Shown: piece by piece, positions 1 through 64,000 of the stretch
Layout of the letters: every line of letters begins with the position of its first letter
Numbering within the stretch: position 1 is the first letter of the stretch
Assembly (NCBI GenBank): GCA_937929945.1
Contig: CALFUK010000012.1
Location: 1 to 64,000 of the forward strand
Direction: 5' to 3'
DNA: 64,000 nucleotides
DNA from: an uncultured Saprospiraceae bacterium
GTDB taxonomy: Bacteria; Bacteroidota; Bacteroidia; Chitinophagales; Saprospiraceae
Position numbers and translations under genes: made by a program
The notes under the pieces: generated by a model
What the model was told of the DNA's origin: nothing
The model's database searches: none
Seen by the model: only the letters and a program-made list of their open reading frames with translations

Positions 1-60
1 CAAAGAAGAAACGAAATTCTTAATGCAGAATACAGACAAAAAATGTACGGCGACAAATAG
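1..60 (+). CDS. C-terminal tail of an unidentified gene
   Basis: Frame 1 is open from the window edge to a TAG at 58-60 and encodes 19 residues ending KMYGDK. Most of the gene lies outside the window, so the product cannot be named. A strong hairpin terminator starts 26 bases after the stop, which supports a real transcribed gene ending here. The short stretch is rich in charged residues. Frame and end are seen directly; calling it a gene is inference from the terminator. Confidence 0.5.
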   Translation, partial: QRRNEILNAEYRQKMYGDK

Positions 61-85
61 TCACTGTACATCATCAAGTACAAAT

Positions 86-124
86 AGAAGGCTAATCATG
101 CAAATGATTAGCCTTCTTTAGTTT
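86..124 (+). terminator. Rho-independent terminator
   Basis: A perfect 14-bp inverted repeat (86-99 paired with 104-117) encloses a GCAA tetraloop and is followed by a T-rich stretch. It sits just after the stop of the partial upstream gene. A terminator of this strength fits the end of that transcript and insulates the converging receptor gene. Confidence 0.85.
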
Positions 125-359
125 GCATTGTTTTTTAAAGTCTTCTACTAAGTGGGGCCTACACATCATATGTAAGGGGCTTCTCTGCCCCCACTTAAAT
201 CTGTCTTCTAACTGAATCCAGAGCCTTTCCCATATCTGTATATACAGTTCCAAATATATCCAAAAGCTATATCGTGCTTCTACACTCTAACTCACCAGAC
301 GTATCTGACCCTTACCTTAGCTAAGAGCAGCAGCCCTATAGTACCATATAGCAGCCTAT
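125..359. other. Intergenic stretch with weak hairpins
   Basis: This gap lies between the upstream terminator and the 3' end of the minus-strand receptor. An 8-bp inverted repeat, AAGTGGGG at 150-157 with CCCCACTT at 189-196, contains a second possible hairpin, GGGGC 176-180 with GCCCC 187-191. Either could help terminate the receptor transcript, but no clear U-tract follows. No gene is visible. Confidence 0.4.
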
Positions 360-2858
360 CTACCCTCTTCCGCCTCTTCCACCTTGCTGACCTCCGCCTG
401 ATCCATCATTACCATCGTCTCCTGATTTTAGATCTGTATTTCTGATTTTACTTCTGCGCTCTTTGAAATTGACCTTGCCAAATTTATACCTGAAAGTCAC
501 TCCAATCGATCTGAAAGGTACAGCGAACGAAGACTCCTGCCTGAATCCATTCCCCGTGATATCAGAGTCAAAGCTCTTGAATTCGCTCCACGGCTCGACG
601 ACTCTGATCCCAATACTCGAATTCTTGAAATCTTTTCTGACACCAAATATCAACATGGAAAAACTCGGATTACGGCCTTGAAGTGTATAGCGCGGAGAAG
701 AAAAGATTCCTGTAAAATCTCCTTTGATCGACGAAGAGATCGCCAGCTCCGCGCTGGTAAAGAGACGGTAGGCCAAAGCGCTATTCTCACGCAGCTCTCC
801 GTCTATGACGCCAGAAGCATCATAGGTATTGACATCCCCTCCCCCTCTGAGCGTGACTTTGCCCGCTGTCTTACTCATAAAGATATTGACACCGACAGAA
901 TTATTCAGACCTACGTTATTGAAAGTAGTGCGGGATCGATTGACCGTCTGGTCGCTCACAATGGATTCTATCAGCTCAGATGTCCTGCGATAATAGAGTG
1001 ATCCAAATATGGAGATACCTACGAAATTAGTATTGTACCCTAACTCAATCTGTTTGGTCAATTCTGGCCCTAAGAAAGGATTCCCAAAGCTGACATTTCC
1101 AATATCTGCGTTATTCACAAACGGATTAATGAATCTAAGACTCGGTCGTTGGATCCGTTCGCTGTAGCTCAGCTTCAATGTTCTAAAGTTAGACAGTGTC
1201 TTCGAGATTGCAATGTTAGGTAGGAAGTTATTATAGGCATTTTCAAATTTTTGCTCTGAGACATCCCCATCACCATTAATGATGGTTCTCTCATATCTCC
1301 CACCGACGACAGCATTCATTTTACCGATATAGAAGTTATAGGACAGATAGCCAGCGTATACATCTTGATCATAGAGAAAGCGATTGGATCGGTCGCCATC
1401 AAGATTATCATAACTATTAGTCCCCTCATTAAAGAGGAAATACTCAGCGGCACTGTCAATGGTTCTGATCACTGATTTGATGCCAAGTTCAACCTTGTTC
1501 GCTTTGCCGACAGGATGTACATAGTCTATCTGGGCCGTGACTTCTAAATTATCAGGATCATTGAATATCCGCTCATCTCTTAGGACGAAATTTTCTGTGG
1601 CACTGACGTCTCTTACAGTGTTATCCTGGCTTTGTATTCCCCCAGACAGCTGCACGGCAAAGACTAACTCTCTCTTCTCATTATCCGCAAATTTCTTAGT
1701 GTAATCCGTATTCCAGTCATATCCACTATTGAGCGTACTGCCGAAAGTCGTTCCATTGAAGCTATTCTTCGTCGTCAGGTCACTGGCTAGTCTGAACCAC
1801 TCGCTTGTGCCATCTCTATCAAAGCCAAAGCCTCTGAGATTGATCGAAGTATTAATGGCATTGAAAGCATTAAAATCATAAAAAGCACTGGCTGAGCCTC
1901 CGAAACCGAGCCGAGATTGATTCGTCACCCCTTCTCGTGAGAAAGACACAATACCAGTAGGCACCAAGGTTCTCGTAAATGAGTTATCCGCATCGTTAGG
2001 GACAGAATAATAGACACCTCCATTCGCGCTAAAGCCAAATCGCCCCTTGCCTATATTAAGATTCAGGTTGGCGTTATTTTGCCTGTTGCCAAGAGAAGCA
2101 TTCACTGTACCTGCTATTCCCTCTATGTTGTCCTTTTTGGTGATGATGTTAATGATACCCCCAGACCCCTCACCATCATATTTGGCTCCTGGTGAAGTGA
2201 TCACCTCTACTTTTTTTATCTGATCAGCAGGAAACATCTTGAGTGCATCGGCCGCATTAGCCGAAAACATGCCTGAAGGCTTACCATTAATCAAAATCTG
2301 AATCTGCTGTGAACCACGGAGTGATACATTGCCATCCAAATCAACGGAAAGCATCGGCACCTTTCTCAAGACATCAGTCGCATCTCCACCCGCAATGGAT
2401 GAGTCATCCTCAGCATTGAATACGATTTTATCCACCTTATTTTCGATGAGCGCGCGCTTGTCTTTGATTTCTACGGCATCGAGGACTATGTTATCTTGGG
2501 CCAAGCTGACATTGCCAACTGCATAATCTGGATCCTTAAGCGTCAGAATGACTTCCTCCACTTTTTTAGTCTCATAGCCTAAGAAGGATACCTCTAAAGC
2601 ATATCGGCCATCCTTGATGTCTGTCAGCTTGAAAGACCCATCCTCTTCGGATAGGACACCATTAATCACCTTTTCGGAGCCCTCCTTCATGAGCGAGATC
2701 GTCGCATAGCTGACTGGCTGATTCGTCGCTGGGTCGATGATCTTTCCCGTTATTTTGCCTTTGATCGATGGCCCTTTCTTTCCTCCAAATCCGCCCCACT
2801 GAGCTGACAAATGGAATGAACAAACGAGGCAAAGGATTATGGTAGATAATAATTTCAT
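360..2858 (-). CDS. Outer-membrane beta-barrel TonB-dependent receptor family protein
   Basis: An 832-aa outer-membrane protein. A signal peptide (about residues 1-20, ending SAQ) is followed by a carboxypeptidase-regulatory-like Ig domain (about 32-115, with GKIIDPATNQPVSYA). Next comes a TonB plug domain (about 130-240, with LRKVPMLSVDLDGNVSLRGS and GAKYDGEGSGGIINI), then a long beta-barrel like the OMP_b-brl_3 family. This matches CirA-like receptors of unknown substrate in Bacteroidota. The C-terminus is odd: after a basic stretch it ends in a low-complexity Gly-rich tail (GGGQQGGRGGRG) instead of the usual aromatic barrel terminus. It is monocistronic, and no partner SusD or DUF4249 gene lies beside it. 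The family call is secure; the substrate is unknown. Confidence 0.88.
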   Translation of the reverse strand: MKLLSTIILCLVCSFHLSAQWGGFGGKKGPSIKGKITGKIIDPATNQPVSYATISLMKEGSEKVINGVLSEEDGSFKLTDIKDGRYALEVSFLGYETKKVEEVILTLKDPDYAVGNVSLAQDNIVLDAVEIKDKRALIENKVDKIVFNAEDDSSIAGGDATDVLRKVPMLSVDLDGNVSLRGSQQIQILINGKPSGMFSANAADALKMFPADQIKKVEVITSPGAKYDGEGSGGIINIITKKDNIEGIAGTVNASLGNRQNNANLNLNIGKGRFGFSANGGVYYSVPNDADNSFTRTLVPTGIVSFSREGVTNQSRLGFGGSASAFYDFNAFNAINTSINLRGFGFDRDGTSEWFRLASDLTTKNSFNGTTFGSTLNSGYDWNTDYTKKFADNEKRELVFAVQLSGGIQSQDNTVRDVSATENFVLRDERIFNDPDNLEVTAQIDYVHPVGKANKVELGIKSVIRTIDSAAEYFLFNEGTNSYDNLDGDRSNRFLYDQDVYAGYLSYNFYIGKMNAVVGGRYERTIINGDGDVSEQKFENAYNNFLPNIAISKTLSNFRTLKLSYSERIQRPSLRFINPFVNNADIGNVSFGNPFLGPELTKQIELGYNTNFVGISIFGSLYYRRTSELIESIVSDQTVNRSRTTFNNVGLNNSVGVNIFMSKTAGKVTLRGGGDVNTYDASGVIDGELRENSALAYRLFTSAELAISSSIKGDFTGIFSSPRYTLQGRNPSFSMLIFGVRKDFKNSSIGIRVVEPWSEFKSFDSDITGNGFRQESSFAVPFRSIGVTFRYKFGKVNFKERRSKIRNTDLKSGDDGNDGSGGGQQGGRGGRG

Positions 2859-3054
2859 AGTTTTTTCGCTGCTGTTACACGTCTTTAAATAGAAATAGTC
2901 GAATCAAGTTCAAATAAAACACGATTTTGCGGACTTATCTTGATTAATCGACGATAGCACAAAAATCAACTACATAACCTTACTAAGTCAATAGCACCTG
3001 AAAGCACTCACAGAATTATACAGATATTTCTCATCCAAGTACCAAACTGTTTTT

Positions 3055-3843
3055 TTGGACTATCCTGTGGATCCCATACCGCGATACAATACGGCCAAGG
3101 GGCCGCACGAGTCCCTGCTACATATCATTAGTACCAATAGAGCTGAATATAAAGTATTCCTCCAGGCTATGCAGCAATACATCGCTCGATTAGAACTCAT
3201 CCCATCAGTCCAAACGGACTCAAAGACGCCTTACTGGAGTAATGACTTCTTACCTGCATTGGACACGGCTGCGCTATACACGATGATCTCGAATAAGAAG
3301 CCACAGCGGTACATAGAAATAGGCAGTGGCAACTCTACTAAGGTAGCGGCTCTCGCCATCAGTGATCAACAGCTTTCTACTGAAATAATATCCATCGACC
3401 CTCAGCCGCGAGCAGATGTTTCTGCCTTGGTGGATCAGTTCATCCAGAGCCCCTTTGAAAAACTTGACTTTTTTAAACAAGTCAAAATTGAATCAGGTGA
3501 TCTGTTATTTATAGACAACTCGCACAGACTCCTACCCAACTCTGACGTGATGGTCCTCTTCTTAGAGATACTGCCGCAGCTGCCGACTGGTGTGATCGTC
3601 CATCTGCATGATATATACCTGCCTTTCGATTATCCACAGTTCATGTGTGACAGGTATTACTCAGAGCAGTATATGCTGGCCGCATTTCTGATCAATAATC
3701 CTGAAAGGTACCATACCATCTGCCCAAACTATTTTATCAGCGAAGACAAAGGCTTGAGTCAGCAGTATGAGTGGCTTTGGGAAATTCCAGCATTGCAAGA
3801 GGCAGAACAGCACGGCGGATCTTACTGGATAGAAATCAGATGA
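3055..3843 (+). CDS. Class I SAM-dependent methyltransferase-like protein
   Basis: A protein of about 262 aa. The core contains YIEIGSGNSTKVAA (about residues 90-103), which fits the glycine-rich SAM-binding motif I. EIISIDPQPRA follows as the acidic end of strand 2, then GDLLFIDNSHR and VIVHLHDIYLP, as in Methyltransf_24-type proteins that modify small molecules or glycans. The start is uncertain: TTG at 3055 gives the length above, while the first in-frame ATG is about 38 codons later. The frame is open upstream to 2995. It stands alone and converges on the DUF1254 gene. Fold assignment is from motifs; the substrate is unknown. Confidence 0.65.
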   Translation: MDYPVDPIPRYNTAKGPHESLLHIISTNRAEYKVFLQAMQQYIARLELIPSVQTDSKTPYWSNDFLPALDTAALYTMISNKKPQRYIEIGSGNSTKVAALAISDQQLSTEIISIDPQPRADVSALVDQFIQSPFEKLDFFKQVKIESGDLLFIDNSHRLLPNSDVMVLFLEILPQLPTGVIVHLHDIYLPFDYPQFMCDRYYSEQYMLAAFLINNPERYHTICPNYFISEDKGLSQQYEWLWEIPALQEAEQHGGSYWIEIR

Positions 3844-3868
3844 GTGTAGCATCAGACGACTCAGACCA

Positions 3869-4393
3869 TCAAGGAATCTGAAGTGCATTAAGATAATCAC
3901 TAATCGCTTTTTGATGAGCCTCATCCCGCTCCGCTACTAACACTCTGATCAACACAAAGCCTGTCTTTTCAGGAGACACGATCTGCTCGATATCTGCCTC
4001 CTGATCCATTGCATCATCGCTAATGATGATGTTCAGCGTATCCGAGTCATACTGCATATCGTTCTTGACATAAAAATTGACAGTATTCTCTTGATATAAA
4101 GCGACTGACCAATAAATAGAATCAGGCATAGCTCCCAAAATATGAATCGGACCGTCAGTGAGATCGTAAAATAGTGTGGCGTATGCAAAATCAGGATTCG
4201 GCTTGACGACCAGCTTAGCGTTTTCATCGGGCGCCATCAGGACGCTAAACTGATTGACAGCCGCTCCAGGTCGACTCAGTGCCATCTTAGAGAATCGACT
4301 GTAAATATAATCTGGCAAATAATGAATGGCCACAGTGCGACCCACCAAGGCAGAAGCACAAAACAGTAAGAAATAAATGAGTGTCTTTTTCAA
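3869..4393 (-). CDS. DUF1254 domain-containing membrane-anchored protein
   Basis: A 174-aa protein with an N-terminal hydrophobic segment (about residues 3-22) and a body typical of DUF1254: PNPDFAYATLFYDLTDGPI followed by DSIYWSVALYQENTVNFYV. DUF1254 proteins commonly sit next to DUF1214 proteins, and here the start codon overlaps the stop of the DUF1214 gene by four bases (ATGA), indicating translational coupling. The biochemical role of these families is not established, and location in the inner membrane or periplasm is inferred. Its partner is interrupted by a stop codon, so the pair may no longer be functional. Confidence 0.72.
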   Translation of the reverse strand: MKKTLIYFLLFCASALVGRTVAIHYLPDYIYSRFSKMALSRPGAAVNQFSVLMAPDENAKLVVKPNPDFAYATLFYDLTDGPIHILGAMPDSIYWSVALYQENTVNFYVKNDMQYDSDTLNIIISDDAMDQEADIEQIVSPEKTGFVLIRVLVAERDEAHQKAISDYLNALQIP

Positions 4394-4995
4394 TTGACTT
4401 TGATAATTTCTGGCAACGCTATGGTGGCTAAATTTTCATACACAGTGGGAGACGCATTATATAACCTAAGTGTGATACTGAGAGCCTTATTGTTGCCCGC
4501 CGGCAGCCAGTTACCCTCTTGCTGGTCAGCCGATATTTTAATTTGATATTGATCTATCCATTGATCGCTGGCTTCTGGATTGAGCGTGTCACGCGGCACG
4601 TAGTCCATGGTCGCAGCATTGTAGCCATAGCGCTGGTCTTGATTAGGTATGAGATAATCATCAGCTCCGTATAAGGTATAGCTCCAGTACCTGGCGTCTG
4701 GCACGACTCCCGTCAGCACATAATCATAGGCTTATGACAAAGGCTCACCGGCGCTGTCTACTGTGGCATTATAATAGATGACCTCTGACTCCCGCAAGGC
4801 GAATAGCCCTACCAATGCGATCAGTGCTCGCTGTCGAGGCTGCTGTAGATCCATCACGGGATTGACTCTCCAGGGCCCATTAGCTAGCATAAAGTCCGCC
4901 TCCTGGCTGGTACGCTTCAGATCATACAGCGCATAGGCTCCTCCTGCAGACAGACCAGCAAGGCAAATGACAAGACCGATTATGAGTGATTTCAA
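4390..4995 (-). pseudogene. DUF1214 domain protein split by an in-frame TAA
   Basis: Two adjacent pieces in the same reading frame add up to one protein of about 201 residues. The upstream piece (from 4995) has a signal or anchor sequence and ends with GEPLS at a TAA (4732-4734). The downstream piece continues without any frame change as AYDYVLTG and then PDARYWSYTLYGADDYLI, the conserved DUF1214 core. DUF1214 proteins are usually close to 190 aa, so the joined length fits. Only one nonsense codon separates them. A downstream GTG at 4717-4719 could start a truncated C-terminal protein of 109 aa. Readings: recent nonsense mutation, sequencing error, or readthrough. It overlaps the DUF1254 gene by four bases. 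Confidence 0.75.
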
Positions 4996-5031
4996 AATTT
5001 GGATTTACACTATTGTGACATATTGAATTGG

Positions 5032-5304
5032 TCAGACTATATCTTTTACCGCATCCTTAAACTCCGTCCAGGCGATGGTTTCGTTTTCACTATCATCAAA
5101 TTTTTCGATTAACTTCTTGGCCACGATGGAACGGATAAATCCACCAACTTTTGCTTTTTTCAGCAAGTCTTTGATTTCATTTTTATCGAGTTCTCCATCA
5201 GCATTTTTATCAAAAAAATTAAAGGCTAATTCAGGAGAATCAAAATGCTGGGTCAAGACTATTTTAATCTTATTCAGTATTTCTTTTTCTTTTTTTGAGG
5301 CCAT
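5032..5304 (-). CDS. Small EF-hand domain protein
   Basis: A 90-aa protein without a signal peptide. One clear EF-hand loop is visible at about residues 33-44 (DKNADGELDKNE), with acidic residues at loop positions 1, 3, 5 and 12 and Gly at position 6. A second, weaker loop near residues 70-81 (DDSENETIAWTE) keeps D and E at several coordinating positions. The arrangement resembles a two-EF-hand calmodulin-like lobe that could bind Ca2+ in the cytoplasm. It lies 34 bases upstream of the mobA-like gene's end on the same strand and looks independent. Partner proteins are unknown. Confidence 0.75.
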   Translation of the reverse strand: MASKKEKEILNKIKIVLTQHFDSPELAFNFFDKNADGELDKNEIKDLLKKAKVGGFIRSIVAKKLIEKFDDSENETIAWTEFKDAVKDIV

Positions 5305-5338
5305 ATGATTATCGTTTATGGATTCTGCAATGTGGTAT

Positions 5339-6451
5339 TTATTCTTGGATTAATTGTTTCGCTTTTTCCAATTCAGCTTGGTCATTTACATTCATTAGTA
5401 TAGTGGCATCTTCAAGAGGTATTTCTTTCACATCATTATTGATGAGTACCTTACGAGGACACGAATAGCCCAGTGCCATAAATTCTAATAAGGACAAATA
5501 AGACTTAGGCTCCCAAATCGTACAAAGCGGATCGGGGAACTCAGCATCAGGCCTGATGAAACAAGTAGCCATCTTAGACCTATCGCGCTCATTCATCAAT
5601 GTGGATATCACCTGCTCATTAACAAAAGGAAGATCAGACGCGATGACCAGCCACGCTGCATTAGGGTCAGATCGAAAAGCGGATAGCATCCCTCCAAAAG
5701 GACCAAGGTCTAAGTACTGATCTTCGATCGCTATAGGCTGAAATACATTATCCTGATCTGACCTGAGCGAGACAAATACATCTTGGCAAAATGGTGCCAT
5801 GATGCCGCTGAGATGATCTACCTGATTCGTACCATGATAATTTATTAAAGTCTTATCGTGCCCCATGCGCTGGCTTTTACCTCCAGCCAGGATGAGTCCC
5901 TTGACTACATCATCGGTCTTCCATGAGCTGATTAGGTGATCAGCCACAGCCTGCATGTCCGCATAATGGATGATCGGTGTGTCCTCAGATGTGACCTCAT
6001 CGAGAAAATCGTAGACCTCCAGATTCTCCTCCTTCAGGATGATCAGATCTACATCAGTCAGCCTGTCTAGCTTTTTAGAAAGTGACTCCTTCTTTCGCTC
6101 GTCTATGAAGACGATTTGCTTTTCAGCTGTGAAATGATTCCCATTGATCATAATCAGATCGAGATCATTATAGAGCAGCCTCCTCTTGTACATATTGTCA
6201 TAAGCTTGTACATCAAGAGATAGATAACTCTCGAACTGTGTCGCCTGCTGATGAAACGTCATGCCCGGAGCCTCATGGTCATGGGATGCATCTATATAGC
6301 CCAGCTTCACTCGATCAGATAGTAAGTCTGCTACCGCAGTCACCCAAGAAGCAATCGTATCGCAGGTCGTGCCAATGATGGCAAACTCATTCCGTCCCCA
6401 CTGGCCCATCTTCGGTCTGGCGAGCTTAGTGTGTTTCTGGTGTGCTGTCAT
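5339..6451 (-). CDS. MobA-like NTP transferase with an extra N-terminal domain
   Basis: A 370-aa protein. The C-terminal half (from about residue 183) is a nucleotidyltransferase of the MobA type: LILAGGKSQRMG at about 188-199 is the nucleotide-binding loop, and VIASDLPFV carries the metal-binding Asp. MobA attaches GMP to molybdopterin in molybdenum-cofactor synthesis. The N-terminal 180 residues occupy the place of a MobB-like domain but lack a P-loop Lys/Ser: the segment is IIGTTCDTIASW, so it should not bind GTP in the usual way. The gene starts one base after the moaC stop, so the two are one operon. The role in Mo-cofactor assembly follows from that pairing; the N-domain's function is unknown. 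Confidence 0.78.
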   Translation of the reverse strand: MTAHQKHTKLARPKMGQWGRNEFAIIGTTCDTIASWVTAVADLLSDRVKLGYIDASHDHEAPGMTFHQQATQFESYLSLDVQAYDNMYKRRLLYNDLDLIMINGNHFTAEKQIVFIDERKKESLSKKLDRLTDVDLIILKEENLEVYDFLDEVTSEDTPIIHYADMQAVADHLISSWKTDDVVKGLILAGGKSQRMGHDKTLINYHGTNQVDHLSGIMAPFCQDVFVSLRSDQDNVFQPIAIEDQYLDLGPFGGMLSAFRSDPNAAWLVIASDLPFVNEQVISTLMNERDRSKMATCFIRPDAEFPDPLCTIWEPKSYLSLLEFMALGYSCPRKVLINNDVKEIPLEDATILMNVNDQAELEKAKQLIQE

Positions 6452-6452
6452 G

Positions 6453-6938
6453 CTAAACTGATTGATCTGATTGATAATCGCTCTTACCTCCAGTCTTAGT
6501 CAGTAGCCTGGTCTCTACGATTCTTATATCATGAGAGAGCGCTTTGCACATGTCATATATGGTCAGTGCCGCCACCGACGCCCCGACGAGTGCCTCCATC
6601 TCCACACCTGTCTTTCCCTCCACTAAGGCCACACACTTGATGATGATCTGACGACTACCACCAGCTGTAATATCGATTGAGACCTTATTTAGACTGAGAG
6701 GATGGCATAGCGGGATGAGACTACTCGTCTGCTTACTGGCCTGAATACCCGCAATGATGGCGGTGTGAAATACGGGCCCCTTCTTAGTCTGCAATTCGTC
6801 ATCGGTGATGAGGCTAAAGATCTCATCCGTGACCTCGACGATAGACTGAGCTTCTGCTCGTCTCGATGTGACAGTCTTAGCTCCGACATCCACCATGGTG
6901 GGATTACCCGTGCTATCTACATGACTCAACTTACTCAT
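6453..6938 (-). CDS. moaC: Cyclic pyranopterin monophosphate synthase MoaC
   Basis: A 161-aa protein of normal MoaC length. It acts with MoaA to turn GTP into cyclic pyranopterin monophosphate, the first pathway intermediate of the molybdenum cofactor. Family motifs are clear: LSHVDSTGNPTMVDV at the N-terminus, the KGPVFHTA segment, LIPLCHPLSL, the catalytic-loop region GKTGVEMEALVGASVAALTI, and DMCKA. It is the first gene of a two-gene operon with the MobA-like transferase. No moaA, moaE or moeA is visible in the window, so the rest of the pathway must be elsewhere. The ATG start gives the full conserved N-terminus. Confidence 0.95.
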   Translation of the reverse strand: MSKLSHVDSTGNPTMVDVGAKTVTSRRAEAQSIVEVTDEIFSLITDDELQTKKGPVFHTAIIAGIQASKQTSSLIPLCHPLSLNKVSIDITAGGSRQIIIKCVALVEGKTGVEMEALVGASVAALTIYDMCKALSHDIRIVETRLLTKTGGKSDYQSDQSV

Positions 6939-7076
6939 AATTTCAAAATTACAACTATGATGTGATTATCAGCTAGCTGAACAAAAATTAAAAGTGAGGG
7001 GCCGTGGTCTCAGGGAATCGATTACAAGGCATCTATCCAGGTCCAGCCTGGCTTTACACTAATGCAAGCCGAGATG

Positions 7077-7508
7077 TCATTCCAAATAATTAGCGTAGAT
7101 GGTATTGAGAATTCTCTTCAGATCTGACAGGTCTTTGTGATCTAGTCCTTGCCAGCCCTTATCTCGATTGGACTGTACCTCTGGTAATACTCTGTCAATC
7201 ACCTCCCTGCCTGCTTCTGTCAGTATGACCTTATGCCGCCTTCTGTCTCCTTCAAAGGGTAGCCTATCCGTATATCCCTTCTTACATAGCAGGTCAATGA
7301 TCCTGGATACAGTAGGTGCATCCTTGTAGGTATCATCAGCTATTTGATTCTGCGATAAGCCTTCATCACAGCCATTCAGACGATTGAGCAGCAGCCATTG
7401 TTCTGGAGTTAGATCTATATTGAGAGATTTAAATCTTTGGTTGAGGTCACTTCTGAGAGCCTTCACTGCTCGATCCATGATATATCCGAATGCTGGTACT
7501 TCTTTCAT
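7077..7508 (-). CDS. MarR-family transcriptional regulator
   Basis: A 143-aa winged-helix protein of typical MarR size. The helix-turn-helix and wing are recognisable in SQNQIADDTYKDAPTVSRII (about residues 58-77) followed by GDRRRHKVILTEAG, the basic beta-wing that contacts the minor groove. MarR proteins are dimers that usually repress neighbouring genes and release DNA on binding a small aromatic ligand. It is divergently transcribed from the TonB receptor/DUF4249 operon across a 304-base gap, so that operon or itself is a possible target. That link is inference; no clear palindromic operator was found. Confidence 0.9.
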   Translation of the reverse strand: MKEVPAFGYIMDRAVKALRSDLNQRFKSLNIDLTPEQWLLLNRLNGCDEGLSQNQIADDTYKDAPTVSRIIDLLCKKGYTDRLPFEGDRRRHKVILTEAGREVIDRVLPEVQSNRDKGWQGLDHKDLSDLKRILNTIYANYLE

Positions 7509-7812
7509 CGTGACACAAAGATTATTAGTCTATTAAAATTAACAAACAAAGAGGGAATTAATTTATTGCAAATATTTCTGATCCAACGGTTAACATTAAT
7601 CATAAATAATCGTTTTCTATAAATAAAGCAGCCGAGGGATGGAAAATGATGATAGTCAAGCGATGATGAACTACAGTCACTCCCTAATAAACATTCCGTT
7701 TTAGGTATTTTATAATCACCCATCATCCACATTTAGAAGGAATAATGCATCCCAAATGGATGATTAAACATAGTTATTTACATGTAGGCATTTTGCCTGT
7801 CAATTTTAATCA
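7509..7812. other. Divergent intergenic region
   Basis: It separates the MarR gene from the TonB receptor. It is AT-rich and must hold both promoters. On the minus strand a TTTG about 18 bases before a TAATCTTTG resembles a Bacteroidota -33/-7 pair just ahead of the MarR start, but the match is imperfect. No convincing gene or operator was seen. Confidence 0.35.
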
Positions 7813-10191
7813 ATGAAATACAATTATAGATATAATATAGCTTTGATCTTGATGATCCTATGGAGCTCTCTTGCCGCACAGACAGATAAGAGAATACTCA
7901 GTGGATACATCAAGGATGCTGACAATGGTGAGACACTCATCGGGGCCAATGTCTATATCCCTTCACTCAATGCGGGTACTGTATCCAATGAATACGGCTT
8001 TTATTCCATGACCATATTACCTGGAAATTACGAAGTGGTGTATTCTTACTTGGGCTTTCAGCAGCAGTCGATGACCGTGGACCTAAGTCAGAATGTGACT
8101 CTCAATGTGGAACTGAACGTAGAATCAGCGACACTGGACGAAGTCGTCGTCAGCTCTAAGGCTAAAAATGCCAATATCAGCGATCTGGAAATGAGTGTTA
8201 ATACCCTAGACATCGGGACCATAGAAAAGCTGCCTACCCTGCTGGGGGAAGTGGAGATCCTGCGAAGCATCCAGCTACTCCCCGGTGTCACCTCCGTCGG
8301 AGAGGGAGCAGCTGGATTCAATGTGAGAGGTGGCAGTATAGATCAGAATCTCGTCCTTCTGGATGAAGCACCGGTGTATAATTCTTCCCACCTCTTTGGA
8401 TTCTTCTCTGTCTTCAATCCGGATGCTGTCAAAGATGTAAAGCTCTACAAAGGTGGTATACCCGCCAGATACGGAGGTAGGCTGTCCTCCATCTTAGATG
8501 TAAGAATGAAAGAAGGTAATAATAAACGTCTGGCTGTCAATGGTGGCGTCGGCGCTATCTTCAGCAGGCTGTCCATCGAAGCCCCGATCGTCAAGGATAA
8601 ATCATCCTTCATATTTGCAGCTAGGCGCTCCTACATCGACGTATTAGCTAAGCCGTTTTTATCGGAAGACCTCAATGATTCTGTCCTGAATTTCTACGAC
8701 CTCACGCTAAAGACGAATTATAACATCAATGAAAAGAATCGAATTTTTCTCTCAGGGTATATGGGACGAGATAATTTTGGATTTGGTGATGATGCTGGAT
8801 TTAACTGGGGTAATCGCACCCTGACGCTGCGGTGGAATCACCTCTTCAGCGAACGACTCTTCTCTAACTTCACCCTACTCGCCAGTGACTATGATTATGA
8901 CATTAATTTTGGAGACGACTCTCAGAATAGTTTCAGTTGGAATGCTAGTATCATCAACTACAGCGTGAAGCCAGAGCTGACCTACTTCATCACACCAGGC
9001 AATGAGCTGCGCTTCGGCGGCCAGGCCATCATCTACGAATTCGAACCAGGTAATGCTGTCGGTGTCAGCGAAGGCGAAATCAGAGACCTCAGCCTGGACT
9101 CTAAGTACGCCATCGAAAATGCGCTATTCATCGAAAACGAACTGAACATCAATGATAAGCTGAGCGTCAACTACGGCCTGAGGTACTCCAGCTTCAACTA
9201 TACGGGTAATGGGACTGCCTATACCTTTGGAGAGTCAGAGGCAGGTACTCGCAGGCCCGTGACAGGTGCACAGACATTCGATCAGTGGGAGTCCATCAAG
9301 CGGCACAGTGCCTTCGAGCCTCGTCTGTCTCTGAACTATGTCTTCAGTGAGTCTAGCTCAGTCAAGGCCAGCTTCATGAGAACAGCGCAGTACATCCATC
9401 TTATCTCTAATACCGCCGCCTCGACACCGGTAGATATCTGGACGCCCAGCACCAATAATATCCAGCCGCAGAAGGCCAGCCAATTCGCAATCGGTTTTTT
9501 CCAAAACATTAAAGATGATAGCTATGAATTCTCAGCAGAAGCATACTATAAAGACTATGACCAGCTGGTAGACTACATCGATGGCTCAGACTTACTACTA
9601 AATGAATTACTAGAAGGTGACCTTCTGGAAGGAGATGGCAGAGCCTATGGCTTGGAGCTCTTGATGAAGAAGACTCAAGGCAGATTCTCTGGATGGCTGA
9701 GCTACACTCTGGCGCGTACGGAGCGCAAAGTAGCCGGAATCAACAATGATGAATGGTATCCCTCAAGATTTGACCAGACTCATAACCTAAGCCTCTCGGG
9801 TTTCTACGAGCTAGGTAAGCGATGGAGTATCAGCAGTACCTTCTCCATGATCTCGGGGACACCACTGACCTTCCCGACATCCCGATTCGAGCAGCAAGGC
9901 TATGTCATCCCTCACAATGCCCAGGATTCGAGAAACAATACGAGAATACCGACCTACCACAGACTAGACTTCTCAGCTACCTTGGGTCCTAAAGATCGGC
10001 CGAACAAAAAATGGAAGGGGGAATGGGTATTCTCAATCTATAATGTCTACAGCCGCCGAAATCCATTCTCTATCTATTTCAGGCAAGAGCTGGGTGATAT
10101 ATCACCAGGCCAAGCCATCAACACAGAAGCTGTAAAATTATCAGTGATTGGGAATTTTATACCATCGGTATCTTATAATTTTTCATTTTAG
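7813..10191 (+). CDS. TonB-dependent receptor with carboxypeptidase-regulatory domain
   Basis: A 792-aa outer-membrane receptor. It has a signal peptide (about residues 1-22, ending LAAQ), then a CarboxypepD_reg-like domain (LSGYIKDADNGETLIGANVY). The plug contains LPTLLGEVEILRSIQLLPGV and GFNVRGGSIDQNLVLLDEA, and a large beta-barrel ends in the aromatic SYNFSF typical of outer-membrane insertion. The plug sequence is of the type that accompanies DUF4249 lipoproteins in Bacteroidota, and such a gene follows 24 bases downstream. By family it imports a ligand using TonB energy; the ligand is unknown. The divergent MarR gene may regulate it. Confidence 0.93.
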   Translation: MKYNYRYNIALILMILWSSLAAQTDKRILSGYIKDADNGETLIGANVYIPSLNAGTVSNEYGFYSMTILPGNYEVVYSYLGFQQQSMTVDLSQNVTLNVELNVESATLDEVVVSSKAKNANISDLEMSVNTLDIGTIEKLPTLLGEVEILRSIQLLPGVTSVGEGAAGFNVRGGSIDQNLVLLDEAPVYNSSHLFGFFSVFNPDAVKDVKLYKGGIPARYGGRLSSILDVRMKEGNNKRLAVNGGVGAIFSRLSIEAPIVKDKSSFIFAARRSYIDVLAKPFLSEDLNDSVLNFYDLTLKTNYNINEKNRIFLSGYMGRDNFGFGDDAGFNWGNRTLTLRWNHLFSERLFSNFTLLASDYDYDINFGDDSQNSFSWNASIINYSVKPELTYFITPGNELRFGGQAIIYEFEPGNAVGVSEGEIRDLSLDSKYAIENALFIENELNINDKLSVNYGLRYSSFNYTGNGTAYTFGESEAGTRRPVTGAQTFDQWESIKRHSAFEPRLSLNYVFSESSSVKASFMRTAQYIHLISNTAASTPVDIWTPSTNNIQPQKASQFAIGFFQNIKDDSYEFSAEAYYKDYDQLVDYIDGSDLLLNELLEGDLLEGDGRAYGLELLMKKTQGRFSGWLSYTLARTERKVAGINNDEWYPSRFDQTHNLSLSGFYELGKRWSISSTFSMISGTPLTFPTSRFEQQGYVIPHNAQDSRNNTRIPTYHRLDFSATLGPKDRPNKKWKGEWVFSIYNVYSRRNPFSIYFRQELGDISPGQAINTEAVKLSVIGNFIPSVSYNFSF

Positions 10192-10215
10192 GATTGACTT
10201 ACAAAAGTAAAAATT

Positions 10216-11109
10216 ATGCATCTATCTAATTATAAATCAATATTTTACGCATTACTAATTTTAAGCATCTATTCTTGCGAAGACATCATTGATGTAGATC
10301 TCCAGGAGGCAGCACCGCAGCTTGTCATTGATGCCTGGATCAGCGATGAGGCTAAGGAGCAGGTCATCACCCTGTCACTCAGTCAAAATTATTTTGTCGC
10401 TGACTTTGTAGAAAAAATACAGGATGCTGAGGTGTCCGTCACCCATGAGAACGGGCAGGTATATGACTTCATCCATCAAGAAGAGGGCCGATACGTTTAT
10501 GACGCTGTCTCTGATGGGAGCATCAGCCGCACTGGTAGTGAGTTCACCCTTTCTGTAGTCTGGGCTGGTGGCAGCTACAGCTCCACGACCAGACAAAACC
10601 GTGTGCCAGCTGTGGACTCCATCGGATTCGAACTCAGAGAAAATGAGATCATCGGACCTGATGGCATCTATGCTCAGTTTTTTGCGCGCGACTTCGAAGG
10701 TAATGGAGATGCCTACTGGATCAAGACATACAAAAATGGCGTGTTCAGAAATGGGCCACGTGAGATGAATATAGCTTATGATGCAGCCTTCGATGCAGGG
10801 ACTGGTGTCGATGGCATCATCTTTATCCCTCCTGTCAGAGAATTAGTGAATCCTGTCAATGAAGAATTTCTCCCCATACCATGGGAGGAAGAAGAGACCA
10901 TCGCCGTAGAAATTCATTCTATATCTACTGACGCATTCCAGTTTCTTGAAATAGCTAGGGATCAAATGATCAACGGCGATAATGGGATCTTTGCCATACC
11001 CTTAGCGAACACGCGAAGCAACATCACCAATACGGAGACTGGAGAGCGTGCTTTAGGCTTTTTTAATGTCGCTTCTGTCTCTTCATTAGAAAGAACTGTG
11101 TCTTTGTAA
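10216..11109 (+). CDS. DUF4249 family lipoprotein
   Basis: A 297-aa lipoprotein. A hydrophobic leader ends in LILSIYSC, with the lipobox Cys near residue 21. EDIIDVDLQEAAPQLVIDAWI follows, the standard opening of DUF4249 proteins. Members sit on the outer membrane beside a dedicated TonB receptor and are thought to act as a surface lid or ligand-binding partner, although the role is not proven. The tight spacing behind the receptor indicates a two-gene operon. The C-terminus (FFNVASVSSLERTVSL) has the usual family form. No anomalies were seen; the length is within the family range. Confidence 0.88.
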   Translation: MHLSNYKSIFYALLILSIYSCEDIIDVDLQEAAPQLVIDAWISDEAKEQVITLSLSQNYFVADFVEKIQDAEVSVTHENGQVYDFIHQEEGRYVYDAVSDGSISRTGSEFTLSVVWAGGSYSSTTRQNRVPAVDSIGFELRENEIIGPDGIYAQFFARDFEGNGDAYWIKTYKNGVFRNGPREMNIAYDAAFDAGTGVDGIIFIPPVRELVNPVNEEFLPIPWEEEETIAVEIHSISTDAFQFLEIARDQMINGDNGIFAIPLANTRSNITNTETGERALGFFNVASVSSLERTVSL

Positions 11110-11477
11110 GCTTTGCTAACATAAATTCATTTGCTTATCGCTTACATGAGCTAATCGTGGTCTTATTGATACATCCGATAGACCTTTCATCTGAACCTAA
11201 TATCCTGATAATCAGCACTGTACTAAATATCAATTTATAACTATTTGATGCTCCTTCAGCCAGCTTGCTTTCTCAACTTTTGAGGCATATCAATCCAAGC
11301 TATACCGCATCCATCATCCAATGAACGGCTAAGTATGAATGCTCTGCTATATACCAAATGAGTCTATGTGTAGATACACATAGACTCGTGAGTGACAGGC
11401 ATGATGATATATTAGCAGCAGATTCGAGCTATGTCTCTGCATAGTGAAATGTACTTAAGAGCTGTCTCGAACCGTGC
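11110..11477. other. Convergent intergenic region
   Basis: It lies between the DUF4249 gene (plus) and a T9SS protein gene (minus), whose 3' ends face each other. It contains one perfect 12-bp palindrome, listed separately, which probably ends one or both transcripts. No coding potential is apparent. Confidence 0.5.
11360..11387. terminator. Perfect 12-bp hairpin, probable bidirectional terminator
   Basis: GAGTCTATGTGT at 11360-11371 pairs perfectly with ACACATAGACTC at 11376-11387 around an AGAT loop. Its place between two converging genes suggests a terminator. There is no T-run on either side, so protein binding or mRNA-end protection are alternatives. Confidence 0.5.
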
Positions 11478-13352
11478 TTATAGCTTTAGTAACTTCTTGG
11501 TAATGGTCTGCTCTCCATTGCTGATGGTGTAATAATACATCCCATGCTTAGGTAGCTGATCTGAGCTGATGATGATCTCATGTGTCCCTGGCTCAGTGCT
11601 ATCTTGGCTAGAGTAGATCATCCGTCCTGATAGATCTGTGATGGTAATGTCGATGCTCGCAGGTGCTGATACTTGGTATCGAATGATGGTCTGATCATGA
11701 AAGGGATTCGGTTCATTTTGCGTGACCACCAGTGATTCCATCTTAGATTCTGTCTCAAATGCGAGCTCCACAGCACGGGTCTCTATCTGCCCCAGACTGA
11801 CAGAATACATCTCTGCCGCTATCGCATCCTCTAAGGAGATCGCAGCTGAAATAGGTGTAGACTGATCTGCCCTCAGCAGTAGAGAGAACATGATATCTCC
11901 TGCCGCGAGTGCATCTACTTCTCCAGTCCAGCTGAATGAGAGTATATCTTCTTCTATGTGATAATTAGATTCGTCCAGGTCCAAAGCAGCAGGTATGACT
12001 TCCATAAGTTCTAACACTGAGAGATTCAGCTGTAACTGAATCCCAGCCATATCCATATCGTCTGTCGCACGGATATCAACTTGGTGGATATCTCCTGCAG
12101 AAAGCAGGGCATCATCCACTTGCAGAGATACTTGATCCGTATACCTGATTTGGCTTCTTCTTCTGGAGTTAGGATCAGCATCACCATTCATATCCCCTAT
12201 CTTCACACCTATAAAATCATACTGGTCCTGAGAACCCTGAAAATCAATGATCATGATCTCGTCTAAGAAAGGCCAGGGAGAGTATGGGTCTGCAAAGGCC
12301 TGATCAGCATCAAAGAAAAGCCAGCTTTTGTTATTTGGAAATTTGTCATACTTACCCAAAATCAGCCCTCTGATCTCTTGAATATCGGCAATGCTAAGGC
12401 TCTGGTCTCCATTCACATCTGCAGCAAGATACCAGTAGGGGCTGGAGAGTCGAAGATTACCGATAATGATCAAGTACAGCTCCACGATATCTCTGGTGCT
12501 CACACCATTGAGGTAGCGGTCTTCCTTAGAGGCTGTCAAGCGGAAGTTTTGGTCAACTGGATTGTCTCTGAATGCATAAACTCCATTTTGACCAGTGGTG
12601 AATTCTTGAGGATAGAGTGTGTCGTTAGATTCGATTCGCACAACTGCCTGACTGATCAAATCTCCAAATCTAGTACGGAGTGATCCTGCTATGCTGAAGC
12701 TGTCCACGCAGGGCGTACATGGCCCCACATATCCGCCATCTTGCAAATGCGCCAAGAGGGAGTCGGAACTAATACAGCTGGATACACCATTGTCGCAGAT
12801 ATAGATGCTGTCTGGGCTGCAGTACCAGCTGCTGTCATAGCGCATGTCTTCTAAGAATTGGAAACAGTCAGGTAAGCTATCTCGATTGATATCAAAAGTA
12901 TCAGACACTCCTGGACAAAGATCAAATCGGTCCACAATCCCATCACAATCAAAGTCAGTGTCGTCGCATGGAAGACACAGTATCCCTCCGCAATCTATGC
13001 CGAGCTCATCTCCATTCTGAATACCGTCACGGCAATCAATGCAATCTCCGCTCTCGTCTAAGGCATATGGGCAAAAATTATGAGCATTAGGATCGGTGCA
13101 TCCAGATCCAGTGAGAGGCACATCATCATCTGGCCAATCCATGGACGAATGCCCAGAACCTGAGCTCGTACCCGATCCTGATGGAAACATATCAGCACAT
13201 GGATTACCCGTGCCTGTACCCGTCATAGCCATCATAATCTTCTGATTATCAGCGCTATAATGAGATATTCTAATGTCATCATTACAGATATCATCGGTTG
13301 CGAATAGGGAATGAAAAAGTAATAACAGGAATGCTGTTCCAATCAACTTCAT
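11478..13352 (-). CDS. T9SS-sorted secreted protein with dockerin-like and cohesin-like domains
   Basis: A 624-aa secreted protein. Signal peptide about residues 1-18; a Cys- and acidic-rich region follows (about 70-200) with GDELGIDCGGILCLPC and a thrombospondin-3-like DTDFDCDGIVDRFDLCPG. A carboxypeptidase-regulatory-like domain (GSLRTRFGDLISQAVVRI) comes next. Then there is a dockerin-type Ca-binding segment (AADVNGDQSLSIADIQEI), the block SPWPF and IGVKIGDMNGDA, a cohesin-like beta-domain, and a C-terminal Por sorting domain (NEPNPFHDQTIIRYQV to ITKKLLKL). By family it crosses the outer membrane through the type IX system and is fixed to the cell surface. No enzyme domain is visible, so a structural or adhesive role is inferred. 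Confidence 0.85.
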   Translation of the reverse strand: MKLIGTAFLLLLFHSLFATDDICNDDIRISHYSADNQKIMMAMTGTGTGNPCADMFPSGSGTSSGSGHSSMDWPDDDVPLTGSGCTDPNAHNFCPYALDESGDCIDCRDGIQNGDELGIDCGGILCLPCDDTDFDCDGIVDRFDLCPGVSDTFDINRDSLPDCFQFLEDMRYDSSWYCSPDSIYICDNGVSSCISSDSLLAHLQDGGYVGPCTPCVDSFSIAGSLRTRFGDLISQAVVRIESNDTLYPQEFTTGQNGVYAFRDNPVDQNFRLTASKEDRYLNGVSTRDIVELYLIIIGNLRLSSPYWYLAADVNGDQSLSIADIQEIRGLILGKYDKFPNNKSWLFFDADQAFADPYSPWPFLDEIMIIDFQGSQDQYDFIGVKIGDMNGDADPNSRRRSQIRYTDQVSLQVDDALLSAGDIHQVDIRATDDMDMAGIQLQLNLSVLELMEVIPAALDLDESNYHIEEDILSFSWTGEVDALAAGDIMFSLLLRADQSTPISAAISLEDAIAAEMYSVSLGQIETRAVELAFETESKMESLVVTQNEPNPFHDQTIIRYQVSAPASIDITITDLSGRMIYSSQDSTEPGTHEIIISSDQLPKHGMYYYTISNGEQTITKKLLKL

Positions 13353-13509
13353 AGAATCGGTTTGGTCTAATGTGAAAATAAATTAATTCAGGTGTGGGTC
13401 TTAGACATGTTCTGGAACTCAAAGATAAGTCCCTGTGAGAGCACATGATATGGTGTAAACCCTACATGTGTCGTCGGTGTATCTACTAAACCTAAAAAGG
13501 AGGGTTTTA

Positions 13510-16356
13510 TTATCTCAGCTGGATCATCTTAGCACTAAGAATTTCGCCTCGATATTCGAGTTGATAGTGATGGACTCCTCGACTCTCAAGCTCGCTGATT
13601 GTCAGCTCATTGAGACCTGCAGGATAGCTTGATTCATCTCTGCGGATCAGCCTGCCTGATGCATCATATATGGTCAAGACAGCCGTATCAGCCTCTGGAA
13701 TCATGAATGAAATAGTCGTCTGATATTGAAATGGATTGGGCACATTCTGATGCAGGGCAAATGGCTCTTCTGCTACCGCTTCTATCTTATTAAAGCTGAG
13801 ATCATAAGTCTGCAGCCCAGCACCTACATATATTTCATTAGACATGTCTTGCAGCTGCTCTATCGTAAGAACATCCTCAGTGTAGATGGTGAATAAAGGG
13901 TCATCGCTGAGCATCACACCATTTGGGTCATGCCAGCACATTTTAAAATGATTGTCTTTCAGGTAGTAATTCGTTCTGTCAAAGTTCAATTGGGCGGGCT
14001 GTATCGAGAGAAAGCTTTGCTCTAAGTCCTTCACATCAAACTGAAATCCAAAAACTGGTTGTTCTGATTTAAGCGAAAAATTATATGCATAGTAGTTATC
14101 TGTCACTTTTCGTTCGCTGTAGTCTATGCTAATGATTTTGTCTGACCGAGTCTCTACATCTAATTCCTGCTCAGACTCAAGGCTGTTATTCACGTCTCCA
14201 ATTTTGACCCCAATAAAGTTCTGATCGCTGTAATCCGCATTGGATTCCGTAAGCTGCCGCCCTATTGAGAATGGCCAAGGATCCAGTGGATCAGCGAATT
14301 CACTAGATTCATCGATAAAATGCCAGTTGATACCATGACTCCACTGCTCTATCACGCCGATAATCATTCTTCTCATGACGATGATATCCACGACAGACAC
14401 CTCATTATTCAGACTAATATCAGCAGCTATCATTTTATAAGGTGTCTCTAAGGTATCCAGGCGCAGAATATGCCGCTGGATGAGCAGTATATCCAATGTA
14501 GTAACACCATCAATCGGCAAATCTGAGCGGTCACCCAAGAGTGAATAATTATCCCTCGCACTAATACTCTCAAACGAAAACATTCCAAAAGAATCTGATA
14601 CTGCTGTATAGCTAGTATCAAACTGATTAGGCGTCAGGCGGAGCATTACATCTGGAATGGCTCTGCCTATGTCAGTAGCTATTTGACCCGATAAAGTCAC
14701 CAAGCTATCCATGATTATCAGTGAGTCTTGCATAGCAGTAGAATCTATCGTCATTGTATCTATCACAGTCATCGTATCCACCATCGTCAGCGTGTCGACC
14801 ATCATCATGGTATCCACCATCATCATTGTATCTGCCATTGTCATTGTGTCCACCATAACCATCGTGTCCACCATCATCATTGTATCTACTATCATCATGG
14901 TATCCACCATTGTCATCGTGTCCACCATTGCCATCGTATCGACAATCATCATCGTATCCACCATTGTCAGAGTATCTACCATCGTCATCGTATCTACCAT
15001 CGTCAGAGTATCTACCATCGTCATCGTGTCTACCATCTCCATTGTATCTACCATCATCATTGTGTCTACCATCATCATTGTATCTACCATCTCCATTGTA
15101 TCTACCATCATCACTGTGTCTACCATCGACATTGTATCTACCATTGCCATCGTATCAACGATCATCATTGTATCTACCATCGCCATCGTGTCAACCATCT
15201 CCATTGTATCTACCATCATCACTGTGTCTACCATCGCCATTGTATCTACCATCGCCATTGTATCTACCATTGCCATCGTATCTACTATTGCCATCGTATC
15301 AACGATCATCATTGTATCTACCATCGCCATCGTATCTACCATTAATGAGTCAAGCATGTCTATGGTATCTAGTATTGGTGCTCCTATTGATAGTGTAGTA
15401 CTGAAGAGGTTATCACTGGTTTTGATCTGGATGAAATCCTCGCCTATTTCGCTTAGCTCATAGCAATATTCTGCCATGCCATCCTCAGAACTAACTGCAA
15501 TGATGGTATCGGGATGAACTCCATCGATGATGATATTCAGAGGAATATCAGCTAATAGATTGTTCGTCACGTTTTCGAAGATCATGATATTTATGCAGGC
15601 CATACCACCTACATTTCCAGTATTATTAAAATCAAGAATAGAAATGGTATAATTCAACTCTCTCCCAAGACACTCGCAGCTCGGGGATAAAATATCCACA
15701 GGCGTAGCTGCATTGCCATCATCACAGGGATCCCCCGGTAGCTTATCATCTGTGCAGTCTGCTACCAATATAGCACAGGGATCACAGGCTGCACCACCAC
15801 AATCAATCCCTTCTTCATCTCTATTTTGGATTCCATCTGTACAGTCTCCGCAGCTAGCTGCGTACTCTGCATCATCGATTATATCTGTGACCTCACAATC
15901 ATTAGCATCCGTCACTGTGATACTCGTCGGACTCGTAATGGCAATCATTTCCATAGTATCCGATTGGCCATCCCAATTATAGCTATAAGGGGAGGTTCCA
16001 CCCACTACATTAGCTGTAGCACTGCATTCACTTTGAAACTCTAATTGAATATCTACGATAAATGAATCTGGCTGTGTGATGACTCTTGAGCAAATACTCT
16101 GGTCTCCCCTGATGTTGGTCAGCGTGACACTATAACTACCAGCTGGAAGTAACGAGATCGTGGGTAAGGTATCACCACTGCTCCAGGCTATATCCAGTGA
16201 GTCGAGCTCGGCATTACTATCTACTGACATCTGGCCATCTGAGCCTCCAAAGCAGGTGACATCAGAGACTCGGAGTATTTCACAGTTCAGTTCTTCTTGA
16301 GCACTGATGACTACTGCCCAACATATGCAAACAGATATTACGAAAAGTCGGCTCAT
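13510..16356 (-). CDS. T9SS-sorted surface protein with about 33 MVDTMx hexapeptide repeats
   Basis: A 948-aa secreted protein. Signal peptide 1-19 (ending ISAQ); the N-terminal region has SprB-like repeat features (CFGGSDGQMSV, SLLPAGSYSVTLTN) and a Cys-rich GIDCGGAACDPC motif. Residues about 339-537 are roughly 33 tandem hexapeptides, nearly all M/I-V-D-T-M/L/V-x. They are followed by a carboxypeptidase-regulatory-like domain, a dockerin-like segment (AADISLNNEVSVVDIIVM), the conserved WPF and IGVKIGDVNNS block, a cohesin-like domain and a type A Por sorting domain ending in KMIQLR. This is the architecture of the 624-aa neighbour with an inserted repeat array. Cell-surface display is inferred from the sorting domain; the function of the repeat is unknown. 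Confidence 0.85.
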   Translation of the reverse strand: MSRLFVISVCICWAVVISAQEELNCEILRVSDVTCFGGSDGQMSVDSNAELDSLDIAWSSGDTLPTISLLPAGSYSVTLTNIRGDQSICSRVITQPDSFIVDIQLEFQSECSATANVVGGTSPYSYNWDGQSDTMEMIAITSPTSITVTDANDCEVTDIIDDAEYAASCGDCTDGIQNRDEEGIDCGGAACDPCAILVADCTDDKLPGDPCDDGNAATPVDILSPSCECLGRELNYTISILDFNNTGNVGGMACINIMIFENVTNNLLADIPLNIIIDGVHPDTIIAVSSEDGMAEYCYELSEIGEDFIQIKTSDNLFSTTLSIGAPILDTIDMLDSLMVDTMAMVDTMMIVDTMAIVDTMAMVDTMAMVDTMAMVDTVMMVDTMEMVDTMAMVDTMMIVDTMAMVDTMSMVDTVMMVDTMEMVDTMMMVDTMMMVDTMEMVDTMTMVDTLTMVDTMTMVDTLTMVDTMMIVDTMAMVDTMTMVDTMMIVDTMMMVDTMVMVDTMTMADTMMMVDTMMMVDTLTMVDTMTVIDTMTIDSTAMQDSLIIMDSLVTLSGQIATDIGRAIPDVMLRLTPNQFDTSYTAVSDSFGMFSFESISARDNYSLLGDRSDLPIDGVTTLDILLIQRHILRLDTLETPYKMIAADISLNNEVSVVDIIVMRRMIIGVIEQWSHGINWHFIDESSEFADPLDPWPFSIGRQLTESNADYSDQNFIGVKIGDVNNSLESEQELDVETRSDKIISIDYSERKVTDNYYAYNFSLKSEQPVFGFQFDVKDLEQSFLSIQPAQLNFDRTNYYLKDNHFKMCWHDPNGVMLSDDPLFTIYTEDVLTIEQLQDMSNEIYVGAGLQTYDLSFNKIEAVAEEPFALHQNVPNPFQYQTTISFMIPEADTAVLTIYDASGRLIRRDESSYPAGLNELTISELESRGVHHYQLEYRGEILSAKMIQLR
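14747..15343 (-). repeat. 18-bp coding minisatellite encoding MVDTMx hexapeptides
   Basis: About 33 copies of an 18-bp unit lie head to tail inside the 948-aa protein gene, read on the minus strand as M-V-D-T-M-x. Units keep the V-D-T codons and vary mainly at the sixth residue (A, T, M, E, S, V). Blocks such as VMMVDTMEMVDT recur, the pattern expected from unequal exchange or slippage. The unit length is a multiple of three, so copy number can change without a frameshift. The opposite strand is also open across the array, which is a by-product of the repeat. Confidence 0.95.
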
Positions 16357-16552
16357 TTGATTAGATTTTGGAGTATAACATATTAATAATACAAATAATA
16401 CACCAATATCCTACGGAGGCTACTTATTGCCCAAGACACTCTGCTAAATTATCAGATACTTGTGTGCCGATAAGTCGAGAAAACGGATTAATTTTAGATG
16501 GCATACACCCTTGCATCGTCTCACAAGGTCAGAATTTATATAATTTTCGTCT

Positions 16553-17827
16553 ATGGAAGCTTATGCTCAAATCTTAACATATATCATCCCTGGCTTCGTC
16601 TTATTGATCATCATAGAGGCAATCATAGCCCGAATCATGGGCATGAAGGTATATCGATCAATGGATACGATTTCGAGCTTAAGTTCTGGATTGACGAATA
16701 CGCTTAAGAGTCTACTGGGTCTTTCTATTGTCATCGTAAGCTATACCTGGATGGTGGATCACCTCGCATTATTTGAAATAAAGTCGAGTCTACTTTTATA
16801 TTTCATGACATTCATCGGATTAGACTTCGCTGGATACTGGTCACACCGATTTAATCACGTAGTCAATATCATGTGGAATAGACACATCATACATCACAGC
16901 AGTGAGGAGTATAATCTCGCATGTGCCCTGCGTCAAACGGTCAGTGGTTTTGTGGGTGTGTACTTCTTCCTATACGTTCCGATGGCATTCATTGGCATCC
17001 CTGCTGAGGTGATAGCTGTGGCAGCTCCCATACACTTATTCTCTCAGTTCTGGTATCATACCAGAGTCATCAAGCGGATGGGATTCTTAGAGCACATCCT
17101 GGTCACGCCCTCTCACCACCGAGTCCATCATGCGATTAATCCTATCTATATTGATAAAAACTACTCTGAAGTGCTTATCATCTGGGATAAGTGGTTTGGG
17201 ACTTTCCAAGAGGAGCTGGATACCGAGCCCCCTGTGTATGGCACTAAGATGCCAGCAGAAACATGGAACCCGCTGATCATCAACTTCATGCACCTCTGGC
17301 TGCTGATGAAAGATGCCTGGCTGACTAAAAGCTACAGGGACAAATTGAGAATATGGTTTATGCCGACTGGATGGCGGCCAGCGGACGTCACAGAAAAGTA
17401 CCCCCTAACGATGACAGAAGATGTGCATGCGCGAAAAAAATATCAAACCTCAGCTTCACGAGCACTTCATATTTGGTCTTGGACTCAGCTGATTGCACAT
17501 AACCTATTGATCTATTACATCTTGAGTTTTATTGTCACTTTTGATTTTACAGCCATCGTGCTTTATGTCACATTTGTGATGGTATCCATATTCAGTGCTA
17601 CCACACTGATGGATCGACACTCTCTGGCACTGCCAGTAGAAGTGATTAAGGCAGGACTCGGGCTGACTCTCATATGGTGGTACCAGGGCTGGTTCGATCT
17701 TGATGTTGTTATTCCCTACGCTACTTGGATGATGTGTTTATATTTATTGGCTTCATTGATCATGACGATTTACTTTACAAAGTATGACAAAATCAATGAA
17801 GCCAACAGTACACTTACTGCAGTGTAA
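16553..17827 (+). CDS. Sterol desaturase / fatty-acid hydroxylase superfamily protein
   Basis: A 424-aa integral membrane protein with several hydrophobic segments (about 8-28, 52-68, 80-95, 125-150 and more near the C-terminus). The di-iron histidine clusters of the superfamily are present: HRFNH at 98-102, HIIHH at 111-115, and SHHRVHH about 75 residues later. Members use O2 to hydroxylate or desaturate lipids; the length and the C-terminal membrane extension resemble alkylglycerol-monooxygenase-like bacterial proteins. It converges, 12 bases apart, on the heme/thrombospondin-repeat protein gene and is otherwise isolated. Substrate unknown; membrane lipid or sterol-like compounds are likely. 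Confidence 0.88.
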   Translation: MEAYAQILTYIIPGFVLLIIIEAIIARIMGMKVYRSMDTISSLSSGLTNTLKSLLGLSIVIVSYTWMVDHLALFEIKSSLLLYFMTFIGLDFAGYWSHRFNHVVNIMWNRHIIHHSSEEYNLACALRQTVSGFVGVYFFLYVPMAFIGIPAEVIAVAAPIHLFSQFWYHTRVIKRMGFLEHILVTPSHHRVHHAINPIYIDKNYSEVLIIWDKWFGTFQEELDTEPPVYGTKMPAETWNPLIINFMHLWLLMKDAWLTKSYRDKLRIWFMPTGWRPADVTEKYPLTMTEDVHARKKYQTSASRALHIWSWTQLIAHNLLIYYILSFIVTFDFTAIVLYVTFVMVSIFSATTLMDRHSLALPVEVIKAGLGLTLIWWYQGWFDLDVVIPYATWMMCLYLLASLIMTIYFTKYDKINEANSTLTAV

Positions 17828-17839
17828 AAAAATGAATCC

Positions 17840-20518
17840 TTAATTACAGGCTTCTATATCAGCTAAGAAGATAGCGCCCAACTTGACTTCAAAACTTTCT
17901 TTGAGTACGATACTTGTACCTGCTCTATAGCTTATATTATTTGCAGGCTGGATGATTCCGTTTGACTGGATATTGATTCTAGCCCGTCGATCTGATCGGA
18001 TCAGATCATACGTGAGCTCAGCTATGAAGTTCAGACAGGGCGAATTATCACAGCCATCAGGAATACCATCACCATCTGAATCGACTGCATCATCAAAGCC
18101 TGCACAGACATCACAGCCATCGCTGACATTATCTCCATCAGTATCCACGGCATCATCAAAGCCGGGACATATGTCACAGCCGTTGGGGATACCATCACCG
18201 TCAGAATCAATCGTATCATTAGAGCCCGCACAAATATCTAGGTCATCACAAATGCCATCATGATCGCTATCATTGAGCGCAGAATCAGGACACACATCAT
18301 TCTGGTCGCAGATGCCATCCATATCTGTATCTGGTGATTGGGGCGTACATGGAGTACAGTATGAATATGTCAGTCCATCCACTCTAATCACTCCTAATCC
18401 ACCATCTTGAATCTTAATGGCCTGAGGACCTGATGAGGAAGCCGTGAAGCACAACTGCTGTGGTTCAAAATTTGCGTCGCCCGTCTGATTATAGATATAA
18501 AATGAGCTACCATTTACATCAAAATCAACTCTTCCGATACCAGAGCTAAAACCTACAGTGAGGCATATTTCTGCCCCAACTTCCATGTCTGGCGTAGTCA
18601 GATTCAGTATATCATTATTTCCTGATATTGATCCTGTCATAGTACCATCTGGAACTCCTCCAGCATTAGCTGGATTATTGATGCCTTGGGCACTACTATA
18701 TACTGCGCTTCCTGTAGTAGTATTAGCACTGCACTGGCAGCTGGGTGTATTATATGCTGGATCAGCTACGGCACAGGGACAGTAGTTATATCTAGAGCCA
18801 TCCACAACCAGAGTGCCCTTTCCTGATCTTGATACAGCTACCGTCTGCACACCTTCTTGAAATACCTCAAAGCAATATTCATAACCCGAATAATTAGTAT
18901 CTCCGGAGACATTATCAAAAAAGTAATTTCCAAGTCCATTCACATTGAATTTGACAGCTCCATCTACATCGTTGAAGCCAATGGTAAAACAAATGACCTC
19001 CCCTATTTCTAAATATGGAAATTCTATCACTAACTCATCAAAATTTCCAACAACTCCAGATGGTTGACCATTAGCTAATCCACCTGCTAGTTCTGGCCGA
19101 TTGGGAACACCCACATTGGAGACATATGTGCCTCCCGCTGTCATGGTACCAGCTGGGCAAAAGCAGCTAGGTGTAGGATCATATCCATTCTCATCTATAC
19201 ATGGCACCAGATCATCTAGATCACCCACACCTACAGTGATACCATCTCCATCACAATCATTTGTGGGCAGGGCTGTCCATCCTGCTGGCTCTGGGAGACC
19301 CAATACTCCATCCGCAGTACATGGATCATTAGGCATTTGATCTGTAGCATCACAGATACCATCTTGATCAGAATCGGCTGTGGGTGTCCCCTCACAGTTA
19401 CATGAATCATTGTATCTATCATCAATCGTACAGACTAATCCGTCATCACAAGCTGTACCAATAAGATCGTTGTCAAAACCAGGGCAGAAATCAATCGCAT
19501 CGCAGTGTCCGTCTCCATCACTATCAGGAGATCCTACAGGACAGGCACAATACTCAGGCGCTCCACTATTGATCCAAGATTGGATCATAGCTAGCTCATC
19601 ACTATCCATTGCTCCACCCACACGAGAATTCATACTGTTGCCTCTGATGGGAGTACCACATCCCACAAAGCCAGCGGTTGTGATCACGCCCACTAGGTTA
19701 TTGGGTGTCAGAATACCAGGGCCACATTTATTACCTCCAGCTATCATTGCATCATAGGATGTGAGGCTGAGACCACCTGATCCATTATTACCGTGGCAGC
19801 CGGTGCAGCCATTATCTTCAAAGAGGGCTCCCATGACATCCCAGCCATAGAGACCATTATCACATTGGTCATCGTCATTATCCACATAGTTAGGCGGCTG
19901 ATTGCATTGGATGATAGCCTTTGTGGGATCTCCCAGCCCGTCTCCATCCGTGTCAGCATACCAGCTGATCTCCCCAGGGCCATCACAGACACCACAGACA
20001 TCTTTCGTGCCATAGCACGCTGTATGATCAATATCAAACCGCACTTCACTTAGTGACACACAGAATATATTAGTGTAACTTGATTTTGCCGTAATTAAGA
20101 TTTTCTTGGCAAACTGCCCACCCATGTCGGTGACTTTGACACCAGCATATGTCGCAGATTCATCAGCTTGTGGCAAGACAAATGAGCCCAGTGAAATCCA
20201 AGTGACACCATCCTCAGAATAATCTATGACCATGTCTTTAATCCCGTATTGACTTTCGTTGGTTCTATTGGCATTCCATATCCAGATATCATTTATCGCT
20301 TCAGCTTGATCAAACTCAAAGGCTATCCAATTACTAATGCCATGCACTGGGTTGGGATTAATCACCTTCAGACATGACACCCAGCTATCCTCCCACACAT
20401 TGTTATCCTCCAGGCACTGTTGCTGTGCTTGTGAGCTTACGGCTAGCATGCACATCAATGCTAGAAAGACTGATGTAGTACGCAGGCGGGATATGATTAC
20501 AGTTGACATTTGACTCAT
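17840..20518 (-). CDS. Secreted multidomain protein: discoidin, c-type heme, thrombospondin-3 repeats, coathanger C-terminus
   Basis: An 892-aa secreted protein. A signal peptide (about 1-32) leads into an F5/8 type C-like beta domain (about 35-165). A cytochrome-c-like domain follows: CTGCH at 238-242 is a heme-attachment motif, and GNSMNSRVGGAM with DELAMIQSWINSGA (about 293-320) is the usual distal segment, with Met296 or Met304 as possible axial ligands. Acidic DxDxDG calcium repeats of the thrombospondin type 3 kind surround two Cys-containing beta domains (about 460-590 and 600-725). The end (about 825-892) resembles the 3-coathanger stack domain. It is the third gene of an operon with DUF1800 and DUF1501, 13 bases after the latter. 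Electron transfer at the surface is inference. Confidence 0.8.
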   Translation of the reverse strand: MSQMSTVIISRLRTTSVFLALMCMLAVSSQAQQQCLEDNNVWEDSWVSCLKVINPNPVHGISNWIAFEFDQAEAINDIWIWNANRTNESQYGIKDMVIDYSEDGVTWISLGSFVLPQADESATYAGVKVTDMGGQFAKKILITAKSSYTNIFCVSLSEVRFDIDHTACYGTKDVCGVCDGPGEISWYADTDGDGLGDPTKAIIQCNQPPNYVDNDDDQCDNGLYGWDVMGALFEDNGCTGCHGNNGSGGLSLTSYDAMIAGGNKCGPGILTPNNLVGVITTAGFVGCGTPIRGNSMNSRVGGAMDSDELAMIQSWINSGAPEYCACPVGSPDSDGDGHCDAIDFCPGFDNDLIGTACDDGLVCTIDDRYNDSCNCEGTPTADSDQDGICDATDQMPNDPCTADGVLGLPEPAGWTALPTNDCDGDGITVGVGDLDDLVPCIDENGYDPTPSCFCPAGTMTAGGTYVSNVGVPNRPELAGGLANGQPSGVVGNFDELVIEFPYLEIGEVICFTIGFNDVDGAVKFNVNGLGNYFFDNVSGDTNYSGYEYCFEVFQEGVQTVAVSRSGKGTLVVDGSRYNYCPCAVADPAYNTPSCQCSANTTTGSAVYSSAQGINNPANAGGVPDGTMTGSISGNNDILNLTTPDMEVGAEICLTVGFSSGIGRVDFDVNGSSFYIYNQTGDANFEPQQLCFTASSSGPQAIKIQDGGLGVIRVDGLTYSYCTPCTPQSPDTDMDGICDQNDVCPDSALNDSDHDGICDDLDICAGSNDTIDSDGDGIPNGCDICPGFDDAVDTDGDNVSDGCDVCAGFDDAVDSDGDGIPDGCDNSPCLNFIAELTYDLIRSDRRARINIQSNGIIQPANNISYRAGTSIVLKESFEVKLGAIFLADIEACN

Positions 20519-20531
20519 TTATAATTTCATT

Positions 20532-21956
20532 TTAGCTCATAAAACCAATAGGCATGGTAGAAGATGACGGGTCGTAAAAATTAGTGATGTTGGGTAAAAT
20601 CTCAGTGAGATCTCCTGAAGAAGCACCAAACCAGAGAGCTAATTCAGCAAAATATTCATCACAAGATGTGGTAGGAATGATTCTGCCTGCTCCTGTATCT
20701 AGAGGATTTCCAAGATAGAGATCAGGGTATTGGCCAAAAATCCTTTTACCCTGGACGGCACCTCCCATGACCATGGCGTGTCCCCCCCAGCCGTGGTCTG
20801 AGCCATCACCATTGGAGACTAGTTTTCTGGCAAAGTCAGAAATAGTGAAAGTGGTGACATCATTTTCCAGACCTAATTCTTCCATGGCAGAATAAAAGGA
20901 ATGCATGGCATTATCCAGAGTAGATAATAGTAGGGCGTGCTCATTGATGATGTCATCATGAGTGTCAAATCCTCCCAACTGAACAAAAAATGTTTGATTG
21001 GTGACTCCCAGAGTATCTCTAGCAGCGATTGTCCTGGCTACCATATTGAGTCTAGAGGACAGTTTGTCTGATCCAAATATGGTCGAGATAGGCGTACCTG
21101 ATGCAATGGCTGAACCAAATGATAGAGAGTTACTTTTCGACCCGACAATAGAATTGGAGTAGGCTTGCTCCAAAACATTCTGATACGACACATCTAAGAT
21201 ATTATCTAATGTCTGTCGTTTCATTGACTGATAGAAGCTATTGCTATCAGAGCCAGTGATGGCTACACTACCTGTTCCAACATCTTGTATGGCAAAAGGC
21301 TGCACTGTATTGCCTGTCTGAAACTGATTCAGTCCATCAAGGGATATATTCATGGAGATATCTTGATTCATGTTATTTTGACTCAAGATATCAGCCAGTC
21401 TTCCTCCCCAGCCCACTGCATTTCTGTCTTGCGGTACAGAGGTCTGCCAGTGATTTTGTTGATCTGAGTGAGAGAAGAGCCCTACTGGTAGGTTGTTACC
21501 AATATTAAAATCATTTAATGATGTAGGCTCCACGATGGCCCCGATATTAGCTATCAGAGAGAGTTTCTCCTGATCGAATAGTGCTTTTGTTTTGCTCAGA
21601 CTAGGATGTAATCCGAGTGATCTTCCATTAGAATTCAACGGATTCAGCGGTAGTATATCTGCCTTTGGAATAGCCACATTAGTTCTCACAGCGGCATACT
21701 CGTTATAAGAGCTACTGTCTGTGGGTATCAAGGTATTGAAGCTATCATTTCCGCCAGCCAGCAGGATGCACACCAGAGCCTTATAGTTACCATTGACAGG
21801 TGTATTCACCCAGCTTCTATTAGCGGAGGCAGCTGCATGTAGCAGGCCCATATTAGTAATACCAGAGAGTAGTGTGGTAGCTCCCACGGATGCACAGCCC
21901 AGACCTAAAGAGCTGAGAAAGTCTCTCCTGTTATGATGGTGATGATGTTTTCCCAT
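20532..21956 (-). CDS. DUF1501 family Tat-exported protein
   Basis: A 474-aa protein of the DUF1501 (sulfatase-like fold) family. The N-terminus carries a twin-arginine signal, NRRDFLSSLG, followed by a hydrophobic stretch, so export in folded form is expected. Body motifs include VCILLAGGNDSFNTLIP, FSHSDQQNHWQTS, GGFDTHDDI, TTFTISDFARKL and SDHGWGGHAMVMGG, all typical of the family. Residues 4-8 are five consecutive histidines just ahead of the Tat motif. The gene begins 4 bases after the DUF1800 stop; this pair is widespread in Bacteroidota and Planctomycetota, but its biochemical role is not established. Catalytic function is therefore not assigned. Confidence 0.92.
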   Translation of the reverse strand: MGKHHHHHNRRDFLSSLGLGCASVGATTLLSGITNMGLLHAAASANRSWVNTPVNGNYKALVCILLAGGNDSFNTLIPTDSSSYNEYAAVRTNVAIPKADILPLNPLNSNGRSLGLHPSLSKTKALFDQEKLSLIANIGAIVEPTSLNDFNIGNNLPVGLFSHSDQQNHWQTSVPQDRNAVGWGGRLADILSQNNMNQDISMNISLDGLNQFQTGNTVQPFAIQDVGTGSVAITGSDSNSFYQSMKRQTLDNILDVSYQNVLEQAYSNSIVGSKSNSLSFGSAIASGTPISTIFGSDKLSSRLNMVARTIAARDTLGVTNQTFFVQLGGFDTHDDIINEHALLLSTLDNAMHSFYSAMEELGLENDVTTFTISDFARKLVSNGDGSDHGWGGHAMVMGGAVQGKRIFGQYPDLYLGNPLDTGAGRIIPTTSCDEYFAELALWFGASSGDLTEILPNITNFYDPSSSTMPIGFMS

Positions 21957-21960
21957 GTCG

Positions 21961-23772
21961 CTATTTTAGAATTATGTAATTAGGTGATATCATGATGTAG
22001 TAGATGGCATCAACTACTGCATTTTCAGCACCATAAAAATTGAGTGTATTACTATTTTGGTTGATGGTGTCCATGATGATTGTTTTGACCTCCGCTGATA
22101 GCTGGCCTCGGCTTAGTATGATATCCAGGCGATCTATGAGTGCTGACAGCCCCATAGTATTATACAGATTGATCTCATCAGTAAGATCTAAAGTAGGCGC
22201 ATCACTGGTATTATTTCTCAAGCCCTCATTATCAGCACTAGGTCTAGTGTAATTATCAAAAGGTCGTCTCTTTAGTGCTCCTTCTACGATATTCAGGTAG
22301 TGAATGCCCGTAGTACTATGCAGTATCTGAAATTCTGGAGATATCATTTCGTTGGCCTGTACGATATCTTTCTCCGCATAAAAGGGAGAAAAAAAATTGA
22401 ACACCGTAGGAGAAGCCAGAAACGATTGCTGCACTCTTGGAAACAGAGTAGACTCATCCTTCCAATAAAATCTTCCCGATGGTGTAGCGATATCAAAAGC
22501 AAGGAATAAATTAGTCAGCCGCTCCATAGGCTGTAAGAGTTTTCCGCTTTTGACGTCATCTATCCAGCTGCATTCTCTCGCTTCTGGGTCTAGCAGGATG
22601 GCCTTTATCACGGCGCCCATGTCACCCCTCACTTGTTGTCCATTATTATTGAAGACGGTGGCTACCCGATTTACATAGGCGGGTGTTGGATTAGATTTCA
22701 CTAGTTGCTGGATAAGTCTAATGCTGATGAAAGGCCCCACATTATCATGTTCATACAGGATATCAATGGCATCATTGATATCATCCATACCAGCGCGGCC
22801 AGCTGGCAGAACCGTACCATCGATCATGATTTTCTCACTTTTATCATGGTAGTCCTCAAACATTTTCATAGGCACTGTAAGATCATACGAAGACACGGAT
22901 CTGCCGAATGTGTGTGGTGAGCCAGGGACACTCACATCGCCCCCAGAGAGGCCAGTGAATACCTTCGCTATTTCTTGTATATCTTCGATATCATAGGTGG
23001 GGATTGAGTTGCCATCAGCGTCCCGCTTATGTGTGCCGTCATTATTCATCTCGAATAAGCCTATGGAGAAAAGCTGCATGATTTCTCTTGCATAGTTCTC
23101 ATCAGGAGATGTGCCTTGTACTAAGTCAGTTTTTTGGTTTTGAAAGTGGCTGAGATAGATACCCATGGCAGGATGCATAGTCACCTCCATCAGTAAGTCT
23201 CTGTAATTGCCAAATGCATTGAGATACAATACATCATAGTAACTTGATGCGGAGAATCCTCTATTATTGAGCGTACTATTCGTAGGTGATATCACGAATA
23301 TCTGACTCAGTGCGAAGGCAATCTTCTGACGCAACACGTCTGGATTTTCAAATAAGCTTTCATAGAAAGTATAGCTCATATAATCTGTACGATCATCATC
23401 ATTATTGATGATCGTATTCGCATCGTTGAAGACTTCTATATATTTTGCAGCAAATGAGTTAGGAGTCATATTCATTTGCGTGCTGATCCACGTCTCAATA
23501 TTAGACTGGGATAGCTGCTCTAATGCTTCATAATTAGCTCCCATGGTGGCCTGAGATAAAAACCTAGAGGCACCTTCTAAATCAATGATGTGTTTGCTAC
23601 CTGTGACAGTATGCTGTGGAAGATTGCCACTAGTAGTTCTAGAAGAAGTCACAGTGATGCCCACATCATGACCATCTCCTAAATAGTCATCATACATCTG
23701 GCCATCAGCTGCAGATGCAAACACGAGCAGACACACAAGAATGAAAATTGATTTAATATCCATTGAGAACAC
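21961..23772 (-). CDS. DUF1800 family secreted protein
   Basis: A 603-aa protein with a signal peptide (about 1-24, ending SAADG). Hallmarks of DUF1800 are visible: ASRFLSQATMGANYEAL (about 70-86), LRQKIAFALSQIFVIS, NYAREIMQLFSIGLFEMN, IQEIAKVFTGLSG, and near the end LASPTVFNFFSPFY. It is the first gene of the three-gene operon with DUF1501 and the heme/thrombospondin-repeat protein. DUF1800-DUF1501 pairs often accompany secreted proteins with cytochrome-like domains, which is the case here. Enzymatic role unknown; periplasmic or surface location inferred. The length is within the family range. Confidence 0.92.
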   Translation of the reverse strand: MFSMDIKSIFILVCLLVFASAADGQMYDDYLGDGHDVGITVTSSRTTSGNLPQHTVTGSKHIIDLEGASRFLSQATMGANYEALEQLSQSNIETWISTQMNMTPNSFAAKYIEVFNDANTIINNDDDRTDYMSYTFYESLFENPDVLRQKIAFALSQIFVISPTNSTLNNRGFSASSYYDVLYLNAFGNYRDLLMEVTMHPAMGIYLSHFQNQKTDLVQGTSPDENYAREIMQLFSIGLFEMNNDGTHKRDADGNSIPTYDIEDIQEIAKVFTGLSGGDVSVPGSPHTFGRSVSSYDLTVPMKMFEDYHDKSEKIMIDGTVLPAGRAGMDDINDAIDILYEHDNVGPFISIRLIQQLVKSNPTPAYVNRVATVFNNNGQQVRGDMGAVIKAILLDPEARECSWIDDVKSGKLLQPMERLTNLFLAFDIATPSGRFYWKDESTLFPRVQQSFLASPTVFNFFSPFYAEKDIVQANEMISPEFQILHSTTGIHYLNIVEGALKRRPFDNYTRPSADNEGLRNNTSDAPTLDLTDEINLYNTMGLSALIDRLDIILSRGQLSAEVKTIIMDTINQNSNTLNFYGAENAVVDAIYYIMISPNYIILK

Positions 23773-23846
23773 GATTAATGTGAATTAATGTGCCCGCGAA
23801 AAGCTCTACGTTTTAATTTGAAAAATAAAAATTATACTAAGAAAGG

Positions 23847-23865
23847 AAAAGGAGAACCTCCTTTT
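23847..23865. repeat. Inverted repeat upstream of the DUF1800 operon
   Basis: AAAAGGAG (23847-23854) and CTCCTTTT (23858-23865) form an 8-bp perfect palindrome with a 3-base loop, about 75 bases before the DUF1800 start codon. It could be a hairpin in the 5' untranslated region or a protein-binding site. Nothing decides between these. Confidence 0.4.
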
Positions 23866-23987
23866 AATTTATTAAGTAGCATTGAGTCTAACACGGGTAG
23901 TACAAAGGTATTAAAAATAAAAGTACTGTGTCCATACATTAGCACCTGTACCATGAACGTTTTGTGCTTCTTAGACATATCCACAAA

Positions 23988-24027
23988 AAAAGAGCCGACT
24001 CATCAGTGTGAGTCGGCTCTTTTATTG
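23988..24027. terminator. Bidirectional Rho-independent terminator
   Basis: A perfect 15-bp stem (23988-24002 with 24009-24023) encloses a 6-base loop and carries A-runs before and T-runs after it. It lies 31 bases past the stop of the 2258-aa protein gene on the minus strand, and the poly-T tract exists on both strands. Confidence 0.9.
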
Positions 24028-24053
24028 ATTAATTCTATCTTTCGATTAGCTCA

Positions 24054-27000
24054 CTATTTCAGCAAGATCATCTTACGTGTCTCTACTTGATCATCGTATC
24101 GGACTTGGTAGTACATGATACCAGATGATAGTAGATCGTCTGCCTTGAGCACGACTGTATGCTGACCCTGCCCTAAGAGAGCTGTCTCTTTGTGCAGCAG
24201 CTTTCCACTGACATCGAAGACCGTGGTCTCTACCATACCTGTAGAAGGTACAGAGATATTGATCACCGTATTATCTGCGAATGGATTTGGCTGATTCTGA
24301 CTCACAGCAAATACATCAGTACGCGGCTCATCAAAGACCAGTGTGATCTCATGTATTGCTAAATCTTCGCCTTGGTATGCTTCAGATACAATATCCTCCA
24401 GTGAAAGCCGAAGCATATCACTCAGCATACCAGACTCAGTCGCTCTGAAGTCTATGTAGAATAATGCCTGATCATCCGAGATAGCTCTGGTATCATTCCA
24501 ACTGATTCGAGTTGATGCCGCCTGATTATTCAGGTTAGAAGCTCCCCAGCCCAGCACCTCACTGCCACTCGCTGCATAGTCCAGACCTGCGTGCTCTAGT
24601 GAAAGCTGGAAGCCTAATAAGTGTTTAGCGTCGCTCACAGATACTTCTATGGTAGCAGTCTCTCCTTTGGTCAGATATCTATCTTCTATATGGAATTCGA
24701 CTGGTGCCTCACTAGTCCTGATTTCTGTTCTCCCGAAGCCTTGGAGTGAGGCAGTGCCATTGACATCACCTACTTTGATGGCTATGAAGTTTTGATTATC
24801 CAGACTCTCTTCCAAGTTACTGATGCTGATGACCGTCTGAAGTGGCCATGGTGATAGCGTATCGGCAAATGTTTGACCAGCAGGGATGATGACCCAGCTA
24901 TCACTGTTTGGAAAGCGATTGACATTACCGACGATCACGTTTCTGAAGGTTATAATATCACTGACCGATACGGAGCTACTCGCATCCGCATCTGCTGCAA
25001 TGACCTTGAACGGACTGTCTAATAGCTCACTGCCTAAGATGTGTTTCTGAATCAGCACTAAATCCAATGTGGTCACCCCATTCAATAGCTGATCGTCATA
25101 TGCTGCACTCAGTCTGTAATCTTGGAATAGCGCATTGTTATTAAAGACATACGATCCGTCATTAGCAGATTGGGTCATTCTCGAAAATTCTACTTGTGTG
25201 GTATCAGCATTAAGAAGCGTAATGGCTACATCAGACAGAACTTCTCCTAATAGAGTCGTCACTGCACCTGTGATGAATACACCACTACTGTCTACCATAC
25301 CGGGGCCCATACCTGATGTATCTACAGGAGCGCTGCAGTCCGCTTGAATTCTGATATCGATCTCACACTTAGCTCCATTTCTGGAAGAATCCCAGACCCA
25401 TATATCAAATGATCTGGAGGTATCCACATTTTCACATTCTATTTCAATCGACCTCTGTGTCGAGAATGCGACTTCTCTCGGATTAATCGGTGTGACATCT
25501 CGAGGGACTATGCTGTATCGGAGATTATTAGGCACCGTACAGTTATCGATACTATTCAGATTGAAGTCAGAAGCGACAATGGTCGTAGACATACTATCTG
25601 CCACAGCTACGACTGGTGAAGTAGACAGGCATATAGGCGTCGGAGGAGTGACATCATCGAATCTAATGGTCGTCACTTTCGAGGCCTTATTGCCACAAGC
25701 ATCAGTCACTTCGATCAGTACAAAATAGACAAAGCCTTCATCTCCTGATCGGGTGCTCAATGTAAACTCTGAACCAGTGAAATTATACTCACTCAAGCCT
25801 TCATCATCAAATACGGGGAAGCCAATAAAATTCCTCACTCTTACTCTCCAATCCAAGTCGCCACTTAGCTCCGAAGCACCACATACATCAGATGCTGATA
25901 TGGTCAGAGAATCTATGCCTGAACAACCGAGCGGATTACCATTACTATCTAATTCTCTATCAGTACTAACAATGAGGGTATCAGGCGCATTAATGATTGG
26001 CTCTGAGTCATCATCAAGCGATATGATCTGCTCATAGGTATAGATACCATCTCTGGAAATTCGCGAAGGAACATACCGCACATAGGTCAATGAGCCATCT
26101 CCTGAGCAGGACTCACATCCATTCCTAAGATCTTCGACTGCCTCAAAATTCATAGCAGCAAGATCATCTGCTCCATCATCTGGACGACCAAGAGCGGTGT
26201 ATGTACACCAGTCTATGATCGTATGCCGTACAAATACTTGGACACAAGCGCCTGATTGATTCACCACTGAATCTATCTCTGAGGAGTAGGCTAATAAATC
26301 ACAGCTGGATTCGCACCACGTCGCCGTGCCAAATCCATCATCAGGATTAGAACAGATGACTGGATCTCCTAAAAATATGTTGTCTACGATTTCTTCGCTC
26401 ACAGTCGTACTGTCAGCACAGGTCAGCCTGACACCTGCTAGTGAGCTACCATTGCGCGGCGCCGGCCATCTGATCGTCAGAGGGTCAAAGGCATCCTCTG
26501 CTGATATGGTGATCAACTGAGTACAGCTGGTCTCGATACTATCGACAGCCCCATTGGCATTAGAGTCGATGTACCAGGTCCGACTGATCGTACCTAAGCC
26601 ACATGTATCTATCTCCGTAGAGTTATCTATGAATGATAGCTCAGCTGTGAAACTGCATAAGCCAGCACCAGTAATCTCAGGTCTATTTTCCGCTGCATTG
26701 ACATCATCTACACACTGGATATTGAGTGGACCACATGCGATGGCGACTGACGGATCGAATACGCTCACAGTCGTCCTACAGGATGTTGAAACCGCATCAC
26801 CATCCTTAGTCACGACCGTGACAGCTACTCCCTCTAAGTCTTCACAACATAAGGTAAGAGTCGATTTACACAGGACATAAGGCAGTGTCCTTTCTTCTCT
26901 GATGGATCCATCTTGGTTAAGTATACTTTCTATAAATTCGTCATCTACACTACAGGCATTAGCTGCTGTATAAGCTACCTCTCCATCTACCATAACCACA

Positions 27001-30000
27001 TCTCCCGTAGATAGGGTGACAGCTCCGGCATTGAAATCTACGGTCCTGATGATGCAGTAATCATCCGCATTAGTCGTGACTCCCAGATCTGACAGTCCTA
27101 AAGTAAACTGTCCGTCTCCCGCTGCTCCAAGATCAGTCACGGGTATACTCACAATATCATCACTGCATTCAAATGAAATCAATGGATTACAGAATCGATT
27201 GTTATCGGTGATATCCACATCGATGCGACACTGGCTGATGATGCCTTCCTGACTACGTGTCACGACCACCACTTCCTTAGCACCGATCTCATCACAGCAT
27301 ACTTCTATGGTTTCTTGACAGACCGCGAAGCTGATACCATTGACCATGCCATCAGGACTACAGCCTTCGACATATCCAAATGCGATCTCTCCCGTACCAG
27401 GATTCACGCTTCCTGCATCAAAATTCGCTGCGTACACGAGACATCGATTCACCAGGATGTCCTGTCCATTCGCAGTGATTGTCTCTACTGCTTGGATGCC
27501 GAGATCTGACAATGACAAGCTGGTAGCTACGTCTATTTGAGTATCTATCCTTGTCGCTGCATTATTAAATGACTGCGTAATGGTGAATGGGATCGGAGTC
27601 TCAATATCCTCATCCAAGACCGTGAAGCAATACTGTGCTATCACACTCTCACTACTCAGGGTGACAGCATTATCAGAGCTATAGGCACCTGAGATGGACC
27701 CATTATCAGCATCTACAGTAGCTATATCACAGCCTATGCCTGCCACTAAGCCGTTATTACAGCTGAGGTAGCCGTAGGCAGCAGCGTTCCATCTCAATGT
27801 ATAGTTGAGCATATTGAGATCACTAATTTCTCTTGCGATAAGATTACCACATACCGTATCTCCATTCATGGCCAAGAGATCAAAAACAATCCGTTCAGAA
27901 TTTTCAATTACAATGGAGCTGTCTCGTACAAATCCTCCAGCTTCTCTGAAGACACTCATCTGCGTAAAGGTGGTATCTAAGGTGAGAATGGTATCAAATA
28001 CCACAGCTGAATCAACTCCAACGAATGTCTGGCTGATCACTGGGACTGAATCCTGAGATGCGGTGGTGACAATTGTTGTCATTGTGTCAATGGTGAGGGT
28101 CGTATCTCTTGCAAAGATGGTATTGATTACAATAGAGGTATCAGTCCTCACGAAATTACTATCCAGCGTCAGAATGGTATCAATGACTAAGGTCATACTA
28201 TCGATGACGAATACACTATCCACGAGCATACTATCAATCACAAAGCTACTATCCACCATCACAGCTGATGTATCAATATCAAATACATCAGTCACTATGG
28301 TGACAGTGTCCATGACTTCCATGCTATCAATCAGGAAGGTCGAGTCGATCCGAATCATCGTATCCATGACGAATACACTATCAAGAACGAACATCGTATC
28401 CGCTGTAAATGTAGAGTCAAAGACTGTCATACTACTGGTCATGATACTGGAGTCAATCGACGCTATGATATTCTGTATGACCAATACACTATCAGGTATT
28501 TTAGTCGTCGTAATAACGAGCATCGAATCTGTCGTACTCATCGTATCCACCGTGATGATGCTCTGAAATATCGTCGTGGTATCCATCATAGCCACACTGT
28601 CCACGCTAAATACATCTACCAGAGTAAAGACTGTATCTACTCTAAATCCACCCTGACCGACCAACATACTGTCCAGCATAAACATGCTATCTATGACAGT
28701 ATTCATCGTGATCACGTCCATGGAGTCTACCCTTTCAAAGCTGCGATTCACCACGAAGCTGGAGTCAAAGGTACTGGTGCTGACGAAGGTGGTATCCATC
28801 ATGAATATCGTGTCCATAACGATCATGGTATCCATACCCATAATGGTGTCAAACCCAACGAATACATCTTGTATCATAGTCATAGTATCTACCATAATCA
28901 TGGTATCAATAGATGACAACACACTATCCATCACCAGCATGGAGTCGATGATCATCATGCTGTCCAGGTCAAACATGGTGTCTCTGACGAACATGCTATC
29001 TGGTGTAAACATGCTGTCTATGACAAATGAGGTCGTATCAAAACTGATGATCGTATCCACTCTAAATATGGAATCTAACTGATCCATACCCCCGATGACT
29101 TCATTAGTAACAATGGTAAACATTGTAGAATCAATGCTTATAATCGTATCAGGCATCATCATCGTATCGATGACGAGCATACTATCTATAGTAAAAATAG
29201 AATCTGTAACAAGCATCGTATCATTCACCACACTGGAGTCAACACCTGTCAATACCTGTGTTACCACGAAAGCAGAATCCATGGTGGCCACGCTATCAAA
29301 CCTGATGATCGAGTCGGTCCTCAGAAACATAGAATCAAGCTCAAAGACTGTCACCGTACTGCTGATGGTATCCGTACCGACCACACTGGTATCAAAGGTC
29401 ATCGTAGTGGTAAAAACTAAAGAGGTGTCCATAATCATGATGCTGTCGGCGACAAACATGCTGTCGATCACAAGTATTGTATCTGTGGATCTGATGGTAT
29501 CAATCGTAGATGGATTACCCGATAGATCAAAGGACAGTACATCTGCTGTCTCTGTAGGACTGTCGACGGAAGCTGTCGTGATGGTGCTGTCAGCCAAGGC
29601 TGTAATATCAAAGGTGAAAGCTAAGTCATCGGGACAGTCAAAGCCTGTATCCGTCACTGGATCGGTCGGCTCTGGCATGGTGACCATCGTATCCATGGGT
29701 ACAGTGACCATCGTATCCACTGGAGTAACGACCATCGTGTCCACTGGCGTGACGACCATTGTATCTTGCCCACCTCCCATATCAGGGTTATCCTCCATAC
29801 ATCCGATCAGCGTGAGGTTAATCACCGCATTAAAGCTCTCTCCAATGCTTTGACCTTCGCCCCACTCTACGACTAAGGTGTTTTGACCTAATAAATTAAT
29901 CGCGGGGAATCCTCCTGAAAGGATCTCATCTCTTTCGGCAAGCGTGACCTCATTCACATCGGCACCGAGATCTATGTAGAATCTGTAGAACTGACCTGCT

Positions 30001-30830
30001 CTGATGGTTCTGGGTCCTATGCTACCGGTCTGATTCCAAGTGAATTCTATCGCTTGAGATTTAAAATCAATATCGTATATGTCTGATACAGAGACGAGTT
30101 CTGCAGACCCTTCGGCCATCACGACTAGAGAACTATCATTCAGTATCACACTCTCTGATCCGTCATTCGTATCAGCGTCCTGAAAAGTGGATCTCACACT
30201 GACAGTCTGCCCCTCTAAAGTACAGGCGAGACTGGGATTAAATACAGCTGTGGGATTGCCATCAGGCATATTCGGGTTTTCTTCATTAGGCTCTTCTTCT
30301 CCTGTATTGATGGCACTTCCTAAAGTGATCTGGACGCGGCAGGTGTCGATATTCACACCATCCTGAGATTCTATTATGGTAATATCTCTTACACCAAGTT
30401 CATTTTCGCAAAAGCGGAGTGTCGATTCACACAGGACGAATAATATCGTATCGACATTGATGGTATTACCCGCAGAATCTTGCTCAGAGAAGAGGCGGTC
30501 TCCAGAAGAGTCGCAGCCATTGTTAAACCGATAGGCTGGATTCTCATTGACAAATATAGTATCTCCATCAGGCAAGGTAGCTGGACCAAAATCAAAGTCC
30601 ACGGACCTAAGCATACAGAGATCTGTCCCTTGATCATTAGTCACTAAGTCAGAAAGATTTACGACATACATACCTGTGCTGCTGTCCAGTAAGGCATCAG
30701 GATCAAACGTCGCATCTGGCGGGCATTCTAATAAGTTATTTGATTCTACTGCCTCAAAACCAGTTGAGAAAGTGACTAAGGCAGTCACAATGAGAGCAGC
30801 AATCACAGCATTAATTGATTTCTTTTTCAT
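24054..30830 (-). CDS. Giant T9SS-sorted surface protein with degenerate D-S/T-M repeats
   Basis: A 2258-aa secreted protein. Signal peptide about 1-25. The N-terminal part contains repeated modules with a Cys pattern (DLCMLRSVDFDFGPATLPDG and VLCESTLRFC) that reappear near residues 1150-1390. Residues about 441-970 are a long low-complexity array built on x-x-V/I-D-S/T-M/V/I, related to the exact hexapeptides in the 948-aa protein. Later come a Cys-rich block (VRHTIIDWCTY, NFEAVEDLRNGC) shared with the 1377-aa protein, HYR-like beta domains, a carboxypeptidase-regulatory-like domain, a dockerin-like segment (AADADASSSVSVSDIITF), a cohesin-like domain and a Por type A sorting domain (NQPNPFADNTVINISV). 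Surface adhesin or scaffold is inferred. No enzyme domain was seen. Confidence 0.85.
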   Translation of the reverse strand: MKKKSINAVIAALIVTALVTFSTGFEAVESNNLLECPPDATFDPDALLDSSTGMYVVNLSDLVTNDQGTDLCMLRSVDFDFGPATLPDGDTIFVNENPAYRFNNGCDSSGDRLFSEQDSAGNTINVDTILFVLCESTLRFCENELGVRDITIIESQDGVNIDTCRVQITLGSAINTGEEEPNEENPNMPDGNPTAVFNPSLACTLEGQTVSVRSTFQDADTNDGSESVILNDSSLVVMAEGSAELVSVSDIYDIDFKSQAIEFTWNQTGSIGPRTIRAGQFYRFYIDLGADVNEVTLAERDEILSGGFPAINLLGQNTLVVEWGEGQSIGESFNAVINLTLIGCMEDNPDMGGGQDTMVVTPVDTMVVTPVDTMVTVPMDTMVTMPEPTDPVTDTGFDCPDDLAFTFDITALADSTITTASVDSPTETADVLSFDLSGNPSTIDTIRSTDTILVIDSMFVADSIMIMDTSLVFTTTMTFDTSVVGTDTISSTVTVFELDSMFLRTDSIIRFDSVATMDSAFVVTQVLTGVDSSVVNDTMLVTDSIFTIDSMLVIDTMMMPDTIISIDSTMFTIVTNEVIGGMDQLDSIFRVDTIISFDTTSFVIDSMFTPDSMFVRDTMFDLDSMMIIDSMLVMDSVLSSIDTMIMVDTMTMIQDVFVGFDTIMGMDTMIVMDTIFMMDTTFVSTSTFDSSFVVNRSFERVDSMDVITMNTVIDSMFMLDSMLVGQGGFRVDTVFTLVDVFSVDSVAMMDTTTIFQSIITVDTMSTTDSMLVITTTKIPDSVLVIQNIIASIDSSIMTSSMTVFDSTFTADTMFVLDSVFVMDTMIRIDSTFLIDSMEVMDTVTIVTDVFDIDTSAVMVDSSFVIDSMLVDSVFVIDSMTLVIDTILTLDSNFVRTDTSIVINTIFARDTTLTIDTMTTIVTTASQDSVPVISQTFVGVDSAVVFDTILTLDTTFTQMSVFREAGGFVRDSSIVIENSERIVFDLLAMNGDTVCGNLIAREISDLNMLNYTLRWNAAAYGYLSCNNGLVAGIGCDIATVDADNGSISGAYSSDNAVTLSSESVIAQYCFTVLDEDIETPIPFTITQSFNNAATRIDTQIDVATSLSLSDLGIQAVETITANGQDILVNRCLVYAANFDAGSVNPGTGEIAFGYVEGCSPDGMVNGISFAVCQETIEVCCDEIGAKEVVVVTRSQEGIISQCRIDVDITDNNRFCNPLISFECSDDIVSIPVTDLGAAGDGQFTLGLSDLGVTTNADDYCIIRTVDFNAGAVTLSTGDVVMVDGEVAYTAANACSVDDEFIESILNQDGSIREERTLPYVLCKSTLTLCCEDLEGVAVTVVTKDGDAVSTSCRTTVSVFDPSVAIACGPLNIQCVDDVNAAENRPEITGAGLCSFTAELSFIDNSTEIDTCGLGTISRTWYIDSNANGAVDSIETSCTQLITISAEDAFDPLTIRWPAPRNGSSLAGVRLTCADSTTVSEEIVDNIFLGDPVICSNPDDGFGTATWCESSCDLLAYSSEIDSVVNQSGACVQVFVRHTIIDWCTYTALGRPDDGADDLAAMNFEAVEDLRNGCESCSGDGSLTYVRYVPSRISRDGIYTYEQIISLDDDSEPIINAPDTLIVSTDRELDSNGNPLGCSGIDSLTISASDVCGASELSGDLDWRVRVRNFIGFPVFDDEGLSEYNFTGSEFTLSTRSGDEGFVYFVLIEVTDACGNKASKVTTIRFDDVTPPTPICLSTSPVVAVADSMSTTIVASDFNLNSIDNCTVPNNLRYSIVPRDVTPINPREVAFSTQRSIEIECENVDTSRSFDIWVWDSSRNGAKCEIDIRIQADCSAPVDTSGMGPGMVDSSGVFITGAVTTLLGEVLSDVAITLLNADTTQVEFSRMTQSANDGSYVFNNNALFQDYRLSAAYDDQLLNGVTTLDLVLIQKHILGSELLDSPFKVIAADADASSSVSVSDIITFRNVIVGNVNRFPNSDSWVIIPAGQTFADTLSPWPLQTVISISNLEESLDNQNFIAIKVGDVNGTASLQGFGRTEIRTSEAPVEFHIEDRYLTKGETATIEVSVSDAKHLLGFQLSLEHAGLDYAASGSEVLGWGASNLNNQAASTRISWNDTRAISDDQALFYIDFRATESGMLSDMLRLSLEDIVSEAYQGEDLAIHEITLVFDEPRTDVFAVSQNQPNPFADNTVINISVPSTGMVETTVFDVSGKLLHKETALLGQGQHTVVLKADDLLSSGIMYYQVRYDDQVETRKMILLK
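27920..29510 (-). repeat. Degenerate D-S/T-M repeat tract in the 2258-aa protein
   Basis: About 530 residues dominated by Asp followed by Ser or Thr and a hydrophobic residue, spaced mostly six residues apart (IDSMLV, MDTIFM, VDTMTM). Copies are diverged at both DNA and protein level, unlike the near-identical array in the 948-aa protein gene. Some units are lengthened by inserts such as QDVFVGFD that themselves recur (TQVLTGVD, SQTFVGVD). Edges are approximate. Confidence 0.8.
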
Positions 30831-31157
30831 ACTCAGGTATCGCGATATTATAAAAGTTTGTCTGTCGAGGGCATAATTAGCCCGATTAGATTTAGGTCTA
30901 TGTACTTAGGATCAAGAAGTGAAGATAGGTAATTCAAATAATTAACTGTCTAATAATCAATAATTTATCAATCGAGATTCACTGTGTAATCGATACTCAT
31001 TGACCCTCAATATTATATTCATTATCATAAATTATATATGATCTCGAAAGGTAGAAATTTTGTCTTTTTTATCGTGTGATTATCCATCTGCACGCGACCT
31101 AAGCTGCATTGATGTGGTCTAAGAGTGATACATTTGTCGTAGAAAATTAATCCATTC
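30831..31157. other. Divergent AT-rich intergenic region
   Basis: It separates the 2258-aa protein gene (minus) from the MBL hydrolase operon (plus). It is AT-rich and holds a good -7 box for the plus-strand operon (listed separately). No gene was seen. Confidence 0.5.
31108..31136 (+). promoter_or_regulatory. Candidate Bacteroidota promoter for the MBL hydrolase operon
   Basis: TACATTTG at 31129-31136 matches the TAnnTTTG -7 consensus exactly, with ATTG at 31108-31111 as a possible -33 element 17 bases upstream. The box ends 21 bases before the ATG. Not experimentally shown. Confidence 0.5.
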
Positions 31158-32066
31158 ATGAGTTACTCCATCCATCCCATTGACCTAAAATTCAACGGCT
31201 ACGCATTAGACATCTATTCCTTCCTGATCAAGACCGAATCAGGGCCGATCATCGTGGAGTCTGGACCACACTCGTGCTTAGAAGCACTGACAAAAGGTCT
31301 GGCGGATCATGGCTACCGCAAAGAAGATGTGAAGCACGTATTTCTTACTCATATCCACTTAGACCACGCCGGTGGTGCCTGGTGCTTTGGAGAGCATGGA
31401 GCTAAGATCTACGTCCACCCACTCGGATTTAAGCATCTCCACGATCCATCTCGTCTACTGGCATCCGCTAAGATGATCTATGGGAAGGAGATGGACCGGA
31501 TGTGGGGTACGCTGCGCCCCATCCCCGCTGACCAATTCTGCGTAATGGAAGATGGCGAATCTCGAGAAGTACTCGGCCTTAACTTTATCTCTCATCATAC
31601 GCCTGGACACGCGAAGCACCATACCGCATGGCAGCTTGACTCATATCTATTCACTGGTGATCTGGCCGGTATAAAGCATCCAGAAGGAGCAGTCATCCCA
31701 CCCTGCCCTCCGCCAGATATCAACATTGACCTATGGATTTCCAGCATTGATAAGGTCCTGTCCATCAAGGCAATAGATACCTACTACGTGACCCACGGAG
31801 CTAAGGTAGATCAAGTAGGAGATCATATGGCAGCCCTTAAGCACGCGCTGACTTCATTTTCAGCATTCGTCAAGCCCTACCATGAAAAAGGGGTGCCACC
31901 CGCCGAAGTATTGCCAGAATTTGCAGCCTTTGTCCGGCGCTTCTTAACTGAGCAAAATCTATCGACTGAAGCCATAGATACTTTTGTCAATGGTGGCGCT
32001 ATTATGGCAGACCTCATGGGACTCATGAGGTATTGGAAAAAGAAAGAAGAATCAAATCAAGCTTGA
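31158..32066 (+). CDS. MBL-fold metallo-hydrolase
   Basis: A 302-aa cytoplasmic protein. The metal-binding motif THIHLDHAGG (HxHxDH, about residues 65-74) is followed by further metal ligands in SHHTPGHAKHHTAW and FTGDLAGI (the bridging Asp). The family binds two metal ions and hydrolyses thioesters, lactones or similar bonds; the layout resembles glyoxalase II-like members. The stop codon overlaps the start of the GH113-like lipoprotein (TGATG), so the two are translationally coupled. The substrate is unknown. The ATG start gives an intact beta-sheet N-terminus. Confidence 0.88.
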   Translation: MSYSIHPIDLKFNGYALDIYSFLIKTESGPIIVESGPHSCLEALTKGLADHGYRKEDVKHVFLTHIHLDHAGGAWCFGEHGAKIYVHPLGFKHLHDPSRLLASAKMIYGKEMDRMWGTLRPIPADQFCVMEDGESREVLGLNFISHHTPGHAKHHTAWQLDSYLFTGDLAGIKHPEGAVIPPCPPPDINIDLWISSIDKVLSIKAIDTYYVTHGAKVDQVGDHMAALKHALTSFSAFVKPYHEKGVPPAEVLPEFAAFVRRFLTEQNLSTEAIDTFVNGGAIMADLMGLMRYWKKKEESNQA

Positions 32067-33196
32067 TGAGATACTACCTCTTAGCACTATGCCTATGGGT
32101 CGTCGGATGCCAGCGCAGCATATCGACTAAGGAATCAGCGACCCTAGACTACAGCCACATCCCCTCCAAGAAAGGGGTATGCTGGGTAGGTGGTGACTCC
32201 ATCAGCATGCATAATCTTGTCGATCTGGCTGAGACTGGTGCGAACTGGTTGTCACAGACTCCCTTCGCCTGGCAGGACGGCATCCATAACCCCGACCTGA
32301 AAATGGAGACCATACGGGTATGGTGGGGAGAGGCAGATCGCGGCCTCATGAAAACGACCAGACTAGCGCAGGCTCAAGGCATCAAGACCATGCTCAAACC
32401 TCACATCTGGATCAGAAATGCCAATGGTAAGTGGAGATCAGATTTAGAAATGAAGTCCGAAGCAGACTGGGACGAATGGTTTGGTAAGTATGAGCGTATG
32501 ATCCTGCACTACGCCAAGGTAGCAGAGCACAGCGGCATGGAGGCACTCTGCATCGGCACAGAGCTACATCAAGCCACAGTCCAAAAGCCAGAGCGATGGA
32601 GAGCAATCATCAAAAAGATAAGAGACATCTACAGTGGAGAATTGACTTACGCGGCTAACTGGTATAAAGAATACGAAGAGATTACTTTCTGGGATGAGCT
32701 AGACTACATAGGCATCCAAGCATACTTCCCCCTCAGTGATGGAAATAACCCTGAGAAAACCGAAATCTTACAAAGATGGCGAAAGCATAAGGAGAAAATG
32801 CACGATATCTCCATCAAGTATGACAAGCAGATCGTCTTCACTGAGATCGGATATAAGAACACCAGCGACTCAGCTGTGGAGCCTTGGACCTGGCCCCAAA
32901 ATTTAGATAAGGCTCAGGTCATTCAGTCAGACGAGACCCAAATCAAACTGTATGAGGCCATGTTTGAAAGTCTCTTCCATGAGCCATGGATTGATGGCAT
33001 CTTCATTTGGAAGTGGTTTCATACCACCCACCAGTACGAGTCCTATGAAGCTTACTTTGCCGCTCGCGAAGCCCGATTTGATTCCTTGCGAAGGGTAAGA
33101 GGATGGAAAGACCGACCTAAGGTATACTTCACACCTCAGCGTACTCAGGCCATCGAAGTACTCAAAGATTGGTACCAGAGGCAACCTCTGGATTAG
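32066..33196 (+). CDS. GH113-like TIM-barrel glycoside hydrolase lipoprotein
   Basis: A 376-residue protein starting at the ATG that overlaps the preceding stop; an upstream in-frame start at 32033 would put 11 polar residues ahead of the signal sequence and is unlikely. The leader MRYYLLALCLWVVGC ends in a lipobox Cys (residue 15). The fold resembles GH113 beta-mannanase-like TIM barrels: LCIGTELHQ with Glu166 as probable acid/base and IVFTEIGYKNT with Glu260 as probable nucleophile, plus YIGIQAYFPL. A role in polysaccharide breakdown at the cell envelope is inferred; the exact glycan is unknown. Its 3' end overlaps the convergent TonB-C gene by four bases. Confidence 0.8.
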   Translation: MRYYLLALCLWVVGCQRSISTKESATLDYSHIPSKKGVCWVGGDSISMHNLVDLAETGANWLSQTPFAWQDGIHNPDLKMETIRVWWGEADRGLMKTTRLAQAQGIKTMLKPHIWIRNANGKWRSDLEMKSEADWDEWFGKYERMILHYAKVAEHSGMEALCIGTELHQATVQKPERWRAIIKKIRDIYSGELTYAANWYKEYEEITFWDELDYIGIQAYFPLSDGNNPEKTEILQRWRKHKEKMHDISIKYDKQIVFTEIGYKNTSDSAVEPWTWPQNLDKAQVIQSDETQIKLYEAMFESLFHEPWIDGIFIWKWFHTTHQYESYEAYFAAREARFDSLRRVRGWKDRPKVYFTPQRTQAIEVLKDWYQRQPLD

Positions 33197-33684
33197 GAGA
33201 TCGTAATGGTATAGTTGTATTTCTTTTCTTCTGACTCCTTGATTTTCTTGTGATCGGTATGAGGCGCCTTCGGCTTGGACGGTGTGATATGATAGCTGAC
33301 GATGGGCTCCTTCGCTGCTGGAGTCGAGTTCTCTATGGGTGCAGATTGTATTGGCTTCTTCGGTATTTTAAAATGAATTCTGACAGTCTTATGAAATGTG
33401 ACTTTTAGCTTACGTGGACCTTTGGGTATTTCGAATTCTAGAAGCTTGACAATCCTGATCGCCTCTTCGTCACAGCCATGACCCAGAGATGATATGACCT
33501 TAGCGCTGATCACTTTACCCAGATGATTAATATCATATTTCAGCTGGACGAAGCCTTCTACCTGCTGATCGAGTGCTTCTTGCGGATATTTTAATTGCTG
33601 CATGATGAATGCCTTGTAAGCTTTTTGCCCTCCAGGATAAATGGGTTTTCTGATGAAGCGCTTATCTCTTGAGGTCTTATCCAT
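33193..33684 (-). CDS. TonB C-terminal domain protein without membrane anchor
   Basis: A 163-aa protein. Residues about 15-100 match the TonB C-terminal fold: FIMQQLKYPQEALDQQVEGF, VQLKYDINHLGKVISAKV, and GCDEEAIRIVKLL. In TonB this domain contacts receptors at the outer membrane. Here it comes first and no N-terminal transmembrane helix or Pro-rich spanner precedes it. Instead a Pro- and Lys-rich tail follows. It may be a stand-alone domain or have lost its anchor, so function as an energy transducer is doubtful. It converges with and overlaps the glycosidase gene end by four bases. Confidence 0.75.
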   Translation of the reverse strand: MDKTSRDKRFIRKPIYPGGQKAYKAFIMQQLKYPQEALDQQVEGFVQLKYDINHLGKVISAKVISSLGHGCDEEAIRIVKLLEFEIPKGPRKLKVTFHKTVRIHFKIPKKPIQSAPIENSTPAAKEPIVSYHITPSKPKAPHTDHKKIKESEEKKYNYTITIS

Positions 33685-33886
33685 TCAATAATATTAGCAT
33701 GAATTTTTAAAAATGCGAATCAATCGTGGAAATATACCACAGAAATTAAAGCAATTGGACTAATGTTACGATCTTGTCCCTTTCTCGTCTAATACTATAC
33801 AAGACACATCAAGCTTGTCATAGAGAAATAAGAAAAATGAAAATTTACCAATTAGGTCTGCGGACTGAGTCAGCGTGTCTAAGACT

Positions 33887-34792
33887 ATGAGAGCACTAGT
33901 GATATCTGGAGGAGGAAGTAAAGGAGCATTTGCTGGAGGGCTAGCACAATACCTTATTCAAGATTTAGAGAGGGAGTATGATGCATTCGTAGGAACCTCT
34001 ACTGGCAGCTTACTGATCCCACACCTGTCTATAGGAAAGATAGATAAGATCAGAAAAATATACACCAGTGTCACACAGGATGATATATACAGCACCTGCC
34101 CCTTCAAGATCAAAAAGCAGCCCGATGGCTCCATCAAGACCTCCATCAATCACTTCAATACCCTGAAAATGTTTCTCAAACGAAGGAAAACCTTCGGAGA
34201 GCATAAAAACCTACTGCACACCATCCGCAGGACCATCTCCGAGGAGGACTACGCAGAAGTACAGCAGTCTGGTAAGAAGGTGATCGTCACGGTGTCTAAT
34301 CTCTCTACGAATAAGGTAGAATATAAGTATGCGAATGACTGTACCTACGAAGATTTCACCGAGTGGCTCTGGGCATCCTCCAGCTTTGTGCCCTTCATGA
34401 GTATCGTAGAGAAGAAGGGCTACGAATATGCAGATGGAGGCTTTGGCAACTATATCCCGATTGAGGAAGCTGTGAACCTGGGCGCTAAGGTCATCGATGT
34501 CATCGTCCTGTCTACGCGCCACCAGCACATCGTCAAAGAGACCACACGCAATGCCTTCGATGTGATGCTAAGATCTCTGATGTTTATGAACTATCAGATG
34601 GGCAGACATGACATCCTCATCGGTCACTTAGAGAGCATCTATAATAATGATGTGAAAGTCAATTTCATTTTTTGTCCCAGAGAATTGACTGAGTATTCAT
34701 TCTTCTTTGACCCCATCCAGATGAGGAGTTGGTGGCATGAGGGATATGAATACGCCAAACTAAAATTTGGGAAAAAAGTGTCAGGCTTTTAA
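33887..34792 (+). CDS. Patatin-like phospholipase
   Basis: A protein of 301 aa from the ATG; an in-frame GTG four codons upstream at 33875 is an alternative. Patatin hallmarks are complete: the oxyanion loop SGGGSKGAF (about residues 6-14), the nucleophile elbow GTSTG and the catalytic dyad Asp in YADGGFGNYIP. Patatin-like enzymes hydrolyse acyl chains from phospholipids. No signal peptide is present, so the protein is probably cytoplasmic or peripheral to the membrane. It stands alone between the TonB-C protein gene and the sensor kinase. The physiological substrate is unknown. Confidence 0.9.
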   Translation: MRALVISGGGSKGAFAGGLAQYLIQDLEREYDAFVGTSTGSLLIPHLSIGKIDKIRKIYTSVTQDDIYSTCPFKIKKQPDGSIKTSINHFNTLKMFLKRRKTFGEHKNLLHTIRRTISEEDYAEVQQSGKKVIVTVSNLSTNKVEYKYANDCTYEDFTEWLWASSSFVPFMSIVEKKGYEYADGGFGNYIPIEEAVNLGAKVIDVIVLSTRHQHIVKETTRNAFDVMLRSLMFMNYQMGRHDILIGHLESIYNNDVKVNFIFCPRELTEYSFFFDPIQMRSWWHEGYEYAKLKFGKKVSGF

Positions 34793-34899
34793 ATTTAAGC
34801 GATATTTACGTAACAATTCCTCTTTAACTAAAATACACAATCTACTCATAATCTATTTGAGAGCGTAATTATACATTTTATCGTTCATTGTATCTTACC

Positions 34900-37800
34900 A
34901 TGACATCCGACCTAAGGACTCTATCATATCTTGCCATTATAGCGATCAGCCTCAGCTATCATGCAGTTCTTAGCGGTCAAAATAAGACTCTCGTTTTCAA
35001 TTCGCTTACTCGATCTAATGGCTTACCTAACAACACGATCAATGATATCGCTGAAGACGCATTAGGCTTCATTTGGTTTGGCACCAATGATGGTCTGGTA
35101 CGGTATGATTCTCCTTCGCAAATGAAAATATTTAAGGAAGGTGATATCGGGCTAAAGAGCAGTAACATTAAAACCATTCACGCGAGCAAGGATTCTGCAC
35201 TATGGATAGGCACCGACTTCGGAGGGCTGACTAAGCTAAACATCACTACCCTCGAATATGAGAACTACAATACCACCTCACCACTTCCTTACAAAATAAA
35301 TCACGATGTTGTGACAGCTGTCTTTGTAGACTCCAGAGGGAATACATGGATCGGTAGTGAAACTGGCCTGAATATCATCGCCGCTGACAATACACAATCA
35401 TTCATATTTGAAGGTAGTGAAATCATGCGCACAGAAAAACCAATCTTGAGTATTACAGAAGATGATAAAGGCTGGATTTGGATTGGTACCTGGGAGCATG
35501 GTCTACACTTGTTTATCCCTCCTGAAGACATCACTGATAAAACCATATCATTCAGAAGCTTAAGGCCTTCAGATATCAGTTCTTCACTAAGTGTGTGGAG
35601 TATGACTCAGGATAGTTCAGGTGGCTATTGGGTCGCGACTCATGGTGCAGGACTTTTCCATATGTCTGTCCCTGATGATATTGAGTCAAACAGTGAAGAT
35701 CCAGATTGGAATCCAAGCTTCACCAATTTTCAAGTTAACTCCTCTACATCGGGCTACATCTCCTCTGATATCGTCTATGATGTAGAAGTGGATCATATTG
35801 GTAATCTCTGGGTTGCCACAGTTGGCGGTCTGAATATACTGAGAGCGCCATCGATCACTAAGAATATGACGGCGACGAAAGAGAGTATTAGATTTGAAAG
35901 TCATAAATCCATTCCATTTAATCAGACTTCTATCGTAGGAGATATACTTAGTAAATTATATTTCGACAGCAATCATATCATGTGGGTGGGCGCCTATAAA
36001 GGCATCAGTCAGTTTAATCAATATTCTAATCAGTTCAATTTTAATAGCACGATTGATAATGAAACAACCAGCCGAAACTTAGTCAATAATATCCAGCAAA
36101 TCAATCAGACTGAAGTCCTGATAGCCACTGAATTTGGTGGACTCTTTGTATACGATACGGAACGAAGAAAAATGCTGACACCCAAAACTGATTTTATCCC
36201 AGAGAAGTATAAAGAGATATTCGATATGTGCGAAGACGCAAAAGGAGGGTATTACTTAGGTGTTAAAAGTGGTGTGCTACACATAAATCTTGACCAAAGG
36301 TCTTATCAGTTATTCCCCCTCCCTGACACAACGATTCAAACTTATGGCACATTCCCGATAAAGAATATATATAGAGACAATGAAGGTGAAATCTGGTGTG
36401 GATCAGAGTATGGAATGTTTTTACTAAGTGAAAATATCAAAGGCATTAAAACACTTCAACCATATCTTCAAGAAAAGCTGACAAATAAATCTATAACTCA
36501 AACATACCAAGACACAAAAGGTAATACCTGGATAACGACCTACAATGGACTAAATAAATTAGTAAAAGGAAAGAATGGGTACCAAATTATAAAATACAGA
36601 AGAAATTCAGAAGAGGAAAATAAGTCCATTCCACAAAACCAGATCTTATCCATTGGAGAATTTGAAAATCACATATACTTAGGAGGACGTAATGGTGTAT
36701 TCAGCCTGAACTTAGAGACAAATCAGTTCGATATACTCGACTTCCAGACTGAAAGACACAATATTGCAGACCTTGCTATTTCGGAAGCAGGTGTATTATG
36801 GGCCTCTACCTCAGACGGTATTTTAAAGTTTGATTTGCTTAAATCAGAAATCAACTTTTTTGAAGAAACAGAAGGCATTGGAGAAGTCACAATGCGGTCG
36901 AACAATGTCACGATAAATGAAGAACAACAAGTGTACTTTGGCGGAGCGAATGGATTTTTAAAAATAGATCCAAAGTCAATCATCGAAAATGATAAAGCCC
37001 CTAATGTATACATCACAGATATTTCTGTCATCAATTCTTCAGGTACCGAATCCATTAATGGATTAAATCTGGAGTCCATGGAAATAGATGCCGATAGTTA
37101 TTATTTGTCAATAGAGTTCGCCGGACTCAATTATTATCAAATCGAAAAGAATCAATACAAATACAAATTAAATGGATTCGATGAGCAGTGGGTCATGGCT
37201 AAGCCTGGCCAAAAAGCGATTTATACGAATTTAGACCATGGTCACTATACATTCGAAGTGACAGCAGCTAATAGCAAAGGCATCTGGAATGCACAGCCGA
37301 CAAGCATCGAAATCAAGGTGAACTCTTACCTGTGGGAGCGATCGTGGTTTAGAATTTTAAGTTTGATTTTGCTGGGATTCATCATTTGGTCATTATTCAA
37401 ATTATACACCAATCGGATAAGTGCAAGAAATAAACTATTGAGCGATTTAAATGAGAATCTCAATACAGAAATATCTGAAAAGAAAGAAGCGGAAGCAGCT
37501 CTATTAGAGAGGGAAAAATCCATGAAGATATTATTGTCAAAACTGGATAATGCTAATAAAGATTTAGTCAGATCCAATAAAGACTTGGAGCAGTTTGCCT
37601 TTATCGTATCTCATGATATGAAAGAGCCTCTCCGTACCATTGGGTCATTCACTAATCTGCTAAAGAGTAAGTACAGTTCTATTCTAGATGATAAGGCTCA
37701 GGTATACATTAATTTTATCACCAATGGTGTGGACCGATTATCCGCATTGATACATAGCCTGTTAGAATATTCTATCGCCGGGAATAAAGATTTCGAATTT

Positions 37801-38250
37801 CAAGACACTGACTTAAATCAAATCGTCAATGATAAAATCCAAGATCTAAATCAGTTTATCCAGGATAAAAATGCTTCGATCGTCGTCGAGAATACGCTCC
37901 CAACCATCAGCTGCGTCAAAGATCAAATCGGAATGGTATTTTATAATATCATCCTGAACGGAATAAAGTTTAACACCTCAGAAAGACCAAAGATCAAGAT
38001 CAGTGCAGAAAACCGTGAAGCTCACTGGGAATTTTCGATTCGTGATAATGGCATCGGCATTCCAGAAGAATACCAGCAGCAGGTATTAGAACTATTCAAG
38101 CGCCTGCACAGGAAAGAAGAATATGAAGGCACTGGCATAGGGCTATCACTGACCAATCGTATCATCAACAATCATAATGGCACTCTTTGGATCGATTCTG
38201 CTGTAGGTGAAGGGACCACGATATTCTTTAGTCTACCCCAGTCTCAGTGA
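34900..38250 (+). CDS. Sensor histidine kinase with periplasmic two-component-regulator beta-propellers
   Basis: About 1116 residues from the ATG; a TTG at 34888 is a weaker start. A signal or anchor sequence is followed by Reg_prop propeller blades (GLPNNTINDIAEDALGFIWF, DSRGNTWIGSETGLNII, DNEGEIWCGSEYGMFLL). A Y_Y_Y domain follows (FAGLNYYQIEKNQYKYKLNG), then a transmembrane helix (about 825-845), a coiled linker, a HisKA domain with phospho-acceptor SHDMKEPLRTIGSF, and HATPase_c with NIILNGIKFN, DNGIGIPEEY and EGTGIGLSL. This is the periplasmic part of Bacteroidota hybrid sensors joined to a phytochrome-type kinase, without receiver or DNA-binding domains. No response regulator is adjacent, so the partner is elsewhere. 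Confidence 0.92.
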   Translation: MTSDLRTLSYLAIIAISLSYHAVLSGQNKTLVFNSLTRSNGLPNNTINDIAEDALGFIWFGTNDGLVRYDSPSQMKIFKEGDIGLKSSNIKTIHASKDSALWIGTDFGGLTKLNITTLEYENYNTTSPLPYKINHDVVTAVFVDSRGNTWIGSETGLNIIAADNTQSFIFEGSEIMRTEKPILSITEDDKGWIWIGTWEHGLHLFIPPEDITDKTISFRSLRPSDISSSLSVWSMTQDSSGGYWVATHGAGLFHMSVPDDIESNSEDPDWNPSFTNFQVNSSTSGYISSDIVYDVEVDHIGNLWVATVGGLNILRAPSITKNMTATKESIRFESHKSIPFNQTSIVGDILSKLYFDSNHIMWVGAYKGISQFNQYSNQFNFNSTIDNETTSRNLVNNIQQINQTEVLIATEFGGLFVYDTERRKMLTPKTDFIPEKYKEIFDMCEDAKGGYYLGVKSGVLHINLDQRSYQLFPLPDTTIQTYGTFPIKNIYRDNEGEIWCGSEYGMFLLSENIKGIKTLQPYLQEKLTNKSITQTYQDTKGNTWITTYNGLNKLVKGKNGYQIIKYRRNSEEENKSIPQNQILSIGEFENHIYLGGRNGVFSLNLETNQFDILDFQTERHNIADLAISEAGVLWASTSDGILKFDLLKSEINFFEETEGIGEVTMRSNNVTINEEQQVYFGGANGFLKIDPKSIIENDKAPNVYITDISVINSSGTESINGLNLESMEIDADSYYLSIEFAGLNYYQIEKNQYKYKLNGFDEQWVMAKPGQKAIYTNLDHGHYTFEVTAANSKGIWNAQPTSIEIKVNSYLWERSWFRILSLILLGFIIWSLFKLYTNRISARNKLLSDLNENLNTEISEKKEAEAALLEREKSMKILLSKLDNANKDLVRSNKDLEQFAFIVSHDMKEPLRTIGSFTNLLKSKYSSILDDKAQVYINFITNGVDRLSALIHSLLEYSIAGNKDFEFQDTDLNQIVNDKIQDLNQFIQDKNASIVVENTLPTISCVKDQIGMVFYNIILNGIKFNTSERPKIKISAENREAHWEFSIRDNGIGIPEEYQQQVLELFKRLHRKEEYEGTGIGLSLTNRIINNHNGTLWIDSAVGEGTTIFFSLPQSQ

Positions 38251-38561
38251 TATGATATGATAATTTCTGATCAGTACCAATCTAAAATTCGGACCTTAAT
38301 TCCCCGCATGATGATTTTCACCATACTATATTCTTAACAAAGGCCGTGAATCCAAATCATACACATTAAAATAAATTATATGTGTATTTGACTGATATTG
38401 CATTATAAAAAAGCCTATCTTTAGGATGTGATAATCTACACACATACAGCAAGATCATACAGGAACACTCAGAGGGCCATTCGGTCCTGATATCTACATA
38501 TAACCCATCATAGGGATAGCATCCCGTTTTCACCATCATCATTTATCTCTTTTACTTTGGC
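38251..38561. other. Leader region of the arginine cluster
   Basis: It separates the sensor kinase from the first gene of the arginine cluster. It holds a -7-like box (listed separately) that would give a leader of about 130 bases. A small GGGAT-agc-ATCCC hairpin at 38513-38525, followed by GTTTT, could be part of an attenuator, but the stem is short. No gene was seen. Confidence 0.35.
38416..38423 (+). promoter_or_regulatory. Candidate -7 box for the arginine cluster
   Basis: TATCTTTA differs from TAnnTTTG at the last base only and lies upstream of all nine co-directional arginine genes. No well-spaced -33 TTTG was found, so support is modest. Confidence 0.35.
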
Positions 38562-39194
38562 ATGGAATACACCATTCGAATAGCATCTGAGGATGATATC
38601 AAATATTCAAATGAGATATCAGACTTATATAAGCGATCAGCAGAAGAGCGCGGCACAGGCATAGCCCTGAGGCAGCCAGCATACATTCTAAAAAAGATCA
38701 AAGCAGAACACGCCGTCATAGCTATGCAAGCTGATGAGCTGGCAGGCTTCTGCTATGTAGAAACCTTCAGCAGCGGAGAGTATGTCTCTAACTCTGGACT
38801 GATCGTAAAGTCAAAATTCAGAGGCCAAGGACTCGCCAAAAAGATAAAGAAGACTGCAGTCCAGCTCGCTCGCAGTAAATATCCACAGGCAAAACTCTTT
38901 GGGATCACCACCAGTGATGTGGTCCTTAGAATCAATAGTGAGCTGGGCTACAAGCCAGTCACATTTAACAAGCTGACTACGGATGCAGAATTCTGGAATG
39001 GCTGCTCCAGCTGTCGCAACTATGATATCCTCCTGCGCAACGAAAAGAAAATGTGCCTCTGTACCGCCATGCTGGCACCATCGAAACTAGAAAAGAAACA
39101 AGCAAAAGAAGCCAAGAAAGCCGAAAAGAAAATCATCAAACAAGCTGTCAAAAAAGCAATCAAGGACGCCAAAAAGAATAAAGCCCATGAGTAA
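38562..39194 (+). CDS. GNAT acyltransferase, candidate glutamate N-acyltransferase of arginine synthesis
   Basis: A 210-aa protein. Residues about 1-150 form a GNAT fold; SGLIVKSKFRGQGLAKKIKK holds the acyl-CoA pyrophosphate loop (R-G-Q-G-L-A). A small Cys cluster (CSSCRNYDILL, MCLC) follows, and the last about 38 residues are a Lys/Ala-rich helix. As first gene of the arginine cluster, and with an 8-base overlap onto argG, it is the natural candidate for the first step, acylation of glutamate, because no classical argA or argJ is present. The family is certain; the substrate is inferred from context. The Cys pairs could bind a metal, and the basic tail is unusual. Confidence 0.75.
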   Translation: MEYTIRIASEDDIKYSNEISDLYKRSAEERGTGIALRQPAYILKKIKAEHAVIAMQADELAGFCYVETFSSGEYVSNSGLIVKSKFRGQGLAKKIKKTAVQLARSKYPQAKLFGITTSDVVLRINSELGYKPVTFNKLTTDAEFWNGCSSCRNYDILLRNEKKMCLCTAMLAPSKLEKKQAKEAKKAEKKIIKQAVKKAIKDAKKNKAHE

Positions 39195-40386
39195 TAAAGT
39201 CGTATTAGCCTACAGCGGGGGCCTAGATACATCTTTCTGTATCCCCTATCTAATAGAGCAAGGCTATGAGGTGGATGCCATCACCATCGATACAGGTGGC
39301 TTCCTCTCTAAAGAAAAAGACCTGATCGAAAAAAGAGCCTACGAGCTGGGTGCCCGTCACTATGAATGCATCGACATCAGTGCTCAGTATTATAAGAAAT
39401 GCCTCAAGTATTTGCTCTATGGTAATGTGCTCAGAAATCACACCTATCCCCTGTCCGTGAGTTCTGAAAGAGCCTTTCAAGCACTGGCCATCCTGCAGTA
39501 CTGCCAAGAAAATGATGCGACACATGTAGCCCATGGCAGCACCGGAGCCGGCAATGATCAGATCCGATTTGACCTTATCTTCCAGAGCCTGGCACCCGAA
39601 ATCCAGATCATCACACCGATCAGAGACAACTCACTATCCAGACAAGAGGAAGTAGATTATTTAAAGCAGCACGGTGTGAACTGGAGCGAGGAAAAGAAAA
39701 ACTACTCCATCAATGTCGGCATCTGGGGCACCTCCGTAGGTGGCAAAGAGACGCTGACCTCTGATCAAGCTTTACCCAGCTCAGCCTACCCCTCGCAACT
39801 GAAGAAGACTGATCCCAGTACACTCACAGTCAGCTTCACCGCAGGAGAGGTATCAGGGCTGAATGGTAAAGCCTATGATGACCCTATACAGCTGATCAAA
39901 GACTTAGAAGTCATCGGCTCTGCTTATGCCATTGGGCGCGACATACACGTGGGTGATACCATCATCGGCATTAAGGGCCGAGTGGGATTTGAGGCAGCAG
40001 CAGCCATGATCCTGATCAAAGCGCATCAGCTCCTGGAGAAACACGTCTTATCTAAATGGCAAGCACACTGGAAGCAGCAGATGGCTGACTGGTACGGCAT
40101 GATGCTGCACGAAGGTCAGTTCCTGGATCCCGTGATGAGGAATCTGGAATGCTTTATAGAAGATACTCAGGCCCACGTCACGGGCGATGTATACATGACC
40201 CTGAAGCCATACCACTTCTCCCTCAATGGCATCAGCTCCCCCCATGACCTGATGAAAAGCGAATTCGGTCAGTATGGAGAAAAAAATGAAGGCTGGTCAG
40301 CAGCAGAAGCGAAAGGCTTCATCAAGATACTTTCTAACCAGTACAAGATTTATCACGGTGTGAACCAAACAAAAATAAAACTATGA
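39187..40386 (+). CDS. argG: Argininosuccinate synthase
   Basis: A 399-aa protein. It joins citrulline and aspartate using ATP to form argininosuccinate. The ATP-pyrophosphatase P-loop AYSGGLDTSF (about residues 8-17) is intact, with AHGSTGAGNDQIRFD and the SINVGIWGTSVGGKE region also conserved. Cytoplasmic. It overlaps the upstream GNAT gene by 8 bases and the downstream argC start by 4, indicating tight coupling in one transcript. The length is normal for the family. Putting argG before the early-pathway genes is common in Bacteroidota. Confidence 0.96.
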   Translation: MSNKVVLAYSGGLDTSFCIPYLIEQGYEVDAITIDTGGFLSKEKDLIEKRAYELGARHYECIDISAQYYKKCLKYLLYGNVLRNHTYPLSVSSERAFQALAILQYCQENDATHVAHGSTGAGNDQIRFDLIFQSLAPEIQIITPIRDNSLSRQEEVDYLKQHGVNWSEEKKNYSINVGIWGTSVGGKETLTSDQALPSSAYPSQLKKTDPSTLTVSFTAGEVSGLNGKAYDDPIQLIKDLEVIGSAYAIGRDIHVGDTIIGIKGRVGFEAAAAMILIKAHQLLEKHVLSKWQAHWKQQMADWYGMMLHEGQFLDPVMRNLECFIEDTQAHVTGDVYMTLKPYHFSLNGISSPHDLMKSEFGQYGEKNEGWSAAEAKGFIKILSNQYKIYHGVNQTKIKL

Positions 40387-41345
40387 TCCAGGCAGCAATC
40401 ATTGGCGGAGGCGGATTCACTGCTGGAGAGCTCATCAGAATACTCCTGCATCATCCTGGAGTCAACCTAAACTACGTCCTCAGCGAGAGCCAAGTGGGTA
40501 AGCTACTATCTGATACGCACCAAGACCTCATAGGAGAGACCGGTATCACATTTACGGATGAGTATAGCCCAGAAGTAGATGTCACATTCCTGTGCAAAGG
40601 CCACGGAAAATCAAAACAATTTATAGATAAGCATACCATCCCAGAATCCACCACGATCATTGACCTCAGTCGGGACTTCAGACTCAAGGATGGCAATCCG
40701 TATATCTATGGTCTGCCAGAACTGAATCGAGAAGTCATCAAAAATAATAACCGCATCGCTAATCCAGGCTGCTTCGCGACCGCCATCCAGCTAGCACTCC
40801 TGCCTTTAGCCCAGGCAAGAGCACTACACTCCGATGTCCACCTGCAAGGCATCACCGGCGCTACGGGCGCTGGCCAGGCTAAGCTGGACACCACCCACTT
40901 CAGCTGGAGGAATAATAACATCTCCGTCTATAAGCCATTCAAACATCAGCATCTGACAGAGGTCTATCAGACCATACAGCAGTGTCAGGATGAATATCGA
41001 TCAGAGCTGTGCTTCATCCCCATGCGAGGTGACTTCACGAGAGGTATACTCATCAGTGGCTATGTGAAGACTGACTTATCAGAAGGCGAATTACTCAATT
41101 TATACCATGAGCAATACGCACACGAACCATTCACTCACGTGACGGAACATAACATCCATCTGAAGCAAGTGGTGAATACGAACAAATGCCTGATCCATGT
41201 GGAAAAGCACGGTGACAAGGCCTTCATCATCAGCGCCATCGATAATCTGCTCAAAGGCGCATCTGGGCAGGCCGTACAAAACATGAACATTCACTTCGGA
41301 CTGGAAGAGCACACCGGCCTGCATCTTAAACCCATGGCATACTGA
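40383..41345 (+). CDS. argC: N-acyl-gamma-glutamyl-phosphate reductase
   Basis: A 320-aa protein. It reduces N-acylglutamyl phosphate to the semialdehyde with NADPH. The dinucleotide-binding start IIGGGGFTAGELIRIL (about 6-21) and the catalytic Cys in ANPGCFATAIQLALLPL are clear, as is GITGATGAGQ. It overlaps argG by four bases and is followed by argD after two bases. Length is in the short-type ArgC range. Whether the natural acyl group is acetyl or succinyl depends on the cluster's first enzyme and cannot be read here. Confidence 0.95.
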   Translation: MIQAAIIGGGGFTAGELIRILLHHPGVNLNYVLSESQVGKLLSDTHQDLIGETGITFTDEYSPEVDVTFLCKGHGKSKQFIDKHTIPESTTIIDLSRDFRLKDGNPYIYGLPELNREVIKNNNRIANPGCFATAIQLALLPLAQARALHSDVHLQGITGATGAGQAKLDTTHFSWRNNNISVYKPFKHQHLTEVYQTIQQCQDEYRSELCFIPMRGDFTRGILISGYVKTDLSEGELLNLYHEQYAHEPFTHVTEHNIHLKQVVNTNKCLIHVEKHGDKAFIISAIDNLLKGASGQAVQNMNIHFGLEEHTGLHLKPMAY

Positions 41346-41347
41346 TT

Positions 41348-42493
41348 ATGATAGCACTCTACGATGTATACAGCCTCTTCGAGATAGAGCCCGTCAAAGC
41401 TGCAGGACCATATGTCTATGAGGCAGATGGGACAGAATATTTAGATTTTTACGGAGGTCATGCGGTCATCTCTATCGGCCACTCACACCCTCATTATATC
41501 AGACGGATGAAAGACCAAATTGACAAGATGGTCTTCTATTCTAATAGTGTGCAGAACTCGCTGCAATCAGAATTCTGCCAGCTGCTGCAGCAAGCCAGTG
41601 GGCTGGATGGCTTTGATCTCTTCTTCTGTAACTCAGGGGCCGAAGCTAATGAGAATGCGCTCAAACTGGCCTCCTTTCACAATGACAGAACCAAGGTGCT
41701 GTCTTTGAAAAAAGGATTTCACGGCAGGACCTCAGCAGCGGTGAATAGCACTGACAGCCAGAAGATCATCGCCCCCATCAATAAGGGATTCGAAGTGATA
41801 TATCACGATATCGCTGATGAAGAAGCCATGTACCAAGATGTGATGAGTGGCGACTTCTGCGCCGTGATCATCGAGGCCATACAGGGCATCGGCGGCATCC
41901 ACGAAGTGCCGGATCAATACCTGAATCGTATCATGCAGGCCTGTGAGCAGACAGACACCGCCTTCATCGCTGATGAGGTGCAGGCTGGATACGCGCGCTC
42001 TGGCGACTTCTTCTCCTTTCAGCGAAGTGGCATCAGGCCAGATGTGATCTCCATGGCGAAAGGCATGGGCAATGGATTTCCAATCGGCGGAGTGCTGATC
42101 AATAGTGCTAAAATACCAGCGTGGAAAGGCATGCTGGGATCTACCTTTGGTGGCAGTCACTTAGCCTGTGCCGCGGGCTCAGCAGTATTAGAAGTGATCA
42201 TCGAAGAAGACTTACAGACGCACGCCGCAGGCATGGGAGAATACCTCATGAAGCAGCTCAAGGTCATTGATAGAATCAGCGAAGTGCGAGGAAGAGGCCT
42301 GATGATTGGTTTACAATTTGACAAGCCCGTAGCTGATCTGCGCAAGCACATGTTGCATGAGCATAAAGTATTCACGGGCAGCTCTTCTGATAAGCACGTC
42401 ATGAGACTGCTGCCTCCGCTGAATATCAATCGAAGGCAGGCTGATCATTTTATCAGGGCACTGCTGGCCAGTATAGCAGACATTAATTTCTGA
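41348..42493 (+). CDS. argD: N-acylornithine aminotransferase
   Basis: A 381-aa class III PLP aminotransferase that makes N-acylornithine from the semialdehyde with glutamate as amino donor. Family signatures: FYGGHAVISIGHSHPHY, FCNSGAEANENALKLA (phosphate cup), FIADEVQAGYARSG with the PLP-ring Asp, and MAKGMGNGFPIGG with the Schiff-base Lys. It starts two bases after argC. Compared with the usual 390-405 aa it is slightly short but has all core motifs. After its stop an 82-base gap with an inverted repeat precedes the carbamoyltransferase. Confidence 0.94.
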   Translation: MIALYDVYSLFEIEPVKAAGPYVYEADGTEYLDFYGGHAVISIGHSHPHYIRRMKDQIDKMVFYSNSVQNSLQSEFCQLLQQASGLDGFDLFFCNSGAEANENALKLASFHNDRTKVLSLKKGFHGRTSAAVNSTDSQKIIAPINKGFEVIYHDIADEEAMYQDVMSGDFCAVIIEAIQGIGGIHEVPDQYLNRIMQACEQTDTAFIADEVQAGYARSGDFFSFQRSGIRPDVISMAKGMGNGFPIGGVLINSAKIPAWKGMLGSTFGGSHLACAAGSAVLEVIIEEDLQTHAAGMGEYLMKQLKVIDRISEVRGRGLMIGLQFDKPVADLRKHMLHEHKVFTGSSSDKHVMRLLPPLNINRRQADHFIRALLASIADINF

Positions 42494-42496
42494 ATG

Positions 42497-42525
42497 ATTA
42501 TGCTTTGATCTTGTCATAGCATAAT
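42497..42525. promoter_or_regulatory. Inverted repeat between argD and argF'
   Basis: ATTATGCT (42497-42504) and AGCATAAT (42518-42525) are a perfect 8-bp inverted repeat with a 13-base spacer, in the first long gap of the cluster. It may be an operator, a processing hairpin or a weak terminator. No run of T follows. Confidence 0.35.
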
Positions 42526-42575
42526 GCATTAAAACCATCGTTACATACCATAAGGTCTTAAATCATTAAAATCCA

Positions 42576-43532
42576 ATGAAGCATTTTTACTCAGTCGATA
42601 GCGTCAGTAATGTAGGAGCTCTAGTCAGTGATGCACTGGCCATGAAGCGGCACAGTGTGCCACATCCACATCATACCCAGGGCAAAAGCATGCTCCTGCT
42701 CTTCTTCAATCCCAGCCTTAGGACGAGACTCAGCACGCAGCTGGCAGCGCAGCAGCTCGGCATGCACACCATCTGCATGAATGCTGGCGAGGGATGGAAG
42801 TGGGAGATAGAGTCAGGCGTGATCATGAACATGGACAAGGCAGAGCATATCAAAGATGCCGCAAAGGTCATCAGCCAGTATGTGGACATCGTGGGCATCA
42901 GATCCTTTCCTGGACTCACAGATCGAGAGGAGGACTACCGAGATGAACTGATGCAAGAATTCATGACTCATGCCGAAATCCCTGTAGTAAATATGGAGTC
43001 ATCCATCTATCATCCGCTGCAATCACTGACAGATCTGATCACCATAGAAGAAGCCAGAGCTGACCGGGCCAAGCTAAAGGTGGTGCTGAGCTGGGCGCCC
43101 CACCCTAAGGCCCTGCCCCAAGCAGTATCTAATTCTTTCCTGCAGTGGATGGCTAAGACCAATCACGAAGTCACCGTGACCCATCCTCATGGCTATGAGC
43201 TGAAAGAAGAATTCACTCAAGGTACCACCATAGAGTATGACCAGATGAAAGCCTTTGAAGGGGCGGACATCATCTACACTAAAAACTGGTCAGCCTATGA
43301 GCCATATGGTCAGATCCTGACGGAAGACCAGCACTGGATGGTCAATAAGAAAAAAATGGCTGTGACGAATGAAGCAAAATTCATGCACTGCCTGCCTGTC
43401 AGAAGAAATGTAGTGGTCACTGATGGCGTCATGAATGGACCCAACGCACTGATCTATCAGCAGGCAGGCAATCGGCTGCACGCTGCGAAAACCGTAATCT
43501 ACAACTTACTAAATCAAAAAAACAATGGCTAA
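42576..43532 (+). CDS. argF': N-acylornithine carbamoyltransferase (AOTCase/SOTCase family)
   Basis: A 318-aa transcarbamylase. The carbamoyl-phosphate site FFNPSLRTR (about 43-51, S47-x-R-T-R) and HCLPVRRN (271-278) are intact. It lacks the ornithine-binding signature of ordinary ArgF and instead has the IRSFPGL, NMESSIYHPLQSL and LSWAPHPKALP segments of the enzymes that carbamoylate acetyl- or succinyl-ornithine. Aligned by eye with Xanthomonas AOTCase from memory, Ala89 sits at the residue that is Glu92 there and Pro90 in Bacteroides SOTCase, and Val280 replaces the carboxylated Lys302. Acyl specificity is thus unresolved. It overlaps the HAD gene by 8 bases. Confidence 0.93.
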   Translation: MKHFYSVDSVSNVGALVSDALAMKRHSVPHPHHTQGKSMLLLFFNPSLRTRLSTQLAAQQLGMHTICMNAGEGWKWEIESGVIMNMDKAEHIKDAAKVISQYVDIVGIRSFPGLTDREEDYRDELMQEFMTHAEIPVVNMESSIYHPLQSLTDLITIEEARADRAKLKVVLSWAPHPKALPQAVSNSFLQWMAKTNHEVTVTHPHGYELKEEFTQGTTIEYDQMKAFEGADIIYTKNWSAYEPYGQILTEDQHWMVNKKKMAVTNEAKFMHCLPVRRNVVVTDGVMNGPNALIYQQAGNRLHAAKTVIYNLLNQKNNG

Positions 43533-44217
43533 AAATCTAATCATCTTTGACATCGACGGCACTGTGACCGAAAGCGAAAATCATCACCTAGTCGCTTACG
43601 AATATGCCCTGCAAGAGATGGGCATAGAGAATATCAATACTGACTGGCCCTCCTACCAGCACATCACAGATCGGCATGTCTTAGCTGTGAACTTTCTTCG
43701 TCATTTTGGAGAAGAGCTGAGCCTCTCTGACGTGAAAGACTGTGAAGCCCTGATCATGAAAAAATTAGAGACGATGCCCAGCATCGCACAGAAGCCTGGT
43801 GCAGCTACCTTGATCAATGAGCTGTGGAATCACGATGACTGGGATCTGGCTTTCGCCACAGGCTCTCTCTACCTGCCTGCTGTCAAAAAGCTGAAGGATG
43901 CAGAGATCAAATACAAGCCCTCCGTAGTCATCGCCTCTAATGAGATCGAAACCAGGGAAGGACTGATTACTGCAGCCATAGAAGCTGCCAAAAAACTAAA
44001 TCATGTGACTCACTATCAGTCAATTCTATCCTGTGGTGACGGGCTGTGGGACTGGCAGACAGCACAGCGTAGCGGAGTCAGCTTTCTCGGAGTGAGCACC
44101 CACCACAAGCAAGAATTAATAGCTGCTGGGGTGACGCAGCACATTGACGACTGGCAGGATATAAGTCCTGAAGATCTTTATGCCTACATCAGTGAGGACA
44201 TTGATATCACTTCGTAA
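43525..44217 (+). CDS. HAD-superfamily hydrolase embedded in the arginine cluster
   Basis: A 230-aa haloacid-dehalogenase-like phosphatase. Motif I is FDIDGTVTES (Asp nucleophile and general acid Asp, about residues 8-17), motif II FATGS, and the motif IV region SCGDGLWDWQTA. A helical cap is inserted between motifs I and II. By family it dephosphorylates a small metabolite or repairs a damaged phosphorylated one. Its start lies inside the end of argF' (8-base overlap), so it is translated with the pathway. A link to carbamoyl phosphate or acylglutamyl-phosphate side products is possible but only inferred. Confidence 0.85.
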   Translation: MAKNLIIFDIDGTVTESENHHLVAYEYALQEMGIENINTDWPSYQHITDRHVLAVNFLRHFGEELSLSDVKDCEALIMKKLETMPSIAQKPGAATLINELWNHDDWDLAFATGSLYLPAVKKLKDAEIKYKPSVVIASNEIETREGLITAAIEAAKKLNHVTHYQSILSCGDGLWDWQTAQRSGVSFLGVSTHHKQELIAAGVTQHIDDWQDISPEDLYAYISEDIDITS

Positions 44218-44310
44218 AGCGGATTGACTCATTAGTGAAAGCACCACAGAAGTGAGTGACAGTAACGCTTTATTATATAGCTCTCGATAAGAGGGTAAAA
44301 TCTGATAAAA

Positions 44311-45084
44311 ATGGAGACATTAGAAATCATTAAAATAGGAGGAAAAATAATCAGCGATGACCAGCTGCTGCAGACATTCATCAGCTCATTCAGTCAGATC
44401 AAAGGTGCGAAGATACTAGTGCATGGCGGAGGAAGAGCAGCCACCGAGCTATCTGCGATCCTGGGCATCAAGACGAAGATGATGCATGGTCGTAGAGTCA
44501 CGGACAAGGAAACACTAAGAGTCGCCACCATGGTCTATGCCGGGCTAATCAATAAATCCATCGTAGCCAAACTGCAGGCACAATCCTGCCAAGCCATTGG
44601 CCTCAGCGGAGCTGATGGCAATCTGATACAATCACACAAAAGAGAAGTGACGGACATTGACTACGGCTATGTAGGCGACATCGACCAGGTGAATGACAGC
44701 TTACTGCTGAGTCTCATACAAGACGCCTACACGCCAGTGATCTGCCCTCTGACGCATGACAGCCGCGGTCAGCTGCTCAATACGAATGCCGACACCATAG
44801 CTGCCAAGCTCACCCAGGCTATGTCCAAGCACTATGAAGTGCGACTGAAATACTGCTTCGAATACAATGGCGTGCTGAAGGACCTCGAGGATCAGAGCTC
44901 CATACTAAGTACTGTCAGCTCAGCAGACATCAAAACCTACATCAAGGATGGCACCTTTGCGAATGGTATGATCCCCAAAGCTGAAAATGCCTTTCACGCG
45001 CTGCAGCACGGAGCCAGCCAGGTCAATATCTGCGGCATAGAGCATGTACACGAGGCTAACCCAGGAACTCAATTTATCATATGA
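44311..45084 (+). CDS. argB: N-acylglutamate kinase
   Basis: A 257-aa amino-acid kinase of normal ArgB length, phosphorylating the gamma-carboxylate of N-acylglutamate. Conserved elements: KIGGKII at the N-terminus (ATP Lys), LVHGGGRAATEL (about 31-42), the substrate-binding HGRRVTDKETL, LSGADGNLI, and NTNADTIAAKL. It lacks the long N-terminal helix associated with the arginine-inhibited hexameric form, as seen from its start just before strand 1, so feedback inhibition of that kind is unlikely. A 93-base gap separates it from the HAD gene. Same strand and pathway. Confidence 0.95.
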   Translation: METLEIIKIGGKIISDDQLLQTFISSFSQIKGAKILVHGGGRAATELSAILGIKTKMMHGRRVTDKETLRVATMVYAGLINKSIVAKLQAQSCQAIGLSGADGNLIQSHKREVTDIDYGYVGDIDQVNDSLLLSLIQDAYTPVICPLTHDSRGQLLNTNADTIAAKLTQAMSKHYEVRLKYCFEYNGVLKDLEDQSSILSTVSSADIKTYIKDGTFANGMIPKAENAFHALQHGASQVNICGIEHVHEANPGTQFII

Positions 45085-45162
45085 TCTTGATATTAATACA
45101 ACGTAATAGGTCAGTACGCTTGAGAATTAGCCGAAAGGCATGAAGCCACAAATTGGAATTAA

Positions 45163-46215
45163 ATGAATACTGCTGACAGCATCTACATCCTACAAAAGCT
45201 CATCTCAACTCCCTCTCTATCAAAGGAGGAAGGTGCCACGGCAGACATCATTTCAGCTGCTTTAGCATCCTTTGGTGTGCAGCCAAAGAGAATTGGGCAT
45301 AACATCATAGCTCATACTCCAGGTGCTGCGGGATTGCCTATTGTCTTGCTAAACAGTCATCATGACACTGTAAAAGTATCCGAAGGCTGGACGAAAGATC
45401 CCTTTGGAGCAGAGCTGAAAGATGGAGTTATTTATGGTTTAGGGAGTAATGATGCAGGTGCGTCTCTGGTGTCACTCATGAATTGCTTCGTGCACTATCA
45501 TCAGCAAGAAGCCCTACCCTACCAGCTGTATTTCATCGCTTCTGCTGAGGAAGAAATATCTGGAAAAGGCGGATTAGAATTGGCCCTGCGTGAGCTCAGC
45601 CTGCAGCCTGATGTCGCTATTGTCGGTGAGCCCACAGAGTGCCAGATGGCCGTAGCTGAGAAGGGATTGATCGTGATCGACGGGGAGGCATCTGGTATCG
45701 CTGGTCATGCGGCTAATCAGATCGGTGACAATGCGATCTACAAAGCGATGAAGGACATCCAATGGATCGAGAACTATACATTCGCCAAACAGAGTGAATG
45801 GCTAAATCAGGTGAAAGTCACGGTGACTCAGATCGAAGCAGGCTACCAGCATAATGTGATCCCTGACCTGTGCAAATTCGTGATCGACTGTCGAGTCAAT
45901 GACCAATACAGCTTTGTGGATTTTTTAGAAATCCTGCGAACCAACTGCTCTTCTATTTTGACACCACGATCGCTACGACTCAAGCCTTCATCCATCGCCA
46001 TGGACCATCCCTTAGTACAGAAAGGCAAGGCCATGGGTCTATCGGCTTATGGCTCGAATACCTTATCAGACCAGGTATTTCTGAATTGTCCCAGTCTTAA
46101 AATAGGACCAGGGGACAGTCATAGATCGCACCAAGCAGACGAGTACATCCGTATAGCAGAAATAGAGCAAGGCATATCCACCTACAAAGAAATCCTAAGT
46201 GGCTTGATCATATAA
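45163..46215 (+). CDS. argE: M20 family deacylase, ArgE-like (N-acylcitrulline/ornithine deacylase)
   Basis: A 350-aa zinc peptidase-family protein. Metal ligands and catalytic residues are visible: SHHDTVKV (His and following Asp), GSNDAGASLVS (bridging Asp), ASAEEEISGKGG (catalytic Glu pair), VGEPTECQMAVAEKG and the final His in SHRSHQADEYI. In pathways with an acylornithine carbamoyltransferase this enzyme removes the acyl group from N-acylcitrulline. Location between argB and argH supports that. The exact acyl group is not shown. A dimerisation domain of about 110 residues is inserted, as usual for M20. Confidence 0.9.
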   Translation: MNTADSIYILQKLISTPSLSKEEGATADIISAALASFGVQPKRIGHNIIAHTPGAAGLPIVLLNSHHDTVKVSEGWTKDPFGAELKDGVIYGLGSNDAGASLVSLMNCFVHYHQQEALPYQLYFIASAEEEISGKGGLELALRELSLQPDVAIVGEPTECQMAVAEKGLIVIDGEASGIAGHAANQIGDNAIYKAMKDIQWIENYTFAKQSEWLNQVKVTVTQIEAGYQHNVIPDLCKFVIDCRVNDQYSFVDFLEILRTNCSSILTPRSLRLKPSSIAMDHPLVQKGKAMGLSAYGSNTLSDQVFLNCPSLKIGPGDSHRSHQADEYIRIAEIEQGISTYKEILSGLII

Positions 46216-46267
46216 ATGAAATAAGGAAAGAAACCATACCACTTCACCAATTCAAAAAAATAAGCCT

Positions 46268-47539
46268 ATGAAACTCTGGCAAAAAGACTCTTCCATAGAT
46301 CAGCTCATAGAGCGATTCACGATAGGTCAGGATAATGTATTAGATTTGGAATTAGCGCAATACGACGTACTCGGATCCATGGCCCACGCTAAGATGCTGC
46401 ATAAGATCGGTATCCTCACAGCTGAAGAGCTAGCGCAGCTCATATCCGCCTTGGAGGACATTCAGATGACGATCCGATCTGGCCACTTCAAAATAGAGGA
46501 GGGCGTAGAGGACATCCACTCCCAAGTAGAATTCATCCTCACAGAAAAGCTCGGAGATGTAGGTAAAAAAATTCATGCTGGTCGCTCTCGCAATGATCAG
46601 GTACTACTCGATCTCAAGCTATACTACCGAGATAAGATAGATCAGATACTAGAGCTGATGGAGTCCTTAGCTCATGTATTCGTGCAGCAGAGTGATAGCT
46701 ACCAGCAGTATCTGATGCCAGGCTACACGCATATGCAGGTCGGGATGGTATCCTCATTTGGTATGTGGTACGGCAGCTTCGCAGAGGCCATCGTGGATGA
46801 CATCCGCTCCCTGAGGGACATCCGCAAGATCATTAATCAAAATCCTCTCGGTTCGGCAGCGGGCTATGGCAACTCATTCCCATTAGACAGAGAGGAGACG
46901 ACTCGTTTATTGGATTTTGATGATCTATGCTACAACTCGATGTATGCTCAATTCACCAGAGGAAAGACGGAGTTAATACTCTCAAATAGCTTATCATCAA
47001 TTAGTTATACATTAAATAAATTTGCTATGGATGTATGTCTCTACTGTGGACAGAATCATGGATTCATCAAGCTGCCAGCGGAACTGACCACTGGCTCTTC
47101 CATCATGCCACATAAGAAAAACCCTGATGTCTTCGAGCTGATCAGAGCCAAGTCCAGCCAGCTGATGGCACTACCGACTCAGATCATGATGATCACACAT
47201 AACCTGATCTCAGGCTACCACAGAGACTTTCAGCAGCTCAAAGAAGTCCTTTTCCCCGCCATCCATCAGATCATCGATGTGCTGCAGATCACGCTGCACT
47301 GTGTGCCACACATCATGCCACAGCAGGACCTGCTCGTAGAAGATAAGTATCTGTACCTGTACTCTGTAGAAGAGGTGAATCGGCTGGTTCAGGCTGGTAC
47401 ATCATTTCGCGATGCCTATCTGCTAGTGAAAGACCAGATAGCTGATGGAAGCTTTAGGCCTGAGAAAACTCTAAAACACACTCACTTAGGCAGCCTGGGT
47501 AATCTCGCTAATGAGCAAATCTTGGCAAAACTATTGTAA
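46268..47539 (+). CDS. argH: Argininosuccinate lyase
   Basis: A 423-aa member of the fumarase/aspartase superfamily that splits argininosuccinate into arginine and fumarate. Signatures: the HAGRSRNDQV segment, PGYTHMQVGMVSSFG, NPLGSAAGYGNSFPLDR, and the catalytic loop GSSIMPHKKNPDVFEL with its Ser. Length is a little shorter than the usual 450-460 aa; the C-terminal helical part is compact. It is the last gene of the arginine cluster, with a 52-base gap after argE. No terminator hairpin was recognised directly downstream. Confidence 0.96.
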   Translation: MKLWQKDSSIDQLIERFTIGQDNVLDLELAQYDVLGSMAHAKMLHKIGILTAEELAQLISALEDIQMTIRSGHFKIEEGVEDIHSQVEFILTEKLGDVGKKIHAGRSRNDQVLLDLKLYYRDKIDQILELMESLAHVFVQQSDSYQQYLMPGYTHMQVGMVSSFGMWYGSFAEAIVDDIRSLRDIRKIINQNPLGSAAGYGNSFPLDREETTRLLDFDDLCYNSMYAQFTRGKTELILSNSLSSISYTLNKFAMDVCLYCGQNHGFIKLPAELTTGSSIMPHKKNPDVFELIRAKSSQLMALPTQIMMITHNLISGYHRDFQQLKEVLFPAIHQIIDVLQITLHCVPHIMPQQDLLVEDKYLYLYSVEEVNRLVQAGTSFRDAYLLVKDQIADGSFRPEKTLKHTHLGSLGNLANEQILAKLL

Positions 47540-47654
47540 GCTAATGCATACGGACCTCCACTGTAAATGTAGAATTGGAGGCAACCATCTGACTAAAATT
47601 GTCATATACTATACTATGAGACCTTAAATGAGGCATCGTAACATTCTGATTGCT

Positions 47655-47662
47655 TATTTTTG
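47655..47662 (+). promoter_or_regulatory. Possible -7 box upstream of the TlpA-like lipoprotein
   Basis: TATTTTTG fits TAnnTTTG, 163 bases before the chosen ATG in the 286-base gap after argH. No -33 element is obvious, so this is a weak call. The rest of this gap shows no convincing gene. Confidence 0.28.
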
Positions 47663-47825
47663 CATTAGCTAAATGGAGTGATAAGCAATTGATTCTATCT
47701 CCAATGATGAAGTTAATCATTGAAGTGTCAGAAATGAAACTAATTAGCACACTCACTAGTAAGCTTAGCTAATGACTGAAGGCCTAAAATTTACAATACT
47801 TAAACCTGCAAAAAACATTACAAAT

Positions 47826-48383
47826 ATGAAATACTTGCTATTCACATTTTTACTTGGCTTAGCTATGTCTTTTACCTCTTGTACCAGCGATGAAGATATT
47901 GATGGCGGCGGACCCATGCCAGATCAAGATGTAGAACAAGTGGAGGAACCTGATGGCAGCGACCTGGTGGACGCACCAACATTCAGCCTCAAGACATATG
48001 ATGACATGGATCTTAAATCCTCAGCCTATGAGGGTAAAGTCTTAGTCGTCTTCTTTTTTGGCAATAGCTGTCCACCATGCATCGGTGTCGGTCCAGACAT
48101 CGAGGATAAGCTCAATAAAGATTTTTCAGATAAGTCTGACTATGCCATCGTCGGTATAGACCAGTGGGATGGTAATGCCGCCTCAGTAGAGAGCTTTCAG
48201 TCTAAAACTGGAGTTAGCTTTCCTCTTGGTCTGATGGGGAGTGATGTCGCTAAGGAGTACGGCACCACTTATGACAGACTGCTCGTCGTCAATAAAGAAG
48301 GAAAGATAGCCTACAAAGGAAATAGCATCGCGGCTAACAATCTCGATGATGTCATCGACTTGGTGAAAACCATGGTAGACTAA
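47826..48383 (+). CDS. TlpA-like thioredoxin-fold lipoprotein
   Basis: A 185-aa protein from the ATG that opens a lipoprotein leader (MKYLLFTFLLGLAMSFTSC); an in-frame ATG 18 codons upstream would put polar residues ahead of it. A short acidic linker (about 20-45) leads to a thioredoxin fold with the redox motif FFFGNSCPPCIG (CPPC). Such proteins are periplasm-facing thiol-disulfide reductases or peroxidase-like enzymes. It precedes a second TlpA-type gene by 206 bases, separated by a terminator, so the two are independent units. Substrate unknown. Confidence 0.85.
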   Translation: MKYLLFTFLLGLAMSFTSCTSDEDIDGGGPMPDQDVEQVEEPDGSDLVDAPTFSLKTYDDMDLKSSAYEGKVLVVFFFGNSCPPCIGVGPDIEDKLNKDFSDKSDYAIVGIDQWDGNAASVESFQSKTGVSFPLGLMGSDVAKEYGTTYDRLLVVNKEGKIAYKGNSIAANNLDDVIDLVKTMVD

Positions 48384-48514
48384 TCTACGCAGGTAGTATT
48401 CAGAGACTGATCCGAAAAGCTCAGACCCGATAGAGGCTTGAATCCTAAGTCTCTGCAATTAGTATGCTGGTCTTAACTGAATCCTCTACTATTTAATTAC
48501 CAGTCCAAAAGGCG

Positions 48515-48556
48515 AATAAGAAAGGCTGCCAAATAGATCAGTCTTTCTTATTTGTA
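48515..48556 (+). terminator. Rho-independent terminator
   Basis: AATAAGAAAG-G-CTG (48515-48528) pairs with CAG-T-CTTTCTTATT (48539-48552), one mismatch, followed by TTGTACTTT. It ends the first thioredoxin-like gene. Confidence 0.65.
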
Positions 48557-48589
48557 CTTTCGGTACGAAGCCCTAAAAAATCTAAAGCA

Positions 48590-49084
48590 ATGAATGGAGT
48601 GGCAGCTAAATTATCTCTGATCAGTATCATGACGATCATCATATTCTATTCTGGCACTGCTCAGCACGTCACTGACTTCTCCTTAGAGAATACAGACAAT
48701 GAATTAGTCAGTCTGGAAGAATTGAAAGGCGATAAACTTACTGTGATCGACTTCTGGGCTACCTGGTGCAAACCCTGCACGAAGGCGATGCCAAAGCTAA
48801 ATGATATCTACACCAGCTATAAAGACCAAGGACTCAATATGATCGGCATCAGCTGTGATGGCCCACGCAGCATCTCCAAAGTGAACATGGTATCACAGTC
48901 ACTGCGCATCGACTACCCTATCCTAAAAGACATCGACTGCGAGGTCATGAATGCTTACCAATTCGAAGCATTTCCGACCTTGATCATACTAGATGAGGAG
49001 CAAAATATAGTCTACGTCCACGAAGGATTCGTATCTGGTGATGAGACTAAGATTGAAGAAGAGATCGCGGCTTTATTGAAATGA
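48590..49084 (+). CDS. TlpA-family thioredoxin-like protein
   Basis: A 164-aa exported protein: a hydrophobic leader (about 8-24, ending SGTAQ) and a TlpA/ResA-type thioredoxin domain with DFWATWCKPCTKAMPKL (WCKPC, about residues 60-64) and cis-Pro segment EAFPTLIILDEE. By family it reduces or maintains thiols of envelope proteins. The stop overlaps the ATG of the following outer-membrane barrel gene (ATGA), so it is coupled to that protein and may service its disulfides or those of a secreted partner. Function in detail is inferred. Confidence 0.9.
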   Translation: MNGVAAKLSLISIMTIIIFYSGTAQHVTDFSLENTDNELVSLEELKGDKLTVIDFWATWCKPCTKAMPKLNDIYTSYKDQGLNMIGISCDGPRSISKVNMVSQSLRIDYPILKDIDCEVMNAYQFEAFPTLIILDEEQNIVYVHEGFVSGDETKIEEEIAALLK

Positions 49085-50541
49085 GGCATGCACTGCGAAT
49101 TTTCTGCTTCATCCTTTCAGGCTTCTTATTCAGCACCAACCTGTCGGCCCAGTTTAGAGGTTCCAATCTGTTAGAAGTACAGCTGGGTAAGCTACCAAAT
49201 GAAACCGCAGACCCCTTCCCCTCGCTTTATGATCGGACTATACTCAACTATCAATATGGCCCGCTCCGAGCATCTACCACCATAGAACAGTACTACACCG
49301 AATATTCAGATCGTAACTATACCTCCTTCTCTCAGTTCAGCCTGCAGTACATGACGAAGCACTGGGACATTAAGCTGGGTAACATGTACGAGACGCTCGG
49401 GCGAGGCACCCTGCTCAGGTCTTTTGAGATAAGAGGCGCTGTATTAGAGGACCTAGGCTTCCGATCCCGTAGCTACTTCCATCGAGATATCTTAGGCGGA
49501 GCGGTGAAGTATCGCACTAAAAAATTCTCCGTACAGCTGATGCGAGGCGATGTGCTGAATAATCTCTTGCCGCCCGTATTTGATCGCAGCGAGAGACGAT
49601 CAGATACCTTCAATAGCCTTTCGGCAGATTACAAGTATTATAAAAAGCATAAGCTGGGCTTAGTCCTCTTTAACTTTACGAAAGAAGGCGATGATCGTAA
49701 TTTTGTGAGCACTTCACTCAAGGGTCCACTCTTTGGCAAATTGAATTATTATGTAGAATATTCGCAAGGTATTTCTGAACGGGATCAATTCGCTATTTAC
49801 GCCAGTATCAATGGATTCGCAGGCGCGCTGAGCTACAGTCTGGAGTATAAAAACTACCAAAACATCATCTTGGGCTCAGGCGTGAATGAACCACCGCAGG
49901 CCATAAAAGAGCAGACCTACCGCACGCTTAACAGAAGCACACATGTGTCTAACCCGCTCTCAGAGGACGGATACCAGATAGACCTATTCTATAGCTTTAC
50001 GAACGGCTCTGTGCTGAATTTTAATCATGCCCTAGCCCGAAATTCTTTTGGCAGTAATGACTTCATCTTCCGGCAGTTCTTCCTGGAGCTATCCAGCCAA
50101 GTCGCTAAGATCATAGAGTATAAAGCCTTCATCGATTACAGCATAGATCCTCTGAAGGGAGAAGAAGATAGACTATCGGCAGGACTCTACAGCGATGTGA
50201 AGCTCAATCAAAAACTAAGGCTCCTGCCTGAGATAGAATACCAAATATTTTCAAGAAGTGGCACGAACGTGACGAATGCTTACTATGCCATAGGCCTCAA
50301 TTATAACTCTCAGATTAACCTAAGTCTCCAGCTCGAGACCACGACTGACCCTTTTCTGGTCGAAGACAATCAAGTCAAACGCTTCTACCCCGGCATCAAT
50401 ATGCGCTTCAAGCTAAATCAAAAAAACACCATCTTAATCTTTGGTGGTGAGCGCAGAGGTGGCCCTGCCTGCAGTGCTGGTGTGTGCTATGAGATACTAG
50501 ACTTTAAAGGCATCGAAGCCCGCTGGACGACTCGCTTTTGA
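49081..50541 (+). CDS. Outer-membrane beta-barrel protein, resembles DUF6029
   Basis: A 486-aa protein with a signal peptide (about 1-24, ending LSAQF) followed by a long series of amphipathic strands rich in Tyr and Phe (FSQFSLQYMTKHWDIKLGNM, LNYYVEYSQGISERDQFAIY). The closing segment GIEARWTTRF ends in Phe, as expected for an outer-membrane barrel. A short Cys pair near the end (GPACSAGVCYEI) is conserved-looking and could form a disulfide. It is translated with the upstream TlpA-type protein. The DUF6029 family label is from recollection of sequence style and is tentative. Confidence 0.65.
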   Translation: MRHALRIFCFILSGFLFSTNLSAQFRGSNLLEVQLGKLPNETADPFPSLYDRTILNYQYGPLRASTTIEQYYTEYSDRNYTSFSQFSLQYMTKHWDIKLGNMYETLGRGTLLRSFEIRGAVLEDLGFRSRSYFHRDILGGAVKYRTKKFSVQLMRGDVLNNLLPPVFDRSERRSDTFNSLSADYKYYKKHKLGLVLFNFTKEGDDRNFVSTSLKGPLFGKLNYYVEYSQGISERDQFAIYASINGFAGALSYSLEYKNYQNIILGSGVNEPPQAIKEQTYRTLNRSTHVSNPLSEDGYQIDLFYSFTNGSVLNFNHALARNSFGSNDFIFRQFFLELSSQVAKIIEYKAFIDYSIDPLKGEEDRLSAGLYSDVKLNQKLRLLPEIEYQIFSRSGTNVTNAYYAIGLNYNSQINLSLQLETTTDPFLVEDNQVKRFYPGINMRFKLNQKNTILIFGGERRGGPACSAGVCYEILDFKGIEARWTTRF

Positions 50542-50852
50542 GGGATTCATTCCCATAAGACCAGGATTGTTTATAGTCGACAGTCTGTGGACGACTCTAT
50601 CACCAAGCATTCAATCAAGTAAAAACCGAAGCTAAATCTAATCGGAGGCTTAGTCATTCTGCAGCGTAGAATCCAGAACGCTTATAAAGACACCATAGAA
50701 AATCACCGTTTTTTAGTAAATTCAATGCATTCACAGCTGCACACTTAGTCTTCTCTGGGCAGTGGTCACCTAAGTCAAGGCATACAGCAAGATGATTTTA
50801 CGAAGTGGGAATGTTGGTCAAAAGCTAAGAAGATAAAGCAAAATTGTAATGA
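50542..50852. other. Gap upstream of the transposase remnant
   Basis: No gene or clear structured element was found. Scattered stop codons in all frames and proximity to the remnant suggest it contains decayed mobile-element flank, but no target-site duplication or terminal hairpin could be recognised. Confidence 0.3.
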
Positions 50853-51527
50853 CCAAAATATCAGAAAGCAGATATGGCACTTATGGACAAAGAAAAAACA
50901 ACACGGTACAAAGACAAATACAGAACCACCACCACCCGAGCACCATGATGGGATTATGGCAGGAATGCCGCCTATTTCATTACCATTTGCACCAAGCATC
51001 GAAAACATCATTTCGGACAAGTCGTGGATGGCATCATGCAGTTATCTGCGATAGGCCATATCGCCAATTCATGTTGGCACCAGATCCCAGCCCATTTTCC
51101 ATTTGTCAAATTAGGTGCCCATATCATCATGCCCAATCATGTAGAGACGCAAAATCTTGCGTCTCCACTGGACCAACCAAAACAAACAATCCAAACAGAC
51201 CAACCACCCAAAACAGATCAACCAACCCAAACAGACCAAACACCCCAAACCGACCAACCACCCCCCAGATCCACAAACACCACAAAAGGACCATCACCCC
51301 ATCCCCAAAAAAACAAATTCGGCCCCCAATCCAGAAACCTAGCATCCATCATCAGAGGATATAAAACGGGAGTAACAAAGAATGCACGGCAGATCAATCC
51401 AGATTTTCATTGGCAATCAAAATACCATGACCACATCATCAGAGACAGTGGGGCATATGGCCGTATTTCGAGCTACATCATCGACAATCCCAGAAAGTGG
51501 AGCGCCGATACATTATATACTGGATAG
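50853..51527 (+). pseudogene. Decayed REP-associated (Y1/IS200-like) transposase
   Basis: One continuous frame from 50853 carries the family sequence KYQKADMAL, RYKDKYRTTTTRAP, then a TGA stop at 50946-50948, then WDYGRNAAYFITICTKHRK, LSAIGHIANSCWHQIP, FPFVKLGAHIIMPNHV, LASIIRGYKTGVTKNAR and YHDHIIRD. This is the order found in Bacteroidota REP-associated tyrosine transposases. Besides the in-frame stop, the HUH motif expected as NHVH reads NHVE, because the sequence jumps directly to ETQNLASPL. A Q/T/D/P-rich insert of four hexapeptides follows. No start codon with a good context was found. The element is non-functional. Terminal repeats were not identified. Confidence 0.8.
51170..51330 (+). 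repeat. A/C-only 18-bp minisatellite within the transposase remnant
   Basis: Between 51181 and 51300, 109 of 120 bases are A or C, with 7 G and 4 T. Four in-frame copies of an approximately 18-bp unit encode [Q/K]TDQ[P/T][P/T]. The extreme strand asymmetry is unlike any neighbouring sequence. Confidence 0.85.
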
Positions 51528-51643
51528 TGTTAAAATAGAAAAGACACGGATTTACAGAAATACAACTGATGCCTAAAGGTGAAGGCTAGCTAATGAGTAT
51601 TGAAAAAATAGCCCACCCTGGTAAGATCTAATTAATGGTACTG

Positions 51644-52060
51644 CTACTGCTTCTCTCCTGCTATAACATCAGATGCAGTCATCAATACCTCGATTTCGCT
51701 TCTAATCTGCAAGATCGTATCCAGCCAAGCTTGCTGCACGATCAGCATCTCTTCATCTGATAGATTGACGGTGACTCGCTGATGATCATGACTGCAGTGA
51801 GCGTGATCATGCGCCATGTCAGGGATCTCGATCATATCTTGGAGCCAGAGGGACTTTCGCTGCATGATGTGCTGCGGTAGAGGCTCTGGATCGACTAGTG
51901 TAGTTAGCTGAGAGTCAAGGTTCAAATGATGCTGGAGAGCTGCCTGCTGTATATCGTAAGCTTTCTGAAGTGCTTCTGATGCAGGCTGGTGGCTGTGACC
52001 ACAGGAGCATAGCATCGACAAAGCAGTGCAGACCATGTATATCCAAATTCTAAGCGTCAT
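51644..52060 (-). CDS. His-rich lipoprotein of unknown function
   Basis: A 138-aa protein with a lipoprotein leader ending in ALSMLCSC (lipobox Cys about residues 18-20). A His- and acid-containing segment, DMAHDHAHCSHDHQ (about 81-94), follows a helical region; GHSHQ stands right after the lipid anchor. This spacing suggests divalent metal binding at the envelope (Zn, Cu or Ni), but no known family was recognised. A clean TATCTTTG box lies 20 bases before the ATG. It is alone in its transcript, next to the transposase remnant. Function not assigned. Confidence 0.7.
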   Translation of the reverse strand: MTLRIWIYMVCTALSMLCSCGHSHQPASEALQKAYDIQQAALQHHLNLDSQLTTLVDPEPLPQHIMQRKSLWLQDMIEIPDMAHDHAHCSHDHQRVTVNLSDEEMLIVQQAWLDTILQIRSEIEVLMTASDVIAGEKQ

Positions 52061-52080
52061 ACGACAAATGTGTGTACAAA

Positions 52081-52088
52081 CAAAGATA
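52081..52088 (-). promoter_or_regulatory. Bacteroidota -7 box for the His-rich lipoprotein
   Basis: On the minus strand TATCTTTG matches TAnnTTTG exactly and ends 20 bases before the ATG, the spacing seen for other candidate promoters here. No clear -33 element. Confidence 0.5.
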
Positions 52089-52156
52089 GTGGATAAAGGA
52101 ACCTAAAATGAAAATTTGAAAAGTAAAGTTAGTGAGGTTTAGTTACCCACGGATAA

Positions 52157-52261
52157 CTATCCAAATGTGCCGTTAAGCATAAATAAAAACAGCAAAGCGA
52201 AAATGGCTAAGACTTGAAGGGTGTGGACGGAGTTCTCTAATACAGTGCTTAAATCTTTCAT
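52157..52261 (-). CDS. Small membrane protein, 34 aa
   Basis: A short reading frame in an otherwise empty 464-base gap. It opens with ATG and encodes MKDLSTVLENSVHTLQ followed by a single hydrophobic segment (VLAIFALLFLFML, about residues 17-29) and a short end NGTFG. A TATATTTG box (52291-52298) with TTTTTG further upstream lies about 30 bases before the start codon. That fits a one-helix inner-membrane peptide with its own promoter. No family is recognised, and chance occurrence cannot be excluded because the frame is short. Confidence 0.45.
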   Translation of the reverse strand: MKDLSTVLENSVHTLQVLAIFALLFLFMLNGTFG

Positions 52262-52290
52262 TGGATTTGACTTTAAATTATTCGGGTACC

Positions 52291-52317
52291 CAAATATAAT
52301 AAAATGATAGACAAAAA
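52291..52317 (-). promoter_or_regulatory. Candidate promoter for the 34-aa membrane peptide
   Basis: The minus strand reads TATATTTG (52291-52298), an exact TAnnTTTG, with TTTG (52312-52315) 13 bases upstream, closer than the usual 19-21. Points at the short frame ending at 52157. Confidence 0.4.
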
Positions 52318-52524
52318 CACTACATGATATTTACTAATTTAGATCAGACAAATCGATTATACCTAAGATATACAGAAATTAAAAAGCACAAACAACTGAT
52401 TTACAGTTATTTGTGCCTTTATTTATCATAACCTTGCGGTATAAATTTAGTAACAATTAGTTTACAAATGCACTACAGATAGTTATTGTTTCATACAGTA
52501 TGTAGGTCTGATCGGATCAGATGA

Positions 52525-55500
52525 CTACTTCAAGATGATCATCTTTTTAGTGATCGACTGGTAGCCATTAATCAGCTGGTAGTGGTAGACGCCGTGCAGG
52601 TCATCAGCACTCAGTTCGATCTCATGATAGCCTTTCGCATATTGAGCCGTCTGATTCTTGACCAGCTTACCTGCTGCATCGAAGACTCTTAGTGTCACCT
52701 GTCCATCCACTGGTATCGAAAATGGGATTCGAGTGACATCATGAAATGGATTCGGCTTATTCTGAAGGACTTCAAAATCACGATGATCAGTCTCAAAATT
52801 CAACGATACATCCAATACCTTCAGCCTATCACCCTGGTAAGCCTCTGCTTTAAGCATCTCAGAGTTGATGTGCAGGGACTGACTCAGTAGTTGTGACTCC
52901 GTCGCTTTTACCTTGAGCGTGAAGAGCACATCGTTAGTGCTGATGCTCTGGATATCATTCCAGGAGACGATGCTCATACCCTCATGCTGCTTGATAAATG
53001 ATTCTTGGAAAGCGAGGGAGGAAGAATTAACTTCCATCACTTCGAGTCCTGGATGATTCAGCGTGAACTGATATCCATAGATTCGGATGAAGTTTTCTGC
53101 CTTTACCGGTATCTCCAGTTCTTGCCCTTCGTGAATGAAGGTATCTTTGACGATGAAGGATAACATCCCCTCTGTGCGCAGCTCAGCTTTTGCGAGACCA
53201 TTGATGTCTGCATCTTGATTCACATCACCCACTTTAATAGCGACGAATGCTTGATCCATCATATCATCTGATAGATCCATCACTTCGATTTGCTCTTTCA
53301 GAGGCCAAGGGCTGAATGCATGATTGAATTCTTGTTTCTTATCAATGAAGATCCAGCTCTTACCCGTTTTGAATTGAGAGATCTCATTCAAGACCAGCTT
53401 ACGCATTGCGATTAGATCCAGACTGGTGATTTGTTGATCTCCATTCACATCGGCTGCTATGATCTGGTATGGATTAGTCAGCTCTGATATCCCGAGGATG
53501 TGCTTCTGGACCATGACAATATCGATGGTGCTGACACCATTTTTATAACGATCCGTCTTTTCCGCTCTCAGCATATAATTATGAGCCGCTGGATTATCTG
53601 GAAAGGCGAATAGTCCAGAATTGCCCGATATTCTTTGTTGTGGATATTCTGCCAAGCCATCCATAGACTCTATGTGAATGGTCGCTCCCGTCATCATTTC
53701 ATTTTGATCCGTGTATACGGCTCCCGCTATGGTATTCGTCTGCAGGGCAGCTGCTGACTCACATGTGCCAGATATATTGATCCTCACCTCGCACGATGCC
53801 AGATTTCCAGCTTCGTCCCAGATCCAAAGCTCTCTGAGTAATGATTGCTCTGCCAGAGCACAGTCAATGGTCAGTTGTTTATAGTCATTTAAATTTTCTA
53901 CTTCTGGCAGATATGGCTTCTCATCTACTTTAGTGATGATGTAGTCTATCTGAGAGCTGCACTCATCCACAGCAGATACCATCAGATCACTTAGGCCGAG
54001 GACGACCGTCTCTGAGCTTTGTATATTTATTTCGATCGCCTTGTCATAGCAGCTGACCACGGGTGCAGTCTGATCTGCAAAATTCACCAGAGTCGACTTA
54101 GTATCTGTATTACCACATCGATCTGATACTGTCCAATTGATCTGATAGTTATTACCCAAGGCCTGGGATTCGCTGCCGATAGATGCAGAGGCTCCACTCG
54201 AAGTGATGAAGTCTCCACCATCCTGCATGGTCACGACATGACCATCAGCATCAAGGACTTCTACCTGCCAGCTGAGCTCTGATGGGTCAGTCTCCTGCCC
54301 GTCGCAGAGATCAGTAGCTGTCGCAGTAAGTAATACCTCAGAGATACATGACACCTGGAGTGTATTGCTCACCGAGATCACAGGAGCAGAATCGTCAGTG
54401 ATCTCTATGATCTGATCGTAAGTATAATATCCATCTGCTGCAATAGCTCCAGTGGTGTAGCGGTAATAGACTTCTGGATCCACTTCTTGATCACCACAGC
54501 TCACACAGCCACCTGATCTCAGGTCTTGTATGGCTTCGAAGTTATCTTTGTCTTGGCTGTCAGAATCATCTCTGACAGAACCATTCTCTTGCCAGATACA
54601 CCAGTCGATGACGGTATGTCTTCTGATCATGGCCATGCAGCCAGATGCTAAGGTGACCTCTTCTTCTACCACGGTAGCAGTGACTAACTGGCACGCTGGC
54701 ACACACCAAGTAGGCTCATCTGCCACTGCCGTATATGTACATGCAGATCCTGCCTGATGCTTAATGTCACTGACTGGAGTCTCTGACACTATCCCATCCT
54801 CTCCACACGCTAAGGCTAAGCCACTCACGACCTGAGAATCATAATGGACAGGCCACTTAATGCTGTACGGATCAAAGCTGGCGTCATCAGAAATGGATAT
54901 GATCTGACTGCACTGCAGATCTGTAGAGTCTATATCGTTATTTTCATTCTCGTCGATGTACCAGGTCCTGATCAGCTGACCAGCACCACAGGATGTGATC
55001 CCAGATTCGTCATCGATATAATCTAAGCGAGGTATATCTCCACAAGCACTTGTCTCTAAGACAGGCATTCGGGTATCTCCGTACAGATCATCCTGGCAGG
55101 TCACTTCGAATGACTCGCAGCTGAGCTCTCTGGTGATGTCCTCCTCGATCGTGACCGTGGTCTGGCAGGTACCAACATTACCGTACTCATCCATTAGAAT
55201 CAGTACCAGCTCCTGAGTCCCCACATCTTCACAGCAGAAGCTGACTGAAGCCGAAGGCATCACATACGGATACTCTTTCACCCAGATCAGCTCTCCCTGT
55301 CGATCTAGCACAGAATCCATTGCTATACCATCGACCATGCAGTCGGTATAAGCGTGATAGCCAGGCATACCATTGATATTGAATTGCGTGCCATCATTAT
55401 ACTCTACGATACCTGCATTAAAATCTTTGCCTCTGATGATATTACCAATGTATCTGCCACAATTATCTGAGGAGATCGTACGGTTCATCTCCGCAATGGT

Positions 55501-56658
55501 AGCCACCGCTAGGCCTGTCTCTTGATCTAATTTGATCGTGAAAGGGTCTGCACAAACAGGTACGGGCGCTTTTTGATCTTTCACTAATAAGGTGAATGTA
55601 TGTTCGGTTCTATTATTACACTCATCAGTGAATATATACTGTACGCTATAGCTACCAATGGGTAAATCCACAGCATGGATGCTCAATGAATCGTCCGGCG
55701 TACCTTGGACGTCTACGGTCACTCCTTGATCTATGATCAACTCAAATTCAGAAGTACTGCAGGCATCCTTCATATAGATCGGAAGCGGCAGTGCAGCATT
55801 GGACACACAGGCTCCTTCATCGACAGAGATGATGGCCTCTGTGAAATCAGCGACAACTTCTGGTCCACGATTATCACTCACTGAGATCAGCTGAGTATGG
55901 CTGATGGTCTTAATCCCATTAGGTAGTGAGGAGCAGAGGTCATTGATCTCCCAAGTCCTGAATATCTGAAACGAGTGGGCACATATCTCTAACACTCGAT
56001 CCTCGAATCCGATGGCAAAGTCGCACATGACATCTAAGCCAGCGACTAGCTCTACCCCTTGCAGCATTGGCTTACCCAGGTTATTAGGGTGCAAGACTGA
56101 TGTCTTTCTCAGACTGGTATTCTCAATATCATCAATGGTCTCTTCGACCCGATTACAAGCTAAGGGTTCTTCTAGGGTGATGTCTTCTGGAAATTCGATG
56201 GCCTCCATTGTGATGCTGCTCACTTGGATGGATTGGGTATGTGTCTCTGATACACCATCTATCTCTGCTGTCCATGATCGACTGATCGTCGCTCGTATCT
56301 CTGCGCAGTCGGTGGCGTAGCTGATCTCATCCGTATAGTCTATTGAAGTAAGCTCTGTACAGTCACCGGTAGAAGGTACCCCCATTCTATCCGTGATCTG
56401 TGGATCTGTGCTTTCTATACAATAGATGATATTATCTTGCGGCCAGATGATCGCACAGCTATCAGTCATGATGGAGTCTTGTGGAGTCTTGTTCTGTGCT
56501 GACAGCGTCGAATTAGCTCCGACAAATGCATAAGCTACAATGAGTATCTGTAGCAAAAAGGTGAGGATGGATAAAGTGAAGAGAAGAAATTTCTTCAGAT
56601 GACTATTCACTTCTGCAGGAGTTATTTCGAAGTCAAGGGTATCTGTATTGTTCATCAA
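52525..56658 (-). CDS. T9SS-sorted surface protein, 1377 aa, Cys-rich and HYR-like
   Basis: A 1377-aa secreted protein. The signal is unusually long: 22 polar residues precede the hydrophobic helix (about 24-46). The middle has several HYR/Ig-like domains (FTDECNNRTEHTFTLLV, VSDRCGNTDTKSTLVNF) and Cys-rich blocks also found in the 2258-aa protein (IKWPVHYDSQVVSGL, IRRHTVIDWCIW, NFEAIQDLRSGGC). The C-terminal third repeats the shared module: carboxypeptidase-regulatory-like, dockerin-like AADVNGDQQITSLDLIAMR, SPWPL, FVAIKVGDVNQDA, a cohesin-like domain, and a type A Por sorting domain (NKPNPFHDVTRIPFSI to KKMIILK). Surface attachment through type IX secretion is inferred. No catalytic domain was seen. 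Confidence 0.85.
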   Translation of the reverse strand: MMNNTDTLDFEITPAEVNSHLKKFLLFTLSILTFLLQILIVAYAFVGANSTLSAQNKTPQDSIMTDSCAIIWPQDNIIYCIESTDPQITDRMGVPSTGDCTELTSIDYTDEISYATDCAEIRATISRSWTAEIDGVSETHTQSIQVSSITMEAIEFPEDITLEEPLACNRVEETIDDIENTSLRKTSVLHPNNLGKPMLQGVELVAGLDVMCDFAIGFEDRVLEICAHSFQIFRTWEINDLCSSLPNGIKTISHTQLISVSDNRGPEVVADFTEAIISVDEGACVSNAALPLPIYMKDACSTSEFELIIDQGVTVDVQGTPDDSLSIHAVDLPIGSYSVQYIFTDECNNRTEHTFTLLVKDQKAPVPVCADPFTIKLDQETGLAVATIAEMNRTISSDNCGRYIGNIIRGKDFNAGIVEYNDGTQFNINGMPGYHAYTDCMVDGIAMDSVLDRQGELIWVKEYPYVMPSASVSFCCEDVGTQELVLILMDEYGNVGTCQTTVTIEEDITRELSCESFEVTCQDDLYGDTRMPVLETSACGDIPRLDYIDDESGITSCGAGQLIRTWYIDENENNDIDSTDLQCSQIISISDDASFDPYSIKWPVHYDSQVVSGLALACGEDGIVSETPVSDIKHQAGSACTYTAVADEPTWCVPACQLVTATVVEEEVTLASGCMAMIRRHTVIDWCIWQENGSVRDDSDSQDKDNFEAIQDLRSGGCVSCGDQEVDPEVYYRYTTGAIAADGYYTYDQIIEITDDSAPVISVSNTLQVSCISEVLLTATATDLCDGQETDPSELSWQVEVLDADGHVVTMQDGGDFITSSGASASIGSESQALGNNYQINWTVSDRCGNTDTKSTLVNFADQTAPVVSCYDKAIEINIQSSETVVLGLSDLMVSAVDECSSQIDYIITKVDEKPYLPEVENLNDYKQLTIDCALAEQSLLRELWIWDEAGNLASCEVRINISGTCESAAALQTNTIAGAVYTDQNEMMTGATIHIESMDGLAEYPQQRISGNSGLFAFPDNPAAHNYMLRAEKTDRYKNGVSTIDIVMVQKHILGISELTNPYQIIAADVNGDQQITSLDLIAMRKLVLNEISQFKTGKSWIFIDKKQEFNHAFSPWPLKEQIEVMDLSDDMMDQAFVAIKVGDVNQDADINGLAKAELRTEGMLSFIVKDTFIHEGQELEIPVKAENFIRIYGYQFTLNHPGLEVMEVNSSSLAFQESFIKQHEGMSIVSWNDIQSISTNDVLFTLKVKATESQLLSQSLHINSEMLKAEAYQGDRLKVLDVSLNFETDHRDFEVLQNKPNPFHDVTRIPFSIPVDGQVTLRVFDAAGKLVKNQTAQYAKGYHEIELSADDLHGVYHYQLINGYQSITKKMIILK

Positions 56659-56756
56659 AAAGCTATAATGGTTAATTAAATAATTACTTATTACATTTTA
56701 ACAAAAATTGTACCAAACAGATAATCAAGAATATACATGTGTAATAAATATGTAAT

Positions 56757-57407
56757 ATGTTATTAAAGGTGTGCTGCATTCAAAATATAGCCGAAGCGCT
56801 TAGCTGTATCGAAAGACAAGTGCATATGATAGGATTTGTATCTGCGATGCCTACAGGGTTTCGCCTACTGACGGATCTACAGATCAAAGACATCATATCT
56901 CAGCTCCCTCCGTCAGAGACTCTCTCGGTGCTGCTGAGTTCCAGAACATCGGCAGCCGGACTGGTGGATCACATCAGATATACAGGGGCACAAGCCTTGC
57001 AGATTGTAGATGAGCTGAGTCAGGACGTACTGCGTCAGGTGAGAGAGCAGCTTCCCGAGCTGAAGATCATCCAGGTCATCCACGTGACGAGTCCCAAAGA
57101 CATCGAGAAGGCACAGTCCATAGAATCCTTAGTGGATTACATATTACTGGATTCTGGCAAGCAGCAGGGCAACCCTAAAGCACTCGGTGGCACAGGCCTG
57201 ACTCATGACTGGTCCATCAGTGCTGAGCTGGTACGGTCACTCAGTAAGCCCGTCATGCTAGCCGGTGGACTTAAGCTCCAAAATATAGCTGAAGCGATTG
57301 ACACAGTCGGCCCTGCAGGAATAGACATATGTACCGGACTCCGAGATCCCAAGTACTTACTGCTAAAACGACTGGATGAGATGATCTCAAAATTGAAATT
57401 ATATTAA
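56757..57407 (+). CDS. TrpF-like phosphoribosylanthranilate isomerase family protein
   Basis: A 216-aa (beta/alpha)8 protein. It starts MLLKVCCIQN, where TrpF has K-[IV]-C-G; the catalytic Cys is kept but the next Gly is Cys. LLDSGKQQGNPKALGGTGLTHDW carries the general-acid Asp and the phosphate loop, and PVMLAGGLKLQNIAEAI and GIDICTGL complete the active site. TrpF isomerises phosphoribosylanthranilate in tryptophan synthesis. Here it stands alone, divergent from a surface-protein gene, with no other trp gene near. A true TrpF scattered from its operon, or a related isomerase, are both possible. Confidence 0.78.
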   Translation: MLLKVCCIQNIAEALSCIERQVHMIGFVSAMPTGFRLLTDLQIKDIISQLPPSETLSVLLSSRTSAAGLVDHIRYTGAQALQIVDELSQDVLRQVREQLPELKIIQVIHVTSPKDIEKAQSIESLVDYILLDSGKQQGNPKALGGTGLTHDWSISAELVRSLSKPVMLAGGLKLQNIAEAIDTVGPAGIDICTGLRDPKYLLLKRLDEMISKLKLY

Positions 57408-57607
57408 ATAAGAGCTAGCAAGAAACCAGATCAGCCGCAGTTAGGAGACTTATGATTATCAATTCTCTGGTGGTAAATTCAGAATCATTCCCAAATTCCG
57501 CAATCAGGAAGATGTATCTGAATGCGTTAGACAGCAGTTTAGCGCCATTCGTCTATTGTGCTACAAAGCTTATCCCAATTAACAGGATGATAACACTATG
57601 TCTTTGT

Positions 57608-57615
57608 TATCTTTG
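57608..57615 (+). promoter_or_regulatory. Bacteroidota -7 box for signal peptidase I
   Basis: TATCTTTG is an exact TAnnTTTG match and ends 20 bases before the signal peptidase ATG. No good -33 element was recognised. Confidence 0.5.
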
Positions 57616-57635
57616 AGCCCTTAAGCCAAACGAAT

Positions 57636-59222
57636 ATGAGCATTCTCATCTTTTTAGTTATTTCATATCTCCTGCTGAGTGCAGCCCTCTACGTGGTATT
57701 TCCTAAGTGTGGTAAGCCAGCGGTGAATGGTCTGATCCCCGTCGTCAACTTTATGGACTGGTGTGACATCATCGGCAGGCCACGATGGTGGGCCTTTTTG
57801 CTTTTCATTCCGATTGTGAATATTTTCATTTTTGTCGGCATGGCTATTGATCTGGGTCGCTCATTTGGCAAGTTGGGTTTTAAACACACAGCTGCAGCCA
57901 CGGTATATGCCCCCGCATTCTTAGGCTATCTGGGTACGAGTAAAGATGAGTCATACGTCGGTCCTGTCTTAGCATCTGAGAAAGAGTATATCTCCAAGAT
58001 GGAAGAGGCTAAAGAAGCGGGTAAGGAGCGTACGTTCAAAAAATTAGCCCAAGCAAACCCCTACAAAAAGTCTGGTCTCAGGGAGTGGTTTGAATCCGTT
58101 TTCTTTGCCGTCTTTGCAGCAGCCTTCATCAGGATGTTTCTCATCGAGGCATATGTGATCCCAACGCCGTCTATGGAAGGTAGCCTGAATGTAGGCGATT
58201 TCCTTTTTGTCAGCAAGTCATCATACGGCATCAGGACGCCCATGACAGTGGCTATGATCCCTCTGCTCCATAATCGCATACCAAAAATGGATGCAGAATC
58301 ATACTTGGAAAAGCCATCACTCCCCTACTACCGACTACCAGCTCTGCGCAAGATCAAACATAACAGTCCCTTCGTATTCAACTGGCCAGTGGGTGATAGT
58401 GTATATGTGACACCAGCAAGGCCATATAGCGTCGCTCAGGTAGGACGCGAGCCCGGATTCGCAGCTCGGGATCGAGCGCTGGCGCAAAAAATAAAAAACA
58501 AAGACTTCATCACCAGACCCATAGATAAGAAGGATCACTACATTAAAAGATGCGTAGCTCTGCCTGGAGACAGTCTGCAGATCATCGACGGCCAGATCTA
58601 CATCAATGGGGAGGCTTCCGACAATCCGAAGCACCTGCAATTCCAATACATGGTAAATCTGCCAAGTTCAGGCTTCAATAGAGAAAAACTAGACGAATGG
58701 GGCATCGATGCAGGTGACATGTGGGACAGAGGCTTCTACTTAGATCAGGAGCAAGTCCAAAAGCTCCAAGGGCTCGGCGGCGGTGTCCAAATCCGACGCG
58801 TGCAAAACCCCACCACTGGCAACAAATTATTTCCCCATGATCCTAAAAACTTCCCAGGATGGACAGTGGATGATTACGGTCCGATCTACATTCCTGCTGA
58901 GGGTGCGACGGTAGCATTGTCCCAGAATAATCTTGCGATGTATCGCCGTGTGATCAGCGTCTACGAAGGTAATACGGTGGATGTGAGCAATGGACAGATC
59001 CTGATCAATGGAGAGTCAGCCACCTCATACACATTCAAGCAGAACTACTACTGGGCCATGGGTGATAACCGCCATAACTCAGAAGACTCCAGAAGCTGGG
59101 GCTATGTGCCACATGATCACATCGTGGGCAGGCCGCTCTTCATCTGGTTCTCCACGAAGGAAGGCCGCATCAGCAATGGCATCAACTGGGATCGAATCTT
59201 TAAATCAGCGACAAAAGACTAA
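57636..59222 (+). CDS. lepB: Signal peptidase I with N-terminal DUF5684-like membrane domain
   Basis: A 528-aa inner-membrane protease that removes signal peptides from exported proteins. Residues 1-100 form a hydrophobic domain (LPVVNFMDWCDIIGRPRWW type, three segments) like DUF5684, ahead of the standard enzyme. A further transmembrane helix (about 155-172) precedes the catalytic Ser179 in IPTPSMEGSLNVGD; the catalytic Lys304 is in HYIKRCVALPGD; the C-terminal box MGDNRHNSEDSRSWG is intact. About 120 residues inserted between the Ser and Lys boxes, and about 110 more before the last box, make it longer than the typical 300 aa. It is monocistronic. Family call certain; the role of the extra domain is unknown. 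Confidence 0.92.
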   Translation: MSILIFLVISYLLLSAALYVVFPKCGKPAVNGLIPVVNFMDWCDIIGRPRWWAFLLFIPIVNIFIFVGMAIDLGRSFGKLGFKHTAAATVYAPAFLGYLGTSKDESYVGPVLASEKEYISKMEEAKEAGKERTFKKLAQANPYKKSGLREWFESVFFAVFAAAFIRMFLIEAYVIPTPSMEGSLNVGDFLFVSKSSYGIRTPMTVAMIPLLHNRIPKMDAESYLEKPSLPYYRLPALRKIKHNSPFVFNWPVGDSVYVTPARPYSVAQVGREPGFAARDRALAQKIKNKDFITRPIDKKDHYIKRCVALPGDSLQIIDGQIYINGEASDNPKHLQFQYMVNLPSSGFNREKLDEWGIDAGDMWDRGFYLDQEQVQKLQGLGGGVQIRRVQNPTTGNKLFPHDPKNFPGWTVDDYGPIYIPAEGATVALSQNNLAMYRRVISVYEGNTVDVSNGQILINGESATSYTFKQNYYWAMGDNRHNSEDSRSWGYVPHDHIVGRPLFIWFSTKEGRISNGINWDRIFKSATKD

Positions 59223-59247
59223 GCCAGTCATCCACTAATCAGGATGC

Positions 59248-60033
59248 TCATATACTCCTGATACGTCCGCCATCTACAGGTATGCTGACCCCTGTGATAT
59301 AGGCTGCCGCTGGACTGGCCAGAAAGGCCACCATGGAGCCGACTTCTTCTGGTTCTGCAAAACGATACATCGGGATCTCACGTAAGAATGTCTGTACAAT
59401 GGCCTCCTTCTCCAGACCCGATGATGCTGTGCGGGCATCTATGATTTGCTCTAGTCGCTCTGTCTTAGTCGCTCCAGGTAATACATTATTCACTGTGATG
59501 CCATCCTGAGCGATCTCCGTCGAGAGTGTCTTCGCCCAGCTAGCGACTGCCCCTCTCGTGGTATTTGATACACCCAGACCATCGATGGGTTGGCGGACAG
59601 AAGTAGACACCATATTAATGATCCGCCCGTATCCTGCTTCTCGCATACCAGGTATCAGTAGCTGAGCTAGGCTGTGATTAACCAGCAGATGGTTTTGTAT
59701 GGCGGTTAAGAATTGTTCTGACTCTGCCGTAACGATCGGCCCTGCAGGTGGGCCACCTGTATTATTCAGCACGATATGTATGGGGCCTTTATCCAGACAC
59801 TTCTGGACGTCACTCATAAGCGCCGCGTGATCACTCATATCCACTGCCAGATACTCATGCCCTGCATCATTGATCTGGCTGAGTTCACTGACTCTAGCCT
59901 GCAGCGACGATTCTGTCCGAGACACAAGGATGATCTTGGCACCCAGCTTCGCCAGCTCCACAGCTGAGGCATATCCGATGCCTTTCGATCCTCCACAGAC
60001 CAAAGCTACTTTTCCATTTAAATCTAAATTCAT
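59248..60033 (-). CDS. SDR-family protein lacking the canonical YxxxK dyad
   Basis: A 261-aa Rossmann-fold protein. The NAD(P)-binding GGSKGIG (about 15-21) and NNTGGPPAG are intact. At the active site, where most members have Y-x-x-x-K, it reads S-N-T-T-R (in GLGVSNTTRGAVASWAK), so Tyr and Lys are replaced by Ser and Arg. A subfamily annotated as 3-oxoacyl-ACP-reductase-like shares this form. The end (TGVSIPVDGGRIRSI) is normal. The reaction is therefore uncertain; it may reduce by another mechanism or bind without catalysis. It converges on the signal peptidase gene and lies downstream of the thioesterase. Confidence 0.85.
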   Translation of the reverse strand: MNLDLNGKVALVCGGSKGIGYASAVELAKLGAKIILVSRTESSLQARVSELSQINDAGHEYLAVDMSDHAALMSDVQKCLDKGPIHIVLNNTGGPPAGPIVTAESEQFLTAIQNHLLVNHSLAQLLIPGMREAGYGRIINMVSTSVRQPIDGLGVSNTTRGAVASWAKTLSTEIAQDGITVNNVLPGATKTERLEQIIDARTASSGLEKEAIVQTFLREIPMYRFAEPEEVGSMVAFLASPAAAYITGVSIPVDGGRIRSI

Positions 60034-60131
60034 CGTTTTTTATTTATGGTACATTGATCAGGATATTCGAACACAGATAATCCCTTATGAGCCTTCCATC
60101 ATCTAAATAAGTACGGCTGATCTTTAGTTTT

Positions 60132-60680
60132 CTAGTCTATTTTAATCACTGCATTACGTGACTCCAATAGATCAAGGTGATCATCTATATTGAAATCTTC
60201 ACTTCTAAATTCATTGGACCGCGCTCGGCCTTGCTCTTGCCGCTTGATGCTTCGGAGAAATCTTCGGACGCTGTCCACACTATCTAAGATCAGACCCGGC
60301 ACTTCCACATTCTCACCCGTCTCGTTCTTAGCAATCATCGTAAAATAAGAGGAATTACAATGCTTCACCGCACCAGTCTGTATGTTTTCTGACTCGACTC
60401 TGACACCCACCACCATCGATGTTCGGCCAGTATAGTTGATCGATGCCTTCATCGTGACTAATTCGCCTACTTCAATCGGCATGAGGAAATCTACCTTATT
60501 CACTGACGCCGTGACGCAGTAGTGCTGAGAGTGCTTCGAGGCACAGGCAAAGGCGATCTGATCCATCAAATTCAGTATATGACCACCATGAATCTTGCCA
60601 CTAAAATTAGAATAAGATGGCAACATCAGATCTGAGATGGAGATTTGTGATTCTTGTGCAGTCTTGTATTTCTTCAACAT
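60132..60680 (-). CDS. Hotdog-fold acyl-CoA thioesterase
   Basis: A 182-aa protein. The hotdog signature is visible in YSNFSGKIHGGHILNLMDQIAFACASKH (Asn/Gly/His helix start and the catalytic Asp of NLMDQ), with TASVNKVDFLMPIEVGELV and INYTGRTSMVVGVRV following. It belongs to the YciA/BFIT-type acyl-CoA hydrolases, which release free fatty acid and CoA. The C-terminal about 40 residues are charged and helical. It is on the same strand as the SDR gene, 98 bases before it; a shared lipid role is possible but not shown. Cytoplasmic. Confidence 0.9.
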   Translation of the reverse strand: MLKKYKTAQESQISISDLMLPSYSNFSGKIHGGHILNLMDQIAFACASKHSQHYCVTASVNKVDFLMPIEVGELVTMKASINYTGRTSMVVGVRVESENIQTGAVKHCNSSYFTMIAKNETGENVEVPGLILDSVDSVRRFLRSIKRQEQGRARSNEFRSEDFNIDDHLDLLESRNAVIKID

Positions 60681-60994
60681 GAGTCGAATGATTATTGGTC
60701 AATGGAACAATATAGAGTAAAATCTATAATCGAAAATAGCAGAGAGCGTCCATTATGCAGCATCTTGAATAAAGTCCATCATGCAAAGGTCATAATCTCT
60801 TATCTTAGGGTCCAAGATGAGTCTACGATCGCTATACTAACTAAACAAGTGAATGAATACCTATGAAAACCGAAAAAATAGTCCACTATGTCGAACTTAG
60901 AATAAAGATAGACCGTAAATAATCAAGATACTCCAGAGGATGATAAAATCAGGATAAAGCTGGTGGTCATCCTCAACATAAAACACACAAACCA
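60681..60994. other. Intergenic region with an inverted repeat
   Basis: It lies between the divergent thioesterase and beta-propeller genes. GAGGATGA (60936-60943) and TCATCCTC (60967-60974) form a perfect 8-bp inverted repeat spaced by 23 bases, just ahead of the plus-strand gene at 60995. It could be an operator or a leader hairpin. A 54-codon open frame at 60702-60866 shows no recognisable features. Confidence 0.4.
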
Positions 60995-61879
60995 ATGAAA
61001 CTAATCCGTAGCCTACTCGTCATCACGCTGTCCCTGTATCTGCTGACGCCCAATGCAGCACAGCTACCAGCATCTAATCTATATGCCTTCCAATACAAAA
61101 TCACTGACCAAGGCTTAGACCTGAGTCAGGGGCAATACCTCTCTGCCTTTAATGCTGAGGGCTATAACAATCAGCCTCAATTCATCTCCGATAACGAACT
61201 CCTGATCAGCTCTAACTATTTTGACGCTGCGCAGACAGACATCATCAAGCTGGATCTAAGAAAAAGGAAGCTGACCCGAGTGACCGCTACGGAGCAGGGT
61301 GAGTACTCCCCGACAATCACACCCGACAGGCGAGACTTCTCCGTCATCAGGGAGGTCTTAGGTGGCGAGGTCAATCAGATCCTGTGGAGATATCCTCTCA
61401 GCCAAAAGGATGGCGGACAGCGAGCACTGGCAGCCGAGACGACAGTCGGATACCACAGCTGGCTGTCAGGCACAGAGTTGGCCACCTTCTTAGTGGGTGA
61501 TCCACACCGACTATACTATCACGATGTCATGGAGGGTACCAAAAAACTGATCGCTAACCGACCAGGAAGAGGCATGATCAGCAGTGGTCGGAATCTGTAT
61601 TACGTCCACAAATCCAATGATGAAAGCTGGTATATCAAAATGTATGATCCTGATTCAGGAAAGTCTGAGATGATCTGCGAGACAGTCAAAGGTTCTGAAG
61701 ACTTTGATATGCTCAGCGATGGCAGTCTCATAATGGCACAGGGTAGCAAGCTGTACCGATTAGATCCGAATCAAGCAAAGCAATGGAAAGAAGTGGCAGA
61801 TCTGAGTGAGCTAGGCCTGAATCATATGAACCGACTGAAAGTAAGAAGAAACAAAATCATCTTGGTCAATGCAGAGTAA
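60995..61879 (+). CDS. Exported TolB/WD40-like beta-propeller protein
   Basis: A 294-aa protein with a signal peptide (about 1-22, ending NAAQ). Repeated strands of the form SAFNAEGYNNQPQFISDNEL, TATEQGEYSPTITPDRRDFS and ELATFLVGDPHRLYYHDV are typical of propeller blades in the TolB/PD40 family. Such proteins usually bind peptides or act as scaffolds in the periplasm; no catalytic site is visible. The stop lies inside the next gene, overlapping by 11 bases, so it forms a two-gene operon with the DUF1684 protein. Specific partner unknown. Confidence 0.75.
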   Translation: MKLIRSLLVITLSLYLLTPNAAQLPASNLYAFQYKITDQGLDLSQGQYLSAFNAEGYNNQPQFISDNELLISSNYFDAAQTDIIKLDLRKRKLTRVTATEQGEYSPTITPDRRDFSVIREVLGGEVNQILWRYPLSQKDGGQRALAAETTVGYHSWLSGTELATFLVGDPHRLYYHDVMEGTKKLIANRPGRGMISSGRNLYYVHKSNDESWYIKMYDPDSGKSEMICETVKGSEDFDMLSDGSLIMAQGSKLYRLDPNQAKQWKEVADLSELGLNHMNRLKVRRNKIILVNAE

Positions 61880-62489
61880 CATCCTATTTCTAATTCTAAG
61901 CTGCACACTTGTCTTAGGCTGTAAAAGTGCCATAAAAGTGAGTGAAGCATACAAAACAGAACTCGAAGCATACCGCAGCAGCCAGCTGACTGCATTGACA
62001 GCAGGAGACAGTCCGACACTCACTGATGAGGAGGCGAAAGCGATAAGTTTCTTCGAGTTAGATCCAGCTTATCAAGTTACAGCTGAGCTCGTACTAACTC
62101 AGGATGCGACTCCATTCACGATATCTACCTATAGTGGAATGAAAAAGAATTATCTCGAATATGCCAAAGCTAACTTTGACATGAATAAACAATCCGCTAG
62201 TCTGACCATCTACCGAGATCTAAAAATGATCAAAATACCAGGCTACAATCAAAAGCTATTCGTCATGTATAAAGATCTCACGAACGGTGACATGACTTAT
62301 GGTGGTGGCAGATATCTTTATTTAGACACAAAGGATATTAAGGATGATCGAATCGTGATTGACTTCAATAAATCATTTAATCCCTACTGCGCGTATGCAG
62401 ATGGATTCAACTGTCCCATACCGCCGCCAGAAAATCACTTGGACCTGGAAATTAATGCTGGTGAGAAAAACTTTGTTAAGCAAGACTAA
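61869..62489 (+). CDS. DUF1684 family lipoprotein
   Basis: A 206-aa protein with a lipoprotein leader (MQSNILFLILSCTLVLGC; the lipobox Cys about residue 18). Core sequence AISFFELDPAYQVTAELV, LYLDTKDIKDDRIVIDFN and FNPYCAYADGFNCPIPPPEN, with its conserved Cys pair, identifies DUF1684. The biochemical function is unknown; members are often found as short exported proteins. It overlaps the end of the beta-propeller gene by 11 bases and converges on the glycosyltransferase gene. Coupled expression with the propeller is likely. Length is usual. Confidence 0.85.
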   Translation: MQSNILFLILSCTLVLGCKSAIKVSEAYKTELEAYRSSQLTALTAGDSPTLTDEEAKAISFFELDPAYQVTAELVLTQDATPFTISTYSGMKKNYLEYAKANFDMNKQSASLTIYRDLKMIKIPGYNQKLFVMYKDLTNGDMTYGGGRYLYLDTKDIKDDRIVIDFNKSFNPYCAYADGFNCPIPPPENHLDLEINAGEKNFVKQD

Positions 62490-62499
62490 GTCTAACAAG

Positions 62500-63291
62500 T
62501 CAGGCTGCTTGAGATACGACAACCCTTTCCGTCAATGTCTTCATGACAGTATCAGTCTGCGGTAAGAATGTATTGGCGATCGCTATCTTAGTCAACATCA
62601 GAGGAATTTGCAACACATCCTTGAAAGCTAATTTAGAACCATCTACATCATTCCATGCCTGTAGTGGAATCTCACTCAACTCATTCATAACTTGCGTAGC
62701 ATAAAGCTGCTTCATTCTAAAAAAAACCTCGACGTCAAATAACCACTTAGAGATAAAGCTATTCGAGAAAACGGATGCCGCTGTTTGCCGGTTGAAGACT
62801 TTAGCTCCGCATTGGGTATCTTTGATTGGAAGATTGAGCATCGTAGATATCATCAATCCGACCACCTTACTCATGCTGTCCCTGAAGAAACTCCGCTCTA
62901 TGTCTGTGCAGCTATCTAACTTGCGACTCCCAAATGTCATAGACAGGTCATTATCCACTAGTGAAGCCAGCAAGCACTTATAATCAATGAATCCAGTAGC
63001 TAAGTCCGCATCCAAGAAGCCAATGGTCTCAACTGAGGTGAATTCTAACATCCGACTGACGCCAGCTCTGACGGCTTCAGCTTTACCTCCATTCTGTGGC
63101 ATATCAAATATCACCACCTGTTTACCCATCCTTGATTGAAAATCGTTTAATTTCGCAAGCGTATCATCTTTACTGCCATCATTGACAAAACAGCACACAA
63201 AATCTTTATGATTTGATAGGAATGTATGGAATGCATCAAAAGGAAGTCTTTCGCTTTCATTGTAACAAGGGATAACGATGGCATTTTTCAT
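62500..63291 (-). CDS. Family 2 glycosyltransferase, dolichyl-phosphate-glucosyltransferase-like
   Basis: A 263-aa protein from the ATG at 63291; an in-frame start 18 codons upstream would add a non-conserved stretch and is less likely. The GT2 fold is shown by NAIVIPCYNESERLPFDAF (nucleotide-binding start), CCFVNDGSKDDTLAKL and GFLDADLATG (DxD-like metal site). VKIKDTQCGAK-type sequence (LPIKDTQCGAKVFNRQ) is typical of the DPG synthase-like branch, which moves glucose or a similar sugar from UDP to polyprenyl phosphate. The divergent gene encodes a membrane protein, a usual neighbour. Donor and acceptor unproven. Confidence 0.85.
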   Translation of the reverse strand: MKNAIVIPCYNESERLPFDAFHTFLSNHKDFVCCFVNDGSKDDTLAKLNDFQSRMGKQVVIFDMPQNGGKAEAVRAGVSRMLEFTSVETIGFLDADLATGFIDYKCLLASLVDNDLSMTFGSRKLDSCTDIERSFFRDSMSKVVGLMISTMLNLPIKDTQCGAKVFNRQTAASVFSNSFISKWLFDVEVFFRMKQLYATQVMNELSEIPLQAWNDVDGSKLAFKDVLQIPLMLTKIAIANTFLPQTDTVMKTLTERVVVSQAA

Positions 63292-63518
63292 TGTACGGAT
63301 ATTTAAATTGTTGAGTATTAATTCGATTGACAATTCAAATATCACGGCGAAAAAAGGCTCTTTAAGCCATCTTTCGAGAACCTGATGCGCACACCCGTTT
63401 TTTGGTCATTGATGCCCGTTTTTCCAATGCTGAAAGGGAAGCCAATTCATTATGATTTTCTTTGTATTATGCTTCTCTGTATTAAAAGTCATTACTCATT
63501 AAAACACGATCCGAACTA

Positions 63519-64000
63519 TTGAATCCGAATAAGCAGCTATACTACTTTTCTATACTCTTGGCTCTGGTCATCCATGGGCCCATGCTGTTTATCTCATTTG
63601 AGCAAACTTATGATGCTTATGTGCATATATTTTTCGCAGAGCACTATGCAAGCCATTGGTTTGATCAGTGGAACTACAAATGGTATACAGGCTTCACCGT
63701 GACGAGCTATCCGCCCATGATTCATCAGCTCATTGCCGTAGCTTCCCTATTGGTAGGCTTGAAGGGAGGCTTCATACTATGTGCTCTGATATCGATCTTA
63801 TTATTTATCAGAGGGGTCTTTTATTTTAGTCGACTATGGGTCACAGAGAGATCCGCAGCTTATGCGGCCTGTGCGGCATCGCTTTGTTCTTCCTATGTAG
63901 AGGCCATACACATCTTTGGTCAATTGCCTAGCATCACAGGTATCGCTATCCTGCTGAACACACTGCCAGTGATCTATCAGTGGATCAGGTATGGCGGTGC
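63519..64000 (+). CDS. Partial polytopic membrane protein, cut by window end
   Basis: An open frame starting with TTG at 63519 (alternatively ATG at 63582) runs to the window edge, about 160 codons. Hydrophobic segments are YYFSILLALVIHGPMLFI, HQLIAVASLLVGLKGGFIL and CALISILLFIRGVFYF. Between the first two, QTYDAYVHIFFAEHYASHWF resembles the periplasmic loop of membrane glycosyltransferases that use polyprenyl-linked sugars. It is divergent from a GT2 gene whose family makes such sugar donors, so the two may work together. The 3' part is missing and the family call is tentative. Confidence 0.6.
   Translation, partial: MNPNKQLYYFSILLALVIHGPMLFISFEQTYDAYVHIFFAEHYASHWFDQWNYKWYTGFTVTSYPPMIHQLIAVASLLVGLKGGFILCALISILLFIRGVFYFSRLWVTERSAAYAACAASLCSSYVEAIHIFGQLPSITGIAILLNTLPVIYQWIRYGG

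Follow-up and report, generated by a model that had tools for sequence, protein, structure and literature searches.

Low-complexity linkers rich in Glu, Asp and Gly are already known from the cargo proteins of the type IX secretion system (T9SS). Bacteroidota also have an O-glycosylation motif, D-[ST]-[AILVMT] (PMC8729774, PMC12871550), whose +2 position is occupied by Met in about 2% of the mapped sites and whose transferase was still unknown in a 2025 review (PMC12871550); in Cytophaga hutchinsonii, one domain of a T9SS cargo protein is reported to be glycosylated (PMC11858162). Two further repeat types share features with the locus described here: the left-handed beta-helix hexapeptides (PF00132 type), which follow the rule [LIV]-[GAED]-x-x-[STAV]-x, and the TSP3-like calcium-binding repeats with their DxDGDG loops. 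We analysed a window of 64,000 nucleotides from an uncultured Saprospiraceae bacterium (contig CALFUK010000012.1 of assembly GCA_937929945.1, the whole stretch being what we call the window), in which a predicted T9SS cargo protein carries a long array of hexapeptides. This array is probably an over-expanded, acidic, low-complexity spacer or stalk between domains, placed before a C-terminal module for export or anchoring. It is unusual in its length and regularity and is rare in our sample of the phylum.

The array and its host protein

The features used below are the following.

13510 to 16356, minus strand: predicted T9SS cargo protein of 948 aa carrying the array (ORF and profile matches)
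14746 to 15339, minus strand: 33 in-register hexads V-D-T-[MLV]-x-[MIV] (TRF, unit counts)
14686 to 15390, minus strand: the array extended by the degenerate D[ST]-phi units at either end, as submitted to AlphaFold2 (AF2) (listing of D[ST] sites)
13513 to 14700, minus strand: C-terminal module, with CarboxypepD_reg-like, dockerin-like and T9SS tail parts (common to more than 50 homologs in the genus)
16553 to 17827, plus strand: sterol-desaturase-like gene, divergent neighbour and synteny anchor for the orthologs in genomes G001 and G002 (ORF, synteny)
24054 to 30830, minus strand: second predicted T9SS cargo protein, 2258 aa, with an irregular D[ST]-phi array at about residues 356 to 996 (profile matches, site listing)

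The hexads follow one another in tandem, as found both by TRF and by column counts. Over the 33 units, the six columns read V31/A1/I1, D33, T33, M28/L3/V2, a variable position x (M11, T9, A8, E3, S1, V1) and M26/I6/V1. A DNA pattern of three units has 32 matches in the window against 0.00 in shuffled sequences, which excludes a chance origin of the array. The original observation of a hexapeptide array is thereby confirmed, with the correction that its gene lies on the minus strand; open reading frames antisense to it were taken as by-products of the repeat. An assembly artefact is unlikely, given 27 distinct DNA units. Degenerate D[ST]-phi units flank the hexads on both sides, and the stretch from residue 330 to 555 has 38 D[ST] sites. 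The array is acidic and is devoid of K, R, G, P, N, F, Y and W. No Pfam model matches it with E values up to 10, in line with the earlier view that the repeat belongs to no named family.

The 948-aa protein starts with a signal-peptide-like N terminus, followed by a SprB repeat (28.7 bits for a cut-off of 28), the array, a sub-threshold CarboxypepD_reg match, a dockerin-like stretch and a T9SS type A tail. The latter scores 24.8 bits with TIGR04183 (cut-off 23), although the Pfam tail model PF18962 remains at 21.4, under its cut-off of 27. By its sorting domain, the protein is classed as a T9SS type A cargo and is predicted to be secreted, as had been proposed.

A hypervariable junction

Many proteins encoded in this genome, and in two genomes of the same genus, have the C-terminal module. 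What precedes the module in these proteins? Among 56 distinct homologs, the stretch directly before it is short (median of 10 aa), hypervariable and acidic, with 24% of D+E and 0.7% of K+R, compared with 16% and 5% in the whole proteins. The presence of such a stretch at the junction occupied by the array supports the spacer reading. The array shares with acidic T9SS linkers the junction, the acidity, the lack of basic and aromatic residues and the hypervariability. It differs from them in its length, about 20-fold the median, in its strict periodicity, in the hydrophobic character that Val and Met give it, and in the absence of Gly.

Homologs and neighbours give further views of this junction. 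In one congener homolog (L083), a short run made up of a handful of D[ST]-phi units occupies it (PLDTIVMDSMPVDTMIVDTMAMAS). Another congener protein (L090, on G002:C103, minus strand, 1807-4629) has 20 DSMLV pentads slightly upstream of the module, and a MopE-type motif comes after its array. The syntenic orthologs in G001 and G002, which we identified through the divergent sterol-desaturase-like neighbour, have a DUF7507 domain and Asp-rich DxDGDG repeats in place of the array. These repeats were recognised by eye, with no Pfam TSP3 match; they resemble the array in being Asp-rich and in lying between the same domains, but the array lacks the DxDGDG loop and has hydrophobic rather than polar residues between its Asp. 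The 2258-aa protein of the window and its orthologs have long irregular D[ST]-phi arrays. In the window protein this array has about 74 D[ST] sites and is longer than the hexad array, while the tail and CarboxypepD_reg matches are under the Pfam cut-offs. In the related arrays the core D-[ST]-hydrophobic is kept, with a period of 5 or with irregular spacing (5, 6, 7, 12 and 13 residues). D arrays were found in 6 of 296 genomes of the phylum, including this one, and control arrays with E in place of D in 0 of 296. Another pattern scan, of genome contigs, mixed DNA microsatellites with real arrays, and we drew no phylum statistics from it.

Divergence of the units

The units had been described as nearly identical and, by implication, as still changing in copy number. 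Near-identity holds for the protein. It fails for the DNA, where 27 of the 33 units are distinct and the mean identity is around 78%. Moreover, neighbouring units are no more similar in DNA than random pairs (0.786 vs 0.782, p = 0.37), and a signal of similarity at lag 3 (p 0.011) was lost when considered across 15 lags. Given this divergence and the lack of extra similarity between neighbours, current copy-number change is unsupported in the window, and we rejected recent slippage of this array. The D and T columns have a pN of 0, with a pS of 1.2 for D and 0.6 for T, so that synonymous change is saturated. The V column has a pN/pS of 0.12 and x is nearly neutral; five of the six positions look constrained. 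Hence, the units are old and diverged, held by selection on the protein, without recent copying. Copy-number change does apply to the congener paralogue L090, whose DSMLV units exist in just two DNA forms: these pentads are a recent expansion in a genome of the genus.

Stalk, glycan carrier or beta structure

A short D[ST]-phi spacer would have grown by duplication of its units long ago, and V-D-T-phi would since have been kept by purifying selection. At its hypervariable junction, the resulting stalk, probably of extended conformation, would hold the N-terminal SprB-type domains off the cell surface. A plain acidic spacer leaves the strict conservation of T, V and Met unexplained. Two further kinds of explanation, by structure and by modification, were weighed.

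The structural explanation was raised originally as a left-handed beta-helix or a ladder of Met and Asp, with putative binding of Ca2+ or Cu or a role as oxidant sink. The array has the six-residue period and the V-D start (i and i+1) of the hexapeptide rule, and MxM pairs occur in 21 of 33 units. However, position i+4 is in [STAV] in 19 units and is not small in the other 14, the Pfam hexapeptide profile gives no match to the array (E up to 10), and relatives have a period of 5 or an irregular one. The suggested AlphaFold check gave no solenoid: run on the array from its single sequence, without alignment, AF2 returned a pLDDT of 35 and a pTM of 0.11, with no strands. Perfect repeats are a known source of over-predicted beta-solenoids in AF2 (PMC11795689), and for this reason the negative outcome counts somewhat, even if a single-sequence run is weak evidence. 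These results argue against a left-handed helix without disproving it. The missing fold also speaks for the spacer, though weakly as a sign of disorder. The Met residues on which metal binding or oxidant scavenging would depend are not conserved in the relatives, which have DSMLV or F, I and V at the Met positions. We thus regard this version as highly improbable, and Met-based chemistry is not what the comparison of sequences suggests. A broader version, in which the array folds into a regular beta structure, as a solenoid or as an amyloid-like cross-beta fibre assembling on the cell surface, deserves somewhat more credit but is still unlikely. The conservation of five of six positions fits it, as do the beta-prone composition, the alternating preference for Phe in the irregular arrays and the scattered strands that AF2 tentatively places, with low confidence, in the irregular array. 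Still, the fold of that array is not confident either (pLDDT 30), the spacings of the relatives vary, there are no turn residues, the dense negative charge is accompanied by no positive residue, and sequence matches to the PDB are weak only.

The explanation by modification is that a Bacteroidota O-glycan is attached to the T or S in every D-[ST]-phi unit, making the spacer a dense, putatively glycan-bearing stalk. This is a possible but less certain addition to the spacer reading, and we hold the addition only as a minority view. In its stronger form, the array would be primarily a glycan carrier, a mucin-like stalk with each D-T-M modified and with selection acting for the sequon; more generally, the D-[ST]-phi arrays (33 hexads, about 74 sites in the neighbour, 20 pentads in the congener) would be dedicated, dense O-glycan carriers in a lineage that otherwise shows no preference for the sequon. 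We consider both of these rather doubtful. The sequon fits all 38 sites of the array, all 20 of the DSMLV array and 132 of 151 in the irregular arrays, and export of the protein is predicted. Both D and T stay invariant while synonymous change is saturated, the core persists whether the period is 5, 6 or irregular, aligned orthologs freely exchange S for T and T for S, and arrays with D exist in the phylum sample where those with E do not. On the other hand, few of the mapped sites have Met at +2, and the conservation of V and of the second Met goes beyond what the sequon needs. Cargo of the P. gingivalis T9SS even tends to avoid the motif.

Where the glycosylation system is active, the sequon is reported to be enriched among exported proteins across the genome. 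In this genome it is not, with an O/E of 0.71 (n=360) for exported and 0.93 for cytoplasmic proteins, and the probability of a hydrophobic residue after D[ST] shows no preference (0.40 vs 0.43). Over 855 kb of the genome, exported proteins are depleted in the motif, with an O/E of 0.65 in those with a signal peptide and 0.79 in the cargo-like ones, against 0.90 in cytoplasmic proteins. The Chitinophaga control (G102, L267-L273) has an exported O/E of 1.75, with phi at 0.64 against 0.45 in the cytoplasm. These figures should be interpreted with caution, since proteins were sorted into classes by simple rules on signal peptides and tails, and the controls rest on small samples. Furthermore, the Bizionia control shows little enrichment (1.09), and the missing enrichment in this genome is accordingly not decisive. 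In the exported proteins of the family enrichment is not clear, and lineages may differ in their use of O-glycosylation, given the difference between Chitinophaga and this genome or, less clearly, its family. We identified no glycosylation locus. The gene metG has no flippase or glycosyltransferase neighbours here, nor in Chitinophaga, Bizionia or Prevotellaceae; a metG-linked locus was set aside as a criterion because the linkage is uninformative outside Bacteroides. Two other potential signals were also discarded. High retention of D and S/T between orthologous arrays is mostly an effect of the aligner, and the retention of D[ST] sites exceeds a block-shuffled null only modestly (0.83 vs 0.71, sd 0.04). 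The irregular arrays have no Phe at +2, but it is nearly absent at -2 too, so that a beta-like alternation explains its avoidance equally well.

The spacer reading and its glycosylated variants have different implications. As a mere spacer, the array would clearly illustrate how the expansion of a junction linker lets T9SS surface proteins change their reach. If its units are glycosylated, it offers a ready-made dense acceptor for studying Bacteroidota O-glycosylation, and if such arrays are O-glycan carriers, they could be a bacterial counterpart of mucin stalks.

Other repeats were seen along the way. Members of the family encode six-residue arrays unrelated to D[ST] (GLSLVN, GIPLVN and ALVDxx) in MBG-domain subtilase-like proteins (L023, L027, L032, L039), and genome G034 has long collagen-like GxDGRDG arrays (L028, L037). 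Hexads of the D[ST]-phi type are present near the N terminus of lipoprotein-like proteins of Zixibacteria, Fibrobacter and Ignavibacterium (L103, L107, L130, L169). Within the window itself, positions 51171-51264 contain a tandem repeat of period 18 (CCAAACAGACCAACCACC), and positions 18047-18232 contain three Asp-rich, TSP3-like repeats of 63 bases in an 892-aa protein with a GCX_COOH end.
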